Shown: positions 1 through 64,000 of the stretch, piece after piece
Layout: each line of letters begins with the position of its first letter
Numbering within the stretch: position 1 is the first letter of the stretch
From: Acidimicrobiia bacterium
GTDB taxonomy: Bacteria; Actinomycetota; Acidimicrobiia; Acidimicrobiales; AC-14
Length of the DNA: 64,000 nucleotides
Reading direction: 5' to 3'
NCBI GenBank assembly: GCA_023264995.1
Contig: JAHFUR010000005.1
Location: 1-64,000, forward strand
The notes under the pieces: generated by a model
Told to the model about the DNA's origin: nothing
Database searches by the model: none
What the model saw: the letters and a program-made list of their open reading frames with translations, nothing else
Made by a program: the position numbers and the translations under genes

Positions 1-75
1 GATGGCGGCGATGACGGCCCCGAAGGAGGCAGTCACGTTCGAAATCTTGCGGGAACCAGGCTTGGGTGTGTTCAT
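1..75 (-). CDS. N-terminal fragment of an unidentified protein, cut by the window edge
   Basis: Only 25 codons are inside the window, reading MNTPKPGSRKISNVTASFGA and then VIAAI. The ATG at 75 is chosen because AAGGG (86-82) sits six bases upstream; an in-frame ATG at 81 would abut that ribosome site directly. A basic, polar head is followed by the beginning of a hydrophobic stretch, which would fit a membrane anchor or signal peptide, but the fragment is too short to assign a family. The neighbouring 490 bp is empty, so it is probably the first gene of its own unit. Confidence 0.5.
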   Translation of the reverse strand, partial: MNTPKPGSRKISNVTASFGAVIAAI

Positions 76-81
76 GCTCAT

Positions 82-572
82 CCCTTGTCGGTGGGGCCCT
101 CGACGACCCTGTGGGTACTCACGTAGCCGCGGGCAGGCGTGACATGGCACACCTCTCCCGCATTGACCGCTGTGGTCTATCACGGCCGGCAGGGCAGGGA
201 AAGGACCGTTTTCGGCCGTTTTGGGCCGCTGACCTGGGCTTTTGTGGCCTGTTGGAGCCGCGTTGGAGGGCCAACGCGCGTCGTTGGAGGGGCCATGCCG
301 CCCTCATGGAGCCCGTTCCCGTGGTTATCCACACGCTGGGGCCGGAAATGACGTCGAAGTGCCCGGTCCGGCGCTTCGGAAAAATGTTCCGCCCCTTCAG
401 GCTCGTGAACCCTCGAGCCCGCCCGTTGACGGGCCCCAATTGGCCCGCGGATCCGCCTCGGCGGGCCAGGTCGAGGGTGGATCCCCAACCCTCAACCCTC
501 GATCTACCCCCTGTGACCAGCCCACGGCCGGCGATCTGATGCGTCACCGGCCCGGCCCGGACCGCAGGCGGG
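82..572. other. Intergenic region, no supported gene
   Basis: About 490 bp between the fragment at the left edge and the secreted GH25-like gene. Open frames exist on both strands but overlap each other, lack ribosome sites and have the composition of random high-GC sequence. Two short GC hairpins are visible: GCCCG-TTGA-CGGGC at 421-434, and an overlapping GGGCC/GGCCC at 431-446. Neither is followed by a T tract. I see no tRNA or recognisable regulatory element. Confidence 0.4.
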
Positions 573-1307
573 TCAGCAGGTGAAGTCGGCGTCGTACCCA
601 CCGGAGGGGTACTGGACCAGCGCGACCGGGCCGCCGGTGAAGGATGCCGAGCACAGCGCCGGCGCCTCCTCGGCCGTCGAGGCGCCGGCCACCCAGGTCG
701 GCAGGCCGAGCTGGGCGCCGCCCGTGATCTGCCCCCACTGGTAGCCGGTGGAATAGACGCCCACCGCGGGGACGCCGGCGACGGACACCAGGTAGTCGAC
801 GGACCCTCGGACCGACTCGACGTTCAGGGCCACGTCGGCCGACCACGAGTTCATGGTCTCGACGTCGAGCCACCACACCGACCGCGACGCCGCGCCCGTC
901 CTGGCCGCGGCCCGATCGAACGCGTCCTGGGCGGCGAAGTAGCCGTAGTTGTACGCACAGCCCGCCTCGTCGCCCGAGCCGCACGCCCTCGGGCCGTCGG
1001 TGCGGTACCACGACGTGCGGACGGTGGCCGGCCCAGGGTTGCCGGTGTTCATGTAGAACGCCGGCGCCACCCGGCGGGCCGTCAACGCCCAGGCGTACTG
1101 CTCGGCCAGGCACGGGTTCTCGCCGTAGGCCAGCCCGTCGCTCACCCCGACGATCCCGAAGGCAAGGTCCCGGGGGAGCCGTTCACCGCACTGGGGGTAG
1201 CCGACGTCGTAGCCCACCGTGGTGCGGGCGGCCAGCGCCGCGCCCGCCGGCACCAGGATGACCAAGGCCGACAGCGAGGCGACCACCGCCAACCGTGCGA
1301 CACGCAT
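573..1307 (-). CDS. Secreted GH25-like (DUF1906-type) glycoside hydrolase-like protein
   Basis: A 244-residue protein with a clear Sec signal peptide: MRVAR head, hydrophobic core, Ala-rich cleavage region ending near residue 26. The mature part starts with GYDVGYPQCG and carries VWWLDVETMNSW around the middle. Both are typical of the TIM-barrel family related to GH25 lysozymes and the Rv2525c/DUF1906 group, in which a DVE-type motif lies at the barrel mouth. Several Cys pairs fit an exported protein. Its role would be cell-wall or polysaccharide hydrolysis outside the cell, but the substrate cannot be told from sequence. It follows the GH16 gene on the same strand by 35 bp, so co-expression is plausible. 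No strong ribosome site precedes the ATG. Confidence 0.7.
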   Translation of the reverse strand: MRVARLAVVASLSALVILVPAGAALAARTTVGYDVGYPQCGERLPRDLAFGIVGVSDGLAYGENPCLAEQYAWALTARRVAPAFYMNTGNPGPATVRTSWYRTDGPRACGSGDEAGCAYNYGYFAAQDAFDRAAARTGAASRSVWWLDVETMNSWSADVALNVESVRGSVDYLVSVAGVPAVGVYSTGYQWGQITGGAQLGLPTWVAGASTAEEAPALCSASFTGGPVALVQYPSGGYDADFTC

Positions 1308-1342
1308 CCGCGGAGCCTAGGCCCCTCGGGGTGGGCCAGGCG

Positions 1343-2242
1343 CTACTTCCAGGCCCGCACGTAGTCGACCTGCATGGTGGCGGGGAACGCCGGGGGGGCC
1401 GCCGGGTCGAGCCGGTTGCCGCCGACCCCGAGGCCCTGGGTGAGGGCCAGCATGAAGGGCTGGTCGAACGGCTGGGGGGCGACGAGGGGTGCGGCCGGCG
1501 TAATCGGTTCGTTCACGCACACCGTGCCGTCGAAGCTGATCTTGATCGACGTCGCCGTCCACTCCACCACGTAGGTGTGCCAGTCGGTGACCTTCAGCAG
1601 GCAGTAGTTGTTGGTCTGCGCCGCCGTCCCCGGCCAGTAGTGGATGTACGGGATGGCCCGGTCGTTGTAGAGGCTGTACACCTCGGCCACGTCGATCTCG
1701 CCCGACAGCGGCCAGGCCCCGTACTTCAAGGCGTTGTCCGGCCACATCCACAGGGCGCCATGCAAGCCCTTGGTCGTGGCGGCCGGGAACTTGGCCCGGA
1801 ACTCGTACCGCCCGAAGGCCTGGCTCCACTTCCGGTAGGTCGAGACCATGCCCGAGGTGTACTGGGTGCTGTAGGTCGACGCCGGCGTCACACACGTGAA
1901 CGGCGCCGCCGCCTTGCGCACGGTCAGGTTGAGCGACCCGCCGGCGACGGCGATGTTGCTGGGACTGTCGACGTAGCAGTCGTCCTGGGAGCCGAACCCG
2001 CTGGTCACCGACGTCTGGGGGACCCACAGGTTGCGGTTGAGCGACGTCCCGTCGAAGTTGTCGGCCAGCGTGCACACCCAGGGCGTGCCGTTGGGCTTCA
2101 GGACCGTCGCGCCGCACCCGCTCGTGGCCGGCGCCGTTCTCGTGCGCACGGCGGCTCCGGCCGGCGCCACTGTGGCGGCCAACGCCGCGAACAGGGTCGC
2201 CCCCACCACCAGCAGGCGGCCACGACCACACGTCCTGATCAT
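1343..2242 (-). CDS. Secreted family 16 glycoside hydrolase (beta-glucanase-like)
   Basis: 299 residues. The ATG at 2242 is preferred over an upstream in-frame start at 2362 because it places a standard signal peptide (MIRTCGRGRLL, hydrophobic core, cleavage near AGA/AVR) at the N terminus. The GH16 active-site signature ExDxxE is present as GEIDVAE, with Glu nucleophile, Asp and Glu acid/base all retained. The surrounding Trp-rich beta-sandwich segments (LHGALWMWPDN, WHTYVVEWTA) match laminarinase/lichenase-type enzymes. Expected role: extracellular endo-hydrolysis of beta-glucans, or remodelling of the cell's own exopolysaccharide. Paired Cys residues suggest an exported fold. It lies directly upstream of the GH25-like gene. 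Confidence 0.85.
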   Translation of the reverse strand: MIRTCGRGRLLVVGATLFAALAATVAPAGAAVRTRTAPATSGCGATVLKPNGTPWVCTLADNFDGTSLNRNLWVPQTSVTSGFGSQDDCYVDSPSNIAVAGGSLNLTVRKAAAPFTCVTPASTYSTQYTSGMVSTYRKWSQAFGRYEFRAKFPAATTKGLHGALWMWPDNALKYGAWPLSGEIDVAEVYSLYNDRAIPYIHYWPGTAAQTNNYCLLKVTDWHTYVVEWTATSIKISFDGTVCVNEPITPAAPLVAPQPFDQPFMLALTQGLGVGGNRLDPAAPPAFPATMQVDYVRAWK

Positions 2243-2374
2243 CGAACCACTCCCGAGCACGGCACGACCCCTCCTTCGGAACCGGCACTGCGTCCTTCGA
2301 CTATCGGGTGCCGGCGACGTCGACTTGAGCCGGTCGTCCCGAGCGCCGCCGGCCGGGGTCACCCCGCCGGCGGG

Positions 2375-2665
2375 TCAGCCTTCGTTCCGAGCCGACCGCA
2401 GAAGCTCCCGTTCACGCTCCCATTGCGCCTTGATGCTCCCGCCGCAGAGCCGCCGTAGGGCAAGGGCGCCGAGACAGCAGGCGGCGACCACGCCCGGGAC
2501 CAGGTACGCCAGCTGATCGGAGAGCGCCGCCCGTCGGTGCTCAGTGTCGCCGGTCCGGTACAGGTCGCCGTAACGAAGACGGAAGTAGAGGGCCAGGCTG
2601 AGCGCCAGCAGGCTGAGGACGGCGAGGCACCGGTCGGACCAGTCGCCCGTCAGAGCGCGGCGCAC
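2375..2665 (-). CDS. Small membrane protein of unknown function
   Basis: 96 residues when started at the GTG at 2665, which overlaps the end of the beta-propeller gene by 16 bp. A longer frame from 2734 would overlap much more. Two hydrophobic segments are visible (around CLAVLSLLALSLALYF and LAYLVPGVVAACCLGALAL), separated by a polar loop, followed by a charged Arg/Glu-rich tail. No family is recognised. Overlap and same strand suggest translation coupled to the upstream gene. Start choice and reality of the gene are both uncertain. Confidence 0.45.
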   Translation of the reverse strand: MRRALTGDWSDRCLAVLSLLALSLALYFRLRYGDLYRTGDTEHRRAALSDQLAYLVPGVVAACCLGALALRRLCGGSIKAQWERERELLRSARNEG

Positions 2666-4440
2666 TGCCCGGTCTTGGCCGCCGCGGCATTGGGCTGGCC
2701 GGAGTTGGTGGGCGACGGGCTGTTGCCGGCACATGCCAGCGTGGCGAAGATCGTGTTCGCCTTGACGATGGCCAGGCTCGGGTTGTTGGAGACGGTGACA
2801 TTGCCGGAGACGGCGTTGCCTCCCACGGTGAGGCCGGTGGTGGCGCCGGTCAGGCTGACATCGCCCGCCACCCGGTTGCCGGCGCAGCCCATCGCCGGGT
2901 CACCGACGCGTGCCGGGGAGCGGGCGCCCGTGACCACGACGCCCCGGTCGCTGCTGCCCACCGGGGCCGCCACCTGCGAGCCGCACAGGCTGAAGTACGA
3001 CGGTGCCGTCGCCAGCACCCCGTTGGTGATCCGTGACCCGTTCACGGTGAGGGCACCCCCCGGGTCGACGGTGACCGGCCCGATGACACGCGCGTTGGTG
3101 ATGCAGACGCTCTCGGCCCCGCCGACCGTGACCGGGCCGACCACGTCGCCGGACAGGGAGCGGGTGCACGATGGCGGCGCCGGCGTGGCCAGGGCGTAGA
3201 GCCTCGTGTCCGACGAGCCCACGTAGACCACGCCGTTGGCGACGGCCGGCGAGGAGCGCAGCGCCCCGCCGGTGGGCACCGTCCGCAGGGGCGAGCACAG
3301 CTTCGGAGCGCCGGCGCAACCAGCCGAGCCCAACGCGTCGAAGACGGCGAGCGACCCCCCGTCGGATCCCACGTACACCAGCCCGTTGGCCACGGCGGGC
3401 GACGAGCCGACGACGCCGGGCGTCGGTGCCGTCCACAGCACCGCACCGGTGGGCGCATCGAGCGCGTAGACCTTGGCGTCGTCGGAGCCGACGTAGACCA
3501 CGCCGTCCGAGACCGCCGGCGAGGAACGCACCGACGCGCCGGTGATCGTCTTCCAGGCCACCTGGCCCGTGGTGGCGTTCAAGGCGTACAGCCCGGCGTC
3601 GTCGGACCCGACGTACACGACGCCGTTCGCCACCGCCGGCGACGAGCCGACGGAGGCGCCCGTCGTCGTCTTCCACCGCACGGCACCCGTTGCCGCGTCC
3701 AGCGCGTACACCGCCTTGTCGTCCGAGCCGACGTAGACCGCTCCTCCCGCGACGGCCGGCGACGAGCGCACGGCGGCGCCGGTGATCGTCTTCCAGACCA
3801 CCTGGCCCGTCGTGGCGTTCAGGGCGTACAGCCCGGCGTCATCGGACCCGACGTACACCAGGCCGTTCGAAACGACAGGCGAGGAACGGACGATGGCGCC
3901 AACGTTGGTCACCCATCGGGCCGAGCACGTCCTGGGGGGCCCGGCGGAGCAGTTGAACAGGCCGGCCGCGTCGAAGGCGTACAGCTTGCCGTCGTCGGAG
4001 CCGACGTAGACGGTCCCCTCGGCGACGGCCGGCGAGGACCGCACCGCCCCGCCCGTCGCCGCGGTCCACAACGGGGAGCACGTTCCTGGCGAGCCGGCCG
4101 AACAGTTGGCCACGCCGGCCGCGTCGAAGGCGTAGAGCTTGCCGTCGTCGGAGCCGACGTAGACCGTGCCGCCGGCGACGGCCGGCGAGGAAACGACGGC
4201 GTTCCCGGTGGGCGCCGTCCACACCGTGGCCAGCGCCCCCACGTTGCCGGCGCTGACGGCGGTTTCTGCCGGGTTGAGCCCGAGGTGGGCCGGACCGGAA
4301 CGGAACGTCGGCCAGTCGGCGGCGAACACGACCGAACCCGTGGCGACGGTCGTGACGGCGGCGGCCAGCGCCACCAGGATGGACGAGAACGCACGTCCGG
4401 CTTGGCCCCGACCCGGCCTCCGCCGGGATCCCCCGGCCAT
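2650..4440 (-). CDS. Exported PQQ-type beta-propeller repeat protein
   Basis: 596 residues from the ATG at 4440, which is preceded by a G-rich stretch and places a signal-like segment (SSILVALAAAVTTVATG) at residues 19-40. The in-frame extension to 4722 would run into the start of the divergent gene. The body has about nine repeats of roughly 40 residues with the core SSPAVAxGxVYVGSDDxxLYALDA, typical of PQQ/BamB-like beta-propeller blades. The C-terminal 170 residues change to Gly/Val/Asn-rich repeats (GPVTVxPGGALTVNGS, GNVTVSNN), suggesting a beta-helix or stalk. Such proteins usually bind ligands or act as surface scaffolds. No PQQ-dehydrogenase catalytic context is nearby, so enzymatic activity is not claimed. 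Confidence 0.75.
   Translation of the reverse strand: MAGGSRRRPGRGQAGRAFSSILVALAAAVTTVATGSVVFAADWPTFRSGPAHLGLNPAETAVSAGNVGALATVWTAPTGNAVVSSPAVAGGTVYVGSDDGKLYAFDAAGVANCSAGSPGTCSPLWTAATGGAVRSSPAVAEGTVYVGSDDGKLYAFDAAGLFNCSAGPPRTCSARWVTNVGAIVRSSPVVSNGLVYVGSDDAGLYALNATTGQVVWKTITGAAVRSSPAVAGGAVYVGSDDKAVYALDAATGAVRWKTTTGASVGSSPAVANGVVYVGSDDAGLYALNATTGQVAWKTITGASVRSSPAVSDGVVYVGSDDAKVYALDAPTGAVLWTAPTPGVVGSSPAVANGLVYVGSDGGSLAVFDALGSAGCAGAPKLCSPLRTVPTGGALRSSPAVANGVVYVGSSDTRLYALATPAPPSCTRSLSGDVVGPVTVGGAESVCITNARVIGPVTVDPGGALTVNGSRITNGVLATAPSYFSLCGSQVAAPVGSSDRGVVVTGARSPARVGDPAMGCAGNRVAGDVSLTGATTGLTVGGNAVSGNVTVSNNPSLAIVKANTIFATLACAGNSPSPTNSGQPNAAAAKTGQCAAL
3538..3865 (-). repeat. Near-identical tandem blade repeats inside the beta-propeller gene
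   Basis: The stretches starting near 3538 and near 3778 are almost identical over about 85 bp, both encoding the VYVGSDDAGLYALNATTG blade followed by VWKTITGA or AWKTITGA. They are separated by one related but more divergent blade. The 240-bp spacing equals two blades, so recent duplication of a two-blade unit or gene conversion is likely. Confidence 0.7.
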
Positions 4441-4615
4441 ACCCAACCCCCCACGGCTTCTCAACCTCTGCGTGCCTCCGTCTCGCCTGCCAGCCGGTCC
4501 AGGGTAGATGACCCCGAGCCCGGCGCCATGAACCGCGACCACGGCCATGGCGGCCGGCGCCGCCCGCCCCGGCGGGCCGGGCTCAGCCCGGGAGCGCCGA
4601 CCATACTTTCGAGCC

Positions 4616-6118
4616 ATGGGGCACGGGGGCCTGGACGAGGTGGGCGGCGACCCTAGCCCTGCCGCGGAGATCTCCCCCGTCACCCGCAGCGAAACGGCAT
4701 GGCTGCTGCTGGTCGCCGCCACGACGCTCTACATCGTCCTCACGGTGCAGTGGACGATGCGCAACCACGATGGCTTCGGGACGCTGGGCTACGACCTGGG
4801 GAACTTCGACCAAGGGGTCTGGCTTCTGAGCCGCCTGAAGCAGCCCTTCATCACCATCACGGGACGCCACCTCTTCGGCGACCACACCTCGTTCATCCTG
4901 GTGGCCCTGGCCCCGGTCTACCGGTTCGCCCCCTCGGCGAAGGTGCTGCTCGCCGCCCAGGCCTGCGCCTTGGGCTTGAGCGCGGTACCGGTGTTCCTCA
5001 TCGCCCGGGAGAAGCTGTGCAACGAGCTCCTGGCCAGCGCCATCGCGGTTGCGTTCCTCGCTCACCCGGCCCTGGCGTCCACCGCCTTCGAGCAGTTCCA
5101 CCCTGATTCGTTCGAGGTACCGCTACTGCTGTTCGCGCTCTGGTTCATGATCCGAGCCCGATGGCGGCCGTTCCTCGCCTGCGTCGTTGCCCTCCTCCTC
5201 GTCAAGGAGGACGTCGGCGCGTTGACTCTGGCGCTCGGGATCTACGTGGCCGTGCGCCACAGCCGGCGGGTGGGGCTGCTGACCGTTGGCCTTTCTCTCG
5301 CGTACATGGGCCTCGCTGTCGGCGTGCTGAAACCGCATTGGGGCGTCACCGGCAACTTCTACCTCGGTCGCGTCCCGTTCGGCGGGATCGGCGGGCTGGT
5401 CCGCGCGACGATCTCCCGGCCGTGGGAGGTGGCCCGGTACCTGCTCCGCGACGGTCGCCCCTGGTACGCCTGGCAGATGGTGGGTTCCCTCGGGGCCGTG
5501 TCACTGCTCGCCCCCGAGATGCTCCTCGTCGCCACCGTCCCGTTCGCCGCCAACATGCTGAGCACGTTCACCTACCAGCACCAGATCCGGTACCACTACG
5601 GGACCCTGGTCCTGCCCGTGCTGATCACCGCGGCCATCTTCGGCGTGGCCCGCGCCGCCACCGAGCGGGAGCGTGCCCGCCTCGTCGCGCTGATGGTGGT
5701 GAGCGCGCTGGTCTCGGCGTTCTTGTGGAGCCCGGTCCCCGGCGCCCGCCATCCCGGCTACATGGGAAACCCGCGTTCGGAGTTCGTCCGCGACGCCCGG
5801 GCCGCCATCCGTTTGATCCCCGACGACGCCACCGTCTCGGCCTTCTATCCGTTCACCACGCACCTGACCCACCGGGAGCGGATCTACGAGTTCCCGAACC
5901 CGTTCAGTGCCCATTGGTGGGGTCTCGGCGACCGCGACGGCCAGCGGCTGGCGGCGGCTGACGACGTCGATTTCGTCGTGCTGCCAAAGCAGGGCGTCTT
6001 CTACACGCCCGAGCTCTCCAAGGTCGTGGCCTCGCTGCAGGACCGCTTCGGGACCGCCTTCGACTCCGAGAACGTGGTGCTGCTCCAACGCCGCGGGTCG
6101 CCAGCTCGCCCGTCGTAG
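4616..6118 (+). CDS. DUF2079-family polytopic membrane protein
   Basis: 500 residues from the ATG at 4616; an upstream in-frame start at 4547 adds a low-complexity Ala/Arg/Gly segment typical of non-coding GC-rich sequence. About ten membrane segments are visible. Near the first external loop is DGFGTLGYDLGNFDQGVW, followed by a GRHLFGDHTSFI motif. These are hallmarks of DUF2079 proteins, which have the fold of GT-C lipid-linked sugar transferases. A soluble C-terminal part (ARAAIRLIPDDATVSAF, YEFPNPF) also fits that family. Likely role: transfer of an undecaprenyl-linked sugar outside the membrane, by analogy only. Divergent from the beta-propeller gene. Confidence 0.7.
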   Translation: MGHGGLDEVGGDPSPAAEISPVTRSETAWLLLVAATTLYIVLTVQWTMRNHDGFGTLGYDLGNFDQGVWLLSRLKQPFITITGRHLFGDHTSFILVALAPVYRFAPSAKVLLAAQACALGLSAVPVFLIAREKLCNELLASAIAVAFLAHPALASTAFEQFHPDSFEVPLLLFALWFMIRARWRPFLACVVALLLVKEDVGALTLALGIYVAVRHSRRVGLLTVGLSLAYMGLAVGVLKPHWGVTGNFYLGRVPFGGIGGLVRATISRPWEVARYLLRDGRPWYAWQMVGSLGAVSLLAPEMLLVATVPFAANMLSTFTYQHQIRYHYGTLVLPVLITAAIFGVARAATERERARLVALMVVSALVSAFLWSPVPGARHPGYMGNPRSEFVRDARAAIRLIPDDATVSAFYPFTTHLTHRERIYEFPNPFSAHWWGLGDRDGQRLAAADDVDFVVLPKQGVFYTPELSKVVASLQDRFGTAFDSENVVLLQRRGSPARPS

Positions 6119-6128
6119 CCGGCCCGCA

Positions 6129-6170
6129 GGAGGCGCCGACGGACCGACGCCGGCCTGAACCTTCCGGCTC
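6129..6170. repeat. Intergenic repeat element, copy 1 (partner at 10129-10170)
   Basis: This 42-bp stretch matches 33 of 42 positions of the sequence 4,000 bp further right, including identical GGAGGCGCCG and CGCCGGCCTG cores. It lies between convergent genes and has weak hairpin potential (GCCG/CGGC), so it may act as a bidirectional terminator, or the two copies may mark the ends of an inserted segment. Confidence 0.45.
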
Positions 6171-6178
6171 TCCTAGCC

Positions 6179-6706
6179 TCAGACCTTCGTCCAGATCCCG
6201 CAGCTCTCGGTGATGAAGCCGGCGTCGGTCGGCGCGATGGTGACGGTTGACGGGCCAGGCGCGAGGTGGTTGGCGATGATGCCGGAGAGCGAGCCGCTGA
6301 AGTCGGAGACCCGCTCCCAGTAGCAATCCCTCGTGGTGCCCGGCGCTGAGTAGGTCCCCGGAGCGATGTCGATCCCGACCTTCCACGTCCCGACACCGAA
6401 GCTCGTCCGCGGCCCCGGCGGGCTCGTCGTCGTGGGCGTCGTTGGGACCGGCGTCGTCGAGATGATCCCGGTCGTGCCCCGTGTCGTCGTCAGAGCGACG
6501 GTGGACGTCGTCGTCGGAGCGACGGTCGACGTCGTCGCCCGGGTGGCCGGAGGCGCGGGCAGCGACGAGACAGTGCTCTGGGTGGCCGACACAACCGCGG
6601 TCGTTTTTGTGCCCGTCGCCGCGCCGGCAGCGATCCCAATGATCAGGGCGATCACCGCTGTAGCCACGAGCTGCCATGTCCGCCAGGTCCGCACGGCCTC
6701 CGCCAC
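6179..6706 (-). CDS. Membrane-anchored protein with Thr-rich stalk and extracellular Cys-containing domain
   Basis: 175 residues. The GTG at 6706 is chosen because GGGAGG lies six bases upstream; the open frame continues to 6841 but without a ribosome site. Residues 8-30 form one membrane segment (LVATAVIALIIGIAAGAATG). A long Thr/Ser/Pro linker follows (about residues 45-100). The C-terminal 70-residue domain starts FGVGTWKVGIDIAPGTYSAP and contains CYWERVSDFSG and a final ESCGIWTKV. This domain is common in actinobacterial exported and lipoprotein-like proteins of unknown function, with two Cys probably disulfide-bonded. Convergent with the DUF2079 gene. Function unknown. Confidence 0.7.
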   Translation of the reverse strand: MAEAVRTWRTWQLVATAVIALIIGIAAGAATGTKTTAVVSATQSTVSSLPAPPATRATTSTVAPTTTSTVALTTTRGTTGIISTTPVPTTPTTTSPPGPRTSFGVGTWKVGIDIAPGTYSAPGTTRDCYWERVSDFSGSLSGIIANHLAPGPSTVTIAPTDAGFITESCGIWTKV

Positions 6707-7264
6707 GTCCCGCCTCCCTGGGTCGTCGGCCCCGAGCGTACGCCTAGCCCGCCGGCTTCCGCTGCATCGCCGCGCGCCCGTTGTCGGTGGTACCGCCCCA
6801 GATGACCCTCCTCGTCGTTCTCCAGGGCGAAGGCGGGGCATTCACCCGTTACGGGCGCACCTGCCCGCAGGGGCCCGCTCCGGTCAGGGTGCAGCTCGAC
6901 ATCACCGCGGCCCGCTGCTCGACCTGCGCGGGAGCGTTCAGGCGTTCGCTGGCCATGCCCGGTTGTCGACCACTGGGGCCACACCAGGACCGGCAGGCGT
7001 CGGCAGCAGGGGGCCGTCCTGGGGATCGACGGGGCGTAGCCCAGCGGCCCGTTAGGGGAGGCGAACGGTTTCGATTCTGACGAGCACAACGATTTCGACG
7101 GGGGGGTTGAGTACTACCGCAGATGTCTCACGTCAGCCTGACTGGGGGGGAACGATCTTCGGAGATGGCGCTTCAGCCTCCTGACTGTCGCCTTCCGCTC
7201 GGCCCAAACCCTCAAACCTTTCGGATGTCCGGCGTTCAGCCCCGCCGGAGACCGATCGCTATTT
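6707..7264. other. Long intergenic region without a convincing gene
   Basis: 558 bp between the Thr-rich anchored protein and the two tiny minus-strand genes. Overlapping frames (for example 6781-7080 on the plus strand) have no ribosome site or recognisable domain. Around 7030-7085 a short stretch vaguely resembles tRNA arms (CGTAGCCCAGC, GGTTTCGATTC), but no cloverleaf can be folded. From about 7090 onward the base composition becomes visibly less GC-rich, which fits the left border of an acquired segment. Confidence 0.4.
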
Positions 7265-7450
7265 TCAGCTCAGCCGTAGGTTGGCCGAGGCCGTCTCGGC
7301 CTCGCGACGCCCGCGAGCGATCTCGTTGAGGTCGAGCCTCAACGAGATGCGCTCCCCTTCAGAGAGAAGCTCCGTCGGATCTTTCGGAAGCGGGAGCTCG
7401 ACGCTCGTGCCGACCGGCTCCAGAACGCTACCGTCATCGTGCTCGGTCAT
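7265..7450 (-). CDS. Small acidic protein of unknown function
   Basis: 61 residues, starting at an ATG one base after the stop of the gene at 7452-7676, with GAGGAG eight bases upstream, so it is well supported as a real downstream operon gene. The sequence is polar and charged, with a probable amphipathic helix in the second half (LSEGERISLRLDLNEIARGR). No domain recognised. Its position opposite the DUF5343/peptidase pair suggests it belongs to the same accessory module, but this is inference. Confidence 0.6.
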   Translation of the reverse strand: MTEHDDGSVLEPVGTSVELPLPKDPTELLSEGERISLRLDLNEIARGRREAETASANLRLS

Positions 7451-7451
7451 C

Positions 7452-7676
7452 TCAGGTCTCCTCGTCTACGACAAGCGGTCGGATCTCATCCGCAGGCCAG
7501 GGAATGCGATCGGCGGTGTCAGCGCCGGACGTCGCCCAAGCGACCTCGTCACAAACCCAGACGATCTGAAAGTCCTGCCCTCGCTCTGCGCCGCCGAGGG
7601 CCCTCAGCCTAACCCACTCGCCTTCCGCCGTTCTTGCGCTCACCCGGTCGCCCGAGCCGACCCGTTTGATTTCCAT
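7452..7676 (-). CDS. Small protein of unknown function
   Basis: 74 residues. First gene of a two-gene minus-strand unit, divergent from the DUF5343 gene with 129 bp between the two starts. The N-terminal half (IKRVGSGDRVSARTAEGEWVRL) looks like a small beta-barrel or SH3-like segment; the C terminus is acidic (PWPADEIRPLVVDEET). No ribosome site is obvious upstream of the ATG at 7676, so it may be leaderless or start differently. Function unknown. Confidence 0.5.
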   Translation of the reverse strand: MEIKRVGSGDRVSARTAEGEWVRLRALGGAERGQDFQIVWVCDEVAWATSGADTADRIPWPADEIRPLVVDEET

Positions 7677-7805
7677 ACCGCAAGCATGGTGGATGCCAAC
7701 ATGCCTGCCAAGTAGTTGTCCGCTCGCTGTTTGCCTATGCCGTGGTACTTGCCCACTGACCTCGAACGTGGCAGGCTAGGCACACGATGGTACGAGGAGG
7801 CCACG

Positions 7806-8519
7806 ATGGCAGACACAGAAGCAGGAGCGATCGAGTTCATCCCGCCATACACCGCGTTCGAGACATTTAGGAATCAGTTCGTTCGACTGCAGGGCAAACC
7901 GGTTCCTCCGCGGTTAGACAGGTCCATGTTCCTTGGCATGGCTGGAGGGACACAGAGCCAGATACTCGCGGCGATGCGCAGCTTCAGGCTCATTGGTGAT
8001 CAGGGAGAGGTCAATGAGAATTTCGTCCTGATGACTCATTCCGAGGAGGCACTCAAGCACGGCATGGGCGAGCTACTCCGCCGCTTCTACTCGGACCAGC
8101 TCCATCTTTCGGAACGAAAGGGTACTGCGGCGCAGCTCGAGGAATCGTTCCGATCCTACGGAGTCAGTGGAAGCACGCTCCGCAAGGCGGTGTCGTTCTT
8201 CCTAAACATGGCGAAGTATTCGGAAGTGGAGCTGAGCCCGTACTTTCGACCACCGCAGCAACGCGTAACCGGAAAACGCCGCGCGGCACCCCGACCGGTC
8301 GTGGCGCCACAAAGCTCGGCGCCCCAGACACCGCCTGCAGGGCCCGCTGGAGACTCCTACACCGTGGACCTGCGGTCCGGAGGCCAAGTCGTGCTGTCAT
8401 GTTCGGTGAACATCTTCCGCCTCGACGCACAGGATCGAGAGTTTGTGTTCAACCTCATCGACCGGCTCCGCTCTTACCAGGAGGCTGACCCGCCCGTCGA
8501 AACCTCCTTGGAAGCCTGA
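7806..8519 (+). CDS. DUF5343 domain protein
   Basis: 237 residues. The ATG at 7806 has an excellent ribosome site (GAGGAGG, six bases upstream), so the open frame back to 7716 is not used. Residues 6-150 match the DUF5343 pattern: a FIPPYTAFETFRNQF start, RLDRSMFLGMAGGTQSQIL, then SGSTLRKAVSFFLNMAKYSE at the end of the helical region. This family is a predicted all-helical, winged-helix-like domain of unknown biochemistry. A Pro/Ala linker (about residues 160-185) leads to a small C-terminal beta segment (VDLRSGGQVVLSCSVNIFRL) and a final helix. It ends nine bases before the predicted cysteine peptidase gene, so the two are probably co-translated and may interact. Confidence 0.75.
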   Translation: MADTEAGAIEFIPPYTAFETFRNQFVRLQGKPVPPRLDRSMFLGMAGGTQSQILAAMRSFRLIGDQGEVNENFVLMTHSEEALKHGMGELLRRFYSDQLHLSERKGTAAQLEESFRSYGVSGSTLRKAVSFFLNMAKYSEVELSPYFRPPQQRVTGKRRAAPRPVVAPQSSAPQTPPAGPAGDSYTVDLRSGGQVVLSCSVNIFRLDAQDREFVFNLIDRLRSYQEADPPVETSLEA

Positions 8520-8528
8520 CGTCGAGTC

Positions 8529-10037
8529 TTGGACCTCACCCGTTGGGACGAACCCGATCCAGGGCGCATCTTTACGCCAGCCTCCGACGATGAGTGGGCT
8601 GGCGTAATCAGCCGGTATTCCGGCGGCGTGAACGATCGACCCCTTCTCCGATGCATCGAGGTTGCGAGAGCCGGACACGCGAAAACAGTCGTAATTGAGA
8701 CGCGCTATCTCGATTTCGACTATCGCAGTGAGTACTCGACGCACTATTCACGCGCCTTTCCAACATATCCCGATGCAGCACACCGTCTCCATTTCTTCTC
8801 ACGCCATATTGATCCCACCCAGGTTGCCGATCTGCCTCCAGATGCCGGGTATCTCGGCTATGTCGTCGTCCGTCCCACCAGGACGGGACAGGTAGCACGT
8901 GCCGTCCTCGCTCCGCCGCCAGAGGCGGTCGCTGCGGTACGCACGGCCGTCAGTGACACCGTCCACCTATTCGGCCAGAGGCTGAACGTTACGGGCGTTC
9001 CGTTTGCCCAGCAGGACGCTCAGCTTGGAGCGTGCGCGCACGCAGCGGCGTGGACGTGCCACTACTCGGCGTTCCTCCGAGGGGACGTAGCGCGTGTGCC
9101 TCGTGCTGAGTTCAGTCTGCGCGCGAACGCGAGCCTGGCACCTCACCGGCCCCTGCCTACACAAGGGTTGACAGTGGTCCAACTGAGCGACCTGTTCCGC
9201 AATCTCGACTTGCCGGCCGAGTTCTATCTTCTTGGCCAGTTGCCGCCGACGCGCATCCCGTGGCAGCCTCCGGACCCGGTCCCGGCGAACGAGGGCGACC
9301 CGGGGGGTCTGTGGGACACCCGGGTGATCGCTGTCATGTGCCGATACCTCACCTCCGGATACCCGGTGCTCGTCGGCACGACCGACCACGCGTTCGTCAT
9401 CTGTGGCTGGGAGCGCCAACCCAACAGCAACATGATCACCTTCATCCGGCACGACGACCAGCGCGGCCCGTATCTTCCCGTGGGGAATGTCTTCGATGAC
9501 ATCGACCCCGCCACAGGGTACCGATATGGCCCCTGGCGCACGCTCCACGTCCCGCTCCCATCGAAGCTTTGGCTCCCGCCGGAGCCAGCGGAGCGAATCG
9601 GCGGGATCGCCCTGGAGGCAGCGAGCACAGCCGTAGTACCGCTCCTGTCTGTCGTCGGCGAGGGCGGCGCCGCCGTCGAGGACCTTGCGTCCCTCATTGC
9701 ATCGAACCGCCTTGCGCTCCGCACGTACGCCGTAAGTTCGAACAGATTCAAGGCTAACTTGGCCGAGCGCGGCTTCGACGAGGCCACCATCAGCCGTTAC
9801 CGGTTGGCGCGGTTTCCTCGGTTCGTGTGGGTGGTCGAAGCCGTTGACCGTGAACTCCGCCACCGCGGCCAACCTGCCGTCATCGGCGAAGCCTTGGTCG
9901 ACCCGACATCATCCGAGCATGATCCTCAGCTGCTCGCCCTCCGAATCCACGGCGCTCTCTGGCTCAAGCCAGGCGCCAGTCCGCCAGTGTTCCTCGGATC
10001 GACACCTGTGACGAGCGGTGGAATCGGGTTGATGTAA
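8529..10037 (+). CDS. Predicted papain-like cysteine peptidase, partner of the DUF5343 protein
   Basis: 502 residues from a TTG nine bases after the DUF5343 stop. No family is recognised at whole-protein level, but a papain/C39-like triad can be read: VPFAQQDAQLGACAHAAAWT contains an oxyanion-type Gln (162 or 165) and Cys169; GTTDHAFVICGW provides His287 in the usual HAxxxxGW context; and Asp309/310 follows in FIRHDDQ. Residues 1-140 form a separate N-terminal region and 360-500 a mixed C-terminal region with ERGFDEATISRYRLARFPRF. No signal peptide, so it is cytoplasmic. Composition is less GC-biased than the flanking housekeeping genes. Peptidase, transglutaminase or deamidase activity are all possible. 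Confidence 0.6.
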   Translation: MDLTRWDEPDPGRIFTPASDDEWAGVISRYSGGVNDRPLLRCIEVARAGHAKTVVIETRYLDFDYRSEYSTHYSRAFPTYPDAAHRLHFFSRHIDPTQVADLPPDAGYLGYVVVRPTRTGQVARAVLAPPPEAVAAVRTAVSDTVHLFGQRLNVTGVPFAQQDAQLGACAHAAAWTCHYSAFLRGDVARVPRAEFSLRANASLAPHRPLPTQGLTVVQLSDLFRNLDLPAEFYLLGQLPPTRIPWQPPDPVPANEGDPGGLWDTRVIAVMCRYLTSGYPVLVGTTDHAFVICGWERQPNSNMITFIRHDDQRGPYLPVGNVFDDIDPATGYRYGPWRTLHVPLPSKLWLPPEPAERIGGIALEAASTAVVPLLSVVGEGGAAVEDLASLIASNRLALRTYAVSSNRFKANLAERGFDEATISRYRLARFPRFVWVVEAVDRELRHRGQPAVIGEALVDPTSSEHDPQLLALRIHGALWLKPGASPPVFLGSTPVTSGGIGLM

Positions 10038-10128
10038 CTGGCAGCCGAAGCACTTGCACCGACGGGAGACGTCGGATTACGTCAGGGTTGCGGCGTGAGT
10101 GATGACAAATCGCGGACAAATCCCTTGC

Positions 10129-10170
10129 GGAGGCGCCGGCGCACCCCCGCCGGCCTGGACTTTCCTGGTG
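10129..10170. repeat. Intergenic repeat element, copy 2 (partner at 6129-6170)
   Basis: Sits between the peptidase gene and the convergent tRNA-Leu gene, overlapping the tRNA 3' CCA by a few bases. It contains a good hairpin, GCCGGCG-CACCCC-CGCCGGC, which could terminate transcription from either side. 33 of 42 positions match the copy at 6129. Confidence 0.45.
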
Positions 10171-10253
10171 TCGGAGAGGGGACTTGAACCCCTACGCCCT
10201 ATGCGGGCACCAGGCCCTCAACCTGGCGCGTCTGCCTATTCCGCCACTCCGAC
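10166..10253 (-). tRNA. tRNA-Leu (anticodon GAG)
   Basis: A full cloverleaf is readable on the minus strand. The acceptor stem GTCGGAG pairs with CTCCGAC, followed by discriminator A and an encoded CCA (10168-10166). The anticodon arm is CCAGG-TTGAGGG-CCTGG, giving anticodon GAG for CUY codons. A long variable arm typical of class II Leu tRNAs is present, and the T arm contains GGGGTTCAAGTCCCC. Length is 88 nt including CCA. It closes the minus-strand run that starts with uvrC and borders the accessory segment on its left, a common integration neighbourhood. Confidence 0.95.
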
Positions 10254-10304
10254 GTGACTCGGCCCACTCTACGCCACCGGCGGCCCCTCGCCGCCGGCCC
10301 GCCG

Positions 10305-11891
10305 CTACCGCCCCCCGCTGACCTTGACCGTGGTGGCATCGAAGGTGCCCAGCCCCGACACCACCAGCCCGCTGACCCGGGGCGACGACACCGACTGGAA
10401 CTGGAACTGGGCCACGGGGACGATGGGCATCTGGTCCAACACCAGCTTCTCGGCCGTCTGGTAGGCGCCGGTCCGTTTGGCCTCGTCGGGCTCGGCCCGG
10501 CCGATCTTGAGGGTGGTGTCGACCGGCGCCGACGTGAACCCGGTGATGTTGTCCCGCACGCCCGACTGGAACAGCGGCGTGAGGAAGGCGTCGGCGGTCG
10601 GGTAGGCGCCGATCCACCCGAGCCGGAACAGCTCCTGCTGGCCGCTCACCGCGAAGCGGAGGTAGTCGGCGTAGGTATGGGGCCGGAGGGCCGACGGGAT
10701 GCCCACCTCGGCCAGGTTGGCCTGGATGGCCTGGGCCACCGCCCGCTGGGTGCCGTCGTCGTCGAAGTCGATCTGGATCTCGGGGACGGCCTTCCCGGCC
10801 GGGAAGGCGTCGGCCAGCAGGGCCCGGGACCGGTTCACGTCGCGGTTGCACCGCTCGGCGCAGGCGTCGGCCTGGGCCCCGGGGACGCCTTCGGGGATCA
10901 ACCCCCGCAGCACCTTGGCCGACGGCCCGTAGGCCACCCGGACGATGGCCTCCCGGTCGATGGCCGCGGCGATGGCCAGCCGGAAGCGGGCGTCGGCGAA
11001 CTTGGGGTTCTTCAGGTTGAAGCCGTAGAACAGCTCGCCCAGGTACGGTCGGCTGGCCGAGGACCCCTGGCGGTCGGCGGCCTGTTCCACCCGGTCGGGC
11101 GGCACCGATGTCCAGTCCAGCTTCCCGGCCAGGTAGTCGTCGTAGGCCATGGCCGCGTCGTTCTCCAGGTAGACGTCGACCGCCCGCAAGGCCATACCGG
11201 GTGCGCCGGGCGAGGGGACGAGGTGGAGCATGTCGTCGCGCCGGCTCTGGATCACGAACGGGCCGCTGCCCACCGGCTGGACGGCGAACCCCGGTGTGTC
11301 GGCGGCCACCGACTCCTTGGGCACGATCCCGAAGGTCGGGTGGCCGAGCACGGCCGGCAGCGAGGACATGGGCTGGTCGAGCTCGATGTGGACCACGTCG
11401 GGCGCCGGCGTCGTCACCCCGGCCAGGCTGTCGGTCTTCCCGTCGACGTTGACGGCCCGGAACCCGGTGATGCCTTCGAGCTGGGCCGCCGCCGGCGACG
11501 ACGAGCCCTTCTTGGCGATCCGGTCGAGGCTGTACTTCACGTCGGCCGACGTGATCGTGCGGAAGTTGGCGAAGGTGGCCCCGGCCCGGAGGGTGAAGTC
11601 CCACTTGCGCTGGTCGGCGCTGGCCTGCCAGCGCACGGCCAGGGAGGGCCGGACCGCCAGCGTCTCGGGGTCGTACGCCGTCAGCCCGTCGAAGAGCTGG
11701 TCGGCGACCAGCAGCTCACCGGGGGCCCGGGCCTGGGCCGGGTCCAGCGACTGCGGCCGCTCGATGCCGACGCGGAGGACCCCAGGCGGTGGCTCGTCGG
11801 CGCCCCGCCGGATGGCCGCAGGGTGGTCGGTGCAGCCGGCCAGCAGGGCGACCAGCGCCACGCCCGCCGCCCCCAGACGACGAACCCGCAC
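10305..11891 (-). CDS. ABC transporter substrate-binding lipoprotein, peptide/nickel family (SBP_bac_5)
   Basis: 528 residues with a lipobox LLAGC placing the lipidated Cys at residue 20. The mature protein shows the family-5 solute-binding pattern: an early VLRVGIERPQSLDPAQ, DQLFDGLTAYDPETL, and TITSADVKYSLDRI, and a second-lobe FYGFNLKNPKFADARFRLAIAAAIDREAIV. It would sit on the outside of the membrane and deliver oligopeptides or a related ligand to an ABC permease. No permease or ATPase genes are adjacent, so it is an orphan here. It follows secG by 14 bp and precedes tRNA-Leu, so it may be at the end of the glycolytic operon. Confidence 0.88.
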   Translation of the reverse strand: MRVRRLGAAGVALVALLAGCTDHPAAIRRGADEPPPGVLRVGIERPQSLDPAQARAPGELLVADQLFDGLTAYDPETLAVRPSLAVRWQASADQRKWDFTLRAGATFANFRTITSADVKYSLDRIAKKGSSSPAAAQLEGITGFRAVNVDGKTDSLAGVTTPAPDVVHIELDQPMSSLPAVLGHPTFGIVPKESVAADTPGFAVQPVGSGPFVIQSRRDDMLHLVPSPGAPGMALRAVDVYLENDAAMAYDDYLAGKLDWTSVPPDRVEQAADRQGSSASRPYLGELFYGFNLKNPKFADARFRLAIAAAIDREAIVRVAYGPSAKVLRGLIPEGVPGAQADACAERCNRDVNRSRALLADAFPAGKAVPEIQIDFDDDGTQRAVAQAIQANLAEVGIPSALRPHTYADYLRFAVSGQQELFRLGWIGAYPTADAFLTPLFQSGVRDNITGFTSAPVDTTLKIGRAEPDEAKRTGAYQTAEKLVLDQMPIVPVAQFQFQSVSSPRVSGLVVSGLGTFDATTVKVSGGR

Positions 11892-11905
11892 GCCCCGATC
11901 CGCTA

Positions 11906-12139
11906 CTAGGCCTGCAGCCGGATGGCGAGGATGATCGTGGTGAAGGCGAAGATCACCGCGACCGACACGGTGATCCGGTCCAGGTTGCGCTCGACCACCG
12001 TGGACCCCGCCGACGCTGCGCCCATGCCGCCGCCGAACATGTCCGACAGCCCGCCGCCCCGCCCGCTGTGCAGAAGCACGAGCAGGACGAGGGCCAGGGA
12101 GACGAAGACGTGGATGACCGTGACGAGGACCGTCAGCAT
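11906..12139 (-). CDS. secG: Protein-export translocase subunit SecG
   Basis: 77 residues with the SecG layout: an N-terminal membrane segment (VLVTVIHVFVSLALVLLVLL), a Gly-rich cytoplasmic loop with the hallmark HSGRGGGLSDMFGGGM, and a second membrane segment near the C terminus. It supports SecYEG-dependent secretion. The position directly after tpiA (12 bp) is the standard actinobacterial gap-pgk-tpiA-secG order, which reinforces the call. Confidence 0.95.
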   Translation of the reverse strand: MLTVLVTVIHVFVSLALVLLVLLHSGRGGGLSDMFGGGMGAASAGSTVVERNLDRITVSVAVIFAFTTIILAIRLQA

Positions 12140-12151
12140 AGGGAGGGGAGC

Positions 12152-12937
12152 TTACCCGTCGAGGCGGTACTGCACGATTCGGGCGAACTCGTCGGGGTCC
12201 AGGCTGGCCCCGCCGACCAGGGCCCCGTCGATGTCGGGCTGGGCCATCAGCTCGGCGATGTTCGCCGCCTTGACCGACCCGCCGTACTGGATGCGCACCC
12301 GATCGGCCACCTCGTCGCCGCAGATCCGAGCCACGACCTGGCGGATCATGGCGATGGTGGTCTGGGCGTCGTCGGGCGTGGCCGTGCGCCCGGTGCCGAT
12401 GGCCCAGATGGGCTCGTAGGCGACGACCAGCTCGGCCACCTGCTCCCCCGGCAACCCGGTGAGGGCCGCCTCCACCTGGCCGGTGATCTTGGCGTCGGTG
12501 GCGCCTGACTCGCGCTCCTCCAACGTCTCGCCGACGCAGACGATGGGCGTCATCCCGCCGGCGATGACCGACTCGATCTTGCGGCGCACCTCCTCGTCGG
12601 TCTCGCCGAACAGCTCCCGGCGCTCGGAGTGGCCGACGATCACGTAGACCACGTCGAGCTTGGCCAACATGGGCACGCTGATCTCGCCCGTCATAGCCCC
12701 CTTGGGGTCCCAGTGGCAGTTCTGGGCGCCCAAGGCGATGGGGATGCGCTGGTCGTCGATCAGGAGCTGGATCGACCGCAGCGCGGTGAACGCCGGGTGC
12801 ACCGAGACGTCGACCGCCTCGTAGTCCTCCGACGTGAGCCGGTACGACAGCTTCTGGACCACCTGGATGGCTTCCAGGTGGTTGTGGTGCATCTTCCAGT
12901 TGCCGCTGATCAGCGGCCGGCGGTCAGCGGGGGGCAT
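12152..12937 (-). CDS. tpiA: Triosephosphate isomerase
   Basis: 261 residues, the normal length for the family. The ATG at 12937 is favoured over an upstream GTG at 12976 because GAGAGG lies just ahead of it and the protein then begins PPADRRPLISGNWKMH, where Asn and Lys of the active site appear at the usual position. Catalytic His is in VIVGHSERRELFGE and catalytic Glu in VVAYEPIWAIGTGRTA; the phosphate loop GGSVKAAN is intact. Interconverts dihydroxyacetone phosphate and glyceraldehyde 3-phosphate. Overlaps pgk by 14 bp, indicating coupled translation. Confidence 0.97.
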   Translation of the reverse strand: MPPADRRPLISGNWKMHHNHLEAIQVVQKLSYRLTSEDYEAVDVSVHPAFTALRSIQLLIDDQRIPIALGAQNCHWDPKGAMTGEISVPMLAKLDVVYVIVGHSERRELFGETDEEVRRKIESVIAGGMTPIVCVGETLEERESGATDAKITGQVEAALTGLPGEQVAELVVAYEPIWAIGTGRTATPDDAQTTIAMIRQVVARICGDEVADRVRIQYGGSVKAANIAELMAQPDIDGALVGGASLDPDEFARIVQYRLDG

Positions 12938-14033
12938 TCGACGCCTCTCGTAGGGCCGCCAATCCGGGCAGGTCACCCTTCTCCAGGAGCTCGAGCGACG
13001 CCCCGCCGCCGGTGGAGACGTGGTCGATGCGCAGGTCGAGGCCGAACTTGGCCACCGCGGCCGCGCTGTCGCCCCCGCCGACCACCGTGAAGCCGTGCGA
13101 GTCGGCCACGGCCTCGGCCACGTCGACCGTGCCCTCCTGGAACCGGTGGTCCTCGAAGAGCCCCATCGGGCCGTTCCAGAGGATGGTGCCGGCGTGCTCC
13201 AGCGGGGCGATGAAGGCCAGCGTGGTCTCGGGGCCGATGTCGAGGCCCTTCCAGCCCGCGGGGATGTCGCCCCGGAAGACCTGGACCTCCTCGCCGGGGC
13301 CCATGGCCACGATGTCGGTGGGGATGAGGAACTTGTCCATGGTCGGGCCGTCGAGGAAGCCCCGGCACGCCTCCACCCAATCGGGCTCCACCAGGGAGTC
13401 GCCGACCGAATAGCCCTGGGCCATCATGAACGTGAAGCACATGGCGCCGCCGATGGCCATGTGGTCCACCTTGTCGATGAGGGCCTCGATGACCCCCATC
13501 TTGGAGCTCACCTTGGACCCCCCGAGGATGGCGACGAACGGCCGGTGCGGCCGCTCCACCAGACCGTGCAGGACCTCCACCTCGCGGGCCAGGAGGCGGC
13601 CGGCGGCGCTGGGCAGCCGGGCCGGGGGGCCGACGACCGACGCGTGGGCCCGGTGCGACGCCCCGAAGGCGTCGTTGACGTACAGGTCGAAGCCGTCGAC
13701 CAGCTGGTCGACGAAGGCCGGGTCGTTGGCCTCCTCACCCGGGCTGAACCGCAGGTTGTCGAGCAGTTCCACGCCGGGAGCGAGCTTGGCCAGCCGCTCC
13801 CGGACGGGGTCCATCGAGTACTTCGGGTCGGGCTGGCCCTTCGGCCGGCCCAGGTGGCTACAGGCGGTGACCCGGGCGCCGCGGCCCTGCAGCCACTCGA
13901 TGGTGGGCAGGGCGGAGGTGATGCGCAGGTCGTCGTCGATGTGCCCGTTGGTGATCGGGACGTTGAAGTCGGCCCGCAGGAGCACCTTCTTGCCCGACGG
14001 GTCGGGCAGGTCCTCGAGGAGGGGGAGGGTCAC
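12924..14033 (-). CDS. pgk: Phosphoglycerate kinase
   Basis: 369 residues, somewhat shorter than the common 390-400. Diagnostic segments are present: KKVLLRADFNVP at the N terminus, SHLGRPKG, GGSKVSSKMGVIEAL of the hinge region, LWNGPMGLFED, and the nucleotide loop VVGGGDSAAAV followed by HVSTGGGASLELLEG-type sequence (here LELLEKGDLPG). Cytosolic enzyme making ATP from 1,3-bisphosphoglycerate. It lies between gap (34 bp upstream) and tpiA (14-bp overlap), the usual glycolytic operon. Confidence 0.96.
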   Translation of the reverse strand: MTLPLLEDLPDPSGKKVLLRADFNVPITNGHIDDDLRITSALPTIEWLQGRGARVTACSHLGRPKGQPDPKYSMDPVRERLAKLAPGVELLDNLRFSPGEEANDPAFVDQLVDGFDLYVNDAFGASHRAHASVVGPPARLPSAAGRLLAREVEVLHGLVERPHRPFVAILGGSKVSSKMGVIEALIDKVDHMAIGGAMCFTFMMAQGYSVGDSLVEPDWVEACRGFLDGPTMDKFLIPTDIVAMGPGEEVQVFRGDIPAGWKGLDIGPETTLAFIAPLEHAGTILWNGPMGLFEDHRFQEGTVDVAEAVADSHGFTVVGGGDSAAAVAKFGLDLRIDHVSTGGGASLELLEKGDLPGLAALREASNAPR

Positions 14034-14067
14034 GCTGCGCTCGATAGTTCGCTCGCCTGCGGCTCGC

Positions 14068-15991
<1,924 letters not shown>

Positions 15992-15992
15992 G

Positions 15993-16841
15993 CTATTTGC
16001 CGAGGTCGCGGTGCTTGACCATGGGCTGGAAGCCCCGCTTGCGGAGGATGGCACCCAGCTCCTCGGCCAGGAACACCGAGCGGTGGGTGCCGCCCGTGCA
16101 GCCGACCCCGATCGAGAGGTACGACTTCCCCTCCTTGACGAAGGCCGGGAGCAGCAGTTCCAGCAGGTCGTCGAGGCGCTTGAGGAACTCGGCGGTCTCC
16201 GGCTGGGCCCGCACGTACTCCTGCACCGGCTCGTCGAGCCCGGTGAGGGGCCGGAGGCCCTCGACCCAATGGGGGTTCGGCAGGAACCGGCAGTCGAACA
16301 CCAGGTCAACGTCGAGCGGGAGGCCGTGCTTGTAGCCGAACGACACCACGTTGGTCTGGAGGGGGACCTCGGCGTCACGGGTGAAGAGGTCGAGCAGCCG
16401 GTCGCGGAGCTGGTGGACGTTGAGGTCGCTGGTGTCGACCACCACATCGGCCTCGGACTTGACCTCCTCCAGCAGGGCCCGCTCCCGCTCGATGGCCTCC
16501 GACACCCGGTCGGCCCCCGACATGGGGTGGCGCCGGCGGGTGTTCTCGTAGCGGCGGACGAGCACCTCGTCGGACGCCTCCAGGAACAGCACCCGCACCC
16601 GGGCCTGGCTCTTGCGCAGCTGCTCCAGGGCGGTGGCCAGCTCCTGGAGGTAGTGCTCGGTGCGGACCACCAGCGCCACCCGCTCGGTCGTCGAGCCGGG
16701 CTGCTGCACCAGCTCCACGACCTTGGAGATGAGCGCCGGCGGCAGGTTGTCGATGACGAACCAGCCCAGGTCCTCGAAGGTGTCGCCCGCCGTCGACCCG
16801 CCGGCGCCCGACACGCCGGTGATGATCAGGAACTCGCTCAT
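15993..16841 (-). CDS. rapZ: RapZ/YvcJ-family nucleotide-binding protein
   Basis: 282 residues, standard length. N terminus MSEFLIITGVSGAGGSTAGD is the family P-loop, but the usual Lys or Arg before Ser is Gly (SGAGGS). Downstream family segments are intact: GWFVIDNLPPALI, VRVLFLEASDEVLVRRYENTRRRHP, VSFGYKHGLP, DLVFDCRFLPNPHW, and the C-terminal IGVGCTGGTHRSVF. Known relatives bind ATP/GTP or GlcN6P and RNA and regulate amino-sugar metabolism. Start overlaps the stop of the coiled-coil gene by four bases (ATGA), and yvcK follows after one base, so this is one operon. Confidence 0.93.
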   Translation of the reverse strand: MSEFLIITGVSGAGGSTAGDTFEDLGWFVIDNLPPALISKVVELVQQPGSTTERVALVVRTEHYLQELATALEQLRKSQARVRVLFLEASDEVLVRRYENTRRRHPMSGADRVSEAIERERALLEEVKSEADVVVDTSDLNVHQLRDRLLDLFTRDAEVPLQTNVVSFGYKHGLPLDVDLVFDCRFLPNPHWVEGLRPLTGLDEPVQEYVRAQPETAEFLKRLDDLLELLLPAFVKEGKSYLSIGVGCTGGTHRSVFLAEELGAILRKRGFQPMVKHRDLGK

Positions 16842-17176
16842 GCCAGCTTGGCCGCGGCCAGGACCAGGCCGGCGGTCCCGAACGCCATGCCGATGTTGGC
16901 CATCACCAACCGCGGGATCTGCCCGTCGATCTTGGCACTGAGCTTGGCGATCTCGACCCGGAGCTGGGCCATCTCGCCCTTCAGCTCGCCCCGCAACTCG
17001 GCCATCTCACCTCGGAGCTGCGACATCTCACCCCGCACGGCAACCAGGTCGGACTGGCGAGCCACGTCGGACCAGCCCACTGGAGGCAAGAGCTCCATCA
17101 GGGTGCCGGCCGGGCCCTGCCCGAGCCGCTTCTCCAACACGTCGTACAGGTCCCGCCGCTCCTCGTCGGACACCAT
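16838..17176 (-). CDS. Small coiled-coil protein with C-terminal hydrophobic segment
   Basis: 112 residues. Residues about 42-85 are heptad-like repeats built on LRGEMxxLRGELKGEMAQLR, a clear coiled coil; the last 25 residues (LVMANIGMAFGTAGLVLAAA) are hydrophobic and could anchor it in the membrane. Similar small proteins are widespread but of unknown function. It overlaps rapZ by four bases, so expression is tied to the rapZ-yvcK unit, which is not its usual position as far as I know. Confidence 0.75.
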   Translation of the reverse strand: MVSDEERRDLYDVLEKRLGQGPAGTLMELLPPVGWSDVARQSDLVAVRGEMSQLRGEMAELRGELKGEMAQLRVEIAKLSAKIDGQIPRLVMANIGMAFGTAGLVLAAAKLA

Positions 17177-17269
17177 TGCCCTCTCCCGTCAGTCACCGCG
17201 ATCGACCGGGGGGAAGCCCATGTGCACAGGATAGCGGGAGGCTACGACAATGCCCGACCTGCCCTCCGC

Positions 17270-18049
17270 TCACCGCCTCTTCTCGGCCCGCAGGAACAGC
17301 AGGCGGGGGATGGTGGTGGCCTCGGTGTACTCCTCGGCCCGGGCCAGGAAGCCCGGCGGCGGCGCCGGCTCCTCCATGCGGGTGATGAACATCCCGGCCG
17401 CGGCCATGGCGTTGACGTACCGCGACAGTGGGCGGTGCACGAAGGGCAGGAACACGTCCTTGTCGACCTCCTCGAGGGAGATGTCCTCCACCAGGTAGGG
17501 CCCGATCCGCCAGTACTGCTCCTCCAGGATGTGGTCGTCGATCCACCCCGACCCCGGCACCTGCAACAGCGGGTGGTTGAGGAAGAACAGGAACCGGCCG
17601 CCGGGCCTGAGCACCCGCCCGACCTCGGTGATCGCCGCGTCCACGCCCTCGATGTGCTCGAAGACCAGGCACGCCAGCGCGGCGTCGAACACGCTGTCGG
17701 GGAAGGGCAACGCCACCGCCTCCCCCCTGAGGTACGCCGGCCCGCCGGCCCGCCGCTGCGCCTCGATGGTCTGGGCCGACGACGGGTCGACGCCCACCAC
17801 CCGGGCGCCGGCCGCGGCGGCCACCCGGGCCAGTTGGCCCTCGCCCGTGCCCACGTCGAGCACCCGGCCGGCGCCGGCCAGGTGCTCGGCCGCCATCGGG
17901 ATGATCTGTTCGGTGTACTCGGCGTCGGCCCCGCCGGTGAACGCGGCCTGCCACCAGCCGGCGTGCGTCTCCCACAGGTCCGGGCCGATCCCCGGAGTGG
18001 GCGGTTCGGTGCCGTCGGCCAGCGCGGATTGCCCACTCTCGTCGTTCAT
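17270..18049 (-). CDS. Class I SAM-dependent methyltransferase
   Basis: 259 residues from the ATG at 18049, which overlaps the uvrC stop (TGATG). The SAM-binding motif I is GRVLDVGTGEGQLARVAA at about residues 60-78, with the acidic residue after strand 2 in RVVGVDPS, motif II-like DSVFDAALACLVFEHI, and GRVLRPGGRFLFFLNHP. This is the Methyltransf_11 (ubiE-like) fold. Substrate is unknown; the conserved WWQAAFTGGADAEYTEQIIP head is seen in small-molecule methyltransferases. Cotranscribed with uvrC. Confidence 0.85.
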   Translation of the reverse strand: MNDESGQSALADGTEPPTPGIGPDLWETHAGWWQAAFTGGADAEYTEQIIPMAAEHLAGAGRVLDVGTGEGQLARVAAAAGARVVGVDPSSAQTIEAQRRAGGPAYLRGEAVALPFPDSVFDAALACLVFEHIEGVDAAITEVGRVLRPGGRFLFFLNHPLLQVPGSGWIDDHILEEQYWRIGPYLVEDISLEEVDKDVFLPFVHRPLSRYVNAMAAAGMFITRMEEPAPPPGFLARAEEYTEATTIPRLLFLRAEKRR

Positions 18050-19911
18050 CACGCCGAGTGAAGCCGCTGGTGGACCGCCACCGCCACTGCGTCGGGCAGC
18101 CAGGGCAGGGACACCAGGTCGGCCAGCGAGGCCGACTTCACGCCGGCCACGCCGCCCAGTTCCTTCATCAGCCGCTTCTGGCGGGTCGGGCCGAGCCCCC
18201 GGACGCCGTCGAGGGCGCTGGCCGTCATGCGCTTGCCGCGCAGCTCGCGGTGGAACGAGATGGCGAAGCGGTGGGCCTCGTCGCGTAGGCGCTGGAGCAG
18301 GTAGAGGGCCTCGGACTGGCGGGGGATCCGGACCGGGTCGGCCTGGCCGGGCAGGAAGACCTCCTCGAAACGCTTGGCCAGCGACGCCACCGCGATCTCC
18401 CCGGTCAGGCCCAGGTCCTCGACCACCTTCACGGCCACGCTCAGCTGGCCCTTGCCCCCGTCGACCAGGAGCAGGTTGGGCGGGTAGGCGAACTTGCGCG
18501 GCCGCTCCCCCGCCGGCCGCTCCCGCTCGGCCAGCAGGGCCGTCAGCCGGCGGGTGAGGACCTCCTCCATGGCCGCGAAGTCGTCGTTCCCGGGCACCTC
18601 GCGGATCTTGAAGCGGCGGTACTCGCTCTTCTTGGCCAGCCCGTCCTCCATCACGACCATCGACCCCACGTAGTCGCTGCCCTGGATGTGGCTCATGTCG
18701 TAGCACTCGATGCGCAGGGGCGACTCGGCCAGGCCGAGGGCCTCCTGCAACGAGTTGAGGGCCCGGGCCCGGGCGTTGTGGTCCGACGCCCGCTTCAGGC
18801 GATGGCGGACCAGCTCCTCCTTGGCGTTCTGGGCCACCATGGCCTGCAGGGCCCGCTTGTCGCCCCGCTGAGGCACCCGGATGCGCACGCTCGACCCCCG
18901 CTGGCCCGACAACCAGTCGACGTAGACCTCGGGGTCGTCGGGCATGTCGGGGACGAGCACTTCCTTGGGCACGTCGGCGGCCTCGGTCTCGGCGTAGAGG
19001 CTCTCGAGGATGTGGCCGACCAGGCGGTCGGGCGTGACGTCCTCCACCTTGTCGACGATGAAGCCCTTGCGGCCCATCACCCGGCCCTTGCGCACGTAGA
19101 ACACCTGGACGGCGGCTTCCAGGTCGTCGCCAGAGATCCCGATCACGTCAAGGTCCTCCGGCCGCTCGGTGACCACCGCCTGCTTCTCGATGGCCTTGCG
19201 CACCGCGGTCAGGCGGTCGCGGTAGCGGGCCGCCCGCTCGAACTCCAGCTCGTCGGCCGCCTCCGCCATCTGGCGCTCCAGCCGGCGGACGACGTCCTGG
19301 GTCTCCCCCGACAGGAAGTCGATCAGCTCGCCGACCAGCCCGTCGTAGTCGGCCCGGCCCACCTCGCCGACGCACGGCCCGGTGCACTTCTCGATGTGGA
19401 ACAGCAGGCAGGGCCGGCCCAGCCGGGCATGGTCGGCAAACTTGTTGTCGCTGCACGTACGGACCGGGAAGGTGCGCAGCAGCAGGTCGAGCGTCTCCCG
19501 GATGGCGTAGGCGTGGCCGTACGGGCCGAAGTAGGTGGTGCCCTTGCGCTTCTTGCCCCGCATGACCATGGCCCGGGGCCAGTCGTCGCCGGTCGTGATG
19601 GCCAGGAACGGGTAGCTCTTGTCGTCGCGGAGGCGGATGTTGAACCGGGGCTGGTGCTGCTTGATCAGGCTGTACTCGAGCATGAGGGCTTCGACGTCGT
19701 TGCGGACCTGGATCCACTCCACCGACTCGGCCGCGGCCACCATCTGCGCCGTCCGGGCGGCCATGGTCGACGGCGGGCCGAAGTAGTTCGACAGCCGCGA
19801 CCGCAGCGACCGGGCCTTGCCGACGTAGATGACCCGGCCTTCGGCGTCCTTGAACTGGTAGGAGCCCGGGGCGTCGGGGATGGTGCCGGCGGGGGGGCGC
19901 TGGAACGTCAT
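18049..19911 (-). CDS. uvrC: Excinuclease ABC subunit C
   Basis: 620 residues. An N-terminal GIY-YIG nuclease domain (SYQFKDAEGRVIYVGKARSLRSRL, residues 16-95) makes the 3' incision. A UVR helix-pair (RLERQMAEAADELEFERAARYRDRL, about 205-230) contacts UvrB. The RNase H-like 5' nuclease domain (ECYDMSHIQGSDYVGSMVV, NLLLVDGGKGQLSVA) follows, and two helix-hairpin-helix motifs end the protein (SALDGVRGLGPTRQKRLMKELG). Cys residues near 150-175 could hold an iron-sulfur cluster. Works with UvrA and UvrB, both in this window but in separate units. Confidence 0.97.
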   Translation of the reverse strand: MTFQRPPAGTIPDAPGSYQFKDAEGRVIYVGKARSLRSRLSNYFGPPSTMAARTAQMVAAAESVEWIQVRNDVEALMLEYSLIKQHQPRFNIRLRDDKSYPFLAITTGDDWPRAMVMRGKKRKGTTYFGPYGHAYAIRETLDLLLRTFPVRTCSDNKFADHARLGRPCLLFHIEKCTGPCVGEVGRADYDGLVGELIDFLSGETQDVVRRLERQMAEAADELEFERAARYRDRLTAVRKAIEKQAVVTERPEDLDVIGISGDDLEAAVQVFYVRKGRVMGRKGFIVDKVEDVTPDRLVGHILESLYAETEAADVPKEVLVPDMPDDPEVYVDWLSGQRGSSVRIRVPQRGDKRALQAMVAQNAKEELVRHRLKRASDHNARARALNSLQEALGLAESPLRIECYDMSHIQGSDYVGSMVVMEDGLAKKSEYRRFKIREVPGNDDFAAMEEVLTRRLTALLAERERPAGERPRKFAYPPNLLLVDGGKGQLSVAVKVVEDLGLTGEIAVASLAKRFEEVFLPGQADPVRIPRQSEALYLLQRLRDEAHRFAISFHRELRGKRMTASALDGVRGLGPTRQKRLMKELGGVAGVKSASLADLVSLPWLPDAVAVAVHQRLHSA

Positions 19912-19928
19912 CTGCGGTCCATGGTAGC

Positions 19929-19946
19929 GATAGCGAATCCGTTATC
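19929..19946. promoter_or_regulatory. Palindromic operator/promoter of the Xre-nucleotidyltransferase pair
   Basis: An 18-bp inverted repeat, GATAGCG-AATC-CGTTATC, with six of seven arm positions complementary. It lies nine bases before the Xre start and within the uvrC upstream region. TATCAT at 19944-19949 is a good -10 hexamer that would start RNA at about the ATG, implying a leaderless transcript. Overlap of palindrome and -10 is what is expected for autorepression by the Xre protein. Confidence 0.65.
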
Positions 19947-19954
19947 ATCTCAAC

Positions 19955-20284
19955 ATGAACGCGGCCGAATGGATGAACGGCGCCCGTCGATCGGCCGGGC
20001 TGACTCAGCGCCAGCTGGCCGAGCGTTCCGGCATCCCGCAGCCGACGATCGCCCGCATCGAGTCCGGCAAGCAGATGCCCCGCGCCGACACGCTCGACCG
20101 GCTCCTACGAGCCTGTGGCTGGGAACTCGACATGACGCTGCGTCGCGGGCAGGGCGAGGACGTGGGGCTCATCCGCTCGTGGCTGGCGCTGACACCAACG
20201 GTACGCGCCGAGCGCGGTGCGGCGTACGGACGCTTCGCTGAGCAGGCCAGAAGTGCCGGTCGGGCAGCCCGTCGGGCGTCGTGA
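19955..20284 (+). CDS. Xre-family HTH regulator, probable antitoxin
   Basis: 109 residues. Residues 12-60 form a classical Cro/C1 helix-turn-helix: GLTQRQLAERSGIPQPTIAR, then IESGKQMPRADTLDRLLRACG. The C-terminal half is Arg/Ala-rich without a recognised domain. No ribosome site precedes the ATG; a -10 hexamer six bases upstream suggests a leaderless mRNA. The stop overlaps the GTG of the nucleotidyltransferase gene (GTGA), so both proteins are made from one transcript. The arrangement resembles toxin-antitoxin modules in which the HTH protein represses its own promoter. Confidence 0.8.
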   Translation: MNAAEWMNGARRSAGLTQRQLAERSGIPQPTIARIESGKQMPRADTLDRLLRACGWELDMTLRRGQGEDVGLIRSWLALTPTVRAERGAAYGRFAEQARSAGRAARRAS

Positions 20285-20799
20285 CGAGCAACCCGTTCGA
20301 CCCGCTGCGGGCCCTGCGGGTACTGGATGACCACAGCGTGCGGTACGTCATTATCGGCGGCTTCGCCGGCGACCTCCTTGGCGCCCCGCTGAACACGAAC
20401 GACCTCGATATCTGTTACGAGCGGTCCTCCGACAACTTGACCCGGTTGGCCTCGGCGCTCAGGGAGCTCGGCGCCACGTTGCGGGTCGCCGGCGTCGACG
20501 AGGACCTTCCGTTCATCCTCGACGGCACGACCCTCGCCGCCGGCGACTCGTTCACCTTCGATACCGACGCCGGGGCATTGGACGTGCTCGGCACCCCCTC
20601 CGGCACGGCCGGCTTCGGGGATCTGAGCAGGCGTGCCCGGGCCGTGACCATCTCCGACCTTCAGGTGCTCGTCGTCGACATCGCCGACCTCATGCGGATG
20701 AAGCGGGCAAGCGGTCGAGTAAAGGACCGGTTGCACTTGGAGGTGCTCTCGGCGCTAACGGACGAGATCGCCGATGCGGAGCGCCGCCGCGAGACATAA
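20281..20799 (+). CDS. Nucleotidyltransferase-fold protein, probable toxin of an Xre/NTase module
   Basis: 172 residues from a GTG overlapping the Xre stop. The nucleotidyltransferase signature is complete: IIGGFAGDLLGAPLNTNDLD with Gly26-Gly27 and metal-binding Asp41 and Asp43, and a third acidic residue at Asp102 (GALDVLG). A C-terminal DLMRMKRASGRVKDRLHLEV segment matches the AbiEii/DUF6036-like minimal nucleotidyltransferases, some of which transfer nucleotides to tRNA or proteins. Partner choice and fold support a toxin-antitoxin role. DNA repair or housekeeping functions are less likely because no other gene joins the unit. Confidence 0.75.
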   Translation: MTSNPFDPLRALRVLDDHSVRYVIIGGFAGDLLGAPLNTNDLDICYERSSDNLTRLASALRELGATLRVAGVDEDLPFILDGTTLAAGDSFTFDTDAGALDVLGTPSGTAGFGDLSRRARAVTISDLQVLVVDIADLMRMKRASGRVKDRLHLEVLSALTDEIADAERRRET

Positions 20800-20923
20800 G
20801 ATGGGTCACGCCGGCCTGGTATCCGGCGACACATCACAAGCTCCCGAGGCCGACAACCCCGCGTGAGGCGACCAGGCTGTCTCCGCCGGCCGATTTTCGG
20901 GGCTCCCACACAAGGGGACTCAC

Positions 20924-22015
20924 ATGGTTCGGATTCAAGGGGCACTCCCGGATCGGTACACCGCGGCCAGCCCGGCCGAGCTGTCGGCGTGGATCGCCGG
21001 CGCCAAGGCCACCCTCGGCGACCGGCTGCTCATCCTCGGCCACCACTACCAGCGCGACGACGTCATGCGGTGGGCCGACGCCCGAGGCGACTCCTTCGGC
21101 CTCTCCCGCCTCGCCGCCGCCTCCGTCGCCGAGTACATCGTGTTCTGCGGCGTCCATTTCATGGCCGAGTCCGCCGATGTCCTCACCGGCGGCACCCGCC
21201 ACGTCGTCCTGCCTGACCTCAACGCCGGCTGCTCCATGGCCGACATGGCTGACATCGACTCGGTCGAGGAGGCCTGGGAGGCCATCGCCGGCGTCACCGA
21301 CATCGAGCGCGTCATTCCCATCACGTACATGAACTCCTCGGCCGCCCTCAAGGCCTTCGTCGGCCGGAAGGGCGGGGCGGTGTGCACGTCGTCCAACGCC
21401 AGAGCCGTCGTCACCTGGGCCTTGGGCCAGGGCGACAAGCTCCTGTTCTTCCCCGACCAGCACCTGGGCCGCAACACCGGCTTCCAACTGGGGATGGGCA
21501 CCGCCGACATGCGGGTGTGGGACCCCAAGCGCGACCTCGGCGGTCTGGACGAGGTCGACGTCAAGGAGGCGGCCCTGCTGCTCTGGAAGGGCCACTGCTC
21601 GGTCCACCAGCGGTTCAAGGTGGCCCACGTCGATGCCTTCCGGGCCACGCACCCGGGCGGGCTGGTGGTCGTGCACCCCGAGTGCGCCCACGACGTGGTC
21701 GACGTCGCCGACGAGGTCGGCTCCACCGATCACATCATCCGCGTCGTGGAGGCGGCGCCGGCCGGCTCGGTCATCGGGGTGGCCACCGAGATCCACCTCG
21801 TCCAGCGCCTGGCCACCGAGCACCCCGACCGCACAGTCGTCTCCCTGGACCCGCTGGTCTGCCCGTGCTCGACCATGTTCCGCATCGACGCCGCCCATCT
21901 GGCCTGGGTGCTGGAGAACCTCGTTGCCGGCGTGGTCGTGAACCGGATCACCGTCGACGGCGAGACCGCGGCCTGGGCACGCGTGGCCCTCGAGCGGATG
22001 CTGGCGATCACCTGA
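20924..22015 (+). CDS. nadA: Quinolinate synthase A
   Basis: 363 residues, the actinobacterial length class. The ATG has AAGGGG six bases upstream. Conserved NadA features are readable: LILGHHYQRDDVMRWAD, FCGVHFMAESADVL with the first cluster Cys, LPDLNAGCSMAD, TYMNSSAALKAF, the second Cys region VCTSSNA, FFPDQHLGRNT, HPEC and the final CPCSTMFRID. Three Cys ligate a [4Fe-4S] cluster that condenses iminoaspartate and DHAP to quinolinate for NAD synthesis. nadB and nadC are not beside it. It stands alone, convergent with the exopolysaccharide operon. Confidence 0.95.
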   Translation: MVRIQGALPDRYTAASPAELSAWIAGAKATLGDRLLILGHHYQRDDVMRWADARGDSFGLSRLAAASVAEYIVFCGVHFMAESADVLTGGTRHVVLPDLNAGCSMADMADIDSVEEAWEAIAGVTDIERVIPITYMNSSAALKAFVGRKGGAVCTSSNARAVVTWALGQGDKLLFFPDQHLGRNTGFQLGMGTADMRVWDPKRDLGGLDEVDVKEAALLLWKGHCSVHQRFKVAHVDAFRATHPGGLVVVHPECAHDVVDVADEVGSTDHIIRVVEAAPAGSVIGVATEIHLVQRLATEHPDRTVVSLDPLVCPCSTMFRIDAAHLAWVLENLVAGVVVNRITVDGETAAWARVALERMLAIT

Positions 22016-22041
22016 GGTCGACCGCCGGCGACGCCGAGTCG

Positions 22042-23052
22042 CTACTGGTCCATTCGGACCGTACGGCCTGCCAGTTCGTCCTCCAGCGCACTCACATCGG
22101 CGTCGACCATCAGGTTGACCAGCTCGCCGAACCGGACCGTCGCTTCCCAGCCGAGCTCCCGCTTGGCCTTCGATGCATCGCCTATGAGGTCGTCGACCTC
22201 ACTCGGTCGGACATAATTCTGATCGAACCGAACGTGCGCCGACCAGTCGAGCCCAGCGCGCGTAAACGCTGCTTCGCAGAACTCTTGGACGCTATGACTC
22301 TCTCCCGTTGCCACAACGAAGTCCTCCGGCCTATCGTGCTGCAGCATCATCCACATCGCCTCCACGTAGTCCTTCGCATAGCCCCAGTCGCGACGAGCCT
22401 CAAGGTTCCCAAGGAACAGCTCGTGTCGCAGTCCTGCGGCGATCCGTGCGACAGCACGGGTGATCTTGCGGGTTACAAATGTTTCACCCCTCCGAGGACT
22501 CTCATGATTAAAGAGGATGCCATTGACGGCAAACATGCCGTACGCCTCGCGGTAGTTCACCGTTGAATAGTACGCGTAAGCCTTTGCCGATCCGTAGGGG
22601 CTTCGCGGCCTGAATCGGGTGTCTTCATTCTGCGGTGGAGGGGTCGAACCATACATCTCCGAGGAAGACGCCTGATAGAAGCGGGTACTGATGTCGGCGG
22701 CTCGTATCGCCTCGAGCAGGCGGACAGTCCCCATCCCAGTAGCCTCACCCGTGTACTCCGGCATGTCGAAAGAAACCCGAACATGGCTCTGAGCGCCCAG
22801 GTGGTACACCTCTGCCGGCTCCACCTTCCTGATCAGGTTTACCAGGCCCACGGCGTCGGTGAGATCCCCGTAATGAAGAACGAGCCGGGGGTTCTCCTCG
22901 TGCGGGTCCTGGAAGATCCCGTCGATCCGCTGCGTGTTGAAGGTCGAGGCTCGACGGATAATACCGTGCACCTCGTAGCCCTTCGACAGCAGCAGCTCGG
23001 CGAGGTACGACCCGTCCTGTCCGGTGATTCCCGTGATCAATGCGCGCGGCAA
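22042..23052 (-). CDS. gmd: GDP-mannose 4,6-dehydratase
   Basis: 336 residues from a TTG at 23052 that has AAAGGA about ten bases upstream and places the Rossmann motif [17 protein letters not shown] at the very N terminus, as expected; the longer frame to 23262 runs into the next gene. The SDR catalytic set is present (SSSEMYG, and [20 protein letters not shown] with Tyr-x3-Lys), and [16 protein letters not shown] is a Gmd signature. It makes GDP-4-keto-6-deoxy-mannose, the common precursor of GDP-fucose, rhamnose, perosamine and colitose. Last gene of the 12-gene polysaccharide operon. GC content is visibly lower here than in flanking loci. Confidence 0.93.
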
Positions 23053-23077
23053 GTTCGCTAGTCCTTTCGAATTGAGT

Positions 23078-23806
23078 TCATCGTCGTCGCCAGTTCTCCC
23101 ATACGAACGCTGAGGAGTAAGTGAGCTCGTGTGTCCGCCCCAGCATTTCCCGAACCCGCGGCATGAGCACAGCCGCCATAGGGACAAAGTCATGGAACTG
23201 CACCTGAATGTCGGAAATCTGGCCCACGATGCCCTCATCGACCAGGTGCATGAGAAGCTCATACTCCCCGCCCTCGATGTTAATCTTCATCAGATCAATC
23301 CGGGCGACTTCGTTATCACGAAGGAAATCCGCCGCCCGGACAAGCTCAATATATCGAACATCATCCGCAGCTTCCGAGAAGGTGGAACTCCGGTCACCGG
23401 CAACCGCGATCGTCTCCTGTCGTGTGGACCCGGAGAGTCCAAACGGGAACACCCGCACGGCCGAATTGTGCTCAAACCGGCGAGCGATAAACCCAGCAAA
23501 GGTCTCAACCGGCTCGAACACCCAAACCTGACACCGATAGCGCGCGTAGATGTCACTTGCCCATTGGCCTTGATACCCACCGAGGTCGAACACCAGCGAC
23601 TCGGCATCCAAGGGGTACTCTTGGCGAAGAGTAAGGTCGTATCCCGCTGCAACCCATTCGTTGGCACGCCGATCGCGCTCGGAGAGCATGGACGCACGCG
23701 CCATCCGCATTACCGGTTGCGCCAGCCTCATGACCGGTCGCCCTACGCGCCGGACCCACGGCCCCACGTCGTAGCCATGCACCACGTCCTTCGGATCCAC
23801 TGGCAT
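23078..23806 (-). CDS. FkbM-family methyltransferase
   Basis: 242 residues; the ATG at 23806 (preceded by an in-frame GTG) has GGGAG a suitable distance upstream. Rossmann SAM-binding start is [18 protein letters not shown]; then [14 protein letters not shown] carries the acidic ribose-binding residue, and [20 protein letters not shown] is the FkbM hallmark. Such enzymes O-methylate sugars or other small groups. Between gmd and the ColD-like gene, it most likely methylates a residue of the repeat unit. Low-GC codon usage compared with the right half of the operon. Confidence 0.85.
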
Positions 23807-23836
23807 CACAGCCGCTCCCGCGACTTAGGTGCGAAG

Positions 23837-25105
23837 CTAGATGTGCTGGGCAAGGAACGCCTCGAACGTCTCGAGCACTCGATCCAGCTTGCCTTCGTCA
23901 GGGAGCGGATGAAGGCCGATGTAAAAGCCTCGATCGTGCACCGCATCAGCACCCGGCAACTCTGACCCCTGCAAATCGGGGAAAAGCTCGCTAACCGGGT
24001 GGCGCGCGAGACTTCCAGCCACAATCGGCCTCGTTTCGATTCCGGACGCCTCAAGATGCGCGGTGAGAGCGTCGCGCGTGAACGGGGCATCCGCACTCAC
24101 CATCGCCGGCAGTGCGAACCAGGAGCACTCGGCATCAGGATGGACTTCCATGAGCGCCACCACATCGTGAAACCGATGGAACCCCGCCTCAAAGTACGCT
24201 GCATTCGCAGCGCGCGTACGATGGAACAACGGGAATCGCTCAAGTTGCACAGATCCGAATGCGGCTTGCAACTCGGTCGGACGCACGTTGAACCCCCAGT
24301 TCAGGAACATGTAGCGCGGGTCGATACCCGGCTTAGCTTCCGGCACCGAGTACCGCGCGTTGCGCGACCATCCGTGTGCCCGCAGGAGCCGAAATAGGTC
24401 CGAGAGCTCGGCATCATCGCACGTGATCATCCCTCCCTCCATCGTTGTTATGTGATGGGAAAAGAAGAACGAAAATGTGCCGGCGATCCCGAACGTTCCG
24501 ACCGCCTTCTTCCGGAACTTAGCTCCCAGTGACTCACAGCAGTCCTCCAACAGCAAAAGGTCGTGCTGCTTGCAAATCCTGAGAATGGCGTCCATATCGC
24601 ACGGACTTCCCATGAGATGCACCAGAGATATCGCCCTTGTCCTGTCGGTAATGCTCGCTTCCAGGCTCGGAATGTCAACATTCAAGGTTGCCGGGTCGGC
24701 GTCGACGAGGCGCACCTTCAATCCGGCCATCATCGCCGACCATACCTGCGTTGGCCAGGTCACCGCTGGCATCAGGACCTCGTCACCCGGGTGCAGTCGC
24801 TCGATGGATGGATTCACCATTGCGAACGCGACGAGGAGATCGGCAGACGATCCGCTATTGACCATGATCGACTCCGTCGTCCCTTGAAGCATAGAAAAGT
24901 GACGCTCGAATTCTGACGTCTTCTCCCACATCGTTGTACGGAACGAGCACAACGAGTCGACCGCAGCGAGCACCTCTTCAACATCGTAGGTCGCGACGCT
25001 TAATGGGTACCAGTATCGCTCCTTCTTGAACGCATTGATCCGTGACCCCGAATCGATAAGCGCCTGGAGCGGCTCGCGCAGCTGCGCCGTGTAGAGGTTC
25101 TTCAC
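23837..25105 (-). CDS. colD: ColD-like GDP-4-keto-6-deoxy-mannose 3-dehydratase (DegT fold, His instead of PLP-Lys)
   Basis: 422 residues from a GTG overlapping the previous stop (GTGA). The DegT/DnrJ/EryC1 aminotransferase fold is clear (VNSGSSADLLVAFA; VLMPAVTWPTQVWSA; LLLLEDCCESLGAKF). In place of the PLP-binding Lys the motif reads TFSFFFSHHITTMEGGMI. His at this position, together with RAHGWSRN, defines 3-dehydratases such as ColD and E1/RfbH rather than transaminases. With Gmd two genes downstream and an Fcl/ColC-like reductase directly upstream, the GDP-colitose route is favoured over CDP-sugar routes, for which no partner is present. Removes the C3 hydroxyl using PMP/PLP. Confidence 0.82.
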   Translation of the reverse strand: MKNLYTAQLREPLQALIDSGSRINAFKKERYWYPLSVATYDVEEVLAAVDSLCSFRTTMWEKTSEFERHFSMLQGTTESIMVNSGSSADLLVAFAMVNPSIERLHPGDEVLMPAVTWPTQVWSAMMAGLKVRLVDADPATLNVDIPSLEASITDRTRAISLVHLMGSPCDMDAILRICKQHDLLLLEDCCESLGAKFRKKAVGTFGIAGTFSFFFSHHITTMEGGMITCDDAELSDLFRLLRAHGWSRNARYSVPEAKPGIDPRYMFLNWGFNVRPTELQAAFGSVQLERFPLFHRTRAANAAYFEAGFHRFHDVVALMEVHPDAECSWFALPAMVSADAPFTRDALTAHLEASGIETRPIVAGSLARHPVSELFPDLQGSELPGADAVHDRGFYIGLHPLPDEGKLDRVLETFEAFLAQHI

Positions 25106-26055
25106 GCGCTGGCCGGCGTGGCGCTGTAGCGGCGACGAAAATCTTCGATGACTCCCGAAAGCCCTTCCCGAAGCTCGATCCGCGACCTCCAGCCCAGGGA
25201 CTGGAGCCGCGAGACGTCGAGCAGCTTCTGCGGCATACCGTCGGGCTTGGAGGTGTCCCAAACGATGTCGCCGTCGTAGCCAACCAGGTCGGCGATAGTT
25301 TCGGCCAGCTCTCGGATCGAGAAGTCCACTCCTGATCCTACGTTGATAATGTCCGGCCGGTCGTACCGCTCGAGAAGGAACAGACACGCATCCGCCACGT
25401 CGTCGGTGTGCAGCAACTCACGGCGGGCGTTGCCGGAGCCCCAGACGGTGACCGACGGCACCCCCTCGTCGCGCGCCTCGACGAAACGCCGCACGAGTGC
25501 CGAGACGACATGCGACCGCTCAAACTCGAAGTGGTCGCCTCGGCCGTACACATTGCATGGCATCGGGCAGAGAACGCGCATGCCGTATTGGGCGTGAAGG
25601 GACTGGGCCAGCCGGATGCCGGCAATCTTGGCCACAGCATAGGATTCGTTTGTCGGCTCCACCGGCCCATGCATGAAGTATTCTTCTTTCATGGGCTGAG
25701 GGGCTTCCCGAGGATAGATACATGAGCTGCCGAGGAACATCGTGGTCTCGACGTCAAACCGATGACAGGCGAGCATCAAGTTGTTCTGAATCTCAAGGTT
25801 CTGAATTAGGAAATCTACCGGATTTGCCATGTTGGCGGCGATCCCACCTACTCTCGCCGCGGCGATGATGACGACCTCAGGTCTCGTAGCGGCGAAGAGT
25901 GCCTCGACCTGGGCTCGATCCTGCAGATCGAGCTCCTGGCGTGTCCGGAGGATCAGGTCGTCGAAATCCGCGGCGCGGAGTCGGCGCTCAATTGCCGATC
26001 CGACTACGCCACGGTGGCCAGCGACATAGATTCGAGTTGATCGTTCCATTGTCAT
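25102..26055 (-). CDS. GDP-sugar epimerase/reductase (Fcl/ColC family)
   Basis: 317 residues. Three in-frame ATGs cluster at 26061, 26055 and 26048-frame positions; 26055 is chosen because AAGGAG lies seven bases upstream. The N-terminal nucleotide motif is VAGHRGVVGSAIERRL, the SDR triad is GSSCIYP and SYAVAKIAGIRL (Tyr-x3-Lys), and MPCNVYGRGDHFEFERSHV is typical of GDP-fucose synthase. In a plain fucose pathway it would act on the Gmd product. Because the next gene is ColD-like, it may instead be ColC, which epimerises C5 and reduces C4 to give GDP-L-colitose. Sequence alone does not separate the two. Confidence 0.85.
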   Translation of the reverse strand: MTMERSTRIYVAGHRGVVGSAIERRLRAADFDDLILRTRQELDLQDRAQVEALFAATRPEVVIIAAARVGGIAANMANPVDFLIQNLEIQNNLMLACHRFDVETTMFLGSSCIYPREAPQPMKEEYFMHGPVEPTNESYAVAKIAGIRLAQSLHAQYGMRVLCPMPCNVYGRGDHFEFERSHVVSALVRRFVEARDEGVPSVTVWGSGNARRELLHTDDVADACLFLLERYDRPDIINVGSGVDFSIRELAETIADLVGYDGDIVWDTSKPDGMPQKLLDVSRLQSLGWRSRIELREGLSGVIEDFRRRYSATPASA

Positions 26056-26077
26056 ATTCATACTCCTTGTCGATGCA

Positions 26078-27103
26078 TCACGGCGATCCGAGAGGCCATG
26101 TACCCTGCGCTGCACCTTCCAGCAGGCCTGCCAGGAGCCGTGTCCACGAATACTCAGAGGCTCGCTCCATCCCGGCCCGGGCGATCTCCCTTCGCTCGTG
26201 GTCGTGTTCGAGGTAGTAGTCGATGACTCGCCGCAGCTCCGGCTCGCGCTCGAATACCCCCATTTCCCGACCGGGGATGAGGTACTTGTGTAATTCGGGC
26301 AGCGTGTTGGTCAGCAGGAAGCCGCCGCAAGCCGTGATCTCGAACGGTCGCGCCTTCAGCTGGCGCGGCGGTGGGATGACGTTTGTGATCATCCGGTCGG
26401 CACGCGTCGTTCCCCGGCGCCGAATGCCGAGCCGCTGGAAAGGGCCGGCCGAGGACTCGAGGAAGTTGAGATTGACCCGGGTGGACGCGAACTGGGCGGC
26501 GAGGGCCTCAGTCGCGATGCGGCCGGCGGGCCAGCCCGTTCCCCGCGTCGTGACCGAGAGCCCCTCGGCCTCGAGACGATCGATGATCTTCCCACGCCGC
26601 CCGTGGCGCTGGCCGACGAAGCCGACATCGATTATCGGCTCCACGTCGACCGGATGGAACACGGCGGGGTCATATCCCCAGGGACTCAGGACGGCGCAGA
26701 CCCCAGGCATGCGGTCGTACGCCGTCTTCGCCTTCTGGCTGGTCGTAACCACCCAGTTGAAGTGATGGGCAATGTGCCGCGAGAACGCCCAGAAGCGCCA
26801 AGTGTCGTCTGCGAACCAGTTCGCCACAGCGCATGTCCGCCGCAGCCTGTCGACTGCGGTCATCGGGATCTCCTGCTCCATTAGCATCATGAGGACCAAG
26901 TCCGAGCGATGGACCGATGCAGCGGCCAGCAGGGCATCCTCAGCCGCCGAGGGGTTGCCTGCCCATTCGGGACCGAACGTGTCGAACACCTCGACGTCGT
27001 GACCAAGCGCGACGAGCGGGCCGAACCAGGAGGTGTACTCGTAGGAGTCGCCGCGCTCCACCCTGCCGTAGTCGTGCCGGGCGATGGCGAGGAGTATGCG
27101 CAC
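26078..27103 (-). CDS. CgeB-like glycosyltransferase
   Basis: 341 residues, GTG start three bases after the flippase stop. A GT-B type two-lobe enzyme: N-terminal RILLAIARHDYGRVERGDSYE, the central VVTTSQKAKTAYDRMP, SPWGYDPAVFHPV, then IDVGFVGQRHGRRGKIIDRL, and the C-terminal PFEITACGGFLLTNTLPEL with acidic loop for the nucleotide sugar. This pattern matches the DUF3880/Glyco_trans_1_2 group (CgeB, YkvP). It would add one sugar of the repeat unit in the cytoplasm. Part of the polysaccharide operon. Confidence 0.8.
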   Translation of the reverse strand: MRILLAIARHDYGRVERGDSYEYTSWFGPLVALGHDVEVFDTFGPEWAGNPSAAEDALLAAASVHRSDLVLMMLMEQEIPMTAVDRLRRTCAVANWFADDTWRFWAFSRHIAHHFNWVVTTSQKAKTAYDRMPGVCAVLSPWGYDPAVFHPVDVEPIIDVGFVGQRHGRRGKIIDRLEAEGLSVTTRGTGWPAGRIATEALAAQFASTRVNLNFLESSAGPFQRLGIRRRGTTRADRMITNVIPPPRQLKARPFEITACGGFLLTNTLPELHKYLIPGREMGVFEREPELRRVIDYYLEHDHERREIARAGMERASEYSWTRLLAGLLEGAAQGTWPLGSP

Positions 27104-27106
27104 TTG

Positions 27107-28474
27107 TCAGCTCCGGGCTGCGTGCATCTTGTTGGGGAGGCCACTGACCGCGCCTGTCGGAAGCGCGGCGTCCCGGCGTACGAGGCCGACCAGCAGGAGC
27201 CGGAGGAGGGCGGCATAGGCGAGCTGGCCCACGAAGGTGACCACCGCGGCGCCCCGGGCACCGATGTGCGGGATTAGGGCGAGGTTGAGCGCGACGTTGA
27301 CAGTGAGCGAGAGGAGGGTCACCCCGAGAAGCCCTCGGTGGCGCAGGGCGACGAGCGGGCCCCAGACGAGCGCCGCCACCGACGGGAGCACAGCTAGGGC
27401 AAGGATCCGCAGCACCGTGGCACCCGATCGGTAGTTCGCACCGAAGGCGAACTCGAGCAGCGGCCCGGGGACCACGAGAAGGACCACAACTGCCGGAAGC
27501 ACGCCGAGGCACAGAATGCCGGCCATCCGGTCGGCCCGCCGGACAGCGGCACGGTCGTCGAGGCGGGCGAGCGATCCGATCGTCACCACCGCCAGCGCGC
27601 CTGCCGGCAGGATCAGCACGTCGATGATGCGGTAGGAGACGGTGTACCGGGCCACCTCGCCCGCCTGGGAGACGATGGCCAGCAGCCAGACATCGATGCG
27701 GTAGTAGAGCACGCCGGCGACCGCGGCGGCCCCGAGGGGAAGCACGCGGCTCATGCGGAAATCTGAAGGGTCAGCGGGCTCGTTGGGCGAAAGGCGTCGC
27801 CAGGCGACGACCGTGAGGCCGAACGCGGAGAGCACGTCGGCAGCGACATAGGTTGCCACCGCGCCGAGCAGTCCCGCGCCACGTGCGACCAGGATCGTAC
27901 CGAGGACGAGCACGAATAGCCTCGAAAGGGTCTCGTTCACCGCTTCAGGTACCACGGATACCGCGCCTCGCAGTGCCGCCGAACAGGACGTGTACCAGCT
28001 GGATGCCAGCATGGATCCCGCGAACAGAACAGGGATCAACGGCCGTGCCTCACTGGCGGCAAGCAGGAAGAGCGCCGCCATCGCGGCGGCCCCCACGATC
28101 GTGAGTGGCATTCGCCGCCGCAGCACGAGGACGAGCGTTGCGCGACCGCGGCTCGGCTCGGCGGCTAAGGCCTCGTTGAGGATGATCGGGAGCCCTCCGT
28201 CGGCGAGAACCGACATTATGGCGCCGACGGTGAGCAGCAGCGCGAGGTCGGCGAACTCCGTGACGGAGAGGAACCGGGTGGCGACCGCCAGCCAGACAAA
28301 GGACAGCGCCGCCGCCGCCATCCGGGCGGCCGTGAGCGCACCGAACTGCCGGGCCACCCGGCTGCGGAAGACCCGGTCCACGAGTGACCGCGCGACGTGC
28401 CGGCGCCCGTCCCTCCGTTGAGCTGATCCCTTCAGCGCGTCGGCCGGAGCCCCGCTCACCCATACGCCAGTCAC
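27107..28474 (-). CDS. Polysaccharide flippase (Wzx/MATE-like)
   Basis: 455 residues, GTG start overlapping the preceding glycosyltransferase stop (GTGA). About twelve to fourteen hydrophobic segments, beginning FGALTAARMAAAALSFVWLAV and ending near YAALLRLLLVGL, fit the Wzx/PST branch of the MOP flippase superfamily, which moves lipid-linked repeat units across the membrane. No Wzy polymerase is obvious in the operon, although one of the polytopic proteins nearby could serve. The first 25 residues are basic and may not all be translated. Confidence 0.82.
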   Translation of the reverse strand: MTGVWVSGAPADALKGSAQRRDGRRHVARSLVDRVFRSRVARQFGALTAARMAAAALSFVWLAVATRFLSVTEFADLALLLTVGAIMSVLADGGLPIILNEALAAEPSRGRATLVLVLRRRMPLTIVGAAAMAALFLLAASEARPLIPVLFAGSMLASSWYTSCSAALRGAVSVVPEAVNETLSRLFVLVLGTILVARGAGLLGAVATYVAADVLSAFGLTVVAWRRLSPNEPADPSDFRMSRVLPLGAAAVAGVLYYRIDVWLLAIVSQAGEVARYTVSYRIIDVLILPAGALAVVTIGSLARLDDRAAVRRADRMAGILCLGVLPAVVVLLVVPGPLLEFAFGANYRSGATVLRILALAVLPSVAALVWGPLVALRHRGLLGVTLLSLTVNVALNLALIPHIGARGAAVVTFVGQLAYAALLRLLLVGLVRRDAALPTGAVSGLPNKMHAARS

Positions 28475-29394
28475 CGGACCGGCACTCCACGGCTGCGGTC
28501 CCGACGACCGACCGTACGCCTCGGAGCGACAATCATTGCTGCCCCTCGCACAGCCACGGGCGCGGGTCCGGACAACGCCTTCACGGCAGCCAGTCGAGCT
28601 GCAGGTGAACGGCCATCCCGGGCGTGGTCATACGCCGAACGGAGCGCGAGGCGAGCGAGCCGGTGACGGAGGCTGCGGTGGGCTGCGGCCCTCAACGCTG
28701 GGTCGGTCGTCTCGTCGAGGAACGTCTCCAGCACCTGGACTTCGGTCGGGAGGACCCGGTCGTCGGCTGACATGTTCGCCCCATGCAGACGGTAGAGGAC
28801 GGTGGGCTCGCTGAGGACCCTGACCGGGACATCCACCTTTAGCATCCGCAGCCAGAGATCCCAGTCCTCGCAGCCGACGAACCGGTACAAGCCCCCGGCG
28901 GCGTAATATGCGGTGCGCGCGAAAAGCGCTCCGGAGAACAGCCAGTTCATGATCAGCAGATGCGACAGATCGGGCGCCGGAGGCTTCGGCTGCAATGGCC
29001 GCCGCCAGTCGATCGGATCCGGCGAACCCGGCCGCCAGGCCACCGCCATGGGACTAACGATCCCCGGGCGCGCTGCGTAGGCGCTGAGGAGGCGGGCGAG
29101 ATGGTGGGGCAACCAAACGTCGTCTGAGTCGATGGCGAGGATGACATCGGTGTCCAGCTCGGCGATGGCCGACATCCGGCCAGCGGAAAGTCCCCGGTTT
29201 ACCCCGTGACGAACGATCGTCAGGGGGAGGACGCTGCGCCATGTCTCCACGATTGGCAGTGTTCCGTCGGTCGAGCCGTCGTCGACCACGACCACCTGGT
29301 CTGGCGCTCGGGTTTGCCCGGCGACGGACGCAAGCGCCTGTCCGATCGTGGCGGCCCCGTTGTACACCGAGATACCGACGCCTACCGTGGTCAC
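28471..29394 (-). CDS. Family 2 glycosyltransferase
   Basis: 307 residues. Typical GT-A start VGVGISVYNGAATIGQALAS, then VVVVDDGSTDGTL, a DxD-type metal motif in VILAIDSDDVWLP, and the acceptor region CEDWDLWLRMLKV. Inverting cytosolic enzyme using a nucleotide sugar. It overlaps both the GT4 gene upstream and the flippase downstream by four bases, so it is translationally coupled. Substrate unknown. Confidence 0.88.
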   Translation of the reverse strand: MTTVGVGISVYNGAATIGQALASVAGQTRAPDQVVVVDDGSTDGTLPIVETWRSVLPLTIVRHGVNRGLSAGRMSAIAELDTDVILAIDSDDVWLPHHLARLLSAYAARPGIVSPMAVAWRPGSPDPIDWRRPLQPKPPAPDLSHLLIMNWLFSGALFARTAYYAAGGLYRFVGCEDWDLWLRMLKVDVPVRVLSEPTVLYRLHGANMSADDRVLPTEVQVLETFLDETTDPALRAAAHRSLRHRLARLALRSAYDHARDGRSPAARLAAVKALSGPAPVAVRGAAMIVAPRRTVGRRDRSRGVPVR

Positions 29395-30524
29395 GAGGCC
29401 GCCAGTTCGAGGTAGTGAGGCAGCAGCCGCTCGCCGAGGGCGGCCAAATCGAACGCCTCGACGGCTCGACGGCGGCCGGCCGCGCCGAGGCGGCTCCGCA
29501 GCTCCGGTACGGCGGCGAGTCTGTCGAGGGCCGCAGCGAACCCGGCCACGTCGTCAATGTCGACGAACAGCCCGGTCTCGCCTTCGGCAATCACCTCGCG
29601 GCACCCTCCGGTTGGGGTCGTGACCACGGCGAGCCCTGAGGCAGACGCCTCGGCCAGCACCAGGCCAAACGCCTCCCACCGCGTCGCGAAGGCGAACAGG
29701 TCGGCGGCCCATAGTAACTGGGCAACGTCGTTGCGCGCACCCAGGAACCGGACGTCGACCGACAGCTCAGCGGCCAGGTCTGTGAGCCCTCGGGCGTACG
29801 CGTCGCCGCCGCTGAAGCCGGTCGCATCCCCGATCACCACGAGGACGGGCTTGACGCGCGCGCGCGAGGCGGCGCGTATCAGCAGGTCGACACCCTTCAG
29901 CGGCTCAAGCCGGGCCACAGTGACCACGGTGAACGCATCCGCCGGCAGCCCCAGGGCGACACGAGCCTTCGTCCGCTCGTCGGCGGAGGGCGGCCTGAAC
30001 CGTTCCAGGTCGACCCCGATGGGGATCACGGCCGACCGGCGGGCCACACCCGGACGCACGCTGGCGGGCCGGAGCGCGGCCTGCGAGATGCTAATGATCT
30101 TGTCGGGAAGAGGGCCGGCGAAGAGGTACCGGGGGTGGATCTGGTTCAGGTGCCAGACGGTGCGGGCTCGTATGCGCCGGCCGGCGGCAACCAGATCGAC
30201 ATGCGGGACCAGCGCCCCGGTGTGGACGACGTCGGCCCCGATCTCGGCAGCGAGCGCAGCCAGGCTTCGACCCTCGGTGATGCGGGCGGCCACCGCCTTG
30301 GCTCTCGGCAAACGCCACCGTGGGCTCAGGAGCCGCCGCTGTGCATAGGCGAACTCGTGCCACTGGGCGCCGATCGCCTCGCTCTGCTGGGCCAGGTGTC
30401 CGGGGGGGCTGGCGACGTGGGCATGGAATCCGGCGGCGATGAGAACCCGGGCAACCTCGAGCATGACCGTCTGCCCCCCGCCCACCGACGCCACATCGTT
30501 CACAAGTAGCACGGTCGGCCTCAC
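29391..30524 (-). CDS. Family 4 glycosyltransferase
   Basis: 377 residues from the GTG at 30524, which overlaps the preceding stop (GTGA); a longer frame to 30566 lacks support. N-terminal VLLVNDVASVGGGQTVMLEV is the acceptor-lobe start; the donor lobe has AVIPIGVDLERFRPPSADE, VVTVARLEPLKGVDLLIRA, and FAFATRWEAFGLVLAEASAS followed by GCREVIAEGETGLFVD. The EAFGLVLAEA segment is the E-x7-E motif of GT4. Retaining transfer of one sugar to the growing lipid-linked unit. Confidence 0.9.
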   Translation of the reverse strand: MRPTVLLVNDVASVGGGQTVMLEVARVLIAAGFHAHVASPPGHLAQQSEAIGAQWHEFAYAQRRLLSPRWRLPRAKAVAARITEGRSLAALAAEIGADVVHTGALVPHVDLVAAGRRIRARTVWHLNQIHPRYLFAGPLPDKIISISQAALRPASVRPGVARRSAVIPIGVDLERFRPPSADERTKARVALGLPADAFTVVTVARLEPLKGVDLLIRAASRARVKPVLVVIGDATGFSGGDAYARGLTDLAAELSVDVRFLGARNDVAQLLWAADLFAFATRWEAFGLVLAEASASGLAVVTTPTGGCREVIAEGETGLFVDIDDVAGFAAALDRLAAVPELRSRLGAAGRRRAVEAFDLAALGERLLPHYLELAAS

Positions 30525-31390
30525 TCGGCCGTCGGCTTGGCGCCGCGGACCGCCCCGATCAGCCACGGGACCATCATCGCCAGGCGCAGGGCGACAAAAG
30601 CGAGGCTCGTCAGCCTTCCCTCCTCCCTTCGGTAGGACGCGTAGGTCTCCCTCCAGGCGGCCAGGCTCAGCCTCGTGCGCGCGCTGTGCGCCAGGTCGGC
30701 ACGGCGCCCAGGATGACGGGCGGCGAGGCGCCGCTGACCGGTCCCGTGCCGATAGTAGGTGCGCACCAGTTGGCCGAGACCGGCTCGATGATCATGCCTC
30801 ACCACCGCTTCGGCGGACACCGACAGCCGCAGCCCGGCCGATGCGAGACGCAAGCTGAGATCGACGTCTTCCCCACCGTGAACCAACTGTTCGTCGAATC
30901 CATCGACTAACTCAAGTGCGGAGCGCCGGACGGCCAGGCAGGCAGTTACGAGCCAGCGCACATTGCCATCCTGCACCTTATGGGTCACCAAGTGCTCCGC
31001 ATGCATGAAGTCAGCTATGAGGCGGCCCCGGTGCAACGGCTCGATCGTCGCGCCAACGGCGTCGTCCGTCGCCAACGCCTTCCGCAGAAAATCGAGCGCG
31101 TCAGGATCAAAGACGCAGTCGTCGTCGACGAAGACTACGACCTCACCGGTGGCCGCCCGCCAGCCGCGGTTGCGGGCCGTCGCCGGACCGGACCGGGTCT
31201 CCCGGATCCACCGGACTTCCGGATACGCCGCCATGACCTCGTCGTAGGCCCGCCCGTCGGACCCGTCGTCGACGACCACCACTTCGGGACGGTCACCGGC
31301 CACCTCCGACCGTCCTATGCTCGCCAGCAGTCGGGCGAGCGCCTCCGGTCGGTTGTGGGTCGGTATGACGACGCTCAGCCGGTCACTCAA
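30521..31390 (-). CDS. Family 2 glycosyltransferase
   Basis: 289 residues from a TTG at 31390 overlapping the previous stop (TTGA), which gives the very typical N terminus SDRLSVVIPTHNRPEALARL and follows a G-rich stretch; an ATG at 31411 is an alternative. The GT-A motifs VVVVDDGSDGR, ARNRGWRAATGEVVVFVDDD and the GGEDVDLSLRLASAG acceptor segment are intact. One or two C-terminal hydrophobic stretches (LAFVALRLAMMVPWLIGAV) suggest membrane association, as in rhamnosyl- or galactofuranosyltransferases. Part of the polysaccharide operon. Confidence 0.87.
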   Translation of the reverse strand: MSDRLSVVIPTHNRPEALARLLASIGRSEVAGDRPEVVVVDDGSDGRAYDEVMAAYPEVRWIRETRSGPATARNRGWRAATGEVVVFVDDDCVFDPDALDFLRKALATDDAVGATIEPLHRGRLIADFMHAEHLVTHKVQDGNVRWLVTACLAVRRSALELVDGFDEQLVHGGEDVDLSLRLASAGLRLSVSAEAVVRHDHRAGLGQLVRTYYRHGTGQRRLAARHPGRRADLAHSARTRLSLAAWRETYASYRREEGRLTSLAFVALRLAMMVPWLIGAVRGAKPTAE

Positions 31391-32325
31391 CGACGGCCCC
31401 CGACCCGCCATGGCACGAGGCCGCGCAGGAAGCCGAGCCCCCACGACAGGTGCATCGTCGGCAGCGTGGCAGCCATGGCCAGCCCGCCGGCCGGATCCTT
31501 CGTCACCGTCGCGGCGCTGCCGGCCACCACCGCGGCGGCATACGTGCAGGCAACGATCCGGCGCCAGGGCGACAGGAGGCCGAGTACGAGGACCGGCGCG
31601 GCAACCTGCCGACCGACGAGCGAACGGGGGTGCTTCCGGACTGTCGCGGCCCGAGACTTGCCGTAGCGGAAGAACTGACGGGAGACCCCGCGAAGGCTCG
31701 ACCTCGGAACGTACACCGACCGGATCGCCTCGTCGTACCAGACTGCGCCGCGGGACCGCATGCGGATGGCGAACTCAGCGTCCTCGTTCACACCCACGTC
31801 CTCGGCATAGCCGCCGACGTCGCGGGCAAGTTCGGTGCGGTACGCCCCCAGGTACACGGTGTCGACTCGCCCCGAGGCGCCCCCGCGGTGGAAGCGGGCC
31901 GGGCCGGCGCCGACCTTCGACGACATGGCGGCGGCGATCCCACGTTGCAGTGGGCCCACGGCCATCGGCATCATCGCCCCGCCGACCATGGCCGCCCCGG
32001 TCAGGTCGAGCGCTTCGACACACTTCTCGACGTAGTCGGGGGCTATCTCGCAGTGGCCGTCGACCCTGACGAAGACGTCGCCCTTCGCCTCGGCCAGGGC
32101 GATGTTGAGCGCCGCCGCCTGGATCCGGCGGGGGTTCTCGATCAACCGCACCCCCGGCCGCCCCGCCACCATGGCCCGAGTCGAGTCGGTGGATCCACCG
32201 TCGACAACAAGGACCTCGACGATCCCGTCGTAGGTCTGGGCCGCCACGGCCTCGAGGCATGAGCCGATGTACGCAGCCTCGTTGAGCACGGGGATGGCAA
32301 TCGTCACGGTCGGCCAGGTCGTCAT
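31387..32325 (-). CDS. Family 2 glycosyltransferase, ExoA-like
   Basis: 312 residues, ATG overlapping the sugar-transferase stop by four bases. GT-A core VTIAIPVLNEAAYIGSCLEA, VLVVDGGSTDST, NPRRIQAAALNIALAEAKGD, VRVDGHCEIAPDYVEKC, and the NEDAEFAIRMRSRG acceptor motif. The VNEDAEF and YGKSRAATVRKHP segments resemble succinoglycan ExoA-type enzymes with C-terminal membrane helices. Probably adds the second sugar after the priming transferase encoded just upstream. Confidence 0.87.
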   Translation of the reverse strand: MTTWPTVTIAIPVLNEAAYIGSCLEAVAAQTYDGIVEVLVVDGGSTDSTRAMVAGRPGVRLIENPRRIQAAALNIALAEAKGDVFVRVDGHCEIAPDYVEKCVEALDLTGAAMVGGAMMPMAVGPLQRGIAAAMSSKVGAGPARFHRGGASGRVDTVYLGAYRTELARDVGGYAEDVGVNEDAEFAIRMRSRGAVWYDEAIRSVYVPRSSLRGVSRQFFRYGKSRAATVRKHPRSLVGRQVAAPVLVLGLLSPWRRIVACTYAAAVVAGSAATVTKDPAGGLAMAATLPTMHLSWGLGFLRGLVPWRVGGRR

Positions 32326-33644
32326 CGCCCACCCCTTCCCAGCACGGAGCGGAGCGTCCGACCGGTGATGCGCACGTCGAGCGCCAGACCTTGGTGGCGC
32401 AGATAGAAGAACTCGTACTGGAGCTTCTCGAAGGCGTCGCCCTCGCTGGCACCGTACGGGTACTTCACCTGAGCCCAGCCCGTCAGGCCAGGCCGGACCA
32501 GGTGGCGGAGGCGGTAGAACGGGATCTTGGCCTCAAGCTGGGAGACGTAGTGGGGTTGCTCGGGACGAGGGCCGACCACCGACAGGTCGCCCCGGAGGAT
32601 GTTCACGACCTGCGGCAGCTCGTCGATGTGCGAGCGACGCAGCCACGCTCCGAACCGGGTGATGCGGGGATCGGCTTCCGTCGTCCACGTCGAGGTCGCG
32701 CCATCGGCCGAGGGCAGCATGGTCCTGAACTTCAAGATCTCGAACTCGCGACCGCCCTTGCCCACCCTTACCTGCCGGTACAGGAGGGGACCGTGGTTGC
32801 CGAGGCGGTTGCCGATCCAGACGACGGGAACGACGGCGGCCAGGACCACCGCGCCGGCGGCGGCCGCCAGCGTGTCGACGATCCGCTTTACCCGGCCGTA
32901 CTGGGCCCGATGCAGCTCGCCGATGTCGAAGAGGAGACCGATGCGTTCCAGCTCGGACACCGGGAGCTTGCCCAGCCACTGGTCGTAGAACAGCGAGAGG
33001 GTGCGGACTCGTACGCCTGACTCGTGCATCGCCGCCGCCTGGTCGACGATTGACTGGTCGGCCAGACCGGCTCGGTCCAGGACGACCACCGTCGCCCTCG
33101 TGGCCTGGACCACGTCGACCAGCGGCGTGTCGGTACCGCCCTCAGATCGGGCTTCCTCCGGCGCCAGCACCCACACCAGCACCGCTGGCCGCTCAGGGTG
33201 AGCGTCGAGCTCCCGGACCAAGTTGGCCCGCTCCTCGGCGCCGGCGACGGCGACGACGCGATCGCGCTGGCCGTCACGCGCTCGGCCCTCCCGGGCGAGG
33301 TACCAGCAGCCCACGGCATAGGGCACCACCAGGACCGGGGTGCCGAACACCACGAACCGGGGCAGCAGGGCGGAGCCGGCGAGAAGCTGGAGCACCGACA
33401 TCGCCAGGGCCGCCGCCCCCACCGACCCGGCCGCCGTCAGGGCTGCCGAGCGGCGGGCACGGGGCAGCTCTGGCAGGCCGGCGCCGTACGTCGCCGCCCA
33501 GAGCAGGGCGATGTAGGCCATGGACCAGGCGAAACGGGAAGACGCGGTGTAGTCGTAGCCATGGGCGGCGGCGTGGACCTTGCTCATGCCGACGACGGCG
33601 AGTGCGACGCCCCCCAGGAGGAGCGGGCGGGCAACACGGCGCAT
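32322..33644 (-). CDS. Polyprenyl-phosphate sugar-1-phosphate transferase (priming enzyme)
   Basis: 440 residues. About five membrane segments in the first 150 residues, a soluble central region (RDRVVAVAGAEERANLV), then the catalytic Bac_transf domain: VKRIVDTLAAAAGAVVLAAV, LLYRQVRVGKGGREFEILKF, RTMLPSAD, RITRFGAWLRRSHIDELPQV, NILRGDLSVVGPRPEQP and RPGLTGWAQVKYPYG. The Asp-Glu pair and Pro-Arg-Pro are conserved in WbaP/WcaJ relatives. It starts repeat-unit synthesis on undecaprenyl phosphate at the membrane. Second gene of the operon. Confidence 0.93.
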   Translation of the reverse strand: MRRVARPLLLGGVALAVVGMSKVHAAAHGYDYTASSRFAWSMAYIALLWAATYGAGLPELPRARRSAALTAAGSVGAAALAMSVLQLLAGSALLPRFVVFGTPVLVVPYAVGCWYLAREGRARDGQRDRVVAVAGAEERANLVRELDAHPERPAVLVWVLAPEEARSEGGTDTPLVDVVQATRATVVVLDRAGLADQSIVDQAAAMHESGVRVRTLSLFYDQWLGKLPVSELERIGLLFDIGELHRAQYGRVKRIVDTLAAAAGAVVLAAVVPVVWIGNRLGNHGPLLYRQVRVGKGGREFEILKFRTMLPSADGATSTWTTEADPRITRFGAWLRRSHIDELPQVVNILRGDLSVVGPRPEQPHYVSQLEAKIPFYRLRHLVRPGLTGWAQVKYPYGASEGDAFEKLQYEFFYLRHQGLALDVRITGRTLRSVLGRGGR

Positions 33645-33650
33645 GTGTGT

Positions 33651-35192
33651 TTATCGACCCGTCCGGCTCGCCGGTTGAGGCGCGATTTCAGCTTGGCAGG
33701 GAGCGAAGGCCGGCGGCCGGTCCAGAAGCGACCCGACCGTTCGGAGCACGTACGTGCGCTGGTCGGCGCCCGCGAGACAGCCGACTTCGCCGACCAACAC
33801 CAAGTCGGCCGGTTCCGACCCGGCCAGCTCGACGTACCGGGAAGGGGAAAGGTCCACCGCCGGCCGCCTCGCCGCCAAACTCAGCCACGACGGCGGCACC
33901 CCGACGGCTCCGGAGTACCAAGCTTCTCGTTGCACGGGGCCGAGCCTGGCGTGCATTGCGGCTTCGCCGGCCCGGTAGCCGTTGAGCTTCATGGACTCGG
34001 CGCCCAGCGGTGCCACCCACGCCACGACCACCAGCAGCACGCCCATGCCGGCCACCGCCAGAACCGCCGCTGACTCCTGATGCCCGCGTGACCGCCACCC
34101 CCGCAGCGCGGCCTCGGCGCCGGCGCCCAGGCCCACGGCGACCGGCAGCAGGAACCAGTAGCCCCAGTAGTTGTGGTTTACCGTTCCCGACCGAAACACG
34201 ATCGGGTAAGGCACAGTCACAGCGAGGGCCAACGCGGCTAGGCCGCGCGTCACCGGGCTGCGCAGGGCGACCACGATGCCGGCGAGGGCCAGCAGGCCGG
34301 CGACTCCGAACATGGCGGATTCGTCACGGCGCTCGGCGCTGAGGACGGATCCGAATGCGACCGGGTGTGTCGACCCGCCAGTCCGGAACACGAACTGGTC
34401 GACCAGCGGTCGCAGTGTGCCACCGAAAGCCCACAACAGCCACGCCAGGAGCAGGGCGGCCCCGGTCAACGCTCCGGCGACGAACCCGAGCTCCACGACT
34501 CGCCGCCCGCGGCCACGGGCCACCCGCAGGATCGCCCACCCGCCGACGGCCACCGACAGTAGGAGCGCCTGCCATCCGGCAAGGACGGCAAGGGCGGCCA
34601 GCCCTGCGGCACATGCCGGCCGCACCGAGCCGCCGGCCCGGGCCCGCTCCCACTCCAGCAGCAGGGCGACGCCGAACGGAAGCGAGCTCACGGGCGTGTC
34701 GAGCATGGTGCCGTAGACGAGAAACATGGGTGTCGTGGCCGCCAGCAGCACGGCCACTCCGACCGCATTGGGCCTCACGCTCCGCTCACCGAGCAGGCGG
34801 GCCAGCAGAGCCAGCGCCACCACACTCCCCAACCACGCCGGCGCACGGGTCGACGCCCGCGTCCCGTGCCCGAGCCACTCGGCGACGGCCGTCTCCAGGT
34901 AGATCAGGGGCGGGTGGTTGGCGTACACCCCGCCCTCGGCGCTGCGTGTCCCGAGGCGTGACGTGATCGGGCCGTGTTCCCGTAGGGCGCGGCTCCCGGC
35001 GGCCCACACTCCGGCGTTGCGGCCGTCATGGGAATCGCCGAACGGCGCCGCGATGGTCCTGGACCCGTGGACGAGGAAGAGGGCAACGGCCAGAACGACG
35101 AGTGCGAGCCCGACCGTAGGGCGACGGGCACGACCCGTTTTGACCTGTGCCGCCTCCGTGTCCAAAGCCGCCACGCCCGCCAGTACCGCCAT
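33651..35192 (-). CDS. Polytopic GT39/ArnT-like glycosyltransferase
   Basis: 513 residues with about eleven membrane segments. Following the first helix, an exposed loop contains the acidic motif FGDSHDGRNAGVWA, and VYANHPPLIYLETAVAEWLG lies in the next loop; both are usual for GT-C enzymes of the ArnT/PMT type that use polyprenyl-phosphate sugars outside the membrane. The last 80 residues form a soluble domain (WYSGAVGVPPSWLSLAARRP). Seven bases separate it from the priming transferase, and it appears to be the promoter-proximal gene of the exopolysaccharide operon. Donor and acceptor unknown. Confidence 0.75.
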   Translation of the reverse strand: MAVLAGVAALDTEAAQVKTGRARRPTVGLALVVLAVALFLVHGSRTIAAPFGDSHDGRNAGVWAAGSRALREHGPITSRLGTRSAEGGVYANHPPLIYLETAVAEWLGHGTRASTRAPAWLGSVVALALLARLLGERSVRPNAVGVAVLLAATTPMFLVYGTMLDTPVSSLPFGVALLLEWERARAGGSVRPACAAGLAALAVLAGWQALLLSVAVGGWAILRVARGRGRRVVELGFVAGALTGAALLLAWLLWAFGGTLRPLVDQFVFRTGGSTHPVAFGSVLSAERRDESAMFGVAGLLALAGIVVALRSPVTRGLAALALAVTVPYPIVFRSGTVNHNYWGYWFLLPVAVGLGAGAEAALRGWRSRGHQESAAVLAVAGMGVLLVVVAWVAPLGAESMKLNGYRAGEAAMHARLGPVQREAWYSGAVGVPPSWLSLAARRPAVDLSPSRYVELAGSEPADLVLVGEVGCLAGADQRTYVLRTVGSLLDRPPAFAPCQAEIAPQPASRTGR

Positions 35193-35261
35193 GGTGAACG
35201 GTGTCGACCGGTCGTGGGCCGGCCTTGAGCGCTCAGACGCGATCGCACCCGGCGCCGGCGC

Positions 35262-38111
35262 CTACCCTCTCGCCAGCGCCGGCGCCAGGAACCGGCCGGT
35301 GTAGCTCTCGCGGGTCTTCGCGACCACCTCGGGAGTGCCTTCGACGACCACCGTGCCGCCGCCGTCACCCCCCTCGGGACCGAGGTCCACGACCCAGTCG
35401 GCGCTCTTGATCACATCGAGGTTGTGCTCGATGACCAGCACCGTGTTGCCCTGGTCGACCAAGCGGCTGAGCACGGTGAGCAGCTTGCGGATGTCCTCGA
35501 AGTGGAGGCCGGTGGTGGGCTCGTCGAGGATGTAGATGGTGTGGCCGGTGCCCCGCTTGGACAGCTCGCTGGCCAGCTTCACCCGCTGGGCCTCGCCGCC
35601 CGACAGCGTCGGCGCCGGCTGGCCCAGGCGCACGTAGCCGAGGCCGACGTCGACCAGGGTCGACAGGTGCCGCGAGATCACCGGCTGGTTGGCGAAGAAC
35701 TCGGCGCCCTCCTCGCACGACAGGTCGAGCACCTCGGCCACGTTCTTGCCCTTGAACGTGACGTCGAGCGTGTCGCGGTTGTACCTCCCGCCCTTGCACA
35801 CCTCGCACGGCACGTAGACGTCGGGCAGGAAATGCATCTCGATCTTGATGGTGCCGTCGCCGGCGCACGCCTCGCACCGGCCGCCTTTGACGTTGAAGGA
35901 GAACCGGCCCGGCAGATAGCCCCGGACCTTGGCCTCCTGGGTCTGGCTGAACAGCTTGCGCACGTGGTCCCAGACCCCGGTGTAGGTGGCGGGGTTGGAC
36001 CGCGGCGTGCGGCCGATGGGCGACTGGTCGATGTTGATGACCTTGTCGAGCAGCTCGTCGCCCTCGATCTTCTTGTGCCGACCGGGCACCGTCTTGGACT
36101 TGTAGATGCGCTGCATCAACGCCCGGTAGAGGATGTCGTTCACAAGCGTGGACTTGCCCGACCCGGACACGCCGCTCACGCAGACGAGGCAGCCGAGCGG
36201 CAGCTCCACGTCGATGTTCTTCAGGTTGTGCTCCCGCGCCCCCCGGACGGCCAGCCAGCCGCTGCTCGGCTCCCGGCGCATCGCCGGCACCGGGATGCTC
36301 CGCGCCCCGGACAGGTACTGGCCGGTGATCGACCGCGTCTCGGCCACCAGGTCGGCGACCGACCCGCTGGCCACGATCTCCCCGCCGTGCTCGCCGGCGC
36401 CCGGCCCGATGTCGACCACGTGGTCAGCCACCCGGATGGTGTCCTCGTCGTGCTCGACCACGATCACCGTGTTCCCGATGTCGCGGAGGCGCACGAGGGT
36501 GTCGATGAGCTTGCGGTTGTCGCGCTGGTGCAGCCCGATCGACGGCTCGTCGAGCACGTACAGCACGCCCACCAGGCCGCTGCCGATCTGGCTGGCCAGG
36601 CGGATGCGTTGCGCCTCCCCACCGGCCAGGGTGGCGGCGGAGCGGTTCAGGGTGAGGTAATCGAGGCCGACGTCGAGGAGGAACCGCATGCGGGCGTTGA
36701 CCTCCTTGACCACCCGCTCGGCGATCATCCGGTCGCGCTCGGACAGCTCGACGGTGGCCAGGAACTCGGCCGACTTGGCGATCGAGAGGTCGCACACCTC
36801 GTGGATGTTCTTCCCACCCACCGTGACCCCCAGGGTCTCCGGCTTCAACCGGGCACCCCCGCAGTCGGGGCAGGGCACCTCCCGCATGTAGCCCTCGATC
36901 TGGTCCCGCATGTAGTCGGACTCGGCCTCGGAATGCCGGCGCTGCAGGTAGGGGATGGCGCCCTCGTAGTGGGTGAAGTACGAGCGGGTGCGGCCGTAGC
37001 GGTTGCGGTACTGCACATGGACCTGCTTGGTGCCCGACCCGTACAGGAGCACCTTCTGCTGGGCCTTGGTCAGCTTCTTCCACGGGACGTTCATGCGGAA
37101 GCCGTAGGCCTCGGCCACGGCGCCCATGACCCGGTGGAAGTACTCGCCCCGGGCACCCGACCATGGGCCGACGGCGCCCTCGTCGATGGTGAGGTCAGTG
37201 TTGGGGACGACCAGCTCAGGGTCGACCTCGAAGCGGGTACCCAGCCCGTCGCACTTCGGGCAGGCACCGTAGGGCGAGTTGAACGAGAAGTTGCGGGGAG
37301 CAAGCTCGGGGAACGACGTGCCGTCGTTGGGGCAGGCCAGGTGCTGGCTGAACGTGAGGATCTCGGGCTCGGCGCCGCTCCCCTCCGCGGGCATCAGCTC
37401 GAGCTCGGCCACCCCATCAGCCAGCCTGAGCGCCGTCTCCAAGGAGTCGGTGAGCCGGCGCTCGATGCCCTCCCGCCGCACCAGGCGGTCGACCACCACC
37501 TCGATGGTGTGCATCTCGTAGCGCCCGAGCGTCTTCGCGTCCTTCTCACCCAGGTCGCGCAGCTCCCCGTCGACCCGGGCCCGGGTGTAGCCCTGCGACG
37601 CCAGCTCCTCGAGCAGGCCCTCGTACTCGCCCTTGCGGCCCCGGACCACCGGCGCCAGCACCTGGAAGCGGGTGCCGTCGGGGAGCTGGAGGATGCGGTC
37701 GACGATCTGCTGCGGCGTCTGGCGGGCCACCACCGCCCCGCACTTCGGGCAGTGGGGGACGCCGATACGGGCCCACAGGAGGCGGAGGTAGTCGTAGACC
37801 TCGGTGATGGTCCCGACCGTCGACCGTGGGTTGCGCGACGCCGACTTCTGGTCGATGGAGATGGCTGGCGACAGGCCCTCGATGAAGTCGACATCGGGCT
37901 TGTCCATCTGGCCGAGGAACTGGCGGGCGTACGCCGAGAGAGATTCCACATACCTTCGTTGCCCCTCGGCATAGATCGTGTCGAAGGCCAGCGACGACTT
38001 GCCCGAACCCGAGAGGCCGGTGAACACGATGAGCTTGTCGCGGGGCAGTTCCAGGGAGACGTTGCGCAGGTTGTGCTCCCGCGCCCCGCGAATCACAAGC
38101 TTGTCGGACAC
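35262..38111 (-). CDS. uvrA: Excinuclease ABC subunit A
   Basis: 949 residues, standard length. Two ABC ATPase modules: Walker [15 protein letters not shown] near the N terminus and [15 protein letters not shown] in the second half, with signatures [16 protein letters not shown] and [16 protein letters not shown]. Zinc-binding Cys pairs occur at [24 protein letters not shown] and [18 protein letters not shown]. The [20 protein letters not shown] segment is diagnostic. Dimeric damage-recognition protein of nucleotide excision repair. Monocistronic in appearance. Its antisense strand is open for kilobases, a GC-rich artefact. Confidence 0.98.
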
Positions 38112-38132
38112 CCTCGCGAGGTTACGCCTCGG

Positions 38133-39800
38133 TTAGGACGTCCGGAGCACGAGGATCTGCCAGTTGGCGTACGTCGTGGCCGACTCGCGGACGAGCCCCG
38201 GCGGAAGAAGGGCCAGGTCGCTGGCATCCCTGGTGACGAACGTGAACCGTTGCACGCCGGCCGGCCCGAGACGGTCGACGAGGGTAGCCAGGTCGGCCCG
38301 TTTGGACAGGAGCCAACGCTGGCGGTCGAACGTCGGCCAGGCCATGCGGGGAACGAGGGGGATGGTCGTGACCATGACCGGCCGGCCCGGCCCGGCGGCC
38401 CGGTCGAGGGCAGCCACGAACCCGGCGCCCCGCTGGTGGGACGCCCGCAGGCTCCCAACCCCCATGGCGCCCAGGGCCAGCGAGCTGGCCACCACACCGA
38501 CGACGAGCGGCCGCGACCCGCAGGCCCGGATGGCGTACACGGCCAAGGGCAGGGCTACGGGCAGGGCGAGGGCGAAGTACCGCCCGCCCCACTCGCCCGA
38601 CCCGCCGGTGGCGTACTGGGTGGCGACAACGCCGGCGGCGAAGACCGCCGCCGTCACCCCGGCCAGGCGGGCGGCCGGCGAGGCAAAGGTCGACCGGCCG
38701 GCCAGGGCCAGGCCAGCGACCGCCACGGGGCAGGTGATCAGCAGGCCCGGGACGATGTTGGTGGGGTCGAGGACCAGCGCGAGCAGCGCAGCAGCGCCGG
38801 CCACACCCACCCCCGTCGCCGTGCCCGGTCGGTGCCGGCGGACGGTGTAGGCGGCGAACAGGAGGCCGCCGAGCACCAGGACCAGGAGGAGGTCGACCGT
38901 TCGGGACGCGTCGTAGCTGGGCCGCAGCCACGTGAGGACGAACGCCTGCTTGCGGTCGGCAAGGAACCCTGCCGTCGGGATGGGGCTGGTCGGCCCGCCG
39001 CCAGCGACCGGCCCACCCACGATGTGCCCGATCCATGCCCGCTCCAGGGCGCGGCCGGCGAAGCCGGCCAACAACGACGACGCCGCGACCAGCCCGGCGA
39101 CGAGGCGGTCGCGCCGGAAGCCGACCACCACGGCGGCAGCGGCCAGGCCCAGGGCCAGGAACGCCGCTTCCGTGCGCAGCAGGACGGCCGCAATGACGCA
39201 CGGGAGGACGGCGAGTGCGTACACCCGGCTGCGCCGTTCGAAGGCGACGGCGGCCGCCAGCACAGCGCCGGCCGCGCACGCCGCGCCCAGGGTGTGGGCG
39301 ATGACCAGGTACCCGTCGAAGAACAGGGGCGAGGCCACGCCCGCCACCCAGAGGGTCGGACGGGCCAGCGCCGGGTCGATCCGGCCAGCGAGCAGGGCGG
39401 CCAGGCCGGCGGCGGCCACCGTGCCCAGCACGGACAAGGCCACCATGCCGGCCACGCCGGCGACCCGGTCGGCCCCGGCCAGCATGAGGGCATAGAGCGG
39501 GTGCTTGCCGAATGGGGCGACACCCTTCTGGCCCCATTCGGACAGCTCGAGCGGGTAGGCGGCCCGCGCCGGGTCGGCCTCCGGCACCGGGTGCTCCACG
39601 ATCCACCCGTCGCCCCGGGACAGCGAACGGGCCTGAATGATGGCCGCGCCCTCGTCGGCCGAGAACGACGAGCCGGTGCCGATGAAGGGCATCAGGGCGA
39701 GGAGGCCGACGGCCAATACAGCCAGGTGGGCCCACAAGGGGGCTTTCCACAGCCGTCGAACGTCCGGCTCCGCCGCGACCGGGTCCGCCACGAGCGTCAT
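38133..39800 (-). CDS. Polytopic membrane protein, GT-C-like
   Basis: 555 residues, about twelve membrane segments after a cytoplasmic head. The first external loop has [20 protein letters not shown] with an acidic pair, then [20 protein letters not shown], a layout seen in GT39/GT87-like lipid-linked sugar transferases of actinobacteria. A soluble C-terminal segment ([20 protein letters not shown]) ends the protein. It lies 21 bp upstream of uvrA on the same strand, so read-through into uvrA is possible. Enzymatic role inferred by fold only. Confidence 0.65.
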
Positions 39801-39854
39801 GGGACGAGTATCGACCGGTCCCGGCCCGTTCTTGACGGTGGGGCATCATGTGGC

Positions 39855-40958
39855 ATGGCGGCGCCCGAGCAGCGCAACAGCGTCGACCGACCGCTCCTCC
39901 TCGCCGTGGTGGCCATCCACGTCCTGGCCATCGCTCGACCGGTCGACGTCCTCTTCCCGGTCGACCCCTGGTCCGTCGGCCGGATGCTGCTCCACGGCCA
40001 GATCCCCTACCGTGACTTCCAGTTCGAGTACCCGCCGCTCTCCGCGGTGGCGTTCCTGCTGCCCGGGTTGGTCCCCCATGGCGTGGCGCCGACCGTGCTG
40101 GCCCTGCAGGCCCTGGGGATGGAGCTGCTCGCCGTCGTCTTCATCCGCGGGCAGGCAGGGGCGCTGCGGCGCTACGCCGCCCTGTCGTTCCTGCTCTTCC
40201 CGTTCCTGGCCGGCGGCTTCGACGCGTTCCCCATGGCCGCGCTGGCGGTGAGCACCGCCCTCCTCGCCGCCGGCAACCCGGCCGGTTGGGCCGTGGTCGC
40301 CGCCGGCGCCATGATGAAGATCAGCCCCGGCCTGGCCTGGGCCTGGTGCCGCGACCACCTGGTCCAGGCCGGCGCCGCCCTGGTGGTCACCCTCGCCGTG
40401 GTGCTGGCCCCGCTGGCGCTGGCCCGCCACCGCGACGACGACTGGCTGTCCTACAACGTCCACCGGGGGGTCCAGGTCGAGTCGGTGGCGGCCACGACCA
40501 CCTGGCTGGCCCACCAGGTCACCGGGCGCAGCTCCACCTTCGCCTACCGGTTCAAGGCCTACGAGATCGACCACGCCTCGGGCGCGGCCGTCGCGTGGGT
40601 CGGCGCCGGCGCCCTGGCCATGCTCTGGATCGCGGCCCGGGCCAAGGGCCGCAGCGCGTGGGTGCTGGCCCTGCTGGCCGTCGACGTGTTCCTCGTGTCC
40701 TCGAAGGTGCTCAGTCCCCAGTACCTGGCCTGGACCGCGCCGCTCGCCGCCGTCGTCGGCGGCCGGACGTTCCGGCTCCACCTGGCCATGGCCGCCCTGA
40801 CCGTCGTGGCCTACTCGGTGGTGTCGGGGCGCGAGGCGATCCTGGTCGTCTCGGCGCTGCGGAACGTCATCCTGGTCGCCACCGTGGCCCTGGGCCTCTG
40901 GGGGCTCCGAGGGCCGGTGACGGCGCCGGCGGAGGACGCGCTCAGCCCACCTGCTTGA
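39855..40958 (+). CDS. GT87/DUF2029-like polytopic membrane protein
   Basis: 367 residues from the ATG at 39855; the same frame is open for 4.4 kb further upstream, but only as antisense of uvrA and its neighbour. About nine hydrophobic segments. After the first helix, [20 protein letters not shown] and [18 protein letters not shown] match the GT87 family (polyprenol-phosphate-mannose dependent mannosyltransferases), including the YPP motif and the loop Asp. A Lys/Ser motif ([12 protein letters not shown]) follows the middle helices. Convergent with uvrB, with a 17-bp overlap of the coding ends. Confidence 0.78.
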
Positions 40959-42963
40959 GCTCTCGTTTCAGGTCGTGGATCTCGTCGCGGAGGCGGGCGG
41001 CGTACTCGAAACGCAGGTCGGTGGCCGCCTGCTTCATCTCCTCCTCGAGGGTCTGGATCAGGCGGGCCAGCTCGTCCTGCGGCAGCTCGGCGAAATCGGT
41101 GCGGACCTTGTCGCGCGTGCGGGAGCGCCTGTCCTTCCCCGGGCGGGGCGCCTCACCGTTGCCGTCGGGCCGGAGCATGGCCAGGATGTCGGTGACGGCC
41201 TTGCGGATGGTCTGGGGGTCGATGCCATGCTCGACGTTGTAGGCCTCCTGCACACCTCGCCGGCGGTTGGTCTCCGAGATGGCCCGCTGCATGGAGTCGG
41301 TGACCTTGTCGGCGTACATGATCACCTGCCCGTCGACGTTGCGGGCCGCCCGCCCCATGGTCTGGATCAGCGACGTCTCGCTGCGCAGGAACCCTTCCTT
41401 GTCGGCGTCGAGGATGGCCACCAGGCTCACCTCGGGCAGGTCGAGGCCCTCACGCAGCAGGTTGATGCCCACCAGCACGTCGAACTCGCCCAGGCGCAGG
41501 TCGCGCAGGATCTCGATGCGCTGGATGGTGTCGACCTCGCTGTGGAGGTACCGGACCTTCACGCCCAGCTCCAGCAGGTAGTCGGTGAGGTCCTCGGCCA
41601 TCTTCTTGGTCAGCGTGGTCACCAGGACGCGGTCGCCCTTCTCGGTGGTGACCCGGATCTGCTCCATGAGGTCGTCGATCTGGCCCTTGGTGGGCTTGAC
41701 CACCACCTCGGGGTCGGTCAGGCCGGTGGGCCGTACGATCTGCTCGACGATCTGAGTGGACTGGCCGATCTCGTAGTCGGATGGAGTGGCCGACAAGAAG
41801 ATGCACTGGTTGACCCGCTCGTACCACTCGTCGAAGCGGAGGGGACGGTTGTCGGCGGCCGACGGCAGGCGGAAACCATGGTCGACCAGGGTTTCCTTGC
41901 GGGACCGGTCGCCCTCGTACTGGCCGTGGAGCTGGGGCACGGTGACGTGCGACTCGTCGATGACGAGCAGGAAGTCCTTGGGGAAGAAGTCGAGCAGGGT
42001 GTGGGGCGGCTGGCCGGCGACCCGCCCGTCGATGTGGCGGGAGTAGTTCTCGATGCCGTTGCAGAAGCCGACCTCCTGCATCATCTCCAGGTCGTAGCTG
42101 GTCCGCATGCGCAGGCGCTGGGCCTCGAGGAGCTTGCCCTCCTTCTCGAACCAGGCCAGGCGCTCCTGGAGCTCGACTTCGATCCCGCCGATGGCCTTCC
42201 GCATCCGCTCCTCGCCGGCCACGTAGTGGGTGGCCGGGAAGACGATGACCTCATCCAGCACCTCGAGGATCTCGCCGGTCAATGGGTCGACCCGGCTGAT
42301 GCGCTCCACCTCGTCGCCGAACAGCTCGATCCGCACGCCGGTCTCGTCGTACGCGGGGTGGACCTCGATGGTGTCGCCCCGCACCCGGAACTTGCCCCGG
42401 GTGAAGTTCATGTCGTTCCGCTCGTACTGCATGTCGACGAGCTGGCGGAGGATGGCCCGCTGGTCGATCTCCATGCCCCTCGACAGCGGCAGGACGTGCT
42501 TGGTGTACTCCTCCGGCGTGCCCAGGCCGTAGATGCACGAGACCGAAGCGACGACGATCACGTCGCGCCGGCTGACCAGCGCCCACGTGGCCGAATGGCG
42601 CAGCCGCTCGATCTCGTCGTTGATCGAGCTGTCCTTCTCGATGTAGGTGTCGCTGGACGGCAGGTAGGCCTCGGGCTGGTAGTAGTCGTAGTAGGAGACG
42701 AAGTACTCGACCCGGTTGTTCGGGAAGAACTCCCGGTACTCGTTGGCCAGCTGGGCGGCCAGCGACTTGTTGGGGGCGATGATCAGCGTCGGCCGCTGGA
42801 CCTGCTCGATCGTCCAGGCCACCGTGGCGCTCTTCCCGCTCCCGGTGATGCCCAGCAGGGTCTGGAACCGGTCGCCCCGCTCCACGCCGGCGGCCAGGGC
42901 CTCGATGGCCTTGGGCTGGTCGCCGGCGGGCTGGAAGTCGCTCACGACCTTGAACGGGGGCAT
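40942..42963 (-). CDS. uvrB: Excinuclease ABC subunit B
   Basis: 673 residues. Helicase-like motif [16 protein letters not shown], the beta-hairpin [20 protein letters not shown] that probes DNA, motif [16 protein letters not shown], motif [16 protein letters not shown], and a C-terminal UVR domain ([20 protein letters not shown]) that binds UvrC. The N-terminal [17 protein letters not shown] is typical. Receives damaged sites from UvrA. The start lies 28 bp from the left inverted repeat of the AbiEi/DUF559 cassette, so that element lies within its promoter region. Confidence 0.98.
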
Positions 42964-42990
42964 CGGCGATCAGGCTACGACGACCCTGTG

Positions 42991-43039
42991 ACAACTGGTG
43001 ACGATCGGACACGCCCCAGCCTGTCAAACCGTCACCAGT
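42991..43039 (+). repeat. Left inverted repeat of the AbiEi/DUF559 cassette
   Basis: Matches the reverse complement of 43793-43841 at 40 of 49 positions, including 23 consecutive bases starting CAACTGGTGACGATCGGAC. The element itself is an imperfect hairpin, with CTGGTGACG at one end and CGTCACCAG at the other. Its first half also matches the coding stretch 43118-43144 of the adjacent gene. It lies between the divergent uvrB and DUF559 starts. Confidence 0.85.
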
Positions 43040-43075
43040 CGACGGAGCGGGGGAGTTGAAATAGACTGAAAAGTC

Positions 43076-43849
43076 GTGAAAGATAATTTCATTCTTCTGG
43101 CCGAGCGCCAGCACGGGCTGGTGACCATCGGCCAGGCTCGGGCCGCCGGCCTGACCCGTTCGGCCATCCTCCACCGCCTCGCCTCCGGTCGCTGGGAACC
43201 GGTAGGGGTCGGGGTCTACCGCCTGGCGGGAACGCCTCGCACCTGGGAGCAACGCCTCAACGCGCTCGTCCTCGCATCCGGCCCGTCGGCGGCGGCGTCC
43301 CACCGGTCAGCCGCCGCTCTGCTGGCGATCCCGGGGTTCAGCCGGTCGGGTGCCGTCGAGGTCGTGACCCCCCGTCCTCGCCGCCACCGGGATCCCACTG
43401 ACCGTGCCCTCGCCCAGCCCGGCCGGAAGGGCATCGGCGTGATGCGGGTTCTCCTCGATGAGCGCAGCGCCGGCCACGTCCCGCCGGCGAGCGAGCTGGA
43501 GGCATGCTTCGTCGCTCTCGTGGGGAGGTTCGGCCTCCCCGAGCCCGTCCGCCAGTTCGACGCCGGCGACGGCACCGGCTGGGTGGGCCGCGTCGACTTC
43601 GCCTACCCGACCGCCAAGCTGCTGATCGAGCTCGACAGCCATCGTCACCACAGTTCCAAGCTGGACCGAGAGGCCGATGCTGCCCGCGACCGCCGGCTCC
43701 GCGCCGCCGGCTGGCGGGTCGAGCGGTTCGGCTGGGAGGACGTCACTGCTCCCCAGCGGGTGGTCGCCCTTCTTCGAGCGATCCTCTCGGGCGTTGGTGA
43801 CGATCCGACAGGCCCGAGCGTGTCCGATCGTCACCAGTTGGCAGGATGA
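43076..43849 (+). CDS. AbiEi-type winged-helix/DUF559 endonuclease-like fusion protein
   Basis: 257 residues. The N-terminal 50 residues (LLAERQHGLVTIGQARAAGL, then RSAILHRLASGRWEPVGVGVYRLAG) are the AbiEi antitoxin winged-helix pattern. The C-terminal half has the DUF559/Vsr-like nuclease features: GRVDFAYPTAKLLIELDSH with Asp and Glu-x-Asp metal positions, then RDRRLRAAGWRVERFGWEDV. Such stand-alone fusions are frequent in actinobacteria; function is unproven, with defence or toxin-antitoxin roles suspected. The gene lies between 49-bp inverted repeats, and its last 19 codons are read from the right repeat, overlapping coaE by 107 bp tail to tail. Confidence 0.8.
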   Translation: MKDNFILLAERQHGLVTIGQARAAGLTRSAILHRLASGRWEPVGVGVYRLAGTPRTWEQRLNALVLASGPSAAASHRSAAALLAIPGFSRSGAVEVVTPRPRRHRDPTDRALAQPGRKGIGVMRVLLDERSAGHVPPASELEACFVALVGRFGLPEPVRQFDAGDGTGWVGRVDFAYPTAKLLIELDSHRHHSSKLDREADAARDRRLRAAGWRVERFGWEDVTAPQRVVALLRAILSGVGDDPTGPSVSDRHQLAG

Positions 43850-44429
43850 CCCGGGCCCACAGGTCGTCGACCTGCGGCGCCAGCGCCTCCACCGGGCCGG
43901 CGTTGTCGAGCACGATGTCGGCCGCGGCCAGCCGGTCGGCCCTCGGGATCTGGGCGGCGATGCGCCGGCGGGCGTCGGCCTCGTCCATGCCCCGGCCGGC
44001 GACCAGCCGGCGCACGGCCACGTCCTCCGGGCAGTCGACGACAACGATGGCCGCCTCACCGTAGGAACGGCCCGACTCGATCAGCAGCGGGATCTCGAGG
44101 ACGACGACAGCGTCGGAGCCGGCCAGTGCCGCCAGGCGGTCGGCGATGGCGGTGCGCACCTGCGGGTGGACGATGGCGTTGAGGTCGGCCAGCGCCGGCG
44201 GGTCGCCAAAGACCAGGCCGGCAAGGGCAGCCCGGTCGATCGACCCGTCCGCGGCCGCCACCGCGGGACCGAACCGGTCGAGGACGGCCCGGTGGCCGGC
44301 GGTACCGGGTGCGACCGCATCGCGGGCCAGCCGGTCGGCGTCGACCACAACCGCCCCCCGGTCGGCCAACATGGAGGCAACGGTGGACTTGCCCGACCCG
44401 ATGCCACCCGTCAAGCCCACTACCACCAT
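43743..44429 (-). CDS. coaE: Dephospho-CoA kinase with repeat-derived C-terminal extension
   Basis: 228 residues from the ATG at 44429. P-loop VVGLTGGIGSGKSTVASMLA, DADRLARDAV, the LID/CoA region IPLLIESGRSYGEAAIVVVD and RRIAAQIPRADRLAAADIVL are standard for the last step of CoA synthesis. Family members normally end soon after the VDDLWARV-type helix; here about 30 more residues (TGDDRTRSGLSDRHQRPRGS and on) are read from the right inverted repeat and the 3' end of the DUF559 gene. An alternative start is the ATG at 44450 (GGAGG nearby). The 44429 ATG shares CCATGG with the start of the divergent gene. Confidence 0.9.
   Translation of the reverse strand: MVVVGLTGGIGSGKSTVASMLADRGAVVVDADRLARDAVAPGTAGHRAVLDRFGPAVAAADGSIDRAALAGLVFGDPPALADLNAIVHPQVRTAIADRLAALAGSDAVVVLEIPLLIESGRSYGEAAIVVVDCPEDVAVRRLVAGRGMDEADARRRIAAQIPRADRLAAADIVLDNAGPVEALAPQVDDLWARVILPTGDDRTRSGLSDRHQRPRGSLEEGRPPAGEQ
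43793..43841 (-). repeat. Right inverted repeat of the AbiEi/DUF559 cassette
   Basis: Near-perfect hairpin: TTGGTGACGATC at one end and GATCGTCACCA at the other, with a 20-base centre. On the minus strand it reads in frame as LVTIGHARACRIVTN, resembling the LVTIGQARAAGLT segment of the gene it follows. It is coding for the C termini of both convergent genes, which suggests later insertion next to coaE. Confidence 0.85.
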
Positions 44430-45108
44430 GGCCGATAAGGACCGTATCATCGCCCTCCGACGACCGGCGTCGCAGTTGTTCTCCCCCCGAGCCGACGAGC
44501 GGCTGGCGGCGGCGCGCGCCCAGAACAAGCGTGCGCGGGCGACCTTGACCGACCGGGCCGGCGAGTGGCCGGCCAATTCCCCCGGCTCGCTCAACGCCTG
44601 GCTCCTCCTGGTCACGACCAAGCCGCCGGTCTGGCGAGACCCGCTGCTGACGTGGGTCGACCGGCCGCTGGCCCTCGGGGAGGCCAACGAGAGCTTCTTC
44701 TACCCCGACCCCCTGGGCTTCTGGAGCGAGATCCGGCGCTGGTCGCTGGTCCTCTTCCGGCTCCGCTACCCGACCTGGGGCCTGGGCGAGGCGCTGGCCC
44801 TGACCAGCCTGCTCCACGTCGGCGAAGACCCCGGCCGGTTCCGCACTGCCTTCGACCTGTTCTCGCCCCGCGTCGTCCTGTTCCTCGACGAACCGTCCTG
44901 GCTCGGGTCAGGCCTCGACGTGCAGAAGTCGGTGAGCCACTACATCAAGGACCCCCACCGGGCCGGCCAGGTCTACGAGGGGTTCTGGGGCGAGGCGGCC
45001 GACGGGGTGATCGTCGGCAAGTCGCCGCAGCACCCGACCACCCACAAGCTCTACCGGGAGGACGACATGATCGGCTTCCTCCGCTCGGCGCCCATCCCCC
45101 ACGGGTGA
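44428..45108 (+). CDS. Conserved-looking protein of unknown function
   Basis: 226 residues. The ATG at 44428 overlaps the coaE start within CCATGG; no ribosome site is visible and the transcript may be leaderless. The sequence is rich in Trp, Pro and Leu (SLNAWLLLVTTKPPVWRDPL, FFYPDPLGFWSEIRRWSLVL), with an EDPGRFRTAFDLFSPRVVLF segment and a C-terminal GKSPQHPTTHKLYREDDM. No signal peptide, membrane segment or known motif. Codon structure (GC at third positions) fits a real gene. Function unknown. Confidence 0.65.
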   Translation: MADKDRIIALRRPASQLFSPRADERLAAARAQNKRARATLTDRAGEWPANSPGSLNAWLLLVTTKPPVWRDPLLTWVDRPLALGEANESFFYPDPLGFWSEIRRWSLVLFRLRYPTWGLGEALALTSLLHVGEDPGRFRTAFDLFSPRVVLFLDEPSWLGSGLDVQKSVSHYIKDPHRAGQVYEGFWGEAADGVIVGKSPQHPTTHKLYREDDMIGFLRSAPIPHG

Positions 45109-45115
45109 GCGCCGG

Positions 45116-45421
45116 CTACGCCGGCGTCACGAACTGGACGGCGTGGCGGGTGCCCAGGAGGGGCTTGACCAGCCGGTCGATCACCTCGCGGTGGCGGGGG
45201 TCGGAGGCGTACCGCTTGTAGGCCTCCAGGTCGTCGAACTCGGCGACCACGGCGAACCGGTCGTTCCCGACGGCCACGCCGGCGTCAGGGCCCAGCCGGT
45301 ACGACCGGATGTCGGGGATCTGGGCCGGCAACTGGGCCAGCGCGTCGCTCAGCGCCTGGACCTGGGCGTCGCTCGTGCCCGGCTTCCAGGTGAACAGGGC
45401 AACGTGGGTTACACCTCCCAC
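45116..45421 (-). CDS. Dabb-family (stress-responsive A/B barrel) protein
   Basis: 101 residues. GTG start overlapping the end of the hydrolase gene by 13 bp. The pattern VTHVALFTWKPGTSDAQVQA, then AQLPAQIPDIRSYRLGPDAG, DRFAVVAEFDDLEAYKRYAS, and DPRHREVIDRLVKPL is that of the dimeric alpha-beta barrel Dabb domain. Members include stress proteins and small-molecule cyclases; the specific role is unknown. Probably in an operon with the upstream hydrolase. Confidence 0.88.
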   Translation of the reverse strand: MGGVTHVALFTWKPGTSDAQVQALSDALAQLPAQIPDIRSYRLGPDAGVAVGNDRFAVVAEFDDLEAYKRYASDPRHREVIDRLVKPLLGTRHAVQFVTPA

Positions 45422-46167
45422 TGGCAGATCCCGCCCAGGAACTCACGCACCAGCTCGGGCCAGCGGCGCACGCCGGCCAGGTCCTCGGCCACATGCAGCT
45501 CGCTCATCACCATGAGCTCGGCCAGGGTCTCGGCCGTCGAGACGGGGTGGGCGGTGTCCCCCGTCCAGGCCAGGATCAGCGTCGGGACCACCAGGCTGTG
45601 GATCTCGGCCTTGGAGGGCAGGTCCGACGAGGCCGCGCCCCGGAGGATCGAGGGCACCACCTTCTCGTCCATCCGTCGGACGTGGCGCTGCCAGATGCTG
45701 CCGGCCTCCGGCAGTTCCTCGGCCAGGATGCGGGGCTGGCCAGCCGACTGGAAGGCCTTCAGGTAGCCCGGGATGCCACGACGTTCGACGATGCGGGCCG
45801 CCGACAGATAGGCCTCGGCCTGGGCGGGCCGGGACTCCCACGCCGTCGGCGGTATGACCAGCACCAGGCCCTGGATCCGCCGGGGTGCCCGGAGGGCGGC
45901 ATACAGGGAGGTGGCGGCGCCCATCGACGCCCCGCCGGCGACGAACGGGCCCTGCCCCGGCACCCGGAGCATGTCGTCGACCAGCGCCGACCAGCGGTAG
46001 GCCCGGTCCTCGAAGTGGGCGCACTCGCAGCCTCCGTGCCCGCGGGCGTCGTAGCGCAGCACGGTGGCCACGTCGCCGGCGGACGACCAGTCGAACAGGC
46101 CGAGGTCGTCCTCGTGCGCCATACAGCTGTTCAGCGCATGGGCCCAGACAAACGTGCAGCGACTCAC
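45409..46167 (-). CDS. Alpha/beta hydrolase
   Basis: 252 residues, GTG start. N-terminal FVWAHALNSCMAHEDDLGLF carries the HG-like oxyanion segment, LRYDARGHGGCE is the common strand-4 motif, and the nucleophile elbow is GGASMGAATSLY with catalytic Ser. Asp is in LAWTGDTAHPVSTAETLAEL and the His probably in MSELHVAEDLAG. Cytosolic carboxylesterase or related activity; substrate not predictable. The pairing with a Dabb protein is suggestive of small-molecule catabolism. Confidence 0.85.
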   Translation of the reverse strand: MSRCTFVWAHALNSCMAHEDDLGLFDWSSAGDVATVLRYDARGHGGCECAHFEDRAYRWSALVDDMLRVPGQGPFVAGGASMGAATSLYAALRAPRRIQGLVLVIPPTAWESRPAQAEAYLSAARIVERRGIPGYLKAFQSAGQPRILAEELPEAGSIWQRHVRRMDEKVVPSILRGAASSDLPSKAEIHSLVVPTLILAWTGDTAHPVSTAETLAELMVMSELHVAEDLAGVRRWPELVREFLGGICQWEV

Positions 46168-46267
46168 CAGCGACCGATGTTCCCTGTTCGAGGAGTGTCC
46201 TGACCTCTTTAGACCAAGGACGGGGCCGCCGCAATACCTGCCGACGACACCTACATGTGATGGACAG

Positions 46268-47905
46268 CTACTTGATCAGGACCGGCGTGTCGCACTGCAG
46301 GTTCAGGGCGGTCACGTCCGCGCTGCCGATGTCGATGCCCAGGGCCTGGAGCAGGGGGGTCAGGACCAGGCTGTCGACGTTGCCGATCACCGGGCTCAGG
46401 GCGGCCACGGTCGTCGAGACGATGCTGTTGAGCAGCGGCGCGGCGATCGCGTTCAGCACGACTGGGGTGCCAGCGGTGAACGTGGTCAGGCCCTGGAGGC
46501 CGATGGGCTGGGAGCCGGCGTGCTTGCTGGTGGTGGTGCCCGCCGGCGGCGGGAACTCCGTGGGGTAGCTGAAGCTCAGCGCGGTCGACCCGCCGTCGGT
46601 GTTGGGCACCACGTTGGTCGTCGGGATCCGCAGGACCGGGATATCGACGAACAGCACGGTGGCATAGACATCCAGCGACGCGGACGCCGACCCGGAGAAG
46701 GCGGTCGGGTCGACCGTGACGGTGATCCCCGCCGGCGTCCCGCAGGTGGCGGCCGTGAGAGTACCGAGCGCCCCGGCCCCGCTGACCCGAACGGGGAGGT
46801 CGTTCTTCACGTGGGCACCGACCAGGCCGGCAACCGTGATCGGCAGGTCCAGCTTGGGCGTGACAGTGAGGTCGATCTGGGCCGTGCTGACGCTGACACC
46901 CACCGGGCCGAAGGTCCACTGCGGGGGCTGGATGACCTGCAGGCTGACCTTGGTCGACACGACGCTCCCGACGGTGATCCCGACGTCGTTGATGGTCACG
47001 AAGTTGCTGCCGTTCGCCACCTGTGCCGACCCCGTCAGCAGCTGGAAGACGTTCATCTGCGACGCCAGCGCGGCGTTGTCGGCACCTTGGGACACGTGCA
47101 TGAACTGGCCCAGCGTGAACTGCGTCGAGTTGGTGATCGACGCCCGCAGGGTGTTGAGCTGCGTGGCCAGGGCCAGGTTGGCCACGCCACCCTCGGTGGT
47201 GAGGGCGCCGGCCGTGGCCTGGAGGAGCTGGTTCATGGTGAGGTTGGCGGCCAGGAGCTGGCTCACCGTGCCAACGCTGAAGCCCATGCTGGCCAGCGAC
47301 GTCCGGAAGGCGTCCAGCGTGACGTCGCCGGCGGCGATCCCCTGCCAGCTGACCAGGGAGAGGCTGAGGTCGCTGCCCTTCAGGATGCCGCCCATGAACT
47401 TGTTGAGGAGGGTGGCCCTGCTGGTGTCGAGGGTCAAGAGCGACGACCCGATCATGAACCCGCCGAACGCCGTCTTGCCGGCCACCGCGACGCGGGTGAC
47501 GCTCGTCCGCCCGCTGACGAAGGGGAACTTGTTGGTGTAGGGCGACGTCACCGTCACGCAGGCCGACCCGGCGCCCGCCACGGCGGCGCAGGCGTTGCCG
47601 ACCTTGCCGCCCTCGACGGCGGTCACCGAATAGCCGGCGGTCGTCGGGAAGCTGTTGCGGGCCGCACTGGCCTGGGCCAGCGTGGTGTAGTTGGCCGGCA
47701 GGCCGCGGACGGCGTCCAGGGCGGCCAGGTCGGCGACCTTCTGGTCCTGGCGGGCGTCCTGGGCGAGGCCACCGATGTCGATGGCCAGGGCGGCGGCGAT
47801 CATGGCGACCACGATGCCGACGGCGGCGAGGACGAGGATGGCGCCCCGCTCCTCGCCGTGACCATGGGCGCGGGTGAGCATCGTTCGGGACCTCGTCTCG
47901 CTCAT
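46268..47905 (-). CDS. TadG-like pilus-locus protein
   Basis: 545 residues from the ATG at 47905, overlapping the TadE-like stop (ATGA). The N-terminal EERGAILVLAAVGIVVAMIA plus ALAIDIGGLAQDARQDQKVA is the Tad_N/TadG pattern: one membrane anchor followed by a helix linking to a large exported part. The body is Thr/Val/Ser-rich, with many short beta repeats and two Cys-containing loops, consistent with a surface protein. It lies in the minus arm of the divergent Tad locus and is probably a minor pilus component or adhesion factor. Confidence 0.8.
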   Translation of the reverse strand: MSETRSRTMLTRAHGHGEERGAILVLAAVGIVVAMIAAALAIDIGGLAQDARQDQKVADLAALDAVRGLPANYTTLAQASAARNSFPTTAGYSVTAVEGGKVGNACAAVAGAGSACVTVTSPYTNKFPFVSGRTSVTRVAVAGKTAFGGFMIGSSLLTLDTSRATLLNKFMGGILKGSDLSLSLVSWQGIAAGDVTLDAFRTSLASMGFSVGTVSQLLAANLTMNQLLQATAGALTTEGGVANLALATQLNTLRASITNSTQFTLGQFMHVSQGADNAALASQMNVFQLLTGSAQVANGSNFVTINDVGITVGSVVSTKVSLQVIQPPQWTFGPVGVSVSTAQIDLTVTPKLDLPITVAGLVGAHVKNDLPVRVSGAGALGTLTAATCGTPAGITVTVDPTAFSGSASASLDVYATVLFVDIPVLRIPTTNVVPNTDGGSTALSFSYPTEFPPPAGTTTSKHAGSQPIGLQGLTTFTAGTPVVLNAIAAPLLNSIVSTTVAALSPVIGNVDSLVLTPLLQALGIDIGSADVTALNLQCDTPVLIK

Positions 47906-48345
47906 GAGTACTGGACCACCGCGGTCGACGTGATCGTGCTCGGCGTGATGAGCCCGAGGCCGGGCGCCGGCGGGACGACCGGATGAGCCGACAGGTTGTA
48001 GGTGATCGTCACCGTGATGCACTGGTTCGACCCGCAGGCCCCGGTCGAGTACGTGGGCGTGTAACTGCCCGACGGCAGCCCGGCGGCGAGCACCCGGGCC
48101 GTCGCCGCGCTCACGGCGGTGGCCGACGAGGTCTGGCCGACCGCGGCGCGGGCCCCCTCGGCGGCGGCGTTGGTGATCCGCTGCTTGGTGGCCAGGATCA
48201 TGCCAAAGGCAATGAGCCCATACAGGATGAACACGAACAGGCCCACGACGAGGGCGAACTCCACTGCGGCCGCTCCCGACTGGTCGTGGCGGAGGAAACG
48301 CCGCCGCGCCGGTACGGCCGGCAGCACGTCATGTCGTCGGGTCAC
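47902..48345 (-). CDS. tadE: TadE-like minor pseudopilin
   Basis: 147 residues from a GTG at 48345 with GGGAG seven bases upstream. The ATG at 48393 is rejected because it lies upstream of the predicted -10 box. The motif DQSGAAAVEFALVVGLFVFI matches the TadE consensus with Glu five residues after the processed Gly, followed by LYGLIAFGMILATKQRITNA. It would be processed by a prepilin peptidase and act as a pseudopilin in Flp pilus assembly. Two Cys in TGACGSNQCIT may form a disulfide. Co-translated with the TadG-like gene. Confidence 0.85.
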   Translation of the reverse strand: MTRRHDVLPAVPARRRFLRHDQSGAAAVEFALVVGLFVFILYGLIAFGMILATKQRITNAAAEGARAAVGQTSSATAVSAATARVLAAGLPSGSYTPTYSTGACGSNQCITVTITYNLSAHPVVPPAPGLGLITPSTITSTAVVQYS

Positions 48346-48383
48346 GCTGAGCTCCCACGGGGTCATGGACTGGGTCAGGTGAC

Positions 48384-48411
48384 CTATCGGCATGGGGATG
48401 CAAACGCTTTA
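48384..48411 (-). promoter_or_regulatory. Sigma-28-type promoter of the tadE unit
   Basis: On the minus strand TAAA (48411-48408) is followed after 16 bases by GCCGATAG (48391-48384). This is very close to the TAAA-N15/16-GCCGATAA consensus of FliA/WhiG/SigD sigma factors. Expected start of RNA is near 48377, so the GTG at 48345 is the consistent tadE start. An AAATTGCC box lies upstream at 48430-48423. Confidence 0.7.
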
Positions 48412-48428
48412 GGGCCCGAATAGGCAAT

Positions 48429-48462
48429 TTGACCTACAGGGTGGGCTCCCACCGGCCGAAAA
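48429..48462 (+). promoter_or_regulatory. Promoter of the cpaB-tadC-kinase-regulator operon, pilin-type architecture
   Basis: TTGAC (48429-48433), ACAGG (48436-48440) and GCCGAAAA (48455-48462) have exactly the same spacing as the boxes upstream of all four flp genes. The 48-bp region also serves the divergent tadE promoter, and the AAATTGCC box overlaps here on the opposite strand. The 5' leader to cpaB would be about 65 bases. Confidence 0.6.
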
Positions 48463-48535
48463 CGTTCTTGGGCGATCACCCGACGCGGGTGTCGGACCGA
48501 ACCCAATCCCCTCGAACAGACCGGAGACTTCCAAC

Positions 48536-49267
48536 ATGGGAAAGCGCTCGAACTTGATCGTGACCCTCGGCCTCGCCGTCTTCATCGTCGGCGCGGCGGC
48601 CACTTATCTCGTCGTCCGCAACAGTAATGACGGCTCGTCCGTCGGCGCCGGGAAGGTGTCCGTCCTGGTGGCGGCCAAGCCCATCCCCGCCGGTACGACC
48701 GGCGCCAGCGCCGTGAGCCAAGGCCTGATCAAGGACAAGGGGATCGACGCCGCCGCTCGCCCGGCGACGGCCATCACCGACGTCTCGCAGCTGGCGGGCA
48801 AGACGGTGACCCTCGGCGTCTCCGAGGGCGAGATCCTCACCACCGACCAGTTCCAGGCCGCGCAGACCCGGATCGGCACGCTGAAGATCCCTGACGGCAA
48901 GACGGCCCTCGCCGTGCAGCTGGCCAACGTGCCGGGCATCGCCGGCTTCGCCGGCGCCGGCGACCACATCAACGTCTACGGCGTCATCAAGGCCGGCTCC
49001 GACCCCAAGAACCCCAACGGCATGGCCCACCTGATCATGCAGAACACCGAGGTCCTGAACGTCAACGGCGCCACGCTCGCCGCGGCGCAGGGCCAGCCGG
49101 CGGGCACCGCCCTCCTCTACCTGCTGGCCGTCAGCCCGACCGAAGCCGAGCGCCTCATCTACCTCAGCACCTTCGAGTCCCTCTACTTCTCCCTGGTGTC
49201 GAAGGACGCCGCGCCGGTGGGTGTCACGCCCGGCTCGAGCATCGCCGACGCTCTCAGGCAGTTCTGA
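48536..49267 (+). CDS. cpaB: CpaB/RcpC-like pilus assembly protein (SAF domain)
   Basis: 243 residues. A single N-terminal membrane segment (NLIVTLGLAVFIVGAAATYLV) is followed by a SAF domain at about residues 40-110 (VSVLVAAKPIPAGTTGASAV, GKTVTLGVSEGEILTTDQF) and an RcpC-type region (GKTALAVQLANVPGIAGFAG, AGDHINVYGVI). In diderms it gates the secretin; here, without a secretin, it presumably contacts the wall or the assembly platform. First gene of the plus-strand Tad operon. Confidence 0.88.
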   Translation: MGKRSNLIVTLGLAVFIVGAAATYLVVRNSNDGSSVGAGKVSVLVAAKPIPAGTTGASAVSQGLIKDKGIDAAARPATAITDVSQLAGKTVTLGVSEGEILTTDQFQAAQTRIGTLKIPDGKTALAVQLANVPGIAGFAGAGDHINVYGVIKAGSDPKNPNGMAHLIMQNTEVLNVNGATLAAAQGQPAGTALLYLLAVSPTEAERLIYLSTFESLYFSLVSKDAAPVGVTPGSSIADALRQF

Positions 49268-49315
49268 TCCACCGACTTCGTGACCGACAGGCAAGAGAGT
49301 TGAGGAGAAGCCACC

Positions 49316-50584
49316 GTGCGTAATCCCAAGATCCTCGTCCTTGAGAAGGACGAGAGCCTGGCCGACCAGGTCCGGGGCGTGGCCGCCGAGCTGCGCCCCC
49401 GGCCTGAGGTCGTCGCTGTCGACCGGGCCACCGGTGTCGAGGACGCGGTCAACGCCGACGGTCCGTTCGACGTCATGATCGCCGGCCCGAGCATGAGCAC
49501 CAAGAACGGGCTCTCCGCGCTGCAGGCCATTCATGACGAGACACCGGCGACCAGCCTGGTCCTGGCCTTCGCCAAGCGGCCCGACGCCTCCCTGCGGGAG
49601 ATCATCCGCACCGGGGCCATGGACCTGCTCCAGCTCCCGGTGGCGGACAAGAGCCTGCACGATGCCGTGGAGAGGGCCGTGGCCATGAGCCGCAGCCAAC
49701 CCACGTCGTCGGCCGGCGCCCCTCACCACCTTGCCGCCCCGATCGCCCACCTGGGCACGGTCTTCACGGTGTCGTCGGCCACGGGTGGGTGCGGCAAGAC
49801 GTTCTACGCCACCAACCTGGCGTACTACCTGCACCAGTACACGGGGAAGCGGACCTGCATCATCGACCTGGACCTGCAGTTCGGCGAGGTGTCGACGGCG
49901 CTGCGGCTCCGCCCCCGGTTCACCATCTCCGACATCCTCTCCCGCGATGACATCGACGAGGTCAACCTCGCCGACCACATCGACGAGTACGTCGTCACCC
50001 ACGACTCGGGCGTGACCGTGCTGCCGGCGCCCAAGGACCCCTCCGACGCCGACCGCATCCACCCGGCCGACGTCCAGCGGGTGATCGAGGCGGCCCGGGC
50101 CAAGTTCGACTACGTGATCGTCGACACGCCCGCCGCCCTGACCGAGATCGTGCTGGCCGCGTTCGACCTGTCGAACCAGCTCTACGTCATGGCCACCCTC
50201 GACCTCCCCAGCGTCCGCCACATGGGCGTCTTCCTCAACACCCTGGAGAAGCTCAAGATCTCCTCGGACAACGTGAAGCTCATCCTCAACAAGGCCGAGC
50301 GCGACGTCGGCCTCGACGTCGCCCAGGTCACCCGCCTCTTCCCGCAGGGCTTCACTTCGGTGCTGCCCTACGCCAAAGAGGTCACCAAGTCGGTGAACGT
50401 CGGTACACCGGTGCTGGCGTTCGCCCCCACCTCAGAGGTCAGCCGGCGCATGGCCGCGGGCATGAGCCCGCTCCTTCCCGAGGCCAGCCGGGGCAAGGCC
50501 CTGGAGGCCGAAGGCCCGACCAAGCGCAGCCTGATGGCCCGGATCCTGCGCCGTACCCCTTCAGCGGCCACGGCCATTTCATGA
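49316..50584 (+). CDS. cpaE: CpaE/TadZ-like localisation ATPase
   Basis: 422 residues, GTG start with GAGGAG eight bases upstream. Residues 1-120 form an atypical receiver-like domain (KILVLEKDESLADQVRGVAA, PFDVMIAGPSMSTKNGLSAL) lacking the full phosphorylation set. The ATPase part has the deviant Walker A SSATGGCGKTFYATNLAYYL, RTCIIDLDLQFGEVSTAL, and FDYVIVDTPAALTEIVLAAF. MinD/ParA-type proteins of this class place the Tad machine at a pole or site. Sits between cpaB and cpaF, the normal order. Confidence 0.9.
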   Translation: MRNPKILVLEKDESLADQVRGVAAELRPRPEVVAVDRATGVEDAVNADGPFDVMIAGPSMSTKNGLSALQAIHDETPATSLVLAFAKRPDASLREIIRTGAMDLLQLPVADKSLHDAVERAVAMSRSQPTSSAGAPHHLAAPIAHLGTVFTVSSATGGCGKTFYATNLAYYLHQYTGKRTCIIDLDLQFGEVSTALRLRPRFTISDILSRDDIDEVNLADHIDEYVVTHDSGVTVLPAPKDPSDADRIHPADVQRVIEAARAKFDYVIVDTPAALTEIVLAAFDLSNQLYVMATLDLPSVRHMGVFLNTLEKLKISSDNVKLILNKAERDVGLDVAQVTRLFPQGFTSVLPYAKEVTKSVNVGTPVLAFAPTSEVSRRMAAGMSPLLPEASRGKALEAEGPTKRSLMARILRRTPSAATAIS

Positions 50585-50603
50585 AGACGACTAGGAGGAC
50601 CAC

Positions 50604-52103
50604 GTGAAGCTCTCCGACAAGTTGGCCGCCCTCGAGGAGCAGGAGAACGGCTCGCCTTCCGGCCGCCCGCAGCCTCCCGGCACCGCCAACCGGTCCCCGG
50701 CCTCGCGTCCCTCGGCCACCTCGGCCGGGGCGGCCCGGGCCCGGCAGAACTCGACGGCCAGCTGGCAGGCGTCGAAGCGGAAGGTCCGGGAGCTCGTGCT
50801 CTCCGAGGTGGCGCCCAAGGCCACCGGCCTCTCCGAGACCGCCCTGGCCGCCGAGGTCAAGTCCGCACTGGACAAGATCATCCAGCGTGAGGACGTGAAG
50901 GTCTCCCCCCGGGAGCGCCGGTCCTTCGTGCAGGAGATGATCTCCGACACCCTCGGGTACGGGCCGCTCGACCCGCTGCTGAACGACGTGAGCATCACGG
51001 AAATCATGTGCAACAAGTACGACGACGTATGGGTCGAGCGCGACGGCAAGTTGGTCCGCACCAACTCCACGTTCACCGATGACCAGCAGTACCGGCACGT
51101 GATCGAGAAGATCGTGGCCGGCGTCGGTCGGCGCATCGACGAATCGTCGCCCATGGTCGACGCCCGTCTCCCCGACGGATCCCGTGTCAACGCCATCCTG
51201 CCGCCCCTCGCCATCCACGGGCCGATCCTCACCATCCGGAAGTTCGCCGCCGACCCGTACACGGTGAAGGACCTCATCAACTTCGGCACCTTCACCCTCG
51301 ACCTCTCGGTCGTCATGGAGGCGTGCGTCCGGGGCAAGCTCAACGTCCTCGTGTCCGGCGGTACCGGCACCGGCAAGACCACCAACCTCAACGTCCTGTC
51401 GAGCTTCATCCCCGAGGGTGAGCGCATCGTCACCATCGAGGACGCGGCCGAGCTCCAGCTCCAGCAGTCCCACGTGCTCAGCCTGGAGTCCCGCCCCCCC
51501 AACGCCGAAGGCGCCGGCGAGGTCCGCATCCGCGACCTGGTCCGCAACGCCCTCCGTATGCGGCCCGACCGCATCATCGTCGGCGAGGTCCGAGGCGCCG
51601 AGGCCCTCGACATGCTCTCGGCCATGAACACCGGCCACGAGGGCTCGATGACCACCGTCCACAGCAACGGCCCCCGCGACGCCCTCAGCCGCCTCGAGAC
51701 CATGACCCTGATGGCCGGCTACGAGCTGCCGATCAAGGCCATCCGGGAGCAGATCAACTCGGCCCTCAACGTGATCATGCACCTCGACCGCATGCCCGAC
51801 GGCCGGCGCGTCGTCACCTCCGTGACGGAGCTGCAGGGCATGGAGGGCGAGACGATCCTCCTCCAGGACATCTTCAAGTACAAGCAGTACCCCCGGGGCG
51901 AGAACGGCCGGACCACCGGCGAGCTGGTGGCCACCGGGCTGCGGCCCAAGTTCCTCGACAAGCTGGCCGAGCAGGGCATCGAAGTACCGGCCAAGGCCTT
52001 CCGGGCCCCGTCGACCGCGCCGCCTCCCACCACCTCCCGGCTGCGGGGCACGACCCGTGTGCCGTCCATCGCCCAGCTGGCGACTGCGGAGCGAGCCCGA
52101 TGA
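50604..52103 (+). CDS. cpaF: CpaF/TadA-type secretion ATPase
   Basis: 499 residues, GTG start after GGAGG. Low-complexity Pro/Ser head, then the T2SE fold: LGYGPLDPLLNDVSITEIMC, Walker A GGTGTGKTT at residues 252-260, Asp box IVTIEDAAELQLQQSHVLSL, Walker B MRPDRIIVGEVRGAEALDML, and His box TGHEGSMTTVHSNGPRDALS. Hexameric motor that powers Flp pilus assembly. A C-terminal extension (AFRAPSTAPPPTTSRLRGTT) is specific to this copy. Its stop overlaps the tadB start by four bases. Confidence 0.95.
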   Translation: MKLSDKLAALEEQENGSPSGRPQPPGTANRSPASRPSATSAGAARARQNSTASWQASKRKVRELVLSEVAPKATGLSETALAAEVKSALDKIIQREDVKVSPRERRSFVQEMISDTLGYGPLDPLLNDVSITEIMCNKYDDVWVERDGKLVRTNSTFTDDQQYRHVIEKIVAGVGRRIDESSPMVDARLPDGSRVNAILPPLAIHGPILTIRKFAADPYTVKDLINFGTFTLDLSVVMEACVRGKLNVLVSGGTGTGKTTNLNVLSSFIPEGERIVTIEDAAELQLQQSHVLSLESRPPNAEGAGEVRIRDLVRNALRMRPDRIIVGEVRGAEALDMLSAMNTGHEGSMTTVHSNGPRDALSRLETMTLMAGYELPIKAIREQINSALNVIMHLDRMPDGRRVVTSVTELQGMEGETILLQDIFKYKQYPRGENGRTTGELVATGLRPKFLDKLAEQGIEVPAKAFRAPSTAPPPTTSRLRGTTRVPSIAQLATAERAR

Positions 52104-53062
52104 ACGCCGGGGTCTTCGCCATGATCTTCGTCGGCGGCGGCCTCGCCCTCATGGTCGGCGGCCTCCTTTTCCGGGTCAGGGAACGGGAGAAGGCGCTCGC
52201 CGAGATCCTCGACCTGCCCTTCGGGGAGCGCGACGTCAGGCCCGATTCCCTCTCCGAGGGCTACAGCCCGCTCGTCGAGGGCACGATCGGCCTGGCCGGC
52301 AAGATGGTCGAGCAGTTCGACGAGAAGGGCGACATGCGTGCCGCTCTCGAGCGGGCCCGCATCCCGATGCGGCCGGGGGAGTACCTCATCACCGCCGGCG
52401 CGGCGACACTCGTGCTGGCCGCCGCTCTGTACGGGCTGACCGGTTCGTGGATCGTCGGCCTGGTCGGCCTGGTCATCGGCCCCATGGGCGCCTCGTCCTA
52501 CATCCGCTTCCGGATCGCCCGCCGGCGCAAGGCCTTCGAGGCCGCACTCCCCGACGCCCTCACGCTGATCGCGTCGTCGCTCTCGGCCGGCCACACGTTC
52601 CTCCGGGCCATCCAGATGATGACCGAGGAGGCCGAGCCGCCGCTGTCGGAGGAGTTCGGCCGGCTCGTCGCCGAGACCCGCTTGGGTGACCCGGTGATCG
52701 ACGCCCTGGCCCGTATGGCCAAGCGGCTCGAGATCCGCGACCTCGACTGGGTCGTGCAGGCCGTCCGGATCCAGCAGACCGTCGGCGGCCGCCTCGCCGA
52801 CCTGCTGCACACCCTGGCCGACTTCATCCGGGCTCGTGAAGAGGTCCGCCGCGACGTCGCCGTCCTCACCGCCGAGGGCCGCATCTCGGCCTGGGTGCTC
52901 ACCGCCCTGGCCCCGTTCATGTTCCTGGCCATCCAGACCGCCAGCCCCGGCTACATGAAGCCGATGTTGCAGGGGTGGGGCTTGGTGGTGCTCGGCTTCA
53001 CCGTGGCCCTCATGACCTTTGGCTCCGTCATCATCTTCCGCATGTGCAAGATCGAGGTATAA
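52100..53062 (+). CDS. tadB: TadB-like inner-membrane platform protein
   Basis: 320 residues. Membrane segments near the N terminus (MIFVGGGLALMVGGLLF), at about residues 95-135 and at the C terminus (TALAPFMFLAIQ; LGFTVALMTFGSVIIF). The T2SSF core is FEAALPDALTLIASSLSAGH, TFLRAIQMM, and DLDWVVQAVRIQQTVGGRLA. Forms the assembly platform with TadC and contacts CpaF. The ATGA overlap with cpaF shows coupled translation. Confidence 0.92.
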   Translation: MNAGVFAMIFVGGGLALMVGGLLFRVREREKALAEILDLPFGERDVRPDSLSEGYSPLVEGTIGLAGKMVEQFDEKGDMRAALERARIPMRPGEYLITAGAATLVLAAALYGLTGSWIVGLVGLVIGPMGASSYIRFRIARRRKAFEAALPDALTLIASSLSAGHTFLRAIQMMTEEAEPPLSEEFGRLVAETRLGDPVIDALARMAKRLEIRDLDWVVQAVRIQQTVGGRLADLLHTLADFIRAREEVRRDVAVLTAEGRISAWVLTALAPFMFLAIQTASPGYMKPMLQGWGLVVLGFTVALMTFGSVIIFRMCKIEV

Positions 53063-53065
53063 GAC

Positions 53066-54001
53066 ATGTCCTCCCTCAGCATCCTCGCCGGCAGCTTCAC
53101 CGTCCTCGGCGCCGCCGTCGCCGCCTTCGGGGTGGTCCAGGCCCGCCGGCCGGCGTTCAACGTCGAGGAGTACTTCCAGAACCTCGACGCCGACGCCGGC
53201 ACCGCCGGCCCGGTCGACGTCTTCGAGGCCCAGCTGGCGCAGCCCTTCTGGGTCCGCGTGGTCCAGCCTTTCAGCGGGAAGGCGCTCAAGAGCGTCACCC
53301 GGTTCACGCCGAGCGAGTACCTCGAACGGACGCACCGCAAGCTGCTGCTGGCCGGGCTGACCCGGGCCATGCGGGCCGAGGAGTTCGTCATCGCCCAATC
53401 GGCGGCCACCGCGCTCCTCACGCTGTCGGCTCTGGCCTACCTGGTCCTGGCCCACCCGGCGCCCCGTACCGGCATCATGATGCTGGTCCTGGCGCCGGTG
53501 GTCGGTTGGTGCTTGCCGGCATCCTGGCTGTCCCGCAAGGTCACGGAACGGCAGGGTTCGATCCTCAGGGACCTCCCCGACACGCTCGACCTCCTGGCCA
53601 TCTCGGTCGAGGCCGGCATGGGCTTCGAAGGCGCCCTGGAGATCGTGTGCCAGCACTTCACGTCGCCGTTGGCCGACGAGTTCGCCCGCACCCTGCACGA
53701 GATGGAGCTGGGGCTGCCCCGACGCGACGCGTTCCAGAACCTGAAGCGCCGCACTGCGGTCCCCGAGCTGTCGAACTTCGTGCTCGCCCTCCTGCAGGCC
53801 GACGCCCTCGGCATCCCCATCGGCCGGGTGCTCAAGACCCAGGCCGTCGAGATGCGCAGCAAGCGCCGGCAGTGGGCCCGGGAGAAGGCGGCCAAGCTGC
53901 CCGTGAAGATGCTGTTCCCCCTGATCGGGTTCATTTTCCCGGCGATCATGGTCGTGATCCTGGGCCCGGCGGTCGGTGGCATCAGCCACGGGCTGAAGTA
54001 A
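53066..54001 (+). CDS. tadC: TadC-like inner-membrane platform protein
   Basis: 311 residues, starting three bases after the tadB stop. Second T2SSF protein: LRDLPDTLDLLAISVEAGMG, FEGALEIVCQHFTSPLADEF, FVLALLQADALGIPIGRVLK and RRQWAREKAAKLPVKMLFPL, with hydrophobic segments around residues 110-155 and at the C terminus (IGFIFPAIMVVILGPAVGG). Standard partner of TadB in Flp pilus biogenesis. Confidence 0.92.
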   Translation: MSSLSILAGSFTVLGAAVAAFGVVQARRPAFNVEEYFQNLDADAGTAGPVDVFEAQLAQPFWVRVVQPFSGKALKSVTRFTPSEYLERTHRKLLLAGLTRAMRAEEFVIAQSAATALLTLSALAYLVLAHPAPRTGIMMLVLAPVVGWCLPASWLSRKVTERQGSILRDLPDTLDLLAISVEAGMGFEGALEIVCQHFTSPLADEFARTLHEMELGLPRRDAFQNLKRRTAVPELSNFVLALLQADALGIPIGRVLKTQAVEMRSKRRQWAREKAAKLPVKMLFPLIGFIFPAIMVVILGPAVGGISHGLK

Positions 54002-54004
54002 CCC

Positions 54005-55657
54005 ATGCCGGCCGCCGTGCCGAAGACGCCGTCGCCGGCGGTCCCGGCCCTCCCTGTCGGGTCGCTGGGCGCCGGCGTGCGGTGGGCGACGCTGGCGCTC
54101 GGTGTCGTCCTGGCCGCCAGCTCCGGCATCACGACGGTCCGTGTCGCGGCGTGGGCGCTGGCCCTGGCCGGCCTGGCGTGGTGGCAGTCCCATCCCCACG
54201 CAGGTGCCGGGCGCCGGCTCCGCATCTCCGGGGCCGTGGAGCTCGCCATCGACCTGGCGGCCGTCCTCTCCACGGGCACGTGGAACTCGCCCTTCGTGTT
54301 CTGCGTGCTGGGTGGGGTCATGACGCTCGGGTTCGCCGGCGGCTTCAGCGTGGGCCTGCGAGCGGCGGCGCTCGCCAGCATCGCCATCGCCGTCCCCTAC
54401 CACCTCGGCCTGGTCCACACGACGGTCGACAACGTTGTCCTCACTGGGCAGTGGACGATCGAACTGGGCCTGGTCGCCGCCCTCGCCGGCTACGCCCGCC
54501 GGCTGTTCGGTGAGGTCCAGGAGCGCCACACGCTCACCCTCGACCGGATGAGCCAGCTCACCGAGGCGAACGACCTGCTGGTCTCGCTCCATCGCGTGGC
54601 CCAGACGCTGCCCGCGTCCCTCGACCTGCAGCAGGTGCTGACCTCGACGGTCAGCCGCCTCCGGAGCCTGATCGAGTGCGACGTCGTCGCCGTGCTGCTT
54701 CGTGACGAGGCCACCGGCGCCTGGACCGTCGGGGCCGCCGAGGGCGCCGGCCTGCCCCGGGCGCTGGCCGACGCCGACCTGCCGGCCCCGCTGGCCGCGG
54801 CCACCAGCAGCAGCGTGGCCTCGTTGGTCGTGAGCCTCGGACCGGGCGAGAGCCTCGGACCGGAGATCCTGAGCCGGTCGGGGCTGTACGCCCCGCTGCG
54901 GGCCCGGGGTGCGCTCGTGGGCCTGATCGCCCTCGAACAGCACGAGCCCGGCTTCTACGGACGCCGTGACCTACGCCTCCTCGACGGGTTCACCGAGCCG
55001 GCGGCGCTGGCGATCGACAACGCCCGATGGTTCAGCCGCCTCCGCACCATCGGGGCCGACGAGGAACGGGTCCGCATTGCCCGCGACATCCACGACAGCA
55101 TCGGTCAGTCGCTGGCGTTCGTGGCGTTCAAGCTCGACCGGCTCGCCGGCCTGGCCAAGGAGCCGGCGATGCGCGAGGAGCTCGACGGGCTCCGTACCGA
55201 GGTCAGGGGCGTGCTCACCGAAGTGCGGGACACGTTGTGCGACCTCAGGACCGATGTGACCGACACCCGCGGCCTGGTGGAGACCCTCGAGGAGTTCCTC
55301 GAGCGGGTCCGCGAGCGGGTCGACTTCGACGTTTCCTTCACCCACGAGTCGTCCGGGAGGCTCTCACTTATCCAGGAACGGGAGGTATGGCGTGTGGCCC
55401 ACGAGGCGGTGGCCAACGTCGAACACCATGCCCGACCGAAGCACCTGCGCGTACGGTGGGAGTGTGACGGGACCCGGGGCCTACTGACGGTGGCGGACGA
55501 CGGTCGCGGCTTCCCAACCGGCACCTCCGCCGGGCCGGGGAGCTACGGCATCCAGGGCATGAAGGAACGGGCCAACGCCATCGGGGCCCGACTGGAGATC
55601 GACTCCGAGCCGTTCGTCGGTACCGTGGTCGAATGCCGCTTGGAACCGGCGGCATGA
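54005..55657 (+). CDS. Membrane histidine kinase with GAF domain (NarL-type system)
   Basis: 550 residues. About five membrane segments in residues 25-165 without a large external domain, a GAF domain at about 190-340 (LDLQQVLTSTVSRLRSLIEC, APLRARGALVGLIALEQHEP), then HisKA_3 with His363 in VRIARDIHDSIGQSLAFVAF, and an HATPase_c domain (VWRVAHEAVANVEHHARPKH, VADDGRGFPTG, YGIQGMKERANAIGARLEID). Starts three bases after tadC and overlaps its response regulator. The position between platform and pilin genes argues that it controls pilus production. Confidence 0.92.
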   Translation: MPAAVPKTPSPAVPALPVGSLGAGVRWATLALGVVLAASSGITTVRVAAWALALAGLAWWQSHPHAGAGRRLRISGAVELAIDLAAVLSTGTWNSPFVFCVLGGVMTLGFAGGFSVGLRAAALASIAIAVPYHLGLVHTTVDNVVLTGQWTIELGLVAALAGYARRLFGEVQERHTLTLDRMSQLTEANDLLVSLHRVAQTLPASLDLQQVLTSTVSRLRSLIECDVVAVLLRDEATGAWTVGAAEGAGLPRALADADLPAPLAAATSSSVASLVVSLGPGESLGPEILSRSGLYAPLRARGALVGLIALEQHEPGFYGRRDLRLLDGFTEPAALAIDNARWFSRLRTIGADEERVRIARDIHDSIGQSLAFVAFKLDRLAGLAKEPAMREELDGLRTEVRGVLTEVRDTLCDLRTDVTDTRGLVETLEEFLERVRERVDFDVSFTHESSGRLSLIQEREVWRVAHEAVANVEHHARPKHLRVRWECDGTRGLLTVADDGRGFPTGTSAGPGSYGIQGMKERANAIGARLEIDSEPFVGTVVECRLEPAA

Positions 55658-56322
55658 CCGCCGCCGCGGCACAGCCCGTGCCCGCCACTCGGCTGGTGCT
55701 GGCCGACGACCACCGCATGCTCCGGGACAGCCTGCGCCGGGCCCTCGAGGAGCACGGCTTCGACGTGGTCGGTGAGGCCGCCGACGGCCAGGAGGCCGTG
55801 CGGCTGGCCCTGGCCTTGAGGCCCGACGTCGTACTGATGGACGTCTCAATGCCCGTCCTCGACGGGGTGGAAGCAACCCGCCAGCTGCACCGTGTCGCCC
55901 CCGACGCCCAGGTGGTCATGCTGACGATGCACGCCGACGGCGACGTCATGGCCCGGGCCATCCAGGCCGGCGCCGTAGGCTACCTGGTGAAGGACTGCTC
56001 GATGGACGAAGTGGTGGGCGCCATCCGCCTCGCTGCCAGCGGTGAGAGCGTGCTCTCCCCCGGGCTGGCCAGCTCGATGCTGGCCGAGATGGGAAAAGCC
56101 GATCGAGCGGGGAGCCAGGGCCCGATCATCAGTGCCCGGGAGGAGGAAGTGCTGCAACTGGTGGCCGACGGCCTGTCGCTGCCCGAGGTCGCCACCACCC
56201 TCTTCATCAGCATCAAGACGGTGAAGAACCACCTGGCCTCGATCTACTCAAAGCTCGACGCCCGCGACCGGACCCAGGCCGTCCTGCGCGCCGTGCGCAT
56301 GGGGATCATCCGCCTGGACTGA
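55654..56322 (+). CDS. NarL/LuxR-type response regulator
   Basis: 222 residues from the ATG at 55654, overlapping the kinase stop by four bases; an in-frame ATG at 55633 lies inside the kinase gene. Receiver domain: VLADDHRMLRDSLRRALEEH, phospho-acceptor Asp63 in DVVLMDVSMPVLDG, Thr in VVMLTMHADGD, Lys in GYLVKDCSMDE. C-terminal LuxR HTH: ISAREEEVLQLVADGLSLPE and FISIKTVKNHLASIYSKLDA. A good candidate to bind the AAATTGCC-type boxes found upstream of the pilin genes that begin 120 bp later. Confidence 0.93.
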   Translation: MTAAAAQPVPATRLVLADDHRMLRDSLRRALEEHGFDVVGEAADGQEAVRLALALRPDVVLMDVSMPVLDGVEATRQLHRVAPDAQVVMLTMHADGDVMARAIQAGAVGYLVKDCSMDEVVGAIRLAASGESVLSPGLASSMLAEMGKADRAGSQGPIISAREEEVLQLVADGLSLPEVATTLFISIKTVKNHLASIYSKLDARDRTQAVLRAVRMGIIRLD

Positions 56323-56352
56323 ACCCGGATGTCAGCCGGCGGAATGGGTCGA

Positions 56353-56387
56353 TTTGCCTATCAGGGGAGGGGGTGCGGGGCCGATAT
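56353..56387 (+). promoter_or_regulatory. Promoter of flp pilin gene 1
   Basis: TTGCC (56354-56358), TCAGG (56361-56365) and GCCGATAT (56380-56387). The last box is identical to the SigD-type -10 core, with 15 bases after the TCAG that occupies the -35 place. A leader of about 48 bases with a short GCCC/GGGC hairpin precedes the pilin ATG. Confidence 0.6.
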
Positions 56388-56442
56388 ATCCCTGTAGCAA
56401 TGCCCTCCAGCGGGCGCACCCGAGATGACGAGGTACTGAACA

Positions 56443-56628
56443 ATGGACATCTACAGGAACATCGCCCCCTTCCTGCGGGCACGCTTTGGCAACACCGAGC
56501 GGGGAGCGGCGCTCGTCGAGTACGCCCTCCTTCTGGCACTTATCGGGGTCGTCTGCATTGTGGCCCTGACCACCCTGGGCAACAAGGCCAGTTCGAAGTT
56601 CAACGCCGTCGGCAACTCACTGGGCTGA
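56443..56628 (+). CDS. flp: Flp pilin 1 (divergent copy)
   Basis: 61 residues. A 21-residue basic leader ends with Gly21; after the expected prepilin-peptidase cut the mature pilin starts AALVEYALLLALIGVVCIVA, with Glu at +5 and Tyr at +6, the Flp signature. The 40-residue mature protein ends KFNAVGNSLG. Compared with the other three copies it has Phe10, Asn17 and Gly35 instead of Tyr10, Asp17 and Ala35, and many silent differences. It is therefore an older duplicate. Confidence 0.95.
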   Translation: MDIYRNIAPFLRARFGNTERGAALVEYALLLALIGVVCIVALTTLGNKASSKFNAVGNSLG

Positions 56629-56652
56629 GCCTCACCCGCGTCGGCCGGACTG

Positions 56653-56680
56653 AAGGGAGTGGGCACCGTCCCACTCCCTT
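56653..56680 (+). terminator. Hairpin terminator after flp pilin 1
   Basis: Perfect 11-bp stem AAGGGAGTGGG / CCCACTCCCTT with a six-base loop. It is followed by CTCGCG rather than a T tract, so it may attenuate or stabilise the 3' end rather than fully terminate. Confidence 0.75.
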
Positions 56681-56721
56681 CTCGCGTCCACACCATCAGG
56701 ACGGTTGCTCAAAGATGAGCC

Positions 56722-56758
56722 AAATTGCCCATCAGGTCGAGGACGAACTGGCCGATGT
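56722..56758 (+). promoter_or_regulatory. Promoter of flp pilin gene 2
   Basis: AAATTGCC ending at 56729, TCAGG (56732-56736) and GCCGATGT (56751-56758), same spacing as in the other copies. The leader contains a GCCCCG/CGGGGC hairpin and GAGG nine bases before the ATG. Confidence 0.6.
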
Positions 56759-56815
56759 TCTTAGTACAACCGAAGCCCCGCACCCGGGGCCCTCACGACC
56801 CCGAGGTACACAACC

Positions 56816-57001
56816 ATGGACATCTACCGCAACATCGCCCCCTACCTGCGTGCCCGTTTCGGCGACACCGAGCGTGGTGCGGCCCTCGTGGAGTACGCCC
56901 TCCTCCTGGCCCTCATCGCCGTTGTCTGCATCGTGGCCCTGACCACCCTGGGCAACAAGGCCAGCTCGAAGTTCAACGCCGTCGGCAACTCCCTGGGCTA
57001 G
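56816..57001 (+). CDS. flp: Flp pilin 2
   Basis: 61 residues, processed after Gly21 to a mature pilin beginning AALVEYALLLALIAVVCIVA. Identical in protein to copy 4 and one residue different from copy 3 (Asn47 here, Asp47 there). Together with its promoter, leader hairpin and terminator it forms a unit of about 378 bp that is repeated almost exactly in copy 3. Major subunit of the Tad/Flp fibre. No TadV/CpaA prepilin peptidase is encoded in this window. Confidence 0.95.
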   Translation: MDIYRNIAPYLRARFGDTERGAALVEYALLLALIAVVCIVALTTLGNKASSKFNAVGNSLG

Positions 57002-57036
57002 CCGCCAGCACCATCTGACCTCCCCCCGGTCACGCA

Positions 57037-57066
57037 GAAGGGAGTGGGCTCCGGCCCACTCCCTTC
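57037..57066 (+). terminator. Hairpin terminator after flp pilin 2
   Basis: 13-bp perfect stem GAAGGGAGTGGGC / GCCCACTCCCTTC with a TCCG tetraloop. No T tract follows (TCGCG). Confidence 0.78.
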
Positions 57067-57099
57067 TCGCGTCGGCCGACCGGCGAAGGGAAATGGGCC

Positions 57100-57136
57100 A
57101 AATTACCCATCAGGTCAAGGACCAACTGGCCGATGT
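57100..57136 (+). promoter_or_regulatory. Promoter of flp pilin gene 3
   Basis: TTACC (57103-57107), TCAGG (57110-57114) and GCCGATGT (57129-57136). Nearly identical to the copy 2 promoter, with the same 65 bases from GCCGAT to the ATG. Confidence 0.6.
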
Positions 57137-57193
57137 TCTTATTACCACCGAAGCCCCGCACCCGGGGCAACCGAGACCCCGAGGTACACAACC

Positions 57194-57379
57194 ATGGACA
57201 TCTACCGCAACATCGCCCCCTACCTGCGTGCCCGTTTCGGCGACACCGAGCGTGGTGCGGCCCTCGTGGAGTACGCCCTCCTCCTGGCCCTCATCGCCGT
57301 CGTCTGCATCGTGGCCCTGACCACCCTGGGCGACAAGGCCAGCTCGAAGTTCAACGCCGTCGGCAACTCCCTGGGCTAG
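57194..57379 (+). CDS. flp: Flp pilin 3
   Basis: 61 residues, same leader and mature sequence as copies 2 and 4 except Asp47 for Asn47 (TTLGDKASSK). The ATG at 57194 follows GAGG by nine bases; a longer open frame from 57044 includes the promoter and is not used. At the DNA level it differs from copy 2 at only a few positions, indicating recent duplication or gene conversion. Confidence 0.95.
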   Translation: MDIYRNIAPYLRARFGDTERGAALVEYALLLALIAVVCIVALTTLGDKASSKFNAVGNSLG

Positions 57380-57411
57380 CCGCCACCACCATCTGACCTC
57401 CCCCCGGTCAC

Positions 57412-57452
57412 GCAGAAGGGAGTGGGCTTCGGCCCACTCCCTTCTGCTTTTT
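57412..57452 (+). terminator. Strong Rho-independent terminator after flp pilin 3
   Basis: 16-bp perfect stem beginning GCAGAAGGGAGTGGGC, UUCG tetraloop closed by C-G, and a T5 tract at 57448-57452. This is the most complete terminator of the four. Confidence 0.92.
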
Positions 57453-57508
57453 CCGCGTCAGGGGAAGGTGGGGCTCGCCGGCACACGGGCGCACCAGCCC
57501 AATGAGCC

Positions 57509-57545
57509 GAATTGCCCATTAGGTCGAGCCCGAACGTGCCGATAC
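57509..57545 (+). promoter_or_regulatory. Promoter of flp pilin gene 4
   Basis: TTGCC (57512-57516), TTAGG (57519-57523) and GCCGATAC (57538-57545). Sequence between the boxes has diverged from copies 2 and 3 while spacing and boxes are kept, which argues for selection on these bases. Confidence 0.6.
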
Positions 57546-57603
57546 ATCATCTATAACCCGCAAGCCCCGAGGGATGGGGCGCCCAATCCTTGAGAGGGAA
57601 AAC

Positions 57604-57789
57604 ATGGACATCTACCGCAACATCGCCCCCTACCTGCGTGCCCGTTTCGGCGACACCGAGCGCGGTGCGGCCCTCGTGGAGTACGCCCTCCTCCTGGCCC
57701 TCATCGCCGTTGTCTGCATCGTGGCCCTGACCACCCTGGGCAACAAGGCCAGCTCGAAGTTCAACGCCGTCGGCAACTCCCTGGGCTAG
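57604..57789 (+). CDS. flp: Flp pilin 4
   Basis: 61 residues, protein identical to copy 2. Ribosome site GAGAGGG lies close to the ATG. The leader hairpin is GCCCC/GGGGC with a different loop. Codons are almost unchanged relative to copies 2 and 3, although upstream sequence is clearly different, so the coding part seems homogenised by gene conversion or strong selection. Confidence 0.95.
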   Translation: MDIYRNIAPYLRARFGDTERGAALVEYALLLALIAVVCIVALTTLGNKASSKFNAVGNSLG

Positions 57790-57827
57790 TTCGACCCAGC
57801 CAGATCTGACCTTCCCCCCGGGTCACA

Positions 57828-57866
57828 CAGAAGGGAGCGGGCTCCGGCCCGCTCCCTTCTGCTTTT
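57828..57866. terminator. Terminator after flp pilin 4, probably bidirectional
   Basis: 15-bp perfect stem CAGAAGGGAGCGGGC / GCCCGCTCCCTTCTG with TCCG loop, then CTTTTG. The stem differs from copy 3 by a compensated pair (T-A to C-G), evidence that pairing is selected. It lies six bases from the stop of the convergent membrane-protein gene. Confidence 0.9.
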
Positions 57867-57871
57867 GCGCG

Positions 57872-59290
57872 TCAGGGCGTCGGCCGCTGCAACACGACGT
57901 AGTCGTCATCGGAGAACGTCTCCCGCCAGCCCTTGGCCTGAAGGAGCGGAACGAGCGGCTGCTTCTTCTGCCACAGGACCACGTCGATGTCCCGGCGCCC
58001 GAGCACCTCGTCCACCCCGGCCCGGGCGCCGAGCAGCGTGTCGTAGTCACGGGACACCGAGAGCGGGTACATGTCGAACCGGTCATCGATGAAGACCCGG
58101 ACGGCGGTGCCGTAGCGCAGCTCGAGGTAGTTCCCGACGAAATCCTGGTGGGCCACATGGTGGGTCGCTCCGAGGAGCTGCTCGCCCTCCATGTAGGTGG
58201 CGGCCTTGATCGGGTACCCGATGACGTCGAGGGGGTCGGACGTGAAGATCAGCACGCTGAAGACGGCGAACGCGGCGGCGATGGTGGCCAGGACGGCGCG
58301 GTTCAGCCGTGCGTTGGCGCCGGCCGCCGATGGCCGGGCCGGGGCCGGGTCCGGCCGGCGCAGCGCCCTTCCCAGCGCTGGCGCCATTACGACCGCCAAG
58401 GGCCCGATGTTGCGAGCCGCGGCCAGGGCGGCGACGATGAACGCGGCCACCGGCAGTACGTCGCGCCAGCCGACGCGAGCCCGCATGAGCAGGACGAGCG
58501 CCAACCCGAGGAACGCCAGGGCGAAGTAGCCCCCGCTGCGGGAGAAGTCGGGCGACCGCCACTCCACGATGTTCTGGAACGCGGCCCGCTTCTCACCCAA
58601 GGTCAGGGGGAAGGTGAGCAGGCGGGCCCCCAACGGGTTGGCGACGGACGCGACGAGGCCGGCCACGAACCAGCCGATGTACCGCATGGTCTCGCGGGGC
58701 CAAGCCCGCCACTCCAGCCCCTCACCCACCGCCCGAGCGCACAGCCAAGCCAGCCCCAGCGGGAACGACCCGTGACTGTTGACCCACAGCCAGACAACCG
58801 GGACGAGCAGCCATGGGCTTCGCCGCCGTTCGACCAGGGCGATGGTGACCGCCATGCAGATCAGCCCGAACAGCAACGGCCGGGGCGACCAGAGGGCCGT
58901 CCCGACACCCACCGCAGTGATCCCCGCCAGCGCGGTCCGCAAGGGCGAACCAGCCCGAGCCAGCCGTACGACGAGCCAGGCCAGCAAGGCGATGAGCACG
59001 GCCTGCTCGAACACCACCAGCTTGTAGCCGCCCAGCCGATGGGCCCACCCGTACGTCCATTCAGGGAGCCAGCTCTGGACCACCCACCGGTGGTGGACGG
59101 CCGTGTAGGAGTACGGGTCGGTGCGCGGGATGGCCCCGCCGGTGGCCATGTCGACCCCGGTCCGGAGGTGGGTGAACATGGAGTTGTCGCCGATCGGCCG
59201 GGCACCCAGCCGGAACCCGAAGAGCACGACGGCCGCGGTGAACAGCGACTCCATCTTCGGAGCCAGCACCATCTGCTTCAGTCTGGACAT
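57872..59290 (-). CDS. Polytopic membrane protein of unknown function
   Basis: 472 residues, about ten membrane segments. After the first helix an external loop reads GDNSMFTHLRTGVDMATGGA, then IPRTDPYSYTAVHHRWVVQS, a pattern with conserved His, Arg and Asp found in a widespread group of actinobacterial membrane proteins distantly like GT-C enzymes. The C-terminal 110 residues form a soluble domain (RVFIDDRFDMYPLSVSRDYD, DIDVVLWQKKQPLVPLL). It lies 33 bp downstream of rpsA on the same strand and may be partly co-transcribed. Confidence 0.65.
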   Translation of the reverse strand: MSRLKQMVLAPKMESLFTAAVVLFGFRLGARPIGDNSMFTHLRTGVDMATGGAIPRTDPYSYTAVHHRWVVQSWLPEWTYGWAHRLGGYKLVVFEQAVLIALLAWLVVRLARAGSPLRTALAGITAVGVGTALWSPRPLLFGLICMAVTIALVERRRSPWLLVPVVWLWVNSHGSFPLGLAWLCARAVGEGLEWRAWPRETMRYIGWFVAGLVASVANPLGARLLTFPLTLGEKRAAFQNIVEWRSPDFSRSGGYFALAFLGLALVLLMRARVGWRDVLPVAAFIVAALAAARNIGPLAVVMAPALGRALRRPDPAPARPSAAGANARLNRAVLATIAAAFAVFSVLIFTSDPLDVIGYPIKAATYMEGEQLLGATHHVAHQDFVGNYLELRYGTAVRVFIDDRFDMYPLSVSRDYDTLLGARAGVDEVLGRRDIDVVLWQKKQPLVPLLQAKGWRETFSDDDYVVLQRPTP

Positions 59291-59323
59291 GCCACCACCC
59301 GCCGCGGACGGGGCAAGGCCGGG

Positions 59324-60763
59324 TTAGTCGGCGGCAGGCGTCGGAGCCGGGCCCTCGCCGGCAGGTGCGGCTTCGGCCGGCGCGGGGGCGGCCGAACTGC
59401 CGAGCTCGGCGGCGTACTCAGCCCATGCCGCCTGGGCCTCGGTCTCGGGGGTGAAGTCCACGTTCGGCCCGAAGTCCCCGCTGGCATATTCGCCGATGTA
59501 GTTGCCCTCTGCGTCGTAGGCATGCTCGCCGAAGGCCTCCTGGTACTCGGCGGCCACCACGCCACCCTCGGCGGCCTGCTTGATCGAGAGGCTGATCCGC
59601 CGGCGCTGGAGGTCGAGGTCGATGATCTTGACCCACAGCTCCTCGCCGGGCGTGACGACCTGCTCGGGCAGGTCCACGTGGTGGGCCGCCATCTCCGAGA
59701 TGTGGACCAGGCCCTCGATACCCTCGCCGACCTGCACGAAGGCGCCGAAGGGCACGAGCTTGGTGACCCGGCCGTAGACCAGCTCGCCGACGCGGTGGTT
59801 GTTGGCGAACTCCTGCCACGGGTCCTGCTGGGTGGCCTTGAGCGAGAGGCTGATGCGCTCGCGGTCGAGGTCGACCTCGAGAACCTGCACCTCGATCTCG
59901 TCGCCGACCTGGACCACCGATGCCGGGTGGTCGACGTGCTTCCACGACAGCTCGGAGACATGCACGAGCCCGTCCATACCGCCCAGGTCGACGAAGGCAC
60001 CGAAGTTGACCACCGACGACACGACGCCCTTGCGGACCTCGCCGGGCTTCAGGTTCTCGAGGAAGTCCTCGCGCTGCTCCTTCTGCGTCTCCTCCAGCCA
60101 GGCCCGGCGGGACAGCACCACGTTGTTGCGGTGCTTGTCGAGCTCGATGATCTTGGCTTCCAGGTGCCGGCCGACATAGGGCTGCAGGTCGCGGACCCGG
60201 CGCAGCTCCACCAGGGACGCAGGGAGGAAGCCGCGCAGGCCGATGTCGAGGATCAGGCCGCCCTTGACCACCTCGATGACCGGGCCGGAGACGACGCCGT
60301 TGGCCTCCTTGACCCGCTCGATGGTGCCCCATGCCCGCTCGTACTGGGCCCGCTTCTTGGACAGGATCAGCCGGCCCTCCTTGTCCTCCTTCTGGAGGAC
60401 CAGGGCCTCGATCTCCTCGCCCATGGTGACGATCTCGTGGGGGTCGACGTCGTGGCGGATGGACAGCTCACGAGCCGGGATTACGCCCTCGGACTTGAAC
60501 CCGATGTCGAGCAGGACCTCGTCTTTGTCGACCTTGACCACCGTGCCGGTGACGATGTCGCCGTCGTCGAAGTTGACGATGGTGCCGTCGATGGCCTCCT
60601 CGAACGACATGCCGCCCAGGTCGTCGTCGACCACGCTCCGGAAGGTGTAGACGCCGGCTTCGTCGAAGGTGCCGGGGATGCCAGGGGCGGAGGGCGCCTG
60701 GGTTTCGGGCGCAGCGTCGGTCGTGGGGGCATCCACATCAGAGGCAGTGGTCTGGTCGGACAT
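59324..60763 (-). CDS. rpsA: 30S ribosomal protein S1
   Basis: 479 residues with four S1 (OB-fold) repeats at about 48-115, 130-200, 218-290 and 303-375; the last two are canonical (FGAFVDLGGMDGLVHVSELS; FGAFVQVGEGIEGLVHISEM). An acidic, Ala/Pro-rich tail of about 100 residues includes YDAEGNYIGEYASGDFGP, as usual for actinobacterial S1. Binds mRNA at the ribosome. In this lineage, with many leaderless mRNAs, its role may be reduced. Downstream of polA by 100 bp; the usual neighbour coaE is 15 kb away. Confidence 0.96.
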   Translation of the reverse strand: MSDQTTASDVDAPTTDAAPETQAPSAPGIPGTFDEAGVYTFRSVVDDDLGGMSFEEAIDGTIVNFDDGDIVTGTVVKVDKDEVLLDIGFKSEGVIPARELSIRHDVDPHEIVTMGEEIEALVLQKEDKEGRLILSKKRAQYERAWGTIERVKEANGVVSGPVIEVVKGGLILDIGLRGFLPASLVELRRVRDLQPYVGRHLEAKIIELDKHRNNVVLSRRAWLEETQKEQREDFLENLKPGEVRKGVVSSVVNFGAFVDLGGMDGLVHVSELSWKHVDHPASVVQVGDEIEVQVLEVDLDRERISLSLKATQQDPWQEFANNHRVGELVYGRVTKLVPFGAFVQVGEGIEGLVHISEMAAHHVDLPEQVVTPGEELWVKIIDLDLQRRRISLSIKQAAEGGVVAAEYQEAFGEHAYDAEGNYIGEYASGDFGPNVDFTPETEAQAAWAEYAAELGSSAAPAPAEAAPAGEGPAPTPAAD

Positions 60764-60863
60764 GAGTAGGTCGGCCTTCTTTCCGGACGGGAGGTCGGCG
60801 GGCGCGACGGTCGCACCTCACCGCAAGGCGATCCTACCAGTCACCCTCATCCCCCTGAACTGG

Positions 60864-63512
60864 TCAGGACTTGGCGTCGGCCCAGGAGGCACCCCAGCTC
60901 AGGTTGACCTCCAGGGGCACCGACAGCTCGGCCGCGCCCCGCATGGCTTCGAGCGTCAGGGCGGCCACCGCCTGCTCCTCGGCCGGCTCGACCTCGACGA
61001 TGACCTCGTCGTGGACCTGGAGCACGAGCCGGCTCGCCCGGCCCTGGTCCTCCAACCCGCGGTCGAGGCGGACCAGGGCCACCTTGAAGATGTCGGCGGC
61101 CAAGCCCTGGATGCCGGCGTTCATGGCCTGGCGCTCACCCATCTGGCGCACCCGGTAGTTCGACGACGACAGCTCGGGGATCTGCCGGCGCCGGCCGAAC
61201 AGCGTCTCGGTGTAGCCCCGGTCACGGGCCTCGGCCACGGTGGCGTCCATGTAGGCCCGGACGCTCGGGAAGGCCACGAAGTAGGCGTTGAGGATCTCGG
61301 CGGCCTCGTTGGTGGGGATGCCGAGACGCTGGCCGAGGCCGAAGGACTCCATCCCGTAGGCCAGGCCGTAGGACACCATCTTGGCCTTGGAGCGTTGGCC
61401 CACCGTGACCGCTCCCGGGTCGACGCCGAAGAGCCGGGACGCGGTGGCCCGGTGGATGTCCTGGCCCGACGCGAAGGCGGCGATGAGCCCGGGGTCCTGG
61501 GCCAGGTGGGCGATCACCCGCAGCTCGATCTGGTTGTAGTCGGCCACGAGGAAGCGCCGGCCCTCGCCGGGGATGAAGGCCTGCCGGATGCGCCGGCCCT
61601 CCTCTGTGCGGATCGGGATGTTGTGGAGGTTCGGGCGGTCCGAGCTCAGACGGCCGGTGCGGGCCACGGTCTGGTTGAAGCTGGCGTGGATCCGCCCGTC
61701 GGCGGCCACCTCGCCCAGCAGGCTCTCCCCGTACGTCGACCGGAGCTTCTCCACCTCGCGGTAGCGCAGGAGGGGCTCGATCACCGGGTGGAGGCCCCGG
61801 AGCTTCTCCAGCGAGGCGGCGTCGGTGGAGAAGCCGGTCTTGGTCTTCTTCTGGGGCTGGAGGCCGAGCTGGTCGAAGAGGACCTTGCGGAGCTGCTGGG
61901 TGGAGTTGACCAGGAAGCGTGACCCGCACAGATCCTGGATCTCCTCCTCCAGCCGCCGGCCCTCCGATACCAGCCCGTCGTAGATGCGGCGGAGGAGGTC
62001 GACGTCGACGCGCACACCGACCGTCTCCATGCGGGCCAACACCCGCACCAGCGGCCGCTCGATCTCGTCGTAGAGCGTCCGCAGTCCCCGATCGTCGAGC
62101 GCCTTGGCCAGCACCGGCGCCAGGCGGGCCACGGCCACCGCCCTGCGGGCCGCCTCCTCGGCCGGGTCGGGGGTGGTCCCCGAGAGGTCGAGCTGGCCCG
62201 GTGGCGGCGCTTCGGGTGAGCTGATGTCCAACCCAAGGAAGCGGGTGGCCAGGTCGTCGAGCAGGTAGTGGGCCTCGGCCGGGTCGAGCAGGTAGGCGGC
62301 GATGGCCGTGTCGACATCGAGGCCGCGTGCCCCGGTGCCCCGCAGGTCGAGTGCCCGCATGAGCTCCTTGGCCCGGTGGGTCGAGTAGGCGCCGAGGTCG
62401 CCGGGCAGCAGCTCGGCAGGGACCCACGTGGCCTCGTCGCTCCCCGCAGTTGCGTCGCGGTCGGTGCCGGCGGCCACGCCGGCGACGGCCACGCCCAACA
62501 GGGCGCTGCGCCCCTCCTCGCCCTCCCACGCCGCGGCCACGCTGACCGGGCCGACGAACGCGGCCGCGGCCTCGGCGGCTGTCGTGACCCGCCGGACCAC
62601 GACGTCGAGCTTCTCGCTCGCCACCGGCGCCGGCGCCGCCGCGCCGGTGGCCTCGACGAAGCGGGGGTACAGGGTGTTGAACTCGAGGAGGACGAAGAGC
62701 TCGCGCACCGCGTCCGGGTCCCACTGGCCCATGCGCAGGCTGTCGAGGTCGACGTCGAGGGGCACGTCACGGACCAGGGGCGTCGCGGTAGCGTTGCGGC
62801 GCACCTGCTCCTCGTGGTTGATGAGGCTCTCCCGCAGCTTCGGGGTGTTCTTCTCGACGTTGGCGTAGACGCCGTCGAGGTCGCCGTAGGTGTTGATGAG
62901 CTTGGCCGCCGTCTTGGGGCCGACGCCGGGCACGCCGGGCAGGTTGTCCGACGGGTCCCCTCGCAACGCCGCGTACTGCGGGTAGTCGGCCGGCGTGACC
63001 CCCGTCCGCTCTTTGATACCCGCCTCGTCGTACAGCGCGTAATCGCTCACGCCCCGCCGGTTGTACAGGACCTTGATGTGCGGGTCCTCCACCAGTTGGT
63101 AGGCGTCGCGGTCGCCGGTGACGACGATCACGTCGTCGCCCCGGTCGCGGGCCTCGGTGGCCAGGGTGGCGATCACGTCGTCGGCCTCGAACCCGGCCTT
63201 GTCGACGATCGGGATCTTCAAGGTCTCGACGACCTGGCGCACCAGGCCGAGCTGCTGGCGAAGGATGTCGGGCGCCTCGGCCCGGCCGGCCTTGTAGTCG
63301 CTGACGAGGGCGTGGCGGAACGTGGGCTCAGGGCGGTCGAGGGCCACTGCGATCTGGTCGGGCGCGTGGTCCTTCAGCAGGTTGATGAGCATCGACGTGA
63401 ACCCGAAGACCGCATTGGTGACCTGGCCCGACGCGGTGGCCAGGTCGGTGGGCAGGGCAAAGAAGGCGCGGTAGGCCAGCGAGTTGCCATCGATGAGCAT
63501 GAGCGTGGCCAT
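60864..63512 (-). CDS. polA: DNA polymerase I
   Basis: 882 residues. N-terminal 5'-3' nuclease: MLIDGNSLAYRAFFALP, VVTGDRDAYQLVEDPHIKVL, GDPSDNLPGVPGVGPKTAAK. The middle region corresponds to the proofreading domain but lacks the usual Asp-x-Glu metal ligands (VSVAAAWEGEEGRSALLG), so it is probably inactive. Polymerase motifs are intact: A in VADYNQIELRVIAHLAQDP, B in RSKAKMVSYGLAYGMESFGL, C in LQVHDEVIVEVEPAEE. Functions in repair synthesis and Okazaki-fragment maturation. Confidence 0.97.
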   Translation of the reverse strand: MATLMLIDGNSLAYRAFFALPTDLATASGQVTNAVFGFTSMLINLLKDHAPDQIAVALDRPEPTFRHALVSDYKAGRAEAPDILRQQLGLVRQVVETLKIPIVDKAGFEADDVIATLATEARDRGDDVIVVTGDRDAYQLVEDPHIKVLYNRRGVSDYALYDEAGIKERTGVTPADYPQYAALRGDPSDNLPGVPGVGPKTAAKLINTYGDLDGVYANVEKNTPKLRESLINHEEQVRRNATATPLVRDVPLDVDLDSLRMGQWDPDAVRELFVLLEFNTLYPRFVEATGAAAPAPVASEKLDVVVRRVTTAAEAAAAFVGPVSVAAAWEGEEGRSALLGVAVAGVAAGTDRDATAGSDEATWVPAELLPGDLGAYSTHRAKELMRALDLRGTGARGLDVDTAIAAYLLDPAEAHYLLDDLATRFLGLDISSPEAPPPGQLDLSGTTPDPAEEAARRAVAVARLAPVLAKALDDRGLRTLYDEIERPLVRVLARMETVGVRVDVDLLRRIYDGLVSEGRRLEEEIQDLCGSRFLVNSTQQLRKVLFDQLGLQPQKKTKTGFSTDAASLEKLRGLHPVIEPLLRYREVEKLRSTYGESLLGEVAADGRIHASFNQTVARTGRLSSDRPNLHNIPIRTEEGRRIRQAFIPGEGRRFLVADYNQIELRVIAHLAQDPGLIAAFASGQDIHRATASRLFGVDPGAVTVGQRSKAKMVSYGLAYGMESFGLGQRLGIPTNEAAEILNAYFVAFPSVRAYMDATVAEARDRGYTETLFGRRRQIPELSSSNYRVRQMGERQAMNAGIQGLAADIFKVALVRLDRGLEDQGRASRLVLQVHDEVIVEVEPAEEQAVAALTLEAMRGAAELSVPLEVNLSWGASWADAKS

Positions 63513-63531
63513 GCCGCCGATGGTAGGGCCG

Positions 63532-64000
63532 TCAGATGTCGGCTGTGCCGCCGTCCCAGGTCAGGCGGAGCACGCCGTCGACCGTCTGGGCCCGCAACCC
63601 GAGGCACTCGACCACGACCGGGTCGACCGGCGCCATGTGGTCGCCGGCGTTGGCGAACAGCTCCACATGGCGGGTGTCGGGGTCGACCACCAGGACCTCG
63701 CCGACCCCCACCGAGGCGTACCAGTCGAGCTTGCGGTACGTCTCGTCGTCGGGCGAGAGGATCTCGACGACCAGTGAGGCGCCGCCCTCGAAACCCCGGT
63801 CCGAGCGGAACTCGGGCCGGGCGTACAGCTGGTCGGGGACCTTGTAGTCGTTGTCGACGCCGGGCCGGAAGAGGCCGGTCTCGTACCTGGCGACGAGCCC
63901 CCGGGCCTCGGCCACAGGAGCGAGGAGCCTCAGGAGCGCGGCACCGATCGCCTGGTGACCTTCCGACGGCGGCGGGACCATGTGCAGCTCGCCCTCCCAC
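63532..64000 (-). CDS. Uma2-family (DUF820) endonuclease-like protein, 5' part missing at window edge
   Basis: At least 155 residues; the frame stays open to the edge, and codons before the internal ATG at 63981 read WEGELH, matching the usual pre-motif of the family (W-E-L-x-x-G-E-L), so the true start lies outside. PPPSEGHQAIGAALLRLL, VPDQLYARPEF, GGASLVVEILSPDDETYRKL and YASVGVGEVLVVDPDTRHVE are typical of Uma2: the VPD, the VVEILS Glu and the downstream VLVVDP are the PD-(D/E)xK-like positions. Biological role unknown. It lies 19 bp upstream of polA on the same strand. Confidence 0.85.
   Translation of the reverse strand, partial: WEGELHMVPPPSEGHQAIGAALLRLLAPVAEARGLVARYETGLFRPGVDNDYKVPDQLYARPEFRSDRGFEGGASLVVEILSPDDETYRKLDWYASVGVGEVLVVDPDTRHVELFANAGDHMAPVDPVVVECLGLRAQTVDGVLRLTWDGGTADI

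Follow-up and report, generated by a model that had tools for sequence, protein, structure and literature searches.

The locus for sticky Tad/Flp pili in the window (the whole 64,000-nucleotide stretch that was analysed, DNA of an uncultured actinobacterium of the Acidimicrobiia) is probably transcribed from composite promoters that are read by WhiG RNA polymerase and carry a regulator-bound palindrome. A sigma-28-type -10 element, a palindrome, their fixed spacing and their conservation are evident in the DNA, as are predicted genes for WhiG, RsiG, a kinase and a regulator.

Genes for tadA, tadB/C, cpaB, tadE and flp together mark this as a Tad/Flp pilus locus (positions in the window):

47902-48366, minus strand: tadE (PF07811, 49.7 bits)
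48536-49267, plus strand: cpaB/rcpC (TIGR03177, 81.2 bits; cut-off 71)
49316-50584, plus strand: tadZ/cpaE-like ATPase with a receiver-like domain
50604-52103, plus strand: tadA-type ATPase (PF00437, 211 bits; TIGR03819, 336.9 bits, under the cut-off of 373)
52100-53062, plus strand: tadB-like membrane protein (PF00482)
53066-54001, plus strand: tadC-like membrane protein (PF00482)
54005-55657, plus strand: sensor histidine kinase with hydrophobic N-terminal segments, GAF, HisKA_3 and HATPase
55633-56322, plus strand: NarL/LuxR-type response regulator, proposed as the activator that binds the operator (PF00072, 104 bits; PF00196, 59 bits)
56443-56628, plus strand: flp1 pilin (PF04964, 34.4 bits; cut-off 32.2)
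56816-57001, plus strand: flp2 pilin
57194-57379, plus strand: flp3 pilin
57604-57789, plus strand: flp4 pilin

The start of tadE is probably the ATG at 48366, because a longer frame from 48393 overlaps the -10 element. The four flp units form a tandem duplication, with pilins that are 95 to 100% identical.

The first-pass annotation described three plus-strand boxes (TTGCC-, TCAGG- and GCCGAT-like, offsets +0/+7/+26) starting at 48429, 56354, 56725, 57103 and 57512, and a minus-strand tadE site, TAAA-N16-GCCGATAG, at 48411-48384. All of these are present, the weakest of the five plus-strand sites being that of cpaB (TTGAC, ACAGG, GCCGAA). As the flp units arose by tandem duplication, the offsets that they share are in part a product of descent and do not amount to four independent observations. 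The TTGCC box was misread as a promoter element: it forms the right-hand side of a palindrome of 18 bp, ATRRGYCRAWTNRCCYAT, and the -10-like GCCGAT follows 17 to 18 nt after this inverted repeat. The predicted elements are:

48370-48387, unstranded: second palindrome, which overlaps the -10 and the predicted start site of tadE (kept in G001 with a score of 15.2)
48384-48411, minus strand: tadE promoter TAAA-N16-GCCGATAG, full sigma-28/WhiG consensus; operator end 28 nt before the -10
48420-48437, unstranded: palindromic putative operator ATAGGCAATTTGACCTAC, 18 bp, common to the divergent cpaB and tadE promoters (conserved in G001; other spacing in G005 and G006)
48436-48460, plus strand: cpaB promoter ACAG-N15-GCCGAA, weak; operator end 17 nt before the -10
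56344-56361, unstranded: flp1 putative operator palindrome ATGGGTCGATTTGCCTAT
56361-56387, plus strand: flp1 promoter TCAG-N15-GCCGATAT
56715-56732, unstranded: flp2 putative operator palindrome ATGAGCCAAATTGCCCAT
56732-56758, plus strand: flp2 promoter TCAG-N15-GCCGATGT
57093-57110, unstranded: flp3 putative operator palindrome ATGGGCCAAATTACCCAT
57110-57136, plus strand: flp3 promoter TCAG-N15-GCCGATGT
57502-57519, unstranded: flp4 putative operator palindrome ATGAGCCGAATTGCCCAT
57519-57545, plus strand: flp4 promoter TTAG-N15-GCCGATAC

With TAAA-N15/16-GCCGATAA as the sigma-28/WhiG reference, five to six of the GCCGAT positions are matched at every site in the window. The -35 is TAAA at tadE, and off consensus at flp and cpaB (TCAG, TTAG or ACAG). 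At tadE, TAAA-N16-[GT]CCGATA is retained in three further genomes (G001, G005 and G006) while the spacer changes, and the site is conserved in three genera. The cpaB promoter keeps GCCGAAAAC in G001 and reads TCAA-N16-SCCGARAA, with a TCAA -35, in G005 and G006. A simple scan of the flp region found no sigma-70 consensus site. Of the shared sigma-28-like architecture previously proposed, the -10 stands, whereas box 1 is a probable regulator operator and the flp -35 (TCAG, N15) departs from consensus. The sigma-28 reading of the pilus promoters is well supported but incomplete, since the flp promoters look activator-dependent.

Pattern searches, on which all the genome statistics are based, found four exact copies of the palindrome in the genome, each preceding one of the four flp genes (0.007 expected from base composition), and a copy with one mismatch between cpaB and tadE. 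In this genome the palindrome is confined to pilus promoters. Its consensus was drawn up after the window sites had been seen, and related genomes provide the independent test. The palindrome was present in 46 of 73 flp upstream regions of relatives, compared with 0.6 in dinucleotide shuffles (four of the 73 are the window's own, and other tandem copies are counted as well). CCGAT lay 18 to 20 nt past it in 31 of these 46 promoters, representing 21 loci, and in about 1 of 46 at other gaps. CCGATA is the form conserved in relatives, and T[CA]A[AG] stood at N15/N16 in 11 of the 31, but almost nowhere else. Palindrome and -10 are kept at most flp promoters in about 20 related Acidimicrobiia genera. 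Gaps between palindrome and -10 are of 17 to 20 or 27 to 28 nt, two classes about one helical turn apart. At several flp promoters (L068, L069, L071 and L072) the palindrome is recognizable without the -10. The boxes are conserved in related genomes, and so the first-pass reading is not refuted on this point; sharing across the whole locus holds in the genus of the window and in two genera sister to it, whereas elsewhere the element was seen at flp promoters only.

Genome-wide, TMAA-N16-NCCGATA occurred 11 times (1.7 expected, P = 2e-6), while TCAG-N15-CCGATA alone was no commoner than chance (5 against 2.7 expected). These two classes were separated after the hits had been seen; when expected numbers were recomputed from window word counts, only the TMAA-N16 class stayed enriched. 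Three TCAG-N15 sites elsewhere in the genome fall within coding frames and were set aside. A reversed-word control for sigma-28 sites (16 versus 0) was discarded as unfair, because composition alone predicts about 13 matches, and a mismatch-tolerant search with the three boxes of the first-pass annotation gave mostly noise in this GC-rich genome. As TMAA-N16-NCCGATA sites also occur elsewhere in the genome, all without the palindrome, the regulon is probably not dedicated to pili, contrary to what had been supposed.

It is unlikely that the regulator instead activates housekeeping (sigma-A) promoters, with CCGATA serving as an additional contact for the regulator or belonging to a second operator, and with no role for WhiG. 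The palindrome is indeed conserved better than the -35, its centre can itself read CCGAT, and the TCAG-N15 sites are not enriched. However, an operator half-site is defined by its ATRGG flank, which is missing from the CCGATA box, and tadE, like cpaB of G005 and G006, has a full TAAA/TCAA-N16 -35. The restriction of T[CA]A[AG] to N15/N16, the enrichment of TMAA-N16-NCCGATA away from palindromes and the failure of the simple scan to find a sigma-70 site in the flp region also argue for a WhiG-type promoter.

The FliA/WhiG-family sigma factor called for by the earlier reading is present: only one exceeds the cut-off in the genome (C35:75402-76076; TIGR02479, 270.8 bits, cut-off 189.6). It is a WhiG equivalog (NCBIfam NF004935, 347.9 bits, cut-off 343), closely matches Streptomyces WhiG (6pfj_A, E = 3e-89) and lies in the gene order dprA-xer-whiG-M23. 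Alignment to 6pfj_A and Escherichia coli FliA (6pmi_F) indicates that the DNA-contacting regions 2.4 and 4.2 are largely conserved. The anti-sigma factor RsiG, located via its motif as a DNA pattern and then confirmed, is also encoded (PF22802, 93.8 bits, cut-off 27; 6pfj_T, E = 3e-12). The motif E(X)3S(X)2R(X)3Q(X)3D occurs in two helices, exactly in helix 1 (EDRVSYLRRIIQGRLD) and with Q replaced by F in helix 2 (ERQASESRRGLFGRID). RsiG accompanies WhiG in 42 of 43 genomes, compared with 4 of 17 genomes lacking WhiG (P = 6e-9, shared ancestry ignored).

Consistent with the absence of flagellar genes noted at first, flhA (PF00771) had no match in the window's genome (G000, 98% complete) or in the other genomes of the family. 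A second FliA-like sigma factor found among relatives showed no association with FlhA (P = 0.76) and so is not called flagellar. It is the sole such sigma factor in G011, a single-contig genome that keeps the element and has neither WhiG nor RsiG, so RsiG control is not universal. In G054 (88% complete, 670 contigs) flp, the regulator and the boxes are present, with no sigma match at the threshold used.

The response regulator comprises a receiver and a GerE helix-turn-helix, matching the VraR structure 5hev (E = 6e-43) as well as NarL structures; among the models listed, it reaches no NCBIfam equivalog cut-off. An orthologue (at least 217 bits) was found in 26 of 30 flp genomes and in 2 of 30 others (P = 2e-10, shared ancestry ignored). 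In most related genera flp is immediately preceded by a NarL/LuxR-type regulator gene, usually with the palindrome in the gap. From this adjacency and co-occurrence we infer that the locus-encoded regulator probably binds the palindrome beside each promoter. That another protein binds it, or that the adjacent regulator acts as a repressor, gating WhiG promoters, is quite unlikely: an operator that overlaps the flp -35 or, at 48370-48387, the tadE start site would also suit repression, but the co-occurrence of regulator and flp, the position of its gene directly upstream of the palindrome in most genera and the off-consensus flp -35 fit activation by this regulator. A plain sigma-28/WhiG regulon, in which the sigma factor reads all three boxes and no dedicated activator takes part, is very unlikely. 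WhiG and the -10 are present, and sigma-28 promoters usually work without an activator, but box 1 makes up one side of a palindrome whose two halves are both conserved in about 20 genera. Box 1 also lies further upstream than the contacts expected of a sigma factor, shifts by about one turn of the helix relative to a promoter that keeps its place, and is missing from the other genomic TMAA-N16-NCCGATA sites.

In the composite-promoter reading, the partner kinase would phosphorylate the response regulator, whose dimer would bind the palindrome. At flp and cpaB the regulator would overlap the weak -35 and recruit WhiG holoenzyme (class II-like), while at tadE, with its full-consensus TAAA, the operator lies one helical turn further upstream. 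RsiG would keep WhiG inactive at high c-di-GMP, as in Streptomyces and Rubrobacter, so that pilin output would need the kinase signal and free WhiG together. Since the genes for kinase and regulator come after tadC in the apparent cpaB transcription unit, positive feedback may result. A more specific form of this model, in which flp promoters are activator-dependent and of sigma-28 class, the regulator substitutes for the WhiG -35 contact, and Tad pili form in this flagella-less Acidimicrobiia branch only when the kinase signal comes at a time of low c-di-GMP (free WhiG), is offered tentatively, at a little under an even chance.

Control of Tad pili by the sigma-28 family, of which the first-pass annotation knew no description in this lineage, has published precedents. 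In Bdellovibrio bacteriovorus and B. exovorus, FliA transcribes a Tad operon with flp genes, according to a reporter assay (PMC5430801). A sigma-28-family factor likewise appears to act on a Tad locus with flp genes here, as judged from the DNA. Bdellovibrio FliA also controls flagellins as the attack-phase sigma factor, and the excerpted account names no palindromic operator (PMC5430801); in the present genome no FlhA was found and the sigma factor is WhiG with RsiG.

WhiG is related to the flagellar sigma factor and is elsewhere held by the c-di-GMP-dependent inhibitor RsiG; in Rubrobacter, type IV pili are under an RsiG-(c-di-GMP)-WhiG switch (PMC8325347). The likeness extends to a WhiG orthologue, RsiG, a flagellar-type promoter consensus, pilus targets and no need for sporulation. 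Differences here are Tad/Flp pili, a twin-motif RsiG and a palindromic putative operator beside a response regulator gene; the Rubrobacter study covers type IV pil genes, with neither Tad nor Flp in its text. Its excerpts report twin-motif RsiG in three of four Acidimicrobiales, naming no target for them, and describe Actinoplanes zoospores, which differ in being flagellated as well as bearing type IV pili, and in having no RsiG (PMC8325347).

Pseudomonas aeruginosa Flp pili are governed by the PprA-PprB two-component system (PMC3510237; tad control cited in PMC8467076). There, as is proposed here, a NarL/LuxR-family response regulator governs Flp/Tad pilus genes. We know of no sigma-28 link for PprA-PprB. 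Response regulators are tied to WhiG in Streptomyces, where BldM and WhiI bind 16-bp sites, palindromic for BldM, and WhiI is a WhiG target (PMC4125116). The BldM consensus, TCACCCGNNCGGGTGA, is unlike the window palindrome, and the Streptomyces system drives sporulation, not pili.

Acidimicrobiales RsiG thus gains a candidate target, in a second pilus class, which suggests that surface pili are a recurrent WhiG target in actinobacteria without flagella. The flp promoters would also represent a sequence-defined promoter type at which a response regulator seems to aid a sigma factor of the sigma-28 family, which usually acts unaided.

The locus in the window has the gene content of a Tad/Flp system: tadE on the minus strand, cpaB, a tadZ/cpaE-like gene, tadA, tadB, tadC, a histidine kinase, a NarL/LuxR-type response regulator and four flp pilins. 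Direct reading and pattern matching recovered all of the promoter boxes proposed in the first-pass annotation (TTGCC-like, TCAGG-like and GCCGAT-like, at +0, +7 and +26), with their coordinates and offsets:

48429, plus strand, boxes upstream of cpaB
56354, 56725, 57103 and 57512, plus strand, boxes upstream of the four flp genes
48411-48384, tadE promoter, minus strand, TAAA-N16-GCCGATAG

Identical offsets among the flp sites are weak evidence alone because the pilins are tandem copies, 95 to 100% identical. A closely similar GC-rich hairpin (GAAGGGAGTGGGC...GCCCACTCCCTTC) closes each flp unit (57412-57447, similar near 56655, 57037 and 57830); a hairpin scan scored only 57412, the one with an evident T-run. 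Each of the four units seems to be transcribed separately.

The first box, TTGCC, was present but is probably not a sigma factor element in its own right: extending the alignment upstream revealed an 18-bp palindrome, ATRRGYCRAWTNRCCYAT (the putative operator), of which TTGCC is the right half. Exact copies number four in the whole 3.8-Mb genome, every one at flp, against 0.007 predicted from composition alone (a consensus formulated once these sites were known). The single copy with one mismatch lies between cpaB and tadE, and two-mismatch matches include one at a fifth flp gene, which stands alone on contig 66 (11678-11842, L073); its palindrome has diverged, and CCCGAC follows at an unchanged gap.

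Flp-upstream loci taken from 30 relatives within the order, plus further regions, gave 73 distinct upstream regions, 46 of which contain the palindrome (dinucleotide shuffles gave 0.6). Of these 46, 31 have a CCGAT (at least 4/5 matching) that starts 18, 19 or 20 nt past the palindrome, other distances giving about 1/46; columns anchored on this -10 read [G]CCGATA. T[CA]A[AG] occurs at a spacer of 15 or 16 in 11 of the 31 and is almost absent at other spacers. In a few flp promoters the palindrome is present and the -10 is not clear. Across Tad regions of 12 genomes and the window, strong operator-plus-minus-10 matches were nearly all at pilus promoters, reversed sequence gave no match, and the few weaker matches elsewhere include several apparently within coding DNA. 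The shared element extends to cpaB and tadE in the window's genus and two sister genera (G005, G006); more distant genera have it at flp only.

In G001, G005 and G006 the tadE site is kept with one or two changes in its last bases, although the spacer diverges, and tblastn identified the divergent gene as TadE. The gap between operator and -10 is either 17 to 20 nt or 27 to 28 nt, a shift of about one helical turn. With the long gap the -35 is a full TAAA or TCAA; with the short gap the operator reaches up to or into the -35, which is weak in the window's genome. This would suit a putative activator contacting RNA polymerase on a fixed helix face. A second palindrome (48370-48387), conserved in G001 with a better match there, overlaps both the -10 and the start site of tadE, a position that suits feedback repression.

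Orthologues of the response regulator (at least 217 bits) occur in 26/30 flp genomes vs 2/30 without flp (P = 2e-10, on the false assumption that genomes are independent). Where both share a contig, the palindrome usually falls in a gap of 120 to 240 nt that separates the upstream regulator gene from flp. The regulator is similar to VraR and NarL, and the NarL heptamer TACYYMT looks like the operator half-site on the opposite strand, a lead only.

As for the predicted FliA/WhiG-family sigma factor, one gene exceeds the family cut-off, a WhiG equivalog whose DNA-contact regions are largely conserved with Streptomyces WhiG. Its neighbourhood, dprA-xer-whiG-M23, has the Streptomyces gene order. 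FlhA was not found in the window's genome or its family. Among 60 relatives, WhiG is the sole FliA-family sigma in several FlhA-bearing genomes, and a second FliA-like sigma (about 175 to 205 bits) shows no association with FlhA.

A DNA pattern for the motif of RsiG, the WhiG anti-sigma, picked out a single convincing gene, which Pfam PF22802 and the solved Streptomyces RsiG structure confirmed; rsiG (L205:2043-2504) adjoins genes for an S26 peptidase and a nickel superoxide dismutase. RsiG occurs in 42/43 WhiG-bearing genomes and 4/17 others (60 genomes; P = 6e-9, under the same false assumption of independence). This fits the twin-motif RsiG published for Acidimicrobiales (PMC8325347).

Exceptions exist. 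The single-contig genome G011 has a perfect palindrome plus ACCGATGG at flp (L047, L244, L245) and lacks WhiG and RsiG, only the second FliA-like sigma being present. G054, a fragmented assembly, has flp and the regulator and no sigma match at the threshold used.

Genome-wide, T[AC]AA-N16-NCCGATA occurs at 11 sites (tadE counted) vs 1.7 expected (P = 2e-6), this class having been split from TCAG-N15 after the matches were seen and the expectation taken from word counts in the 64-kb window. Some sites stand 8 to 12 nt ahead of plausible start codons; TCAA-N16-NCCGATA does so at genes for a MASE1 histidine kinase, an AAA ATPase and a MEDS-domain protein (C75:44309, C11:13073, C47:60190; L230, L231, L232). 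Such sites suggest leaderless messages and a regulon wider than pili, the three genes named being possible WhiG targets. In the window, TCAAGTC-N13-CCCGATA (2328-2302, minus strand) precedes, or stands at the start of, a reading frame assigned by eye to a secreted GH16-like glycoside hydrolase.

In the literature, a Bdellovibrio Tad operon is under sigma-28-family control (PMC5430801), Rubrobacter type IV pili are under WhiG-RsiG control (PMC8325347) and the Pseudomonas tad locus is controlled by PprB, a NarL/LuxR-family regulator (PMC3510237; title of a reference in PMC8467076). A search of the open literature, with most subscription papers outside it, found nothing on Tad pili with WhiG or Tad pili in Acidimicrobiia. 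Therefore, the parts being already known, it is their combination here that looks new.
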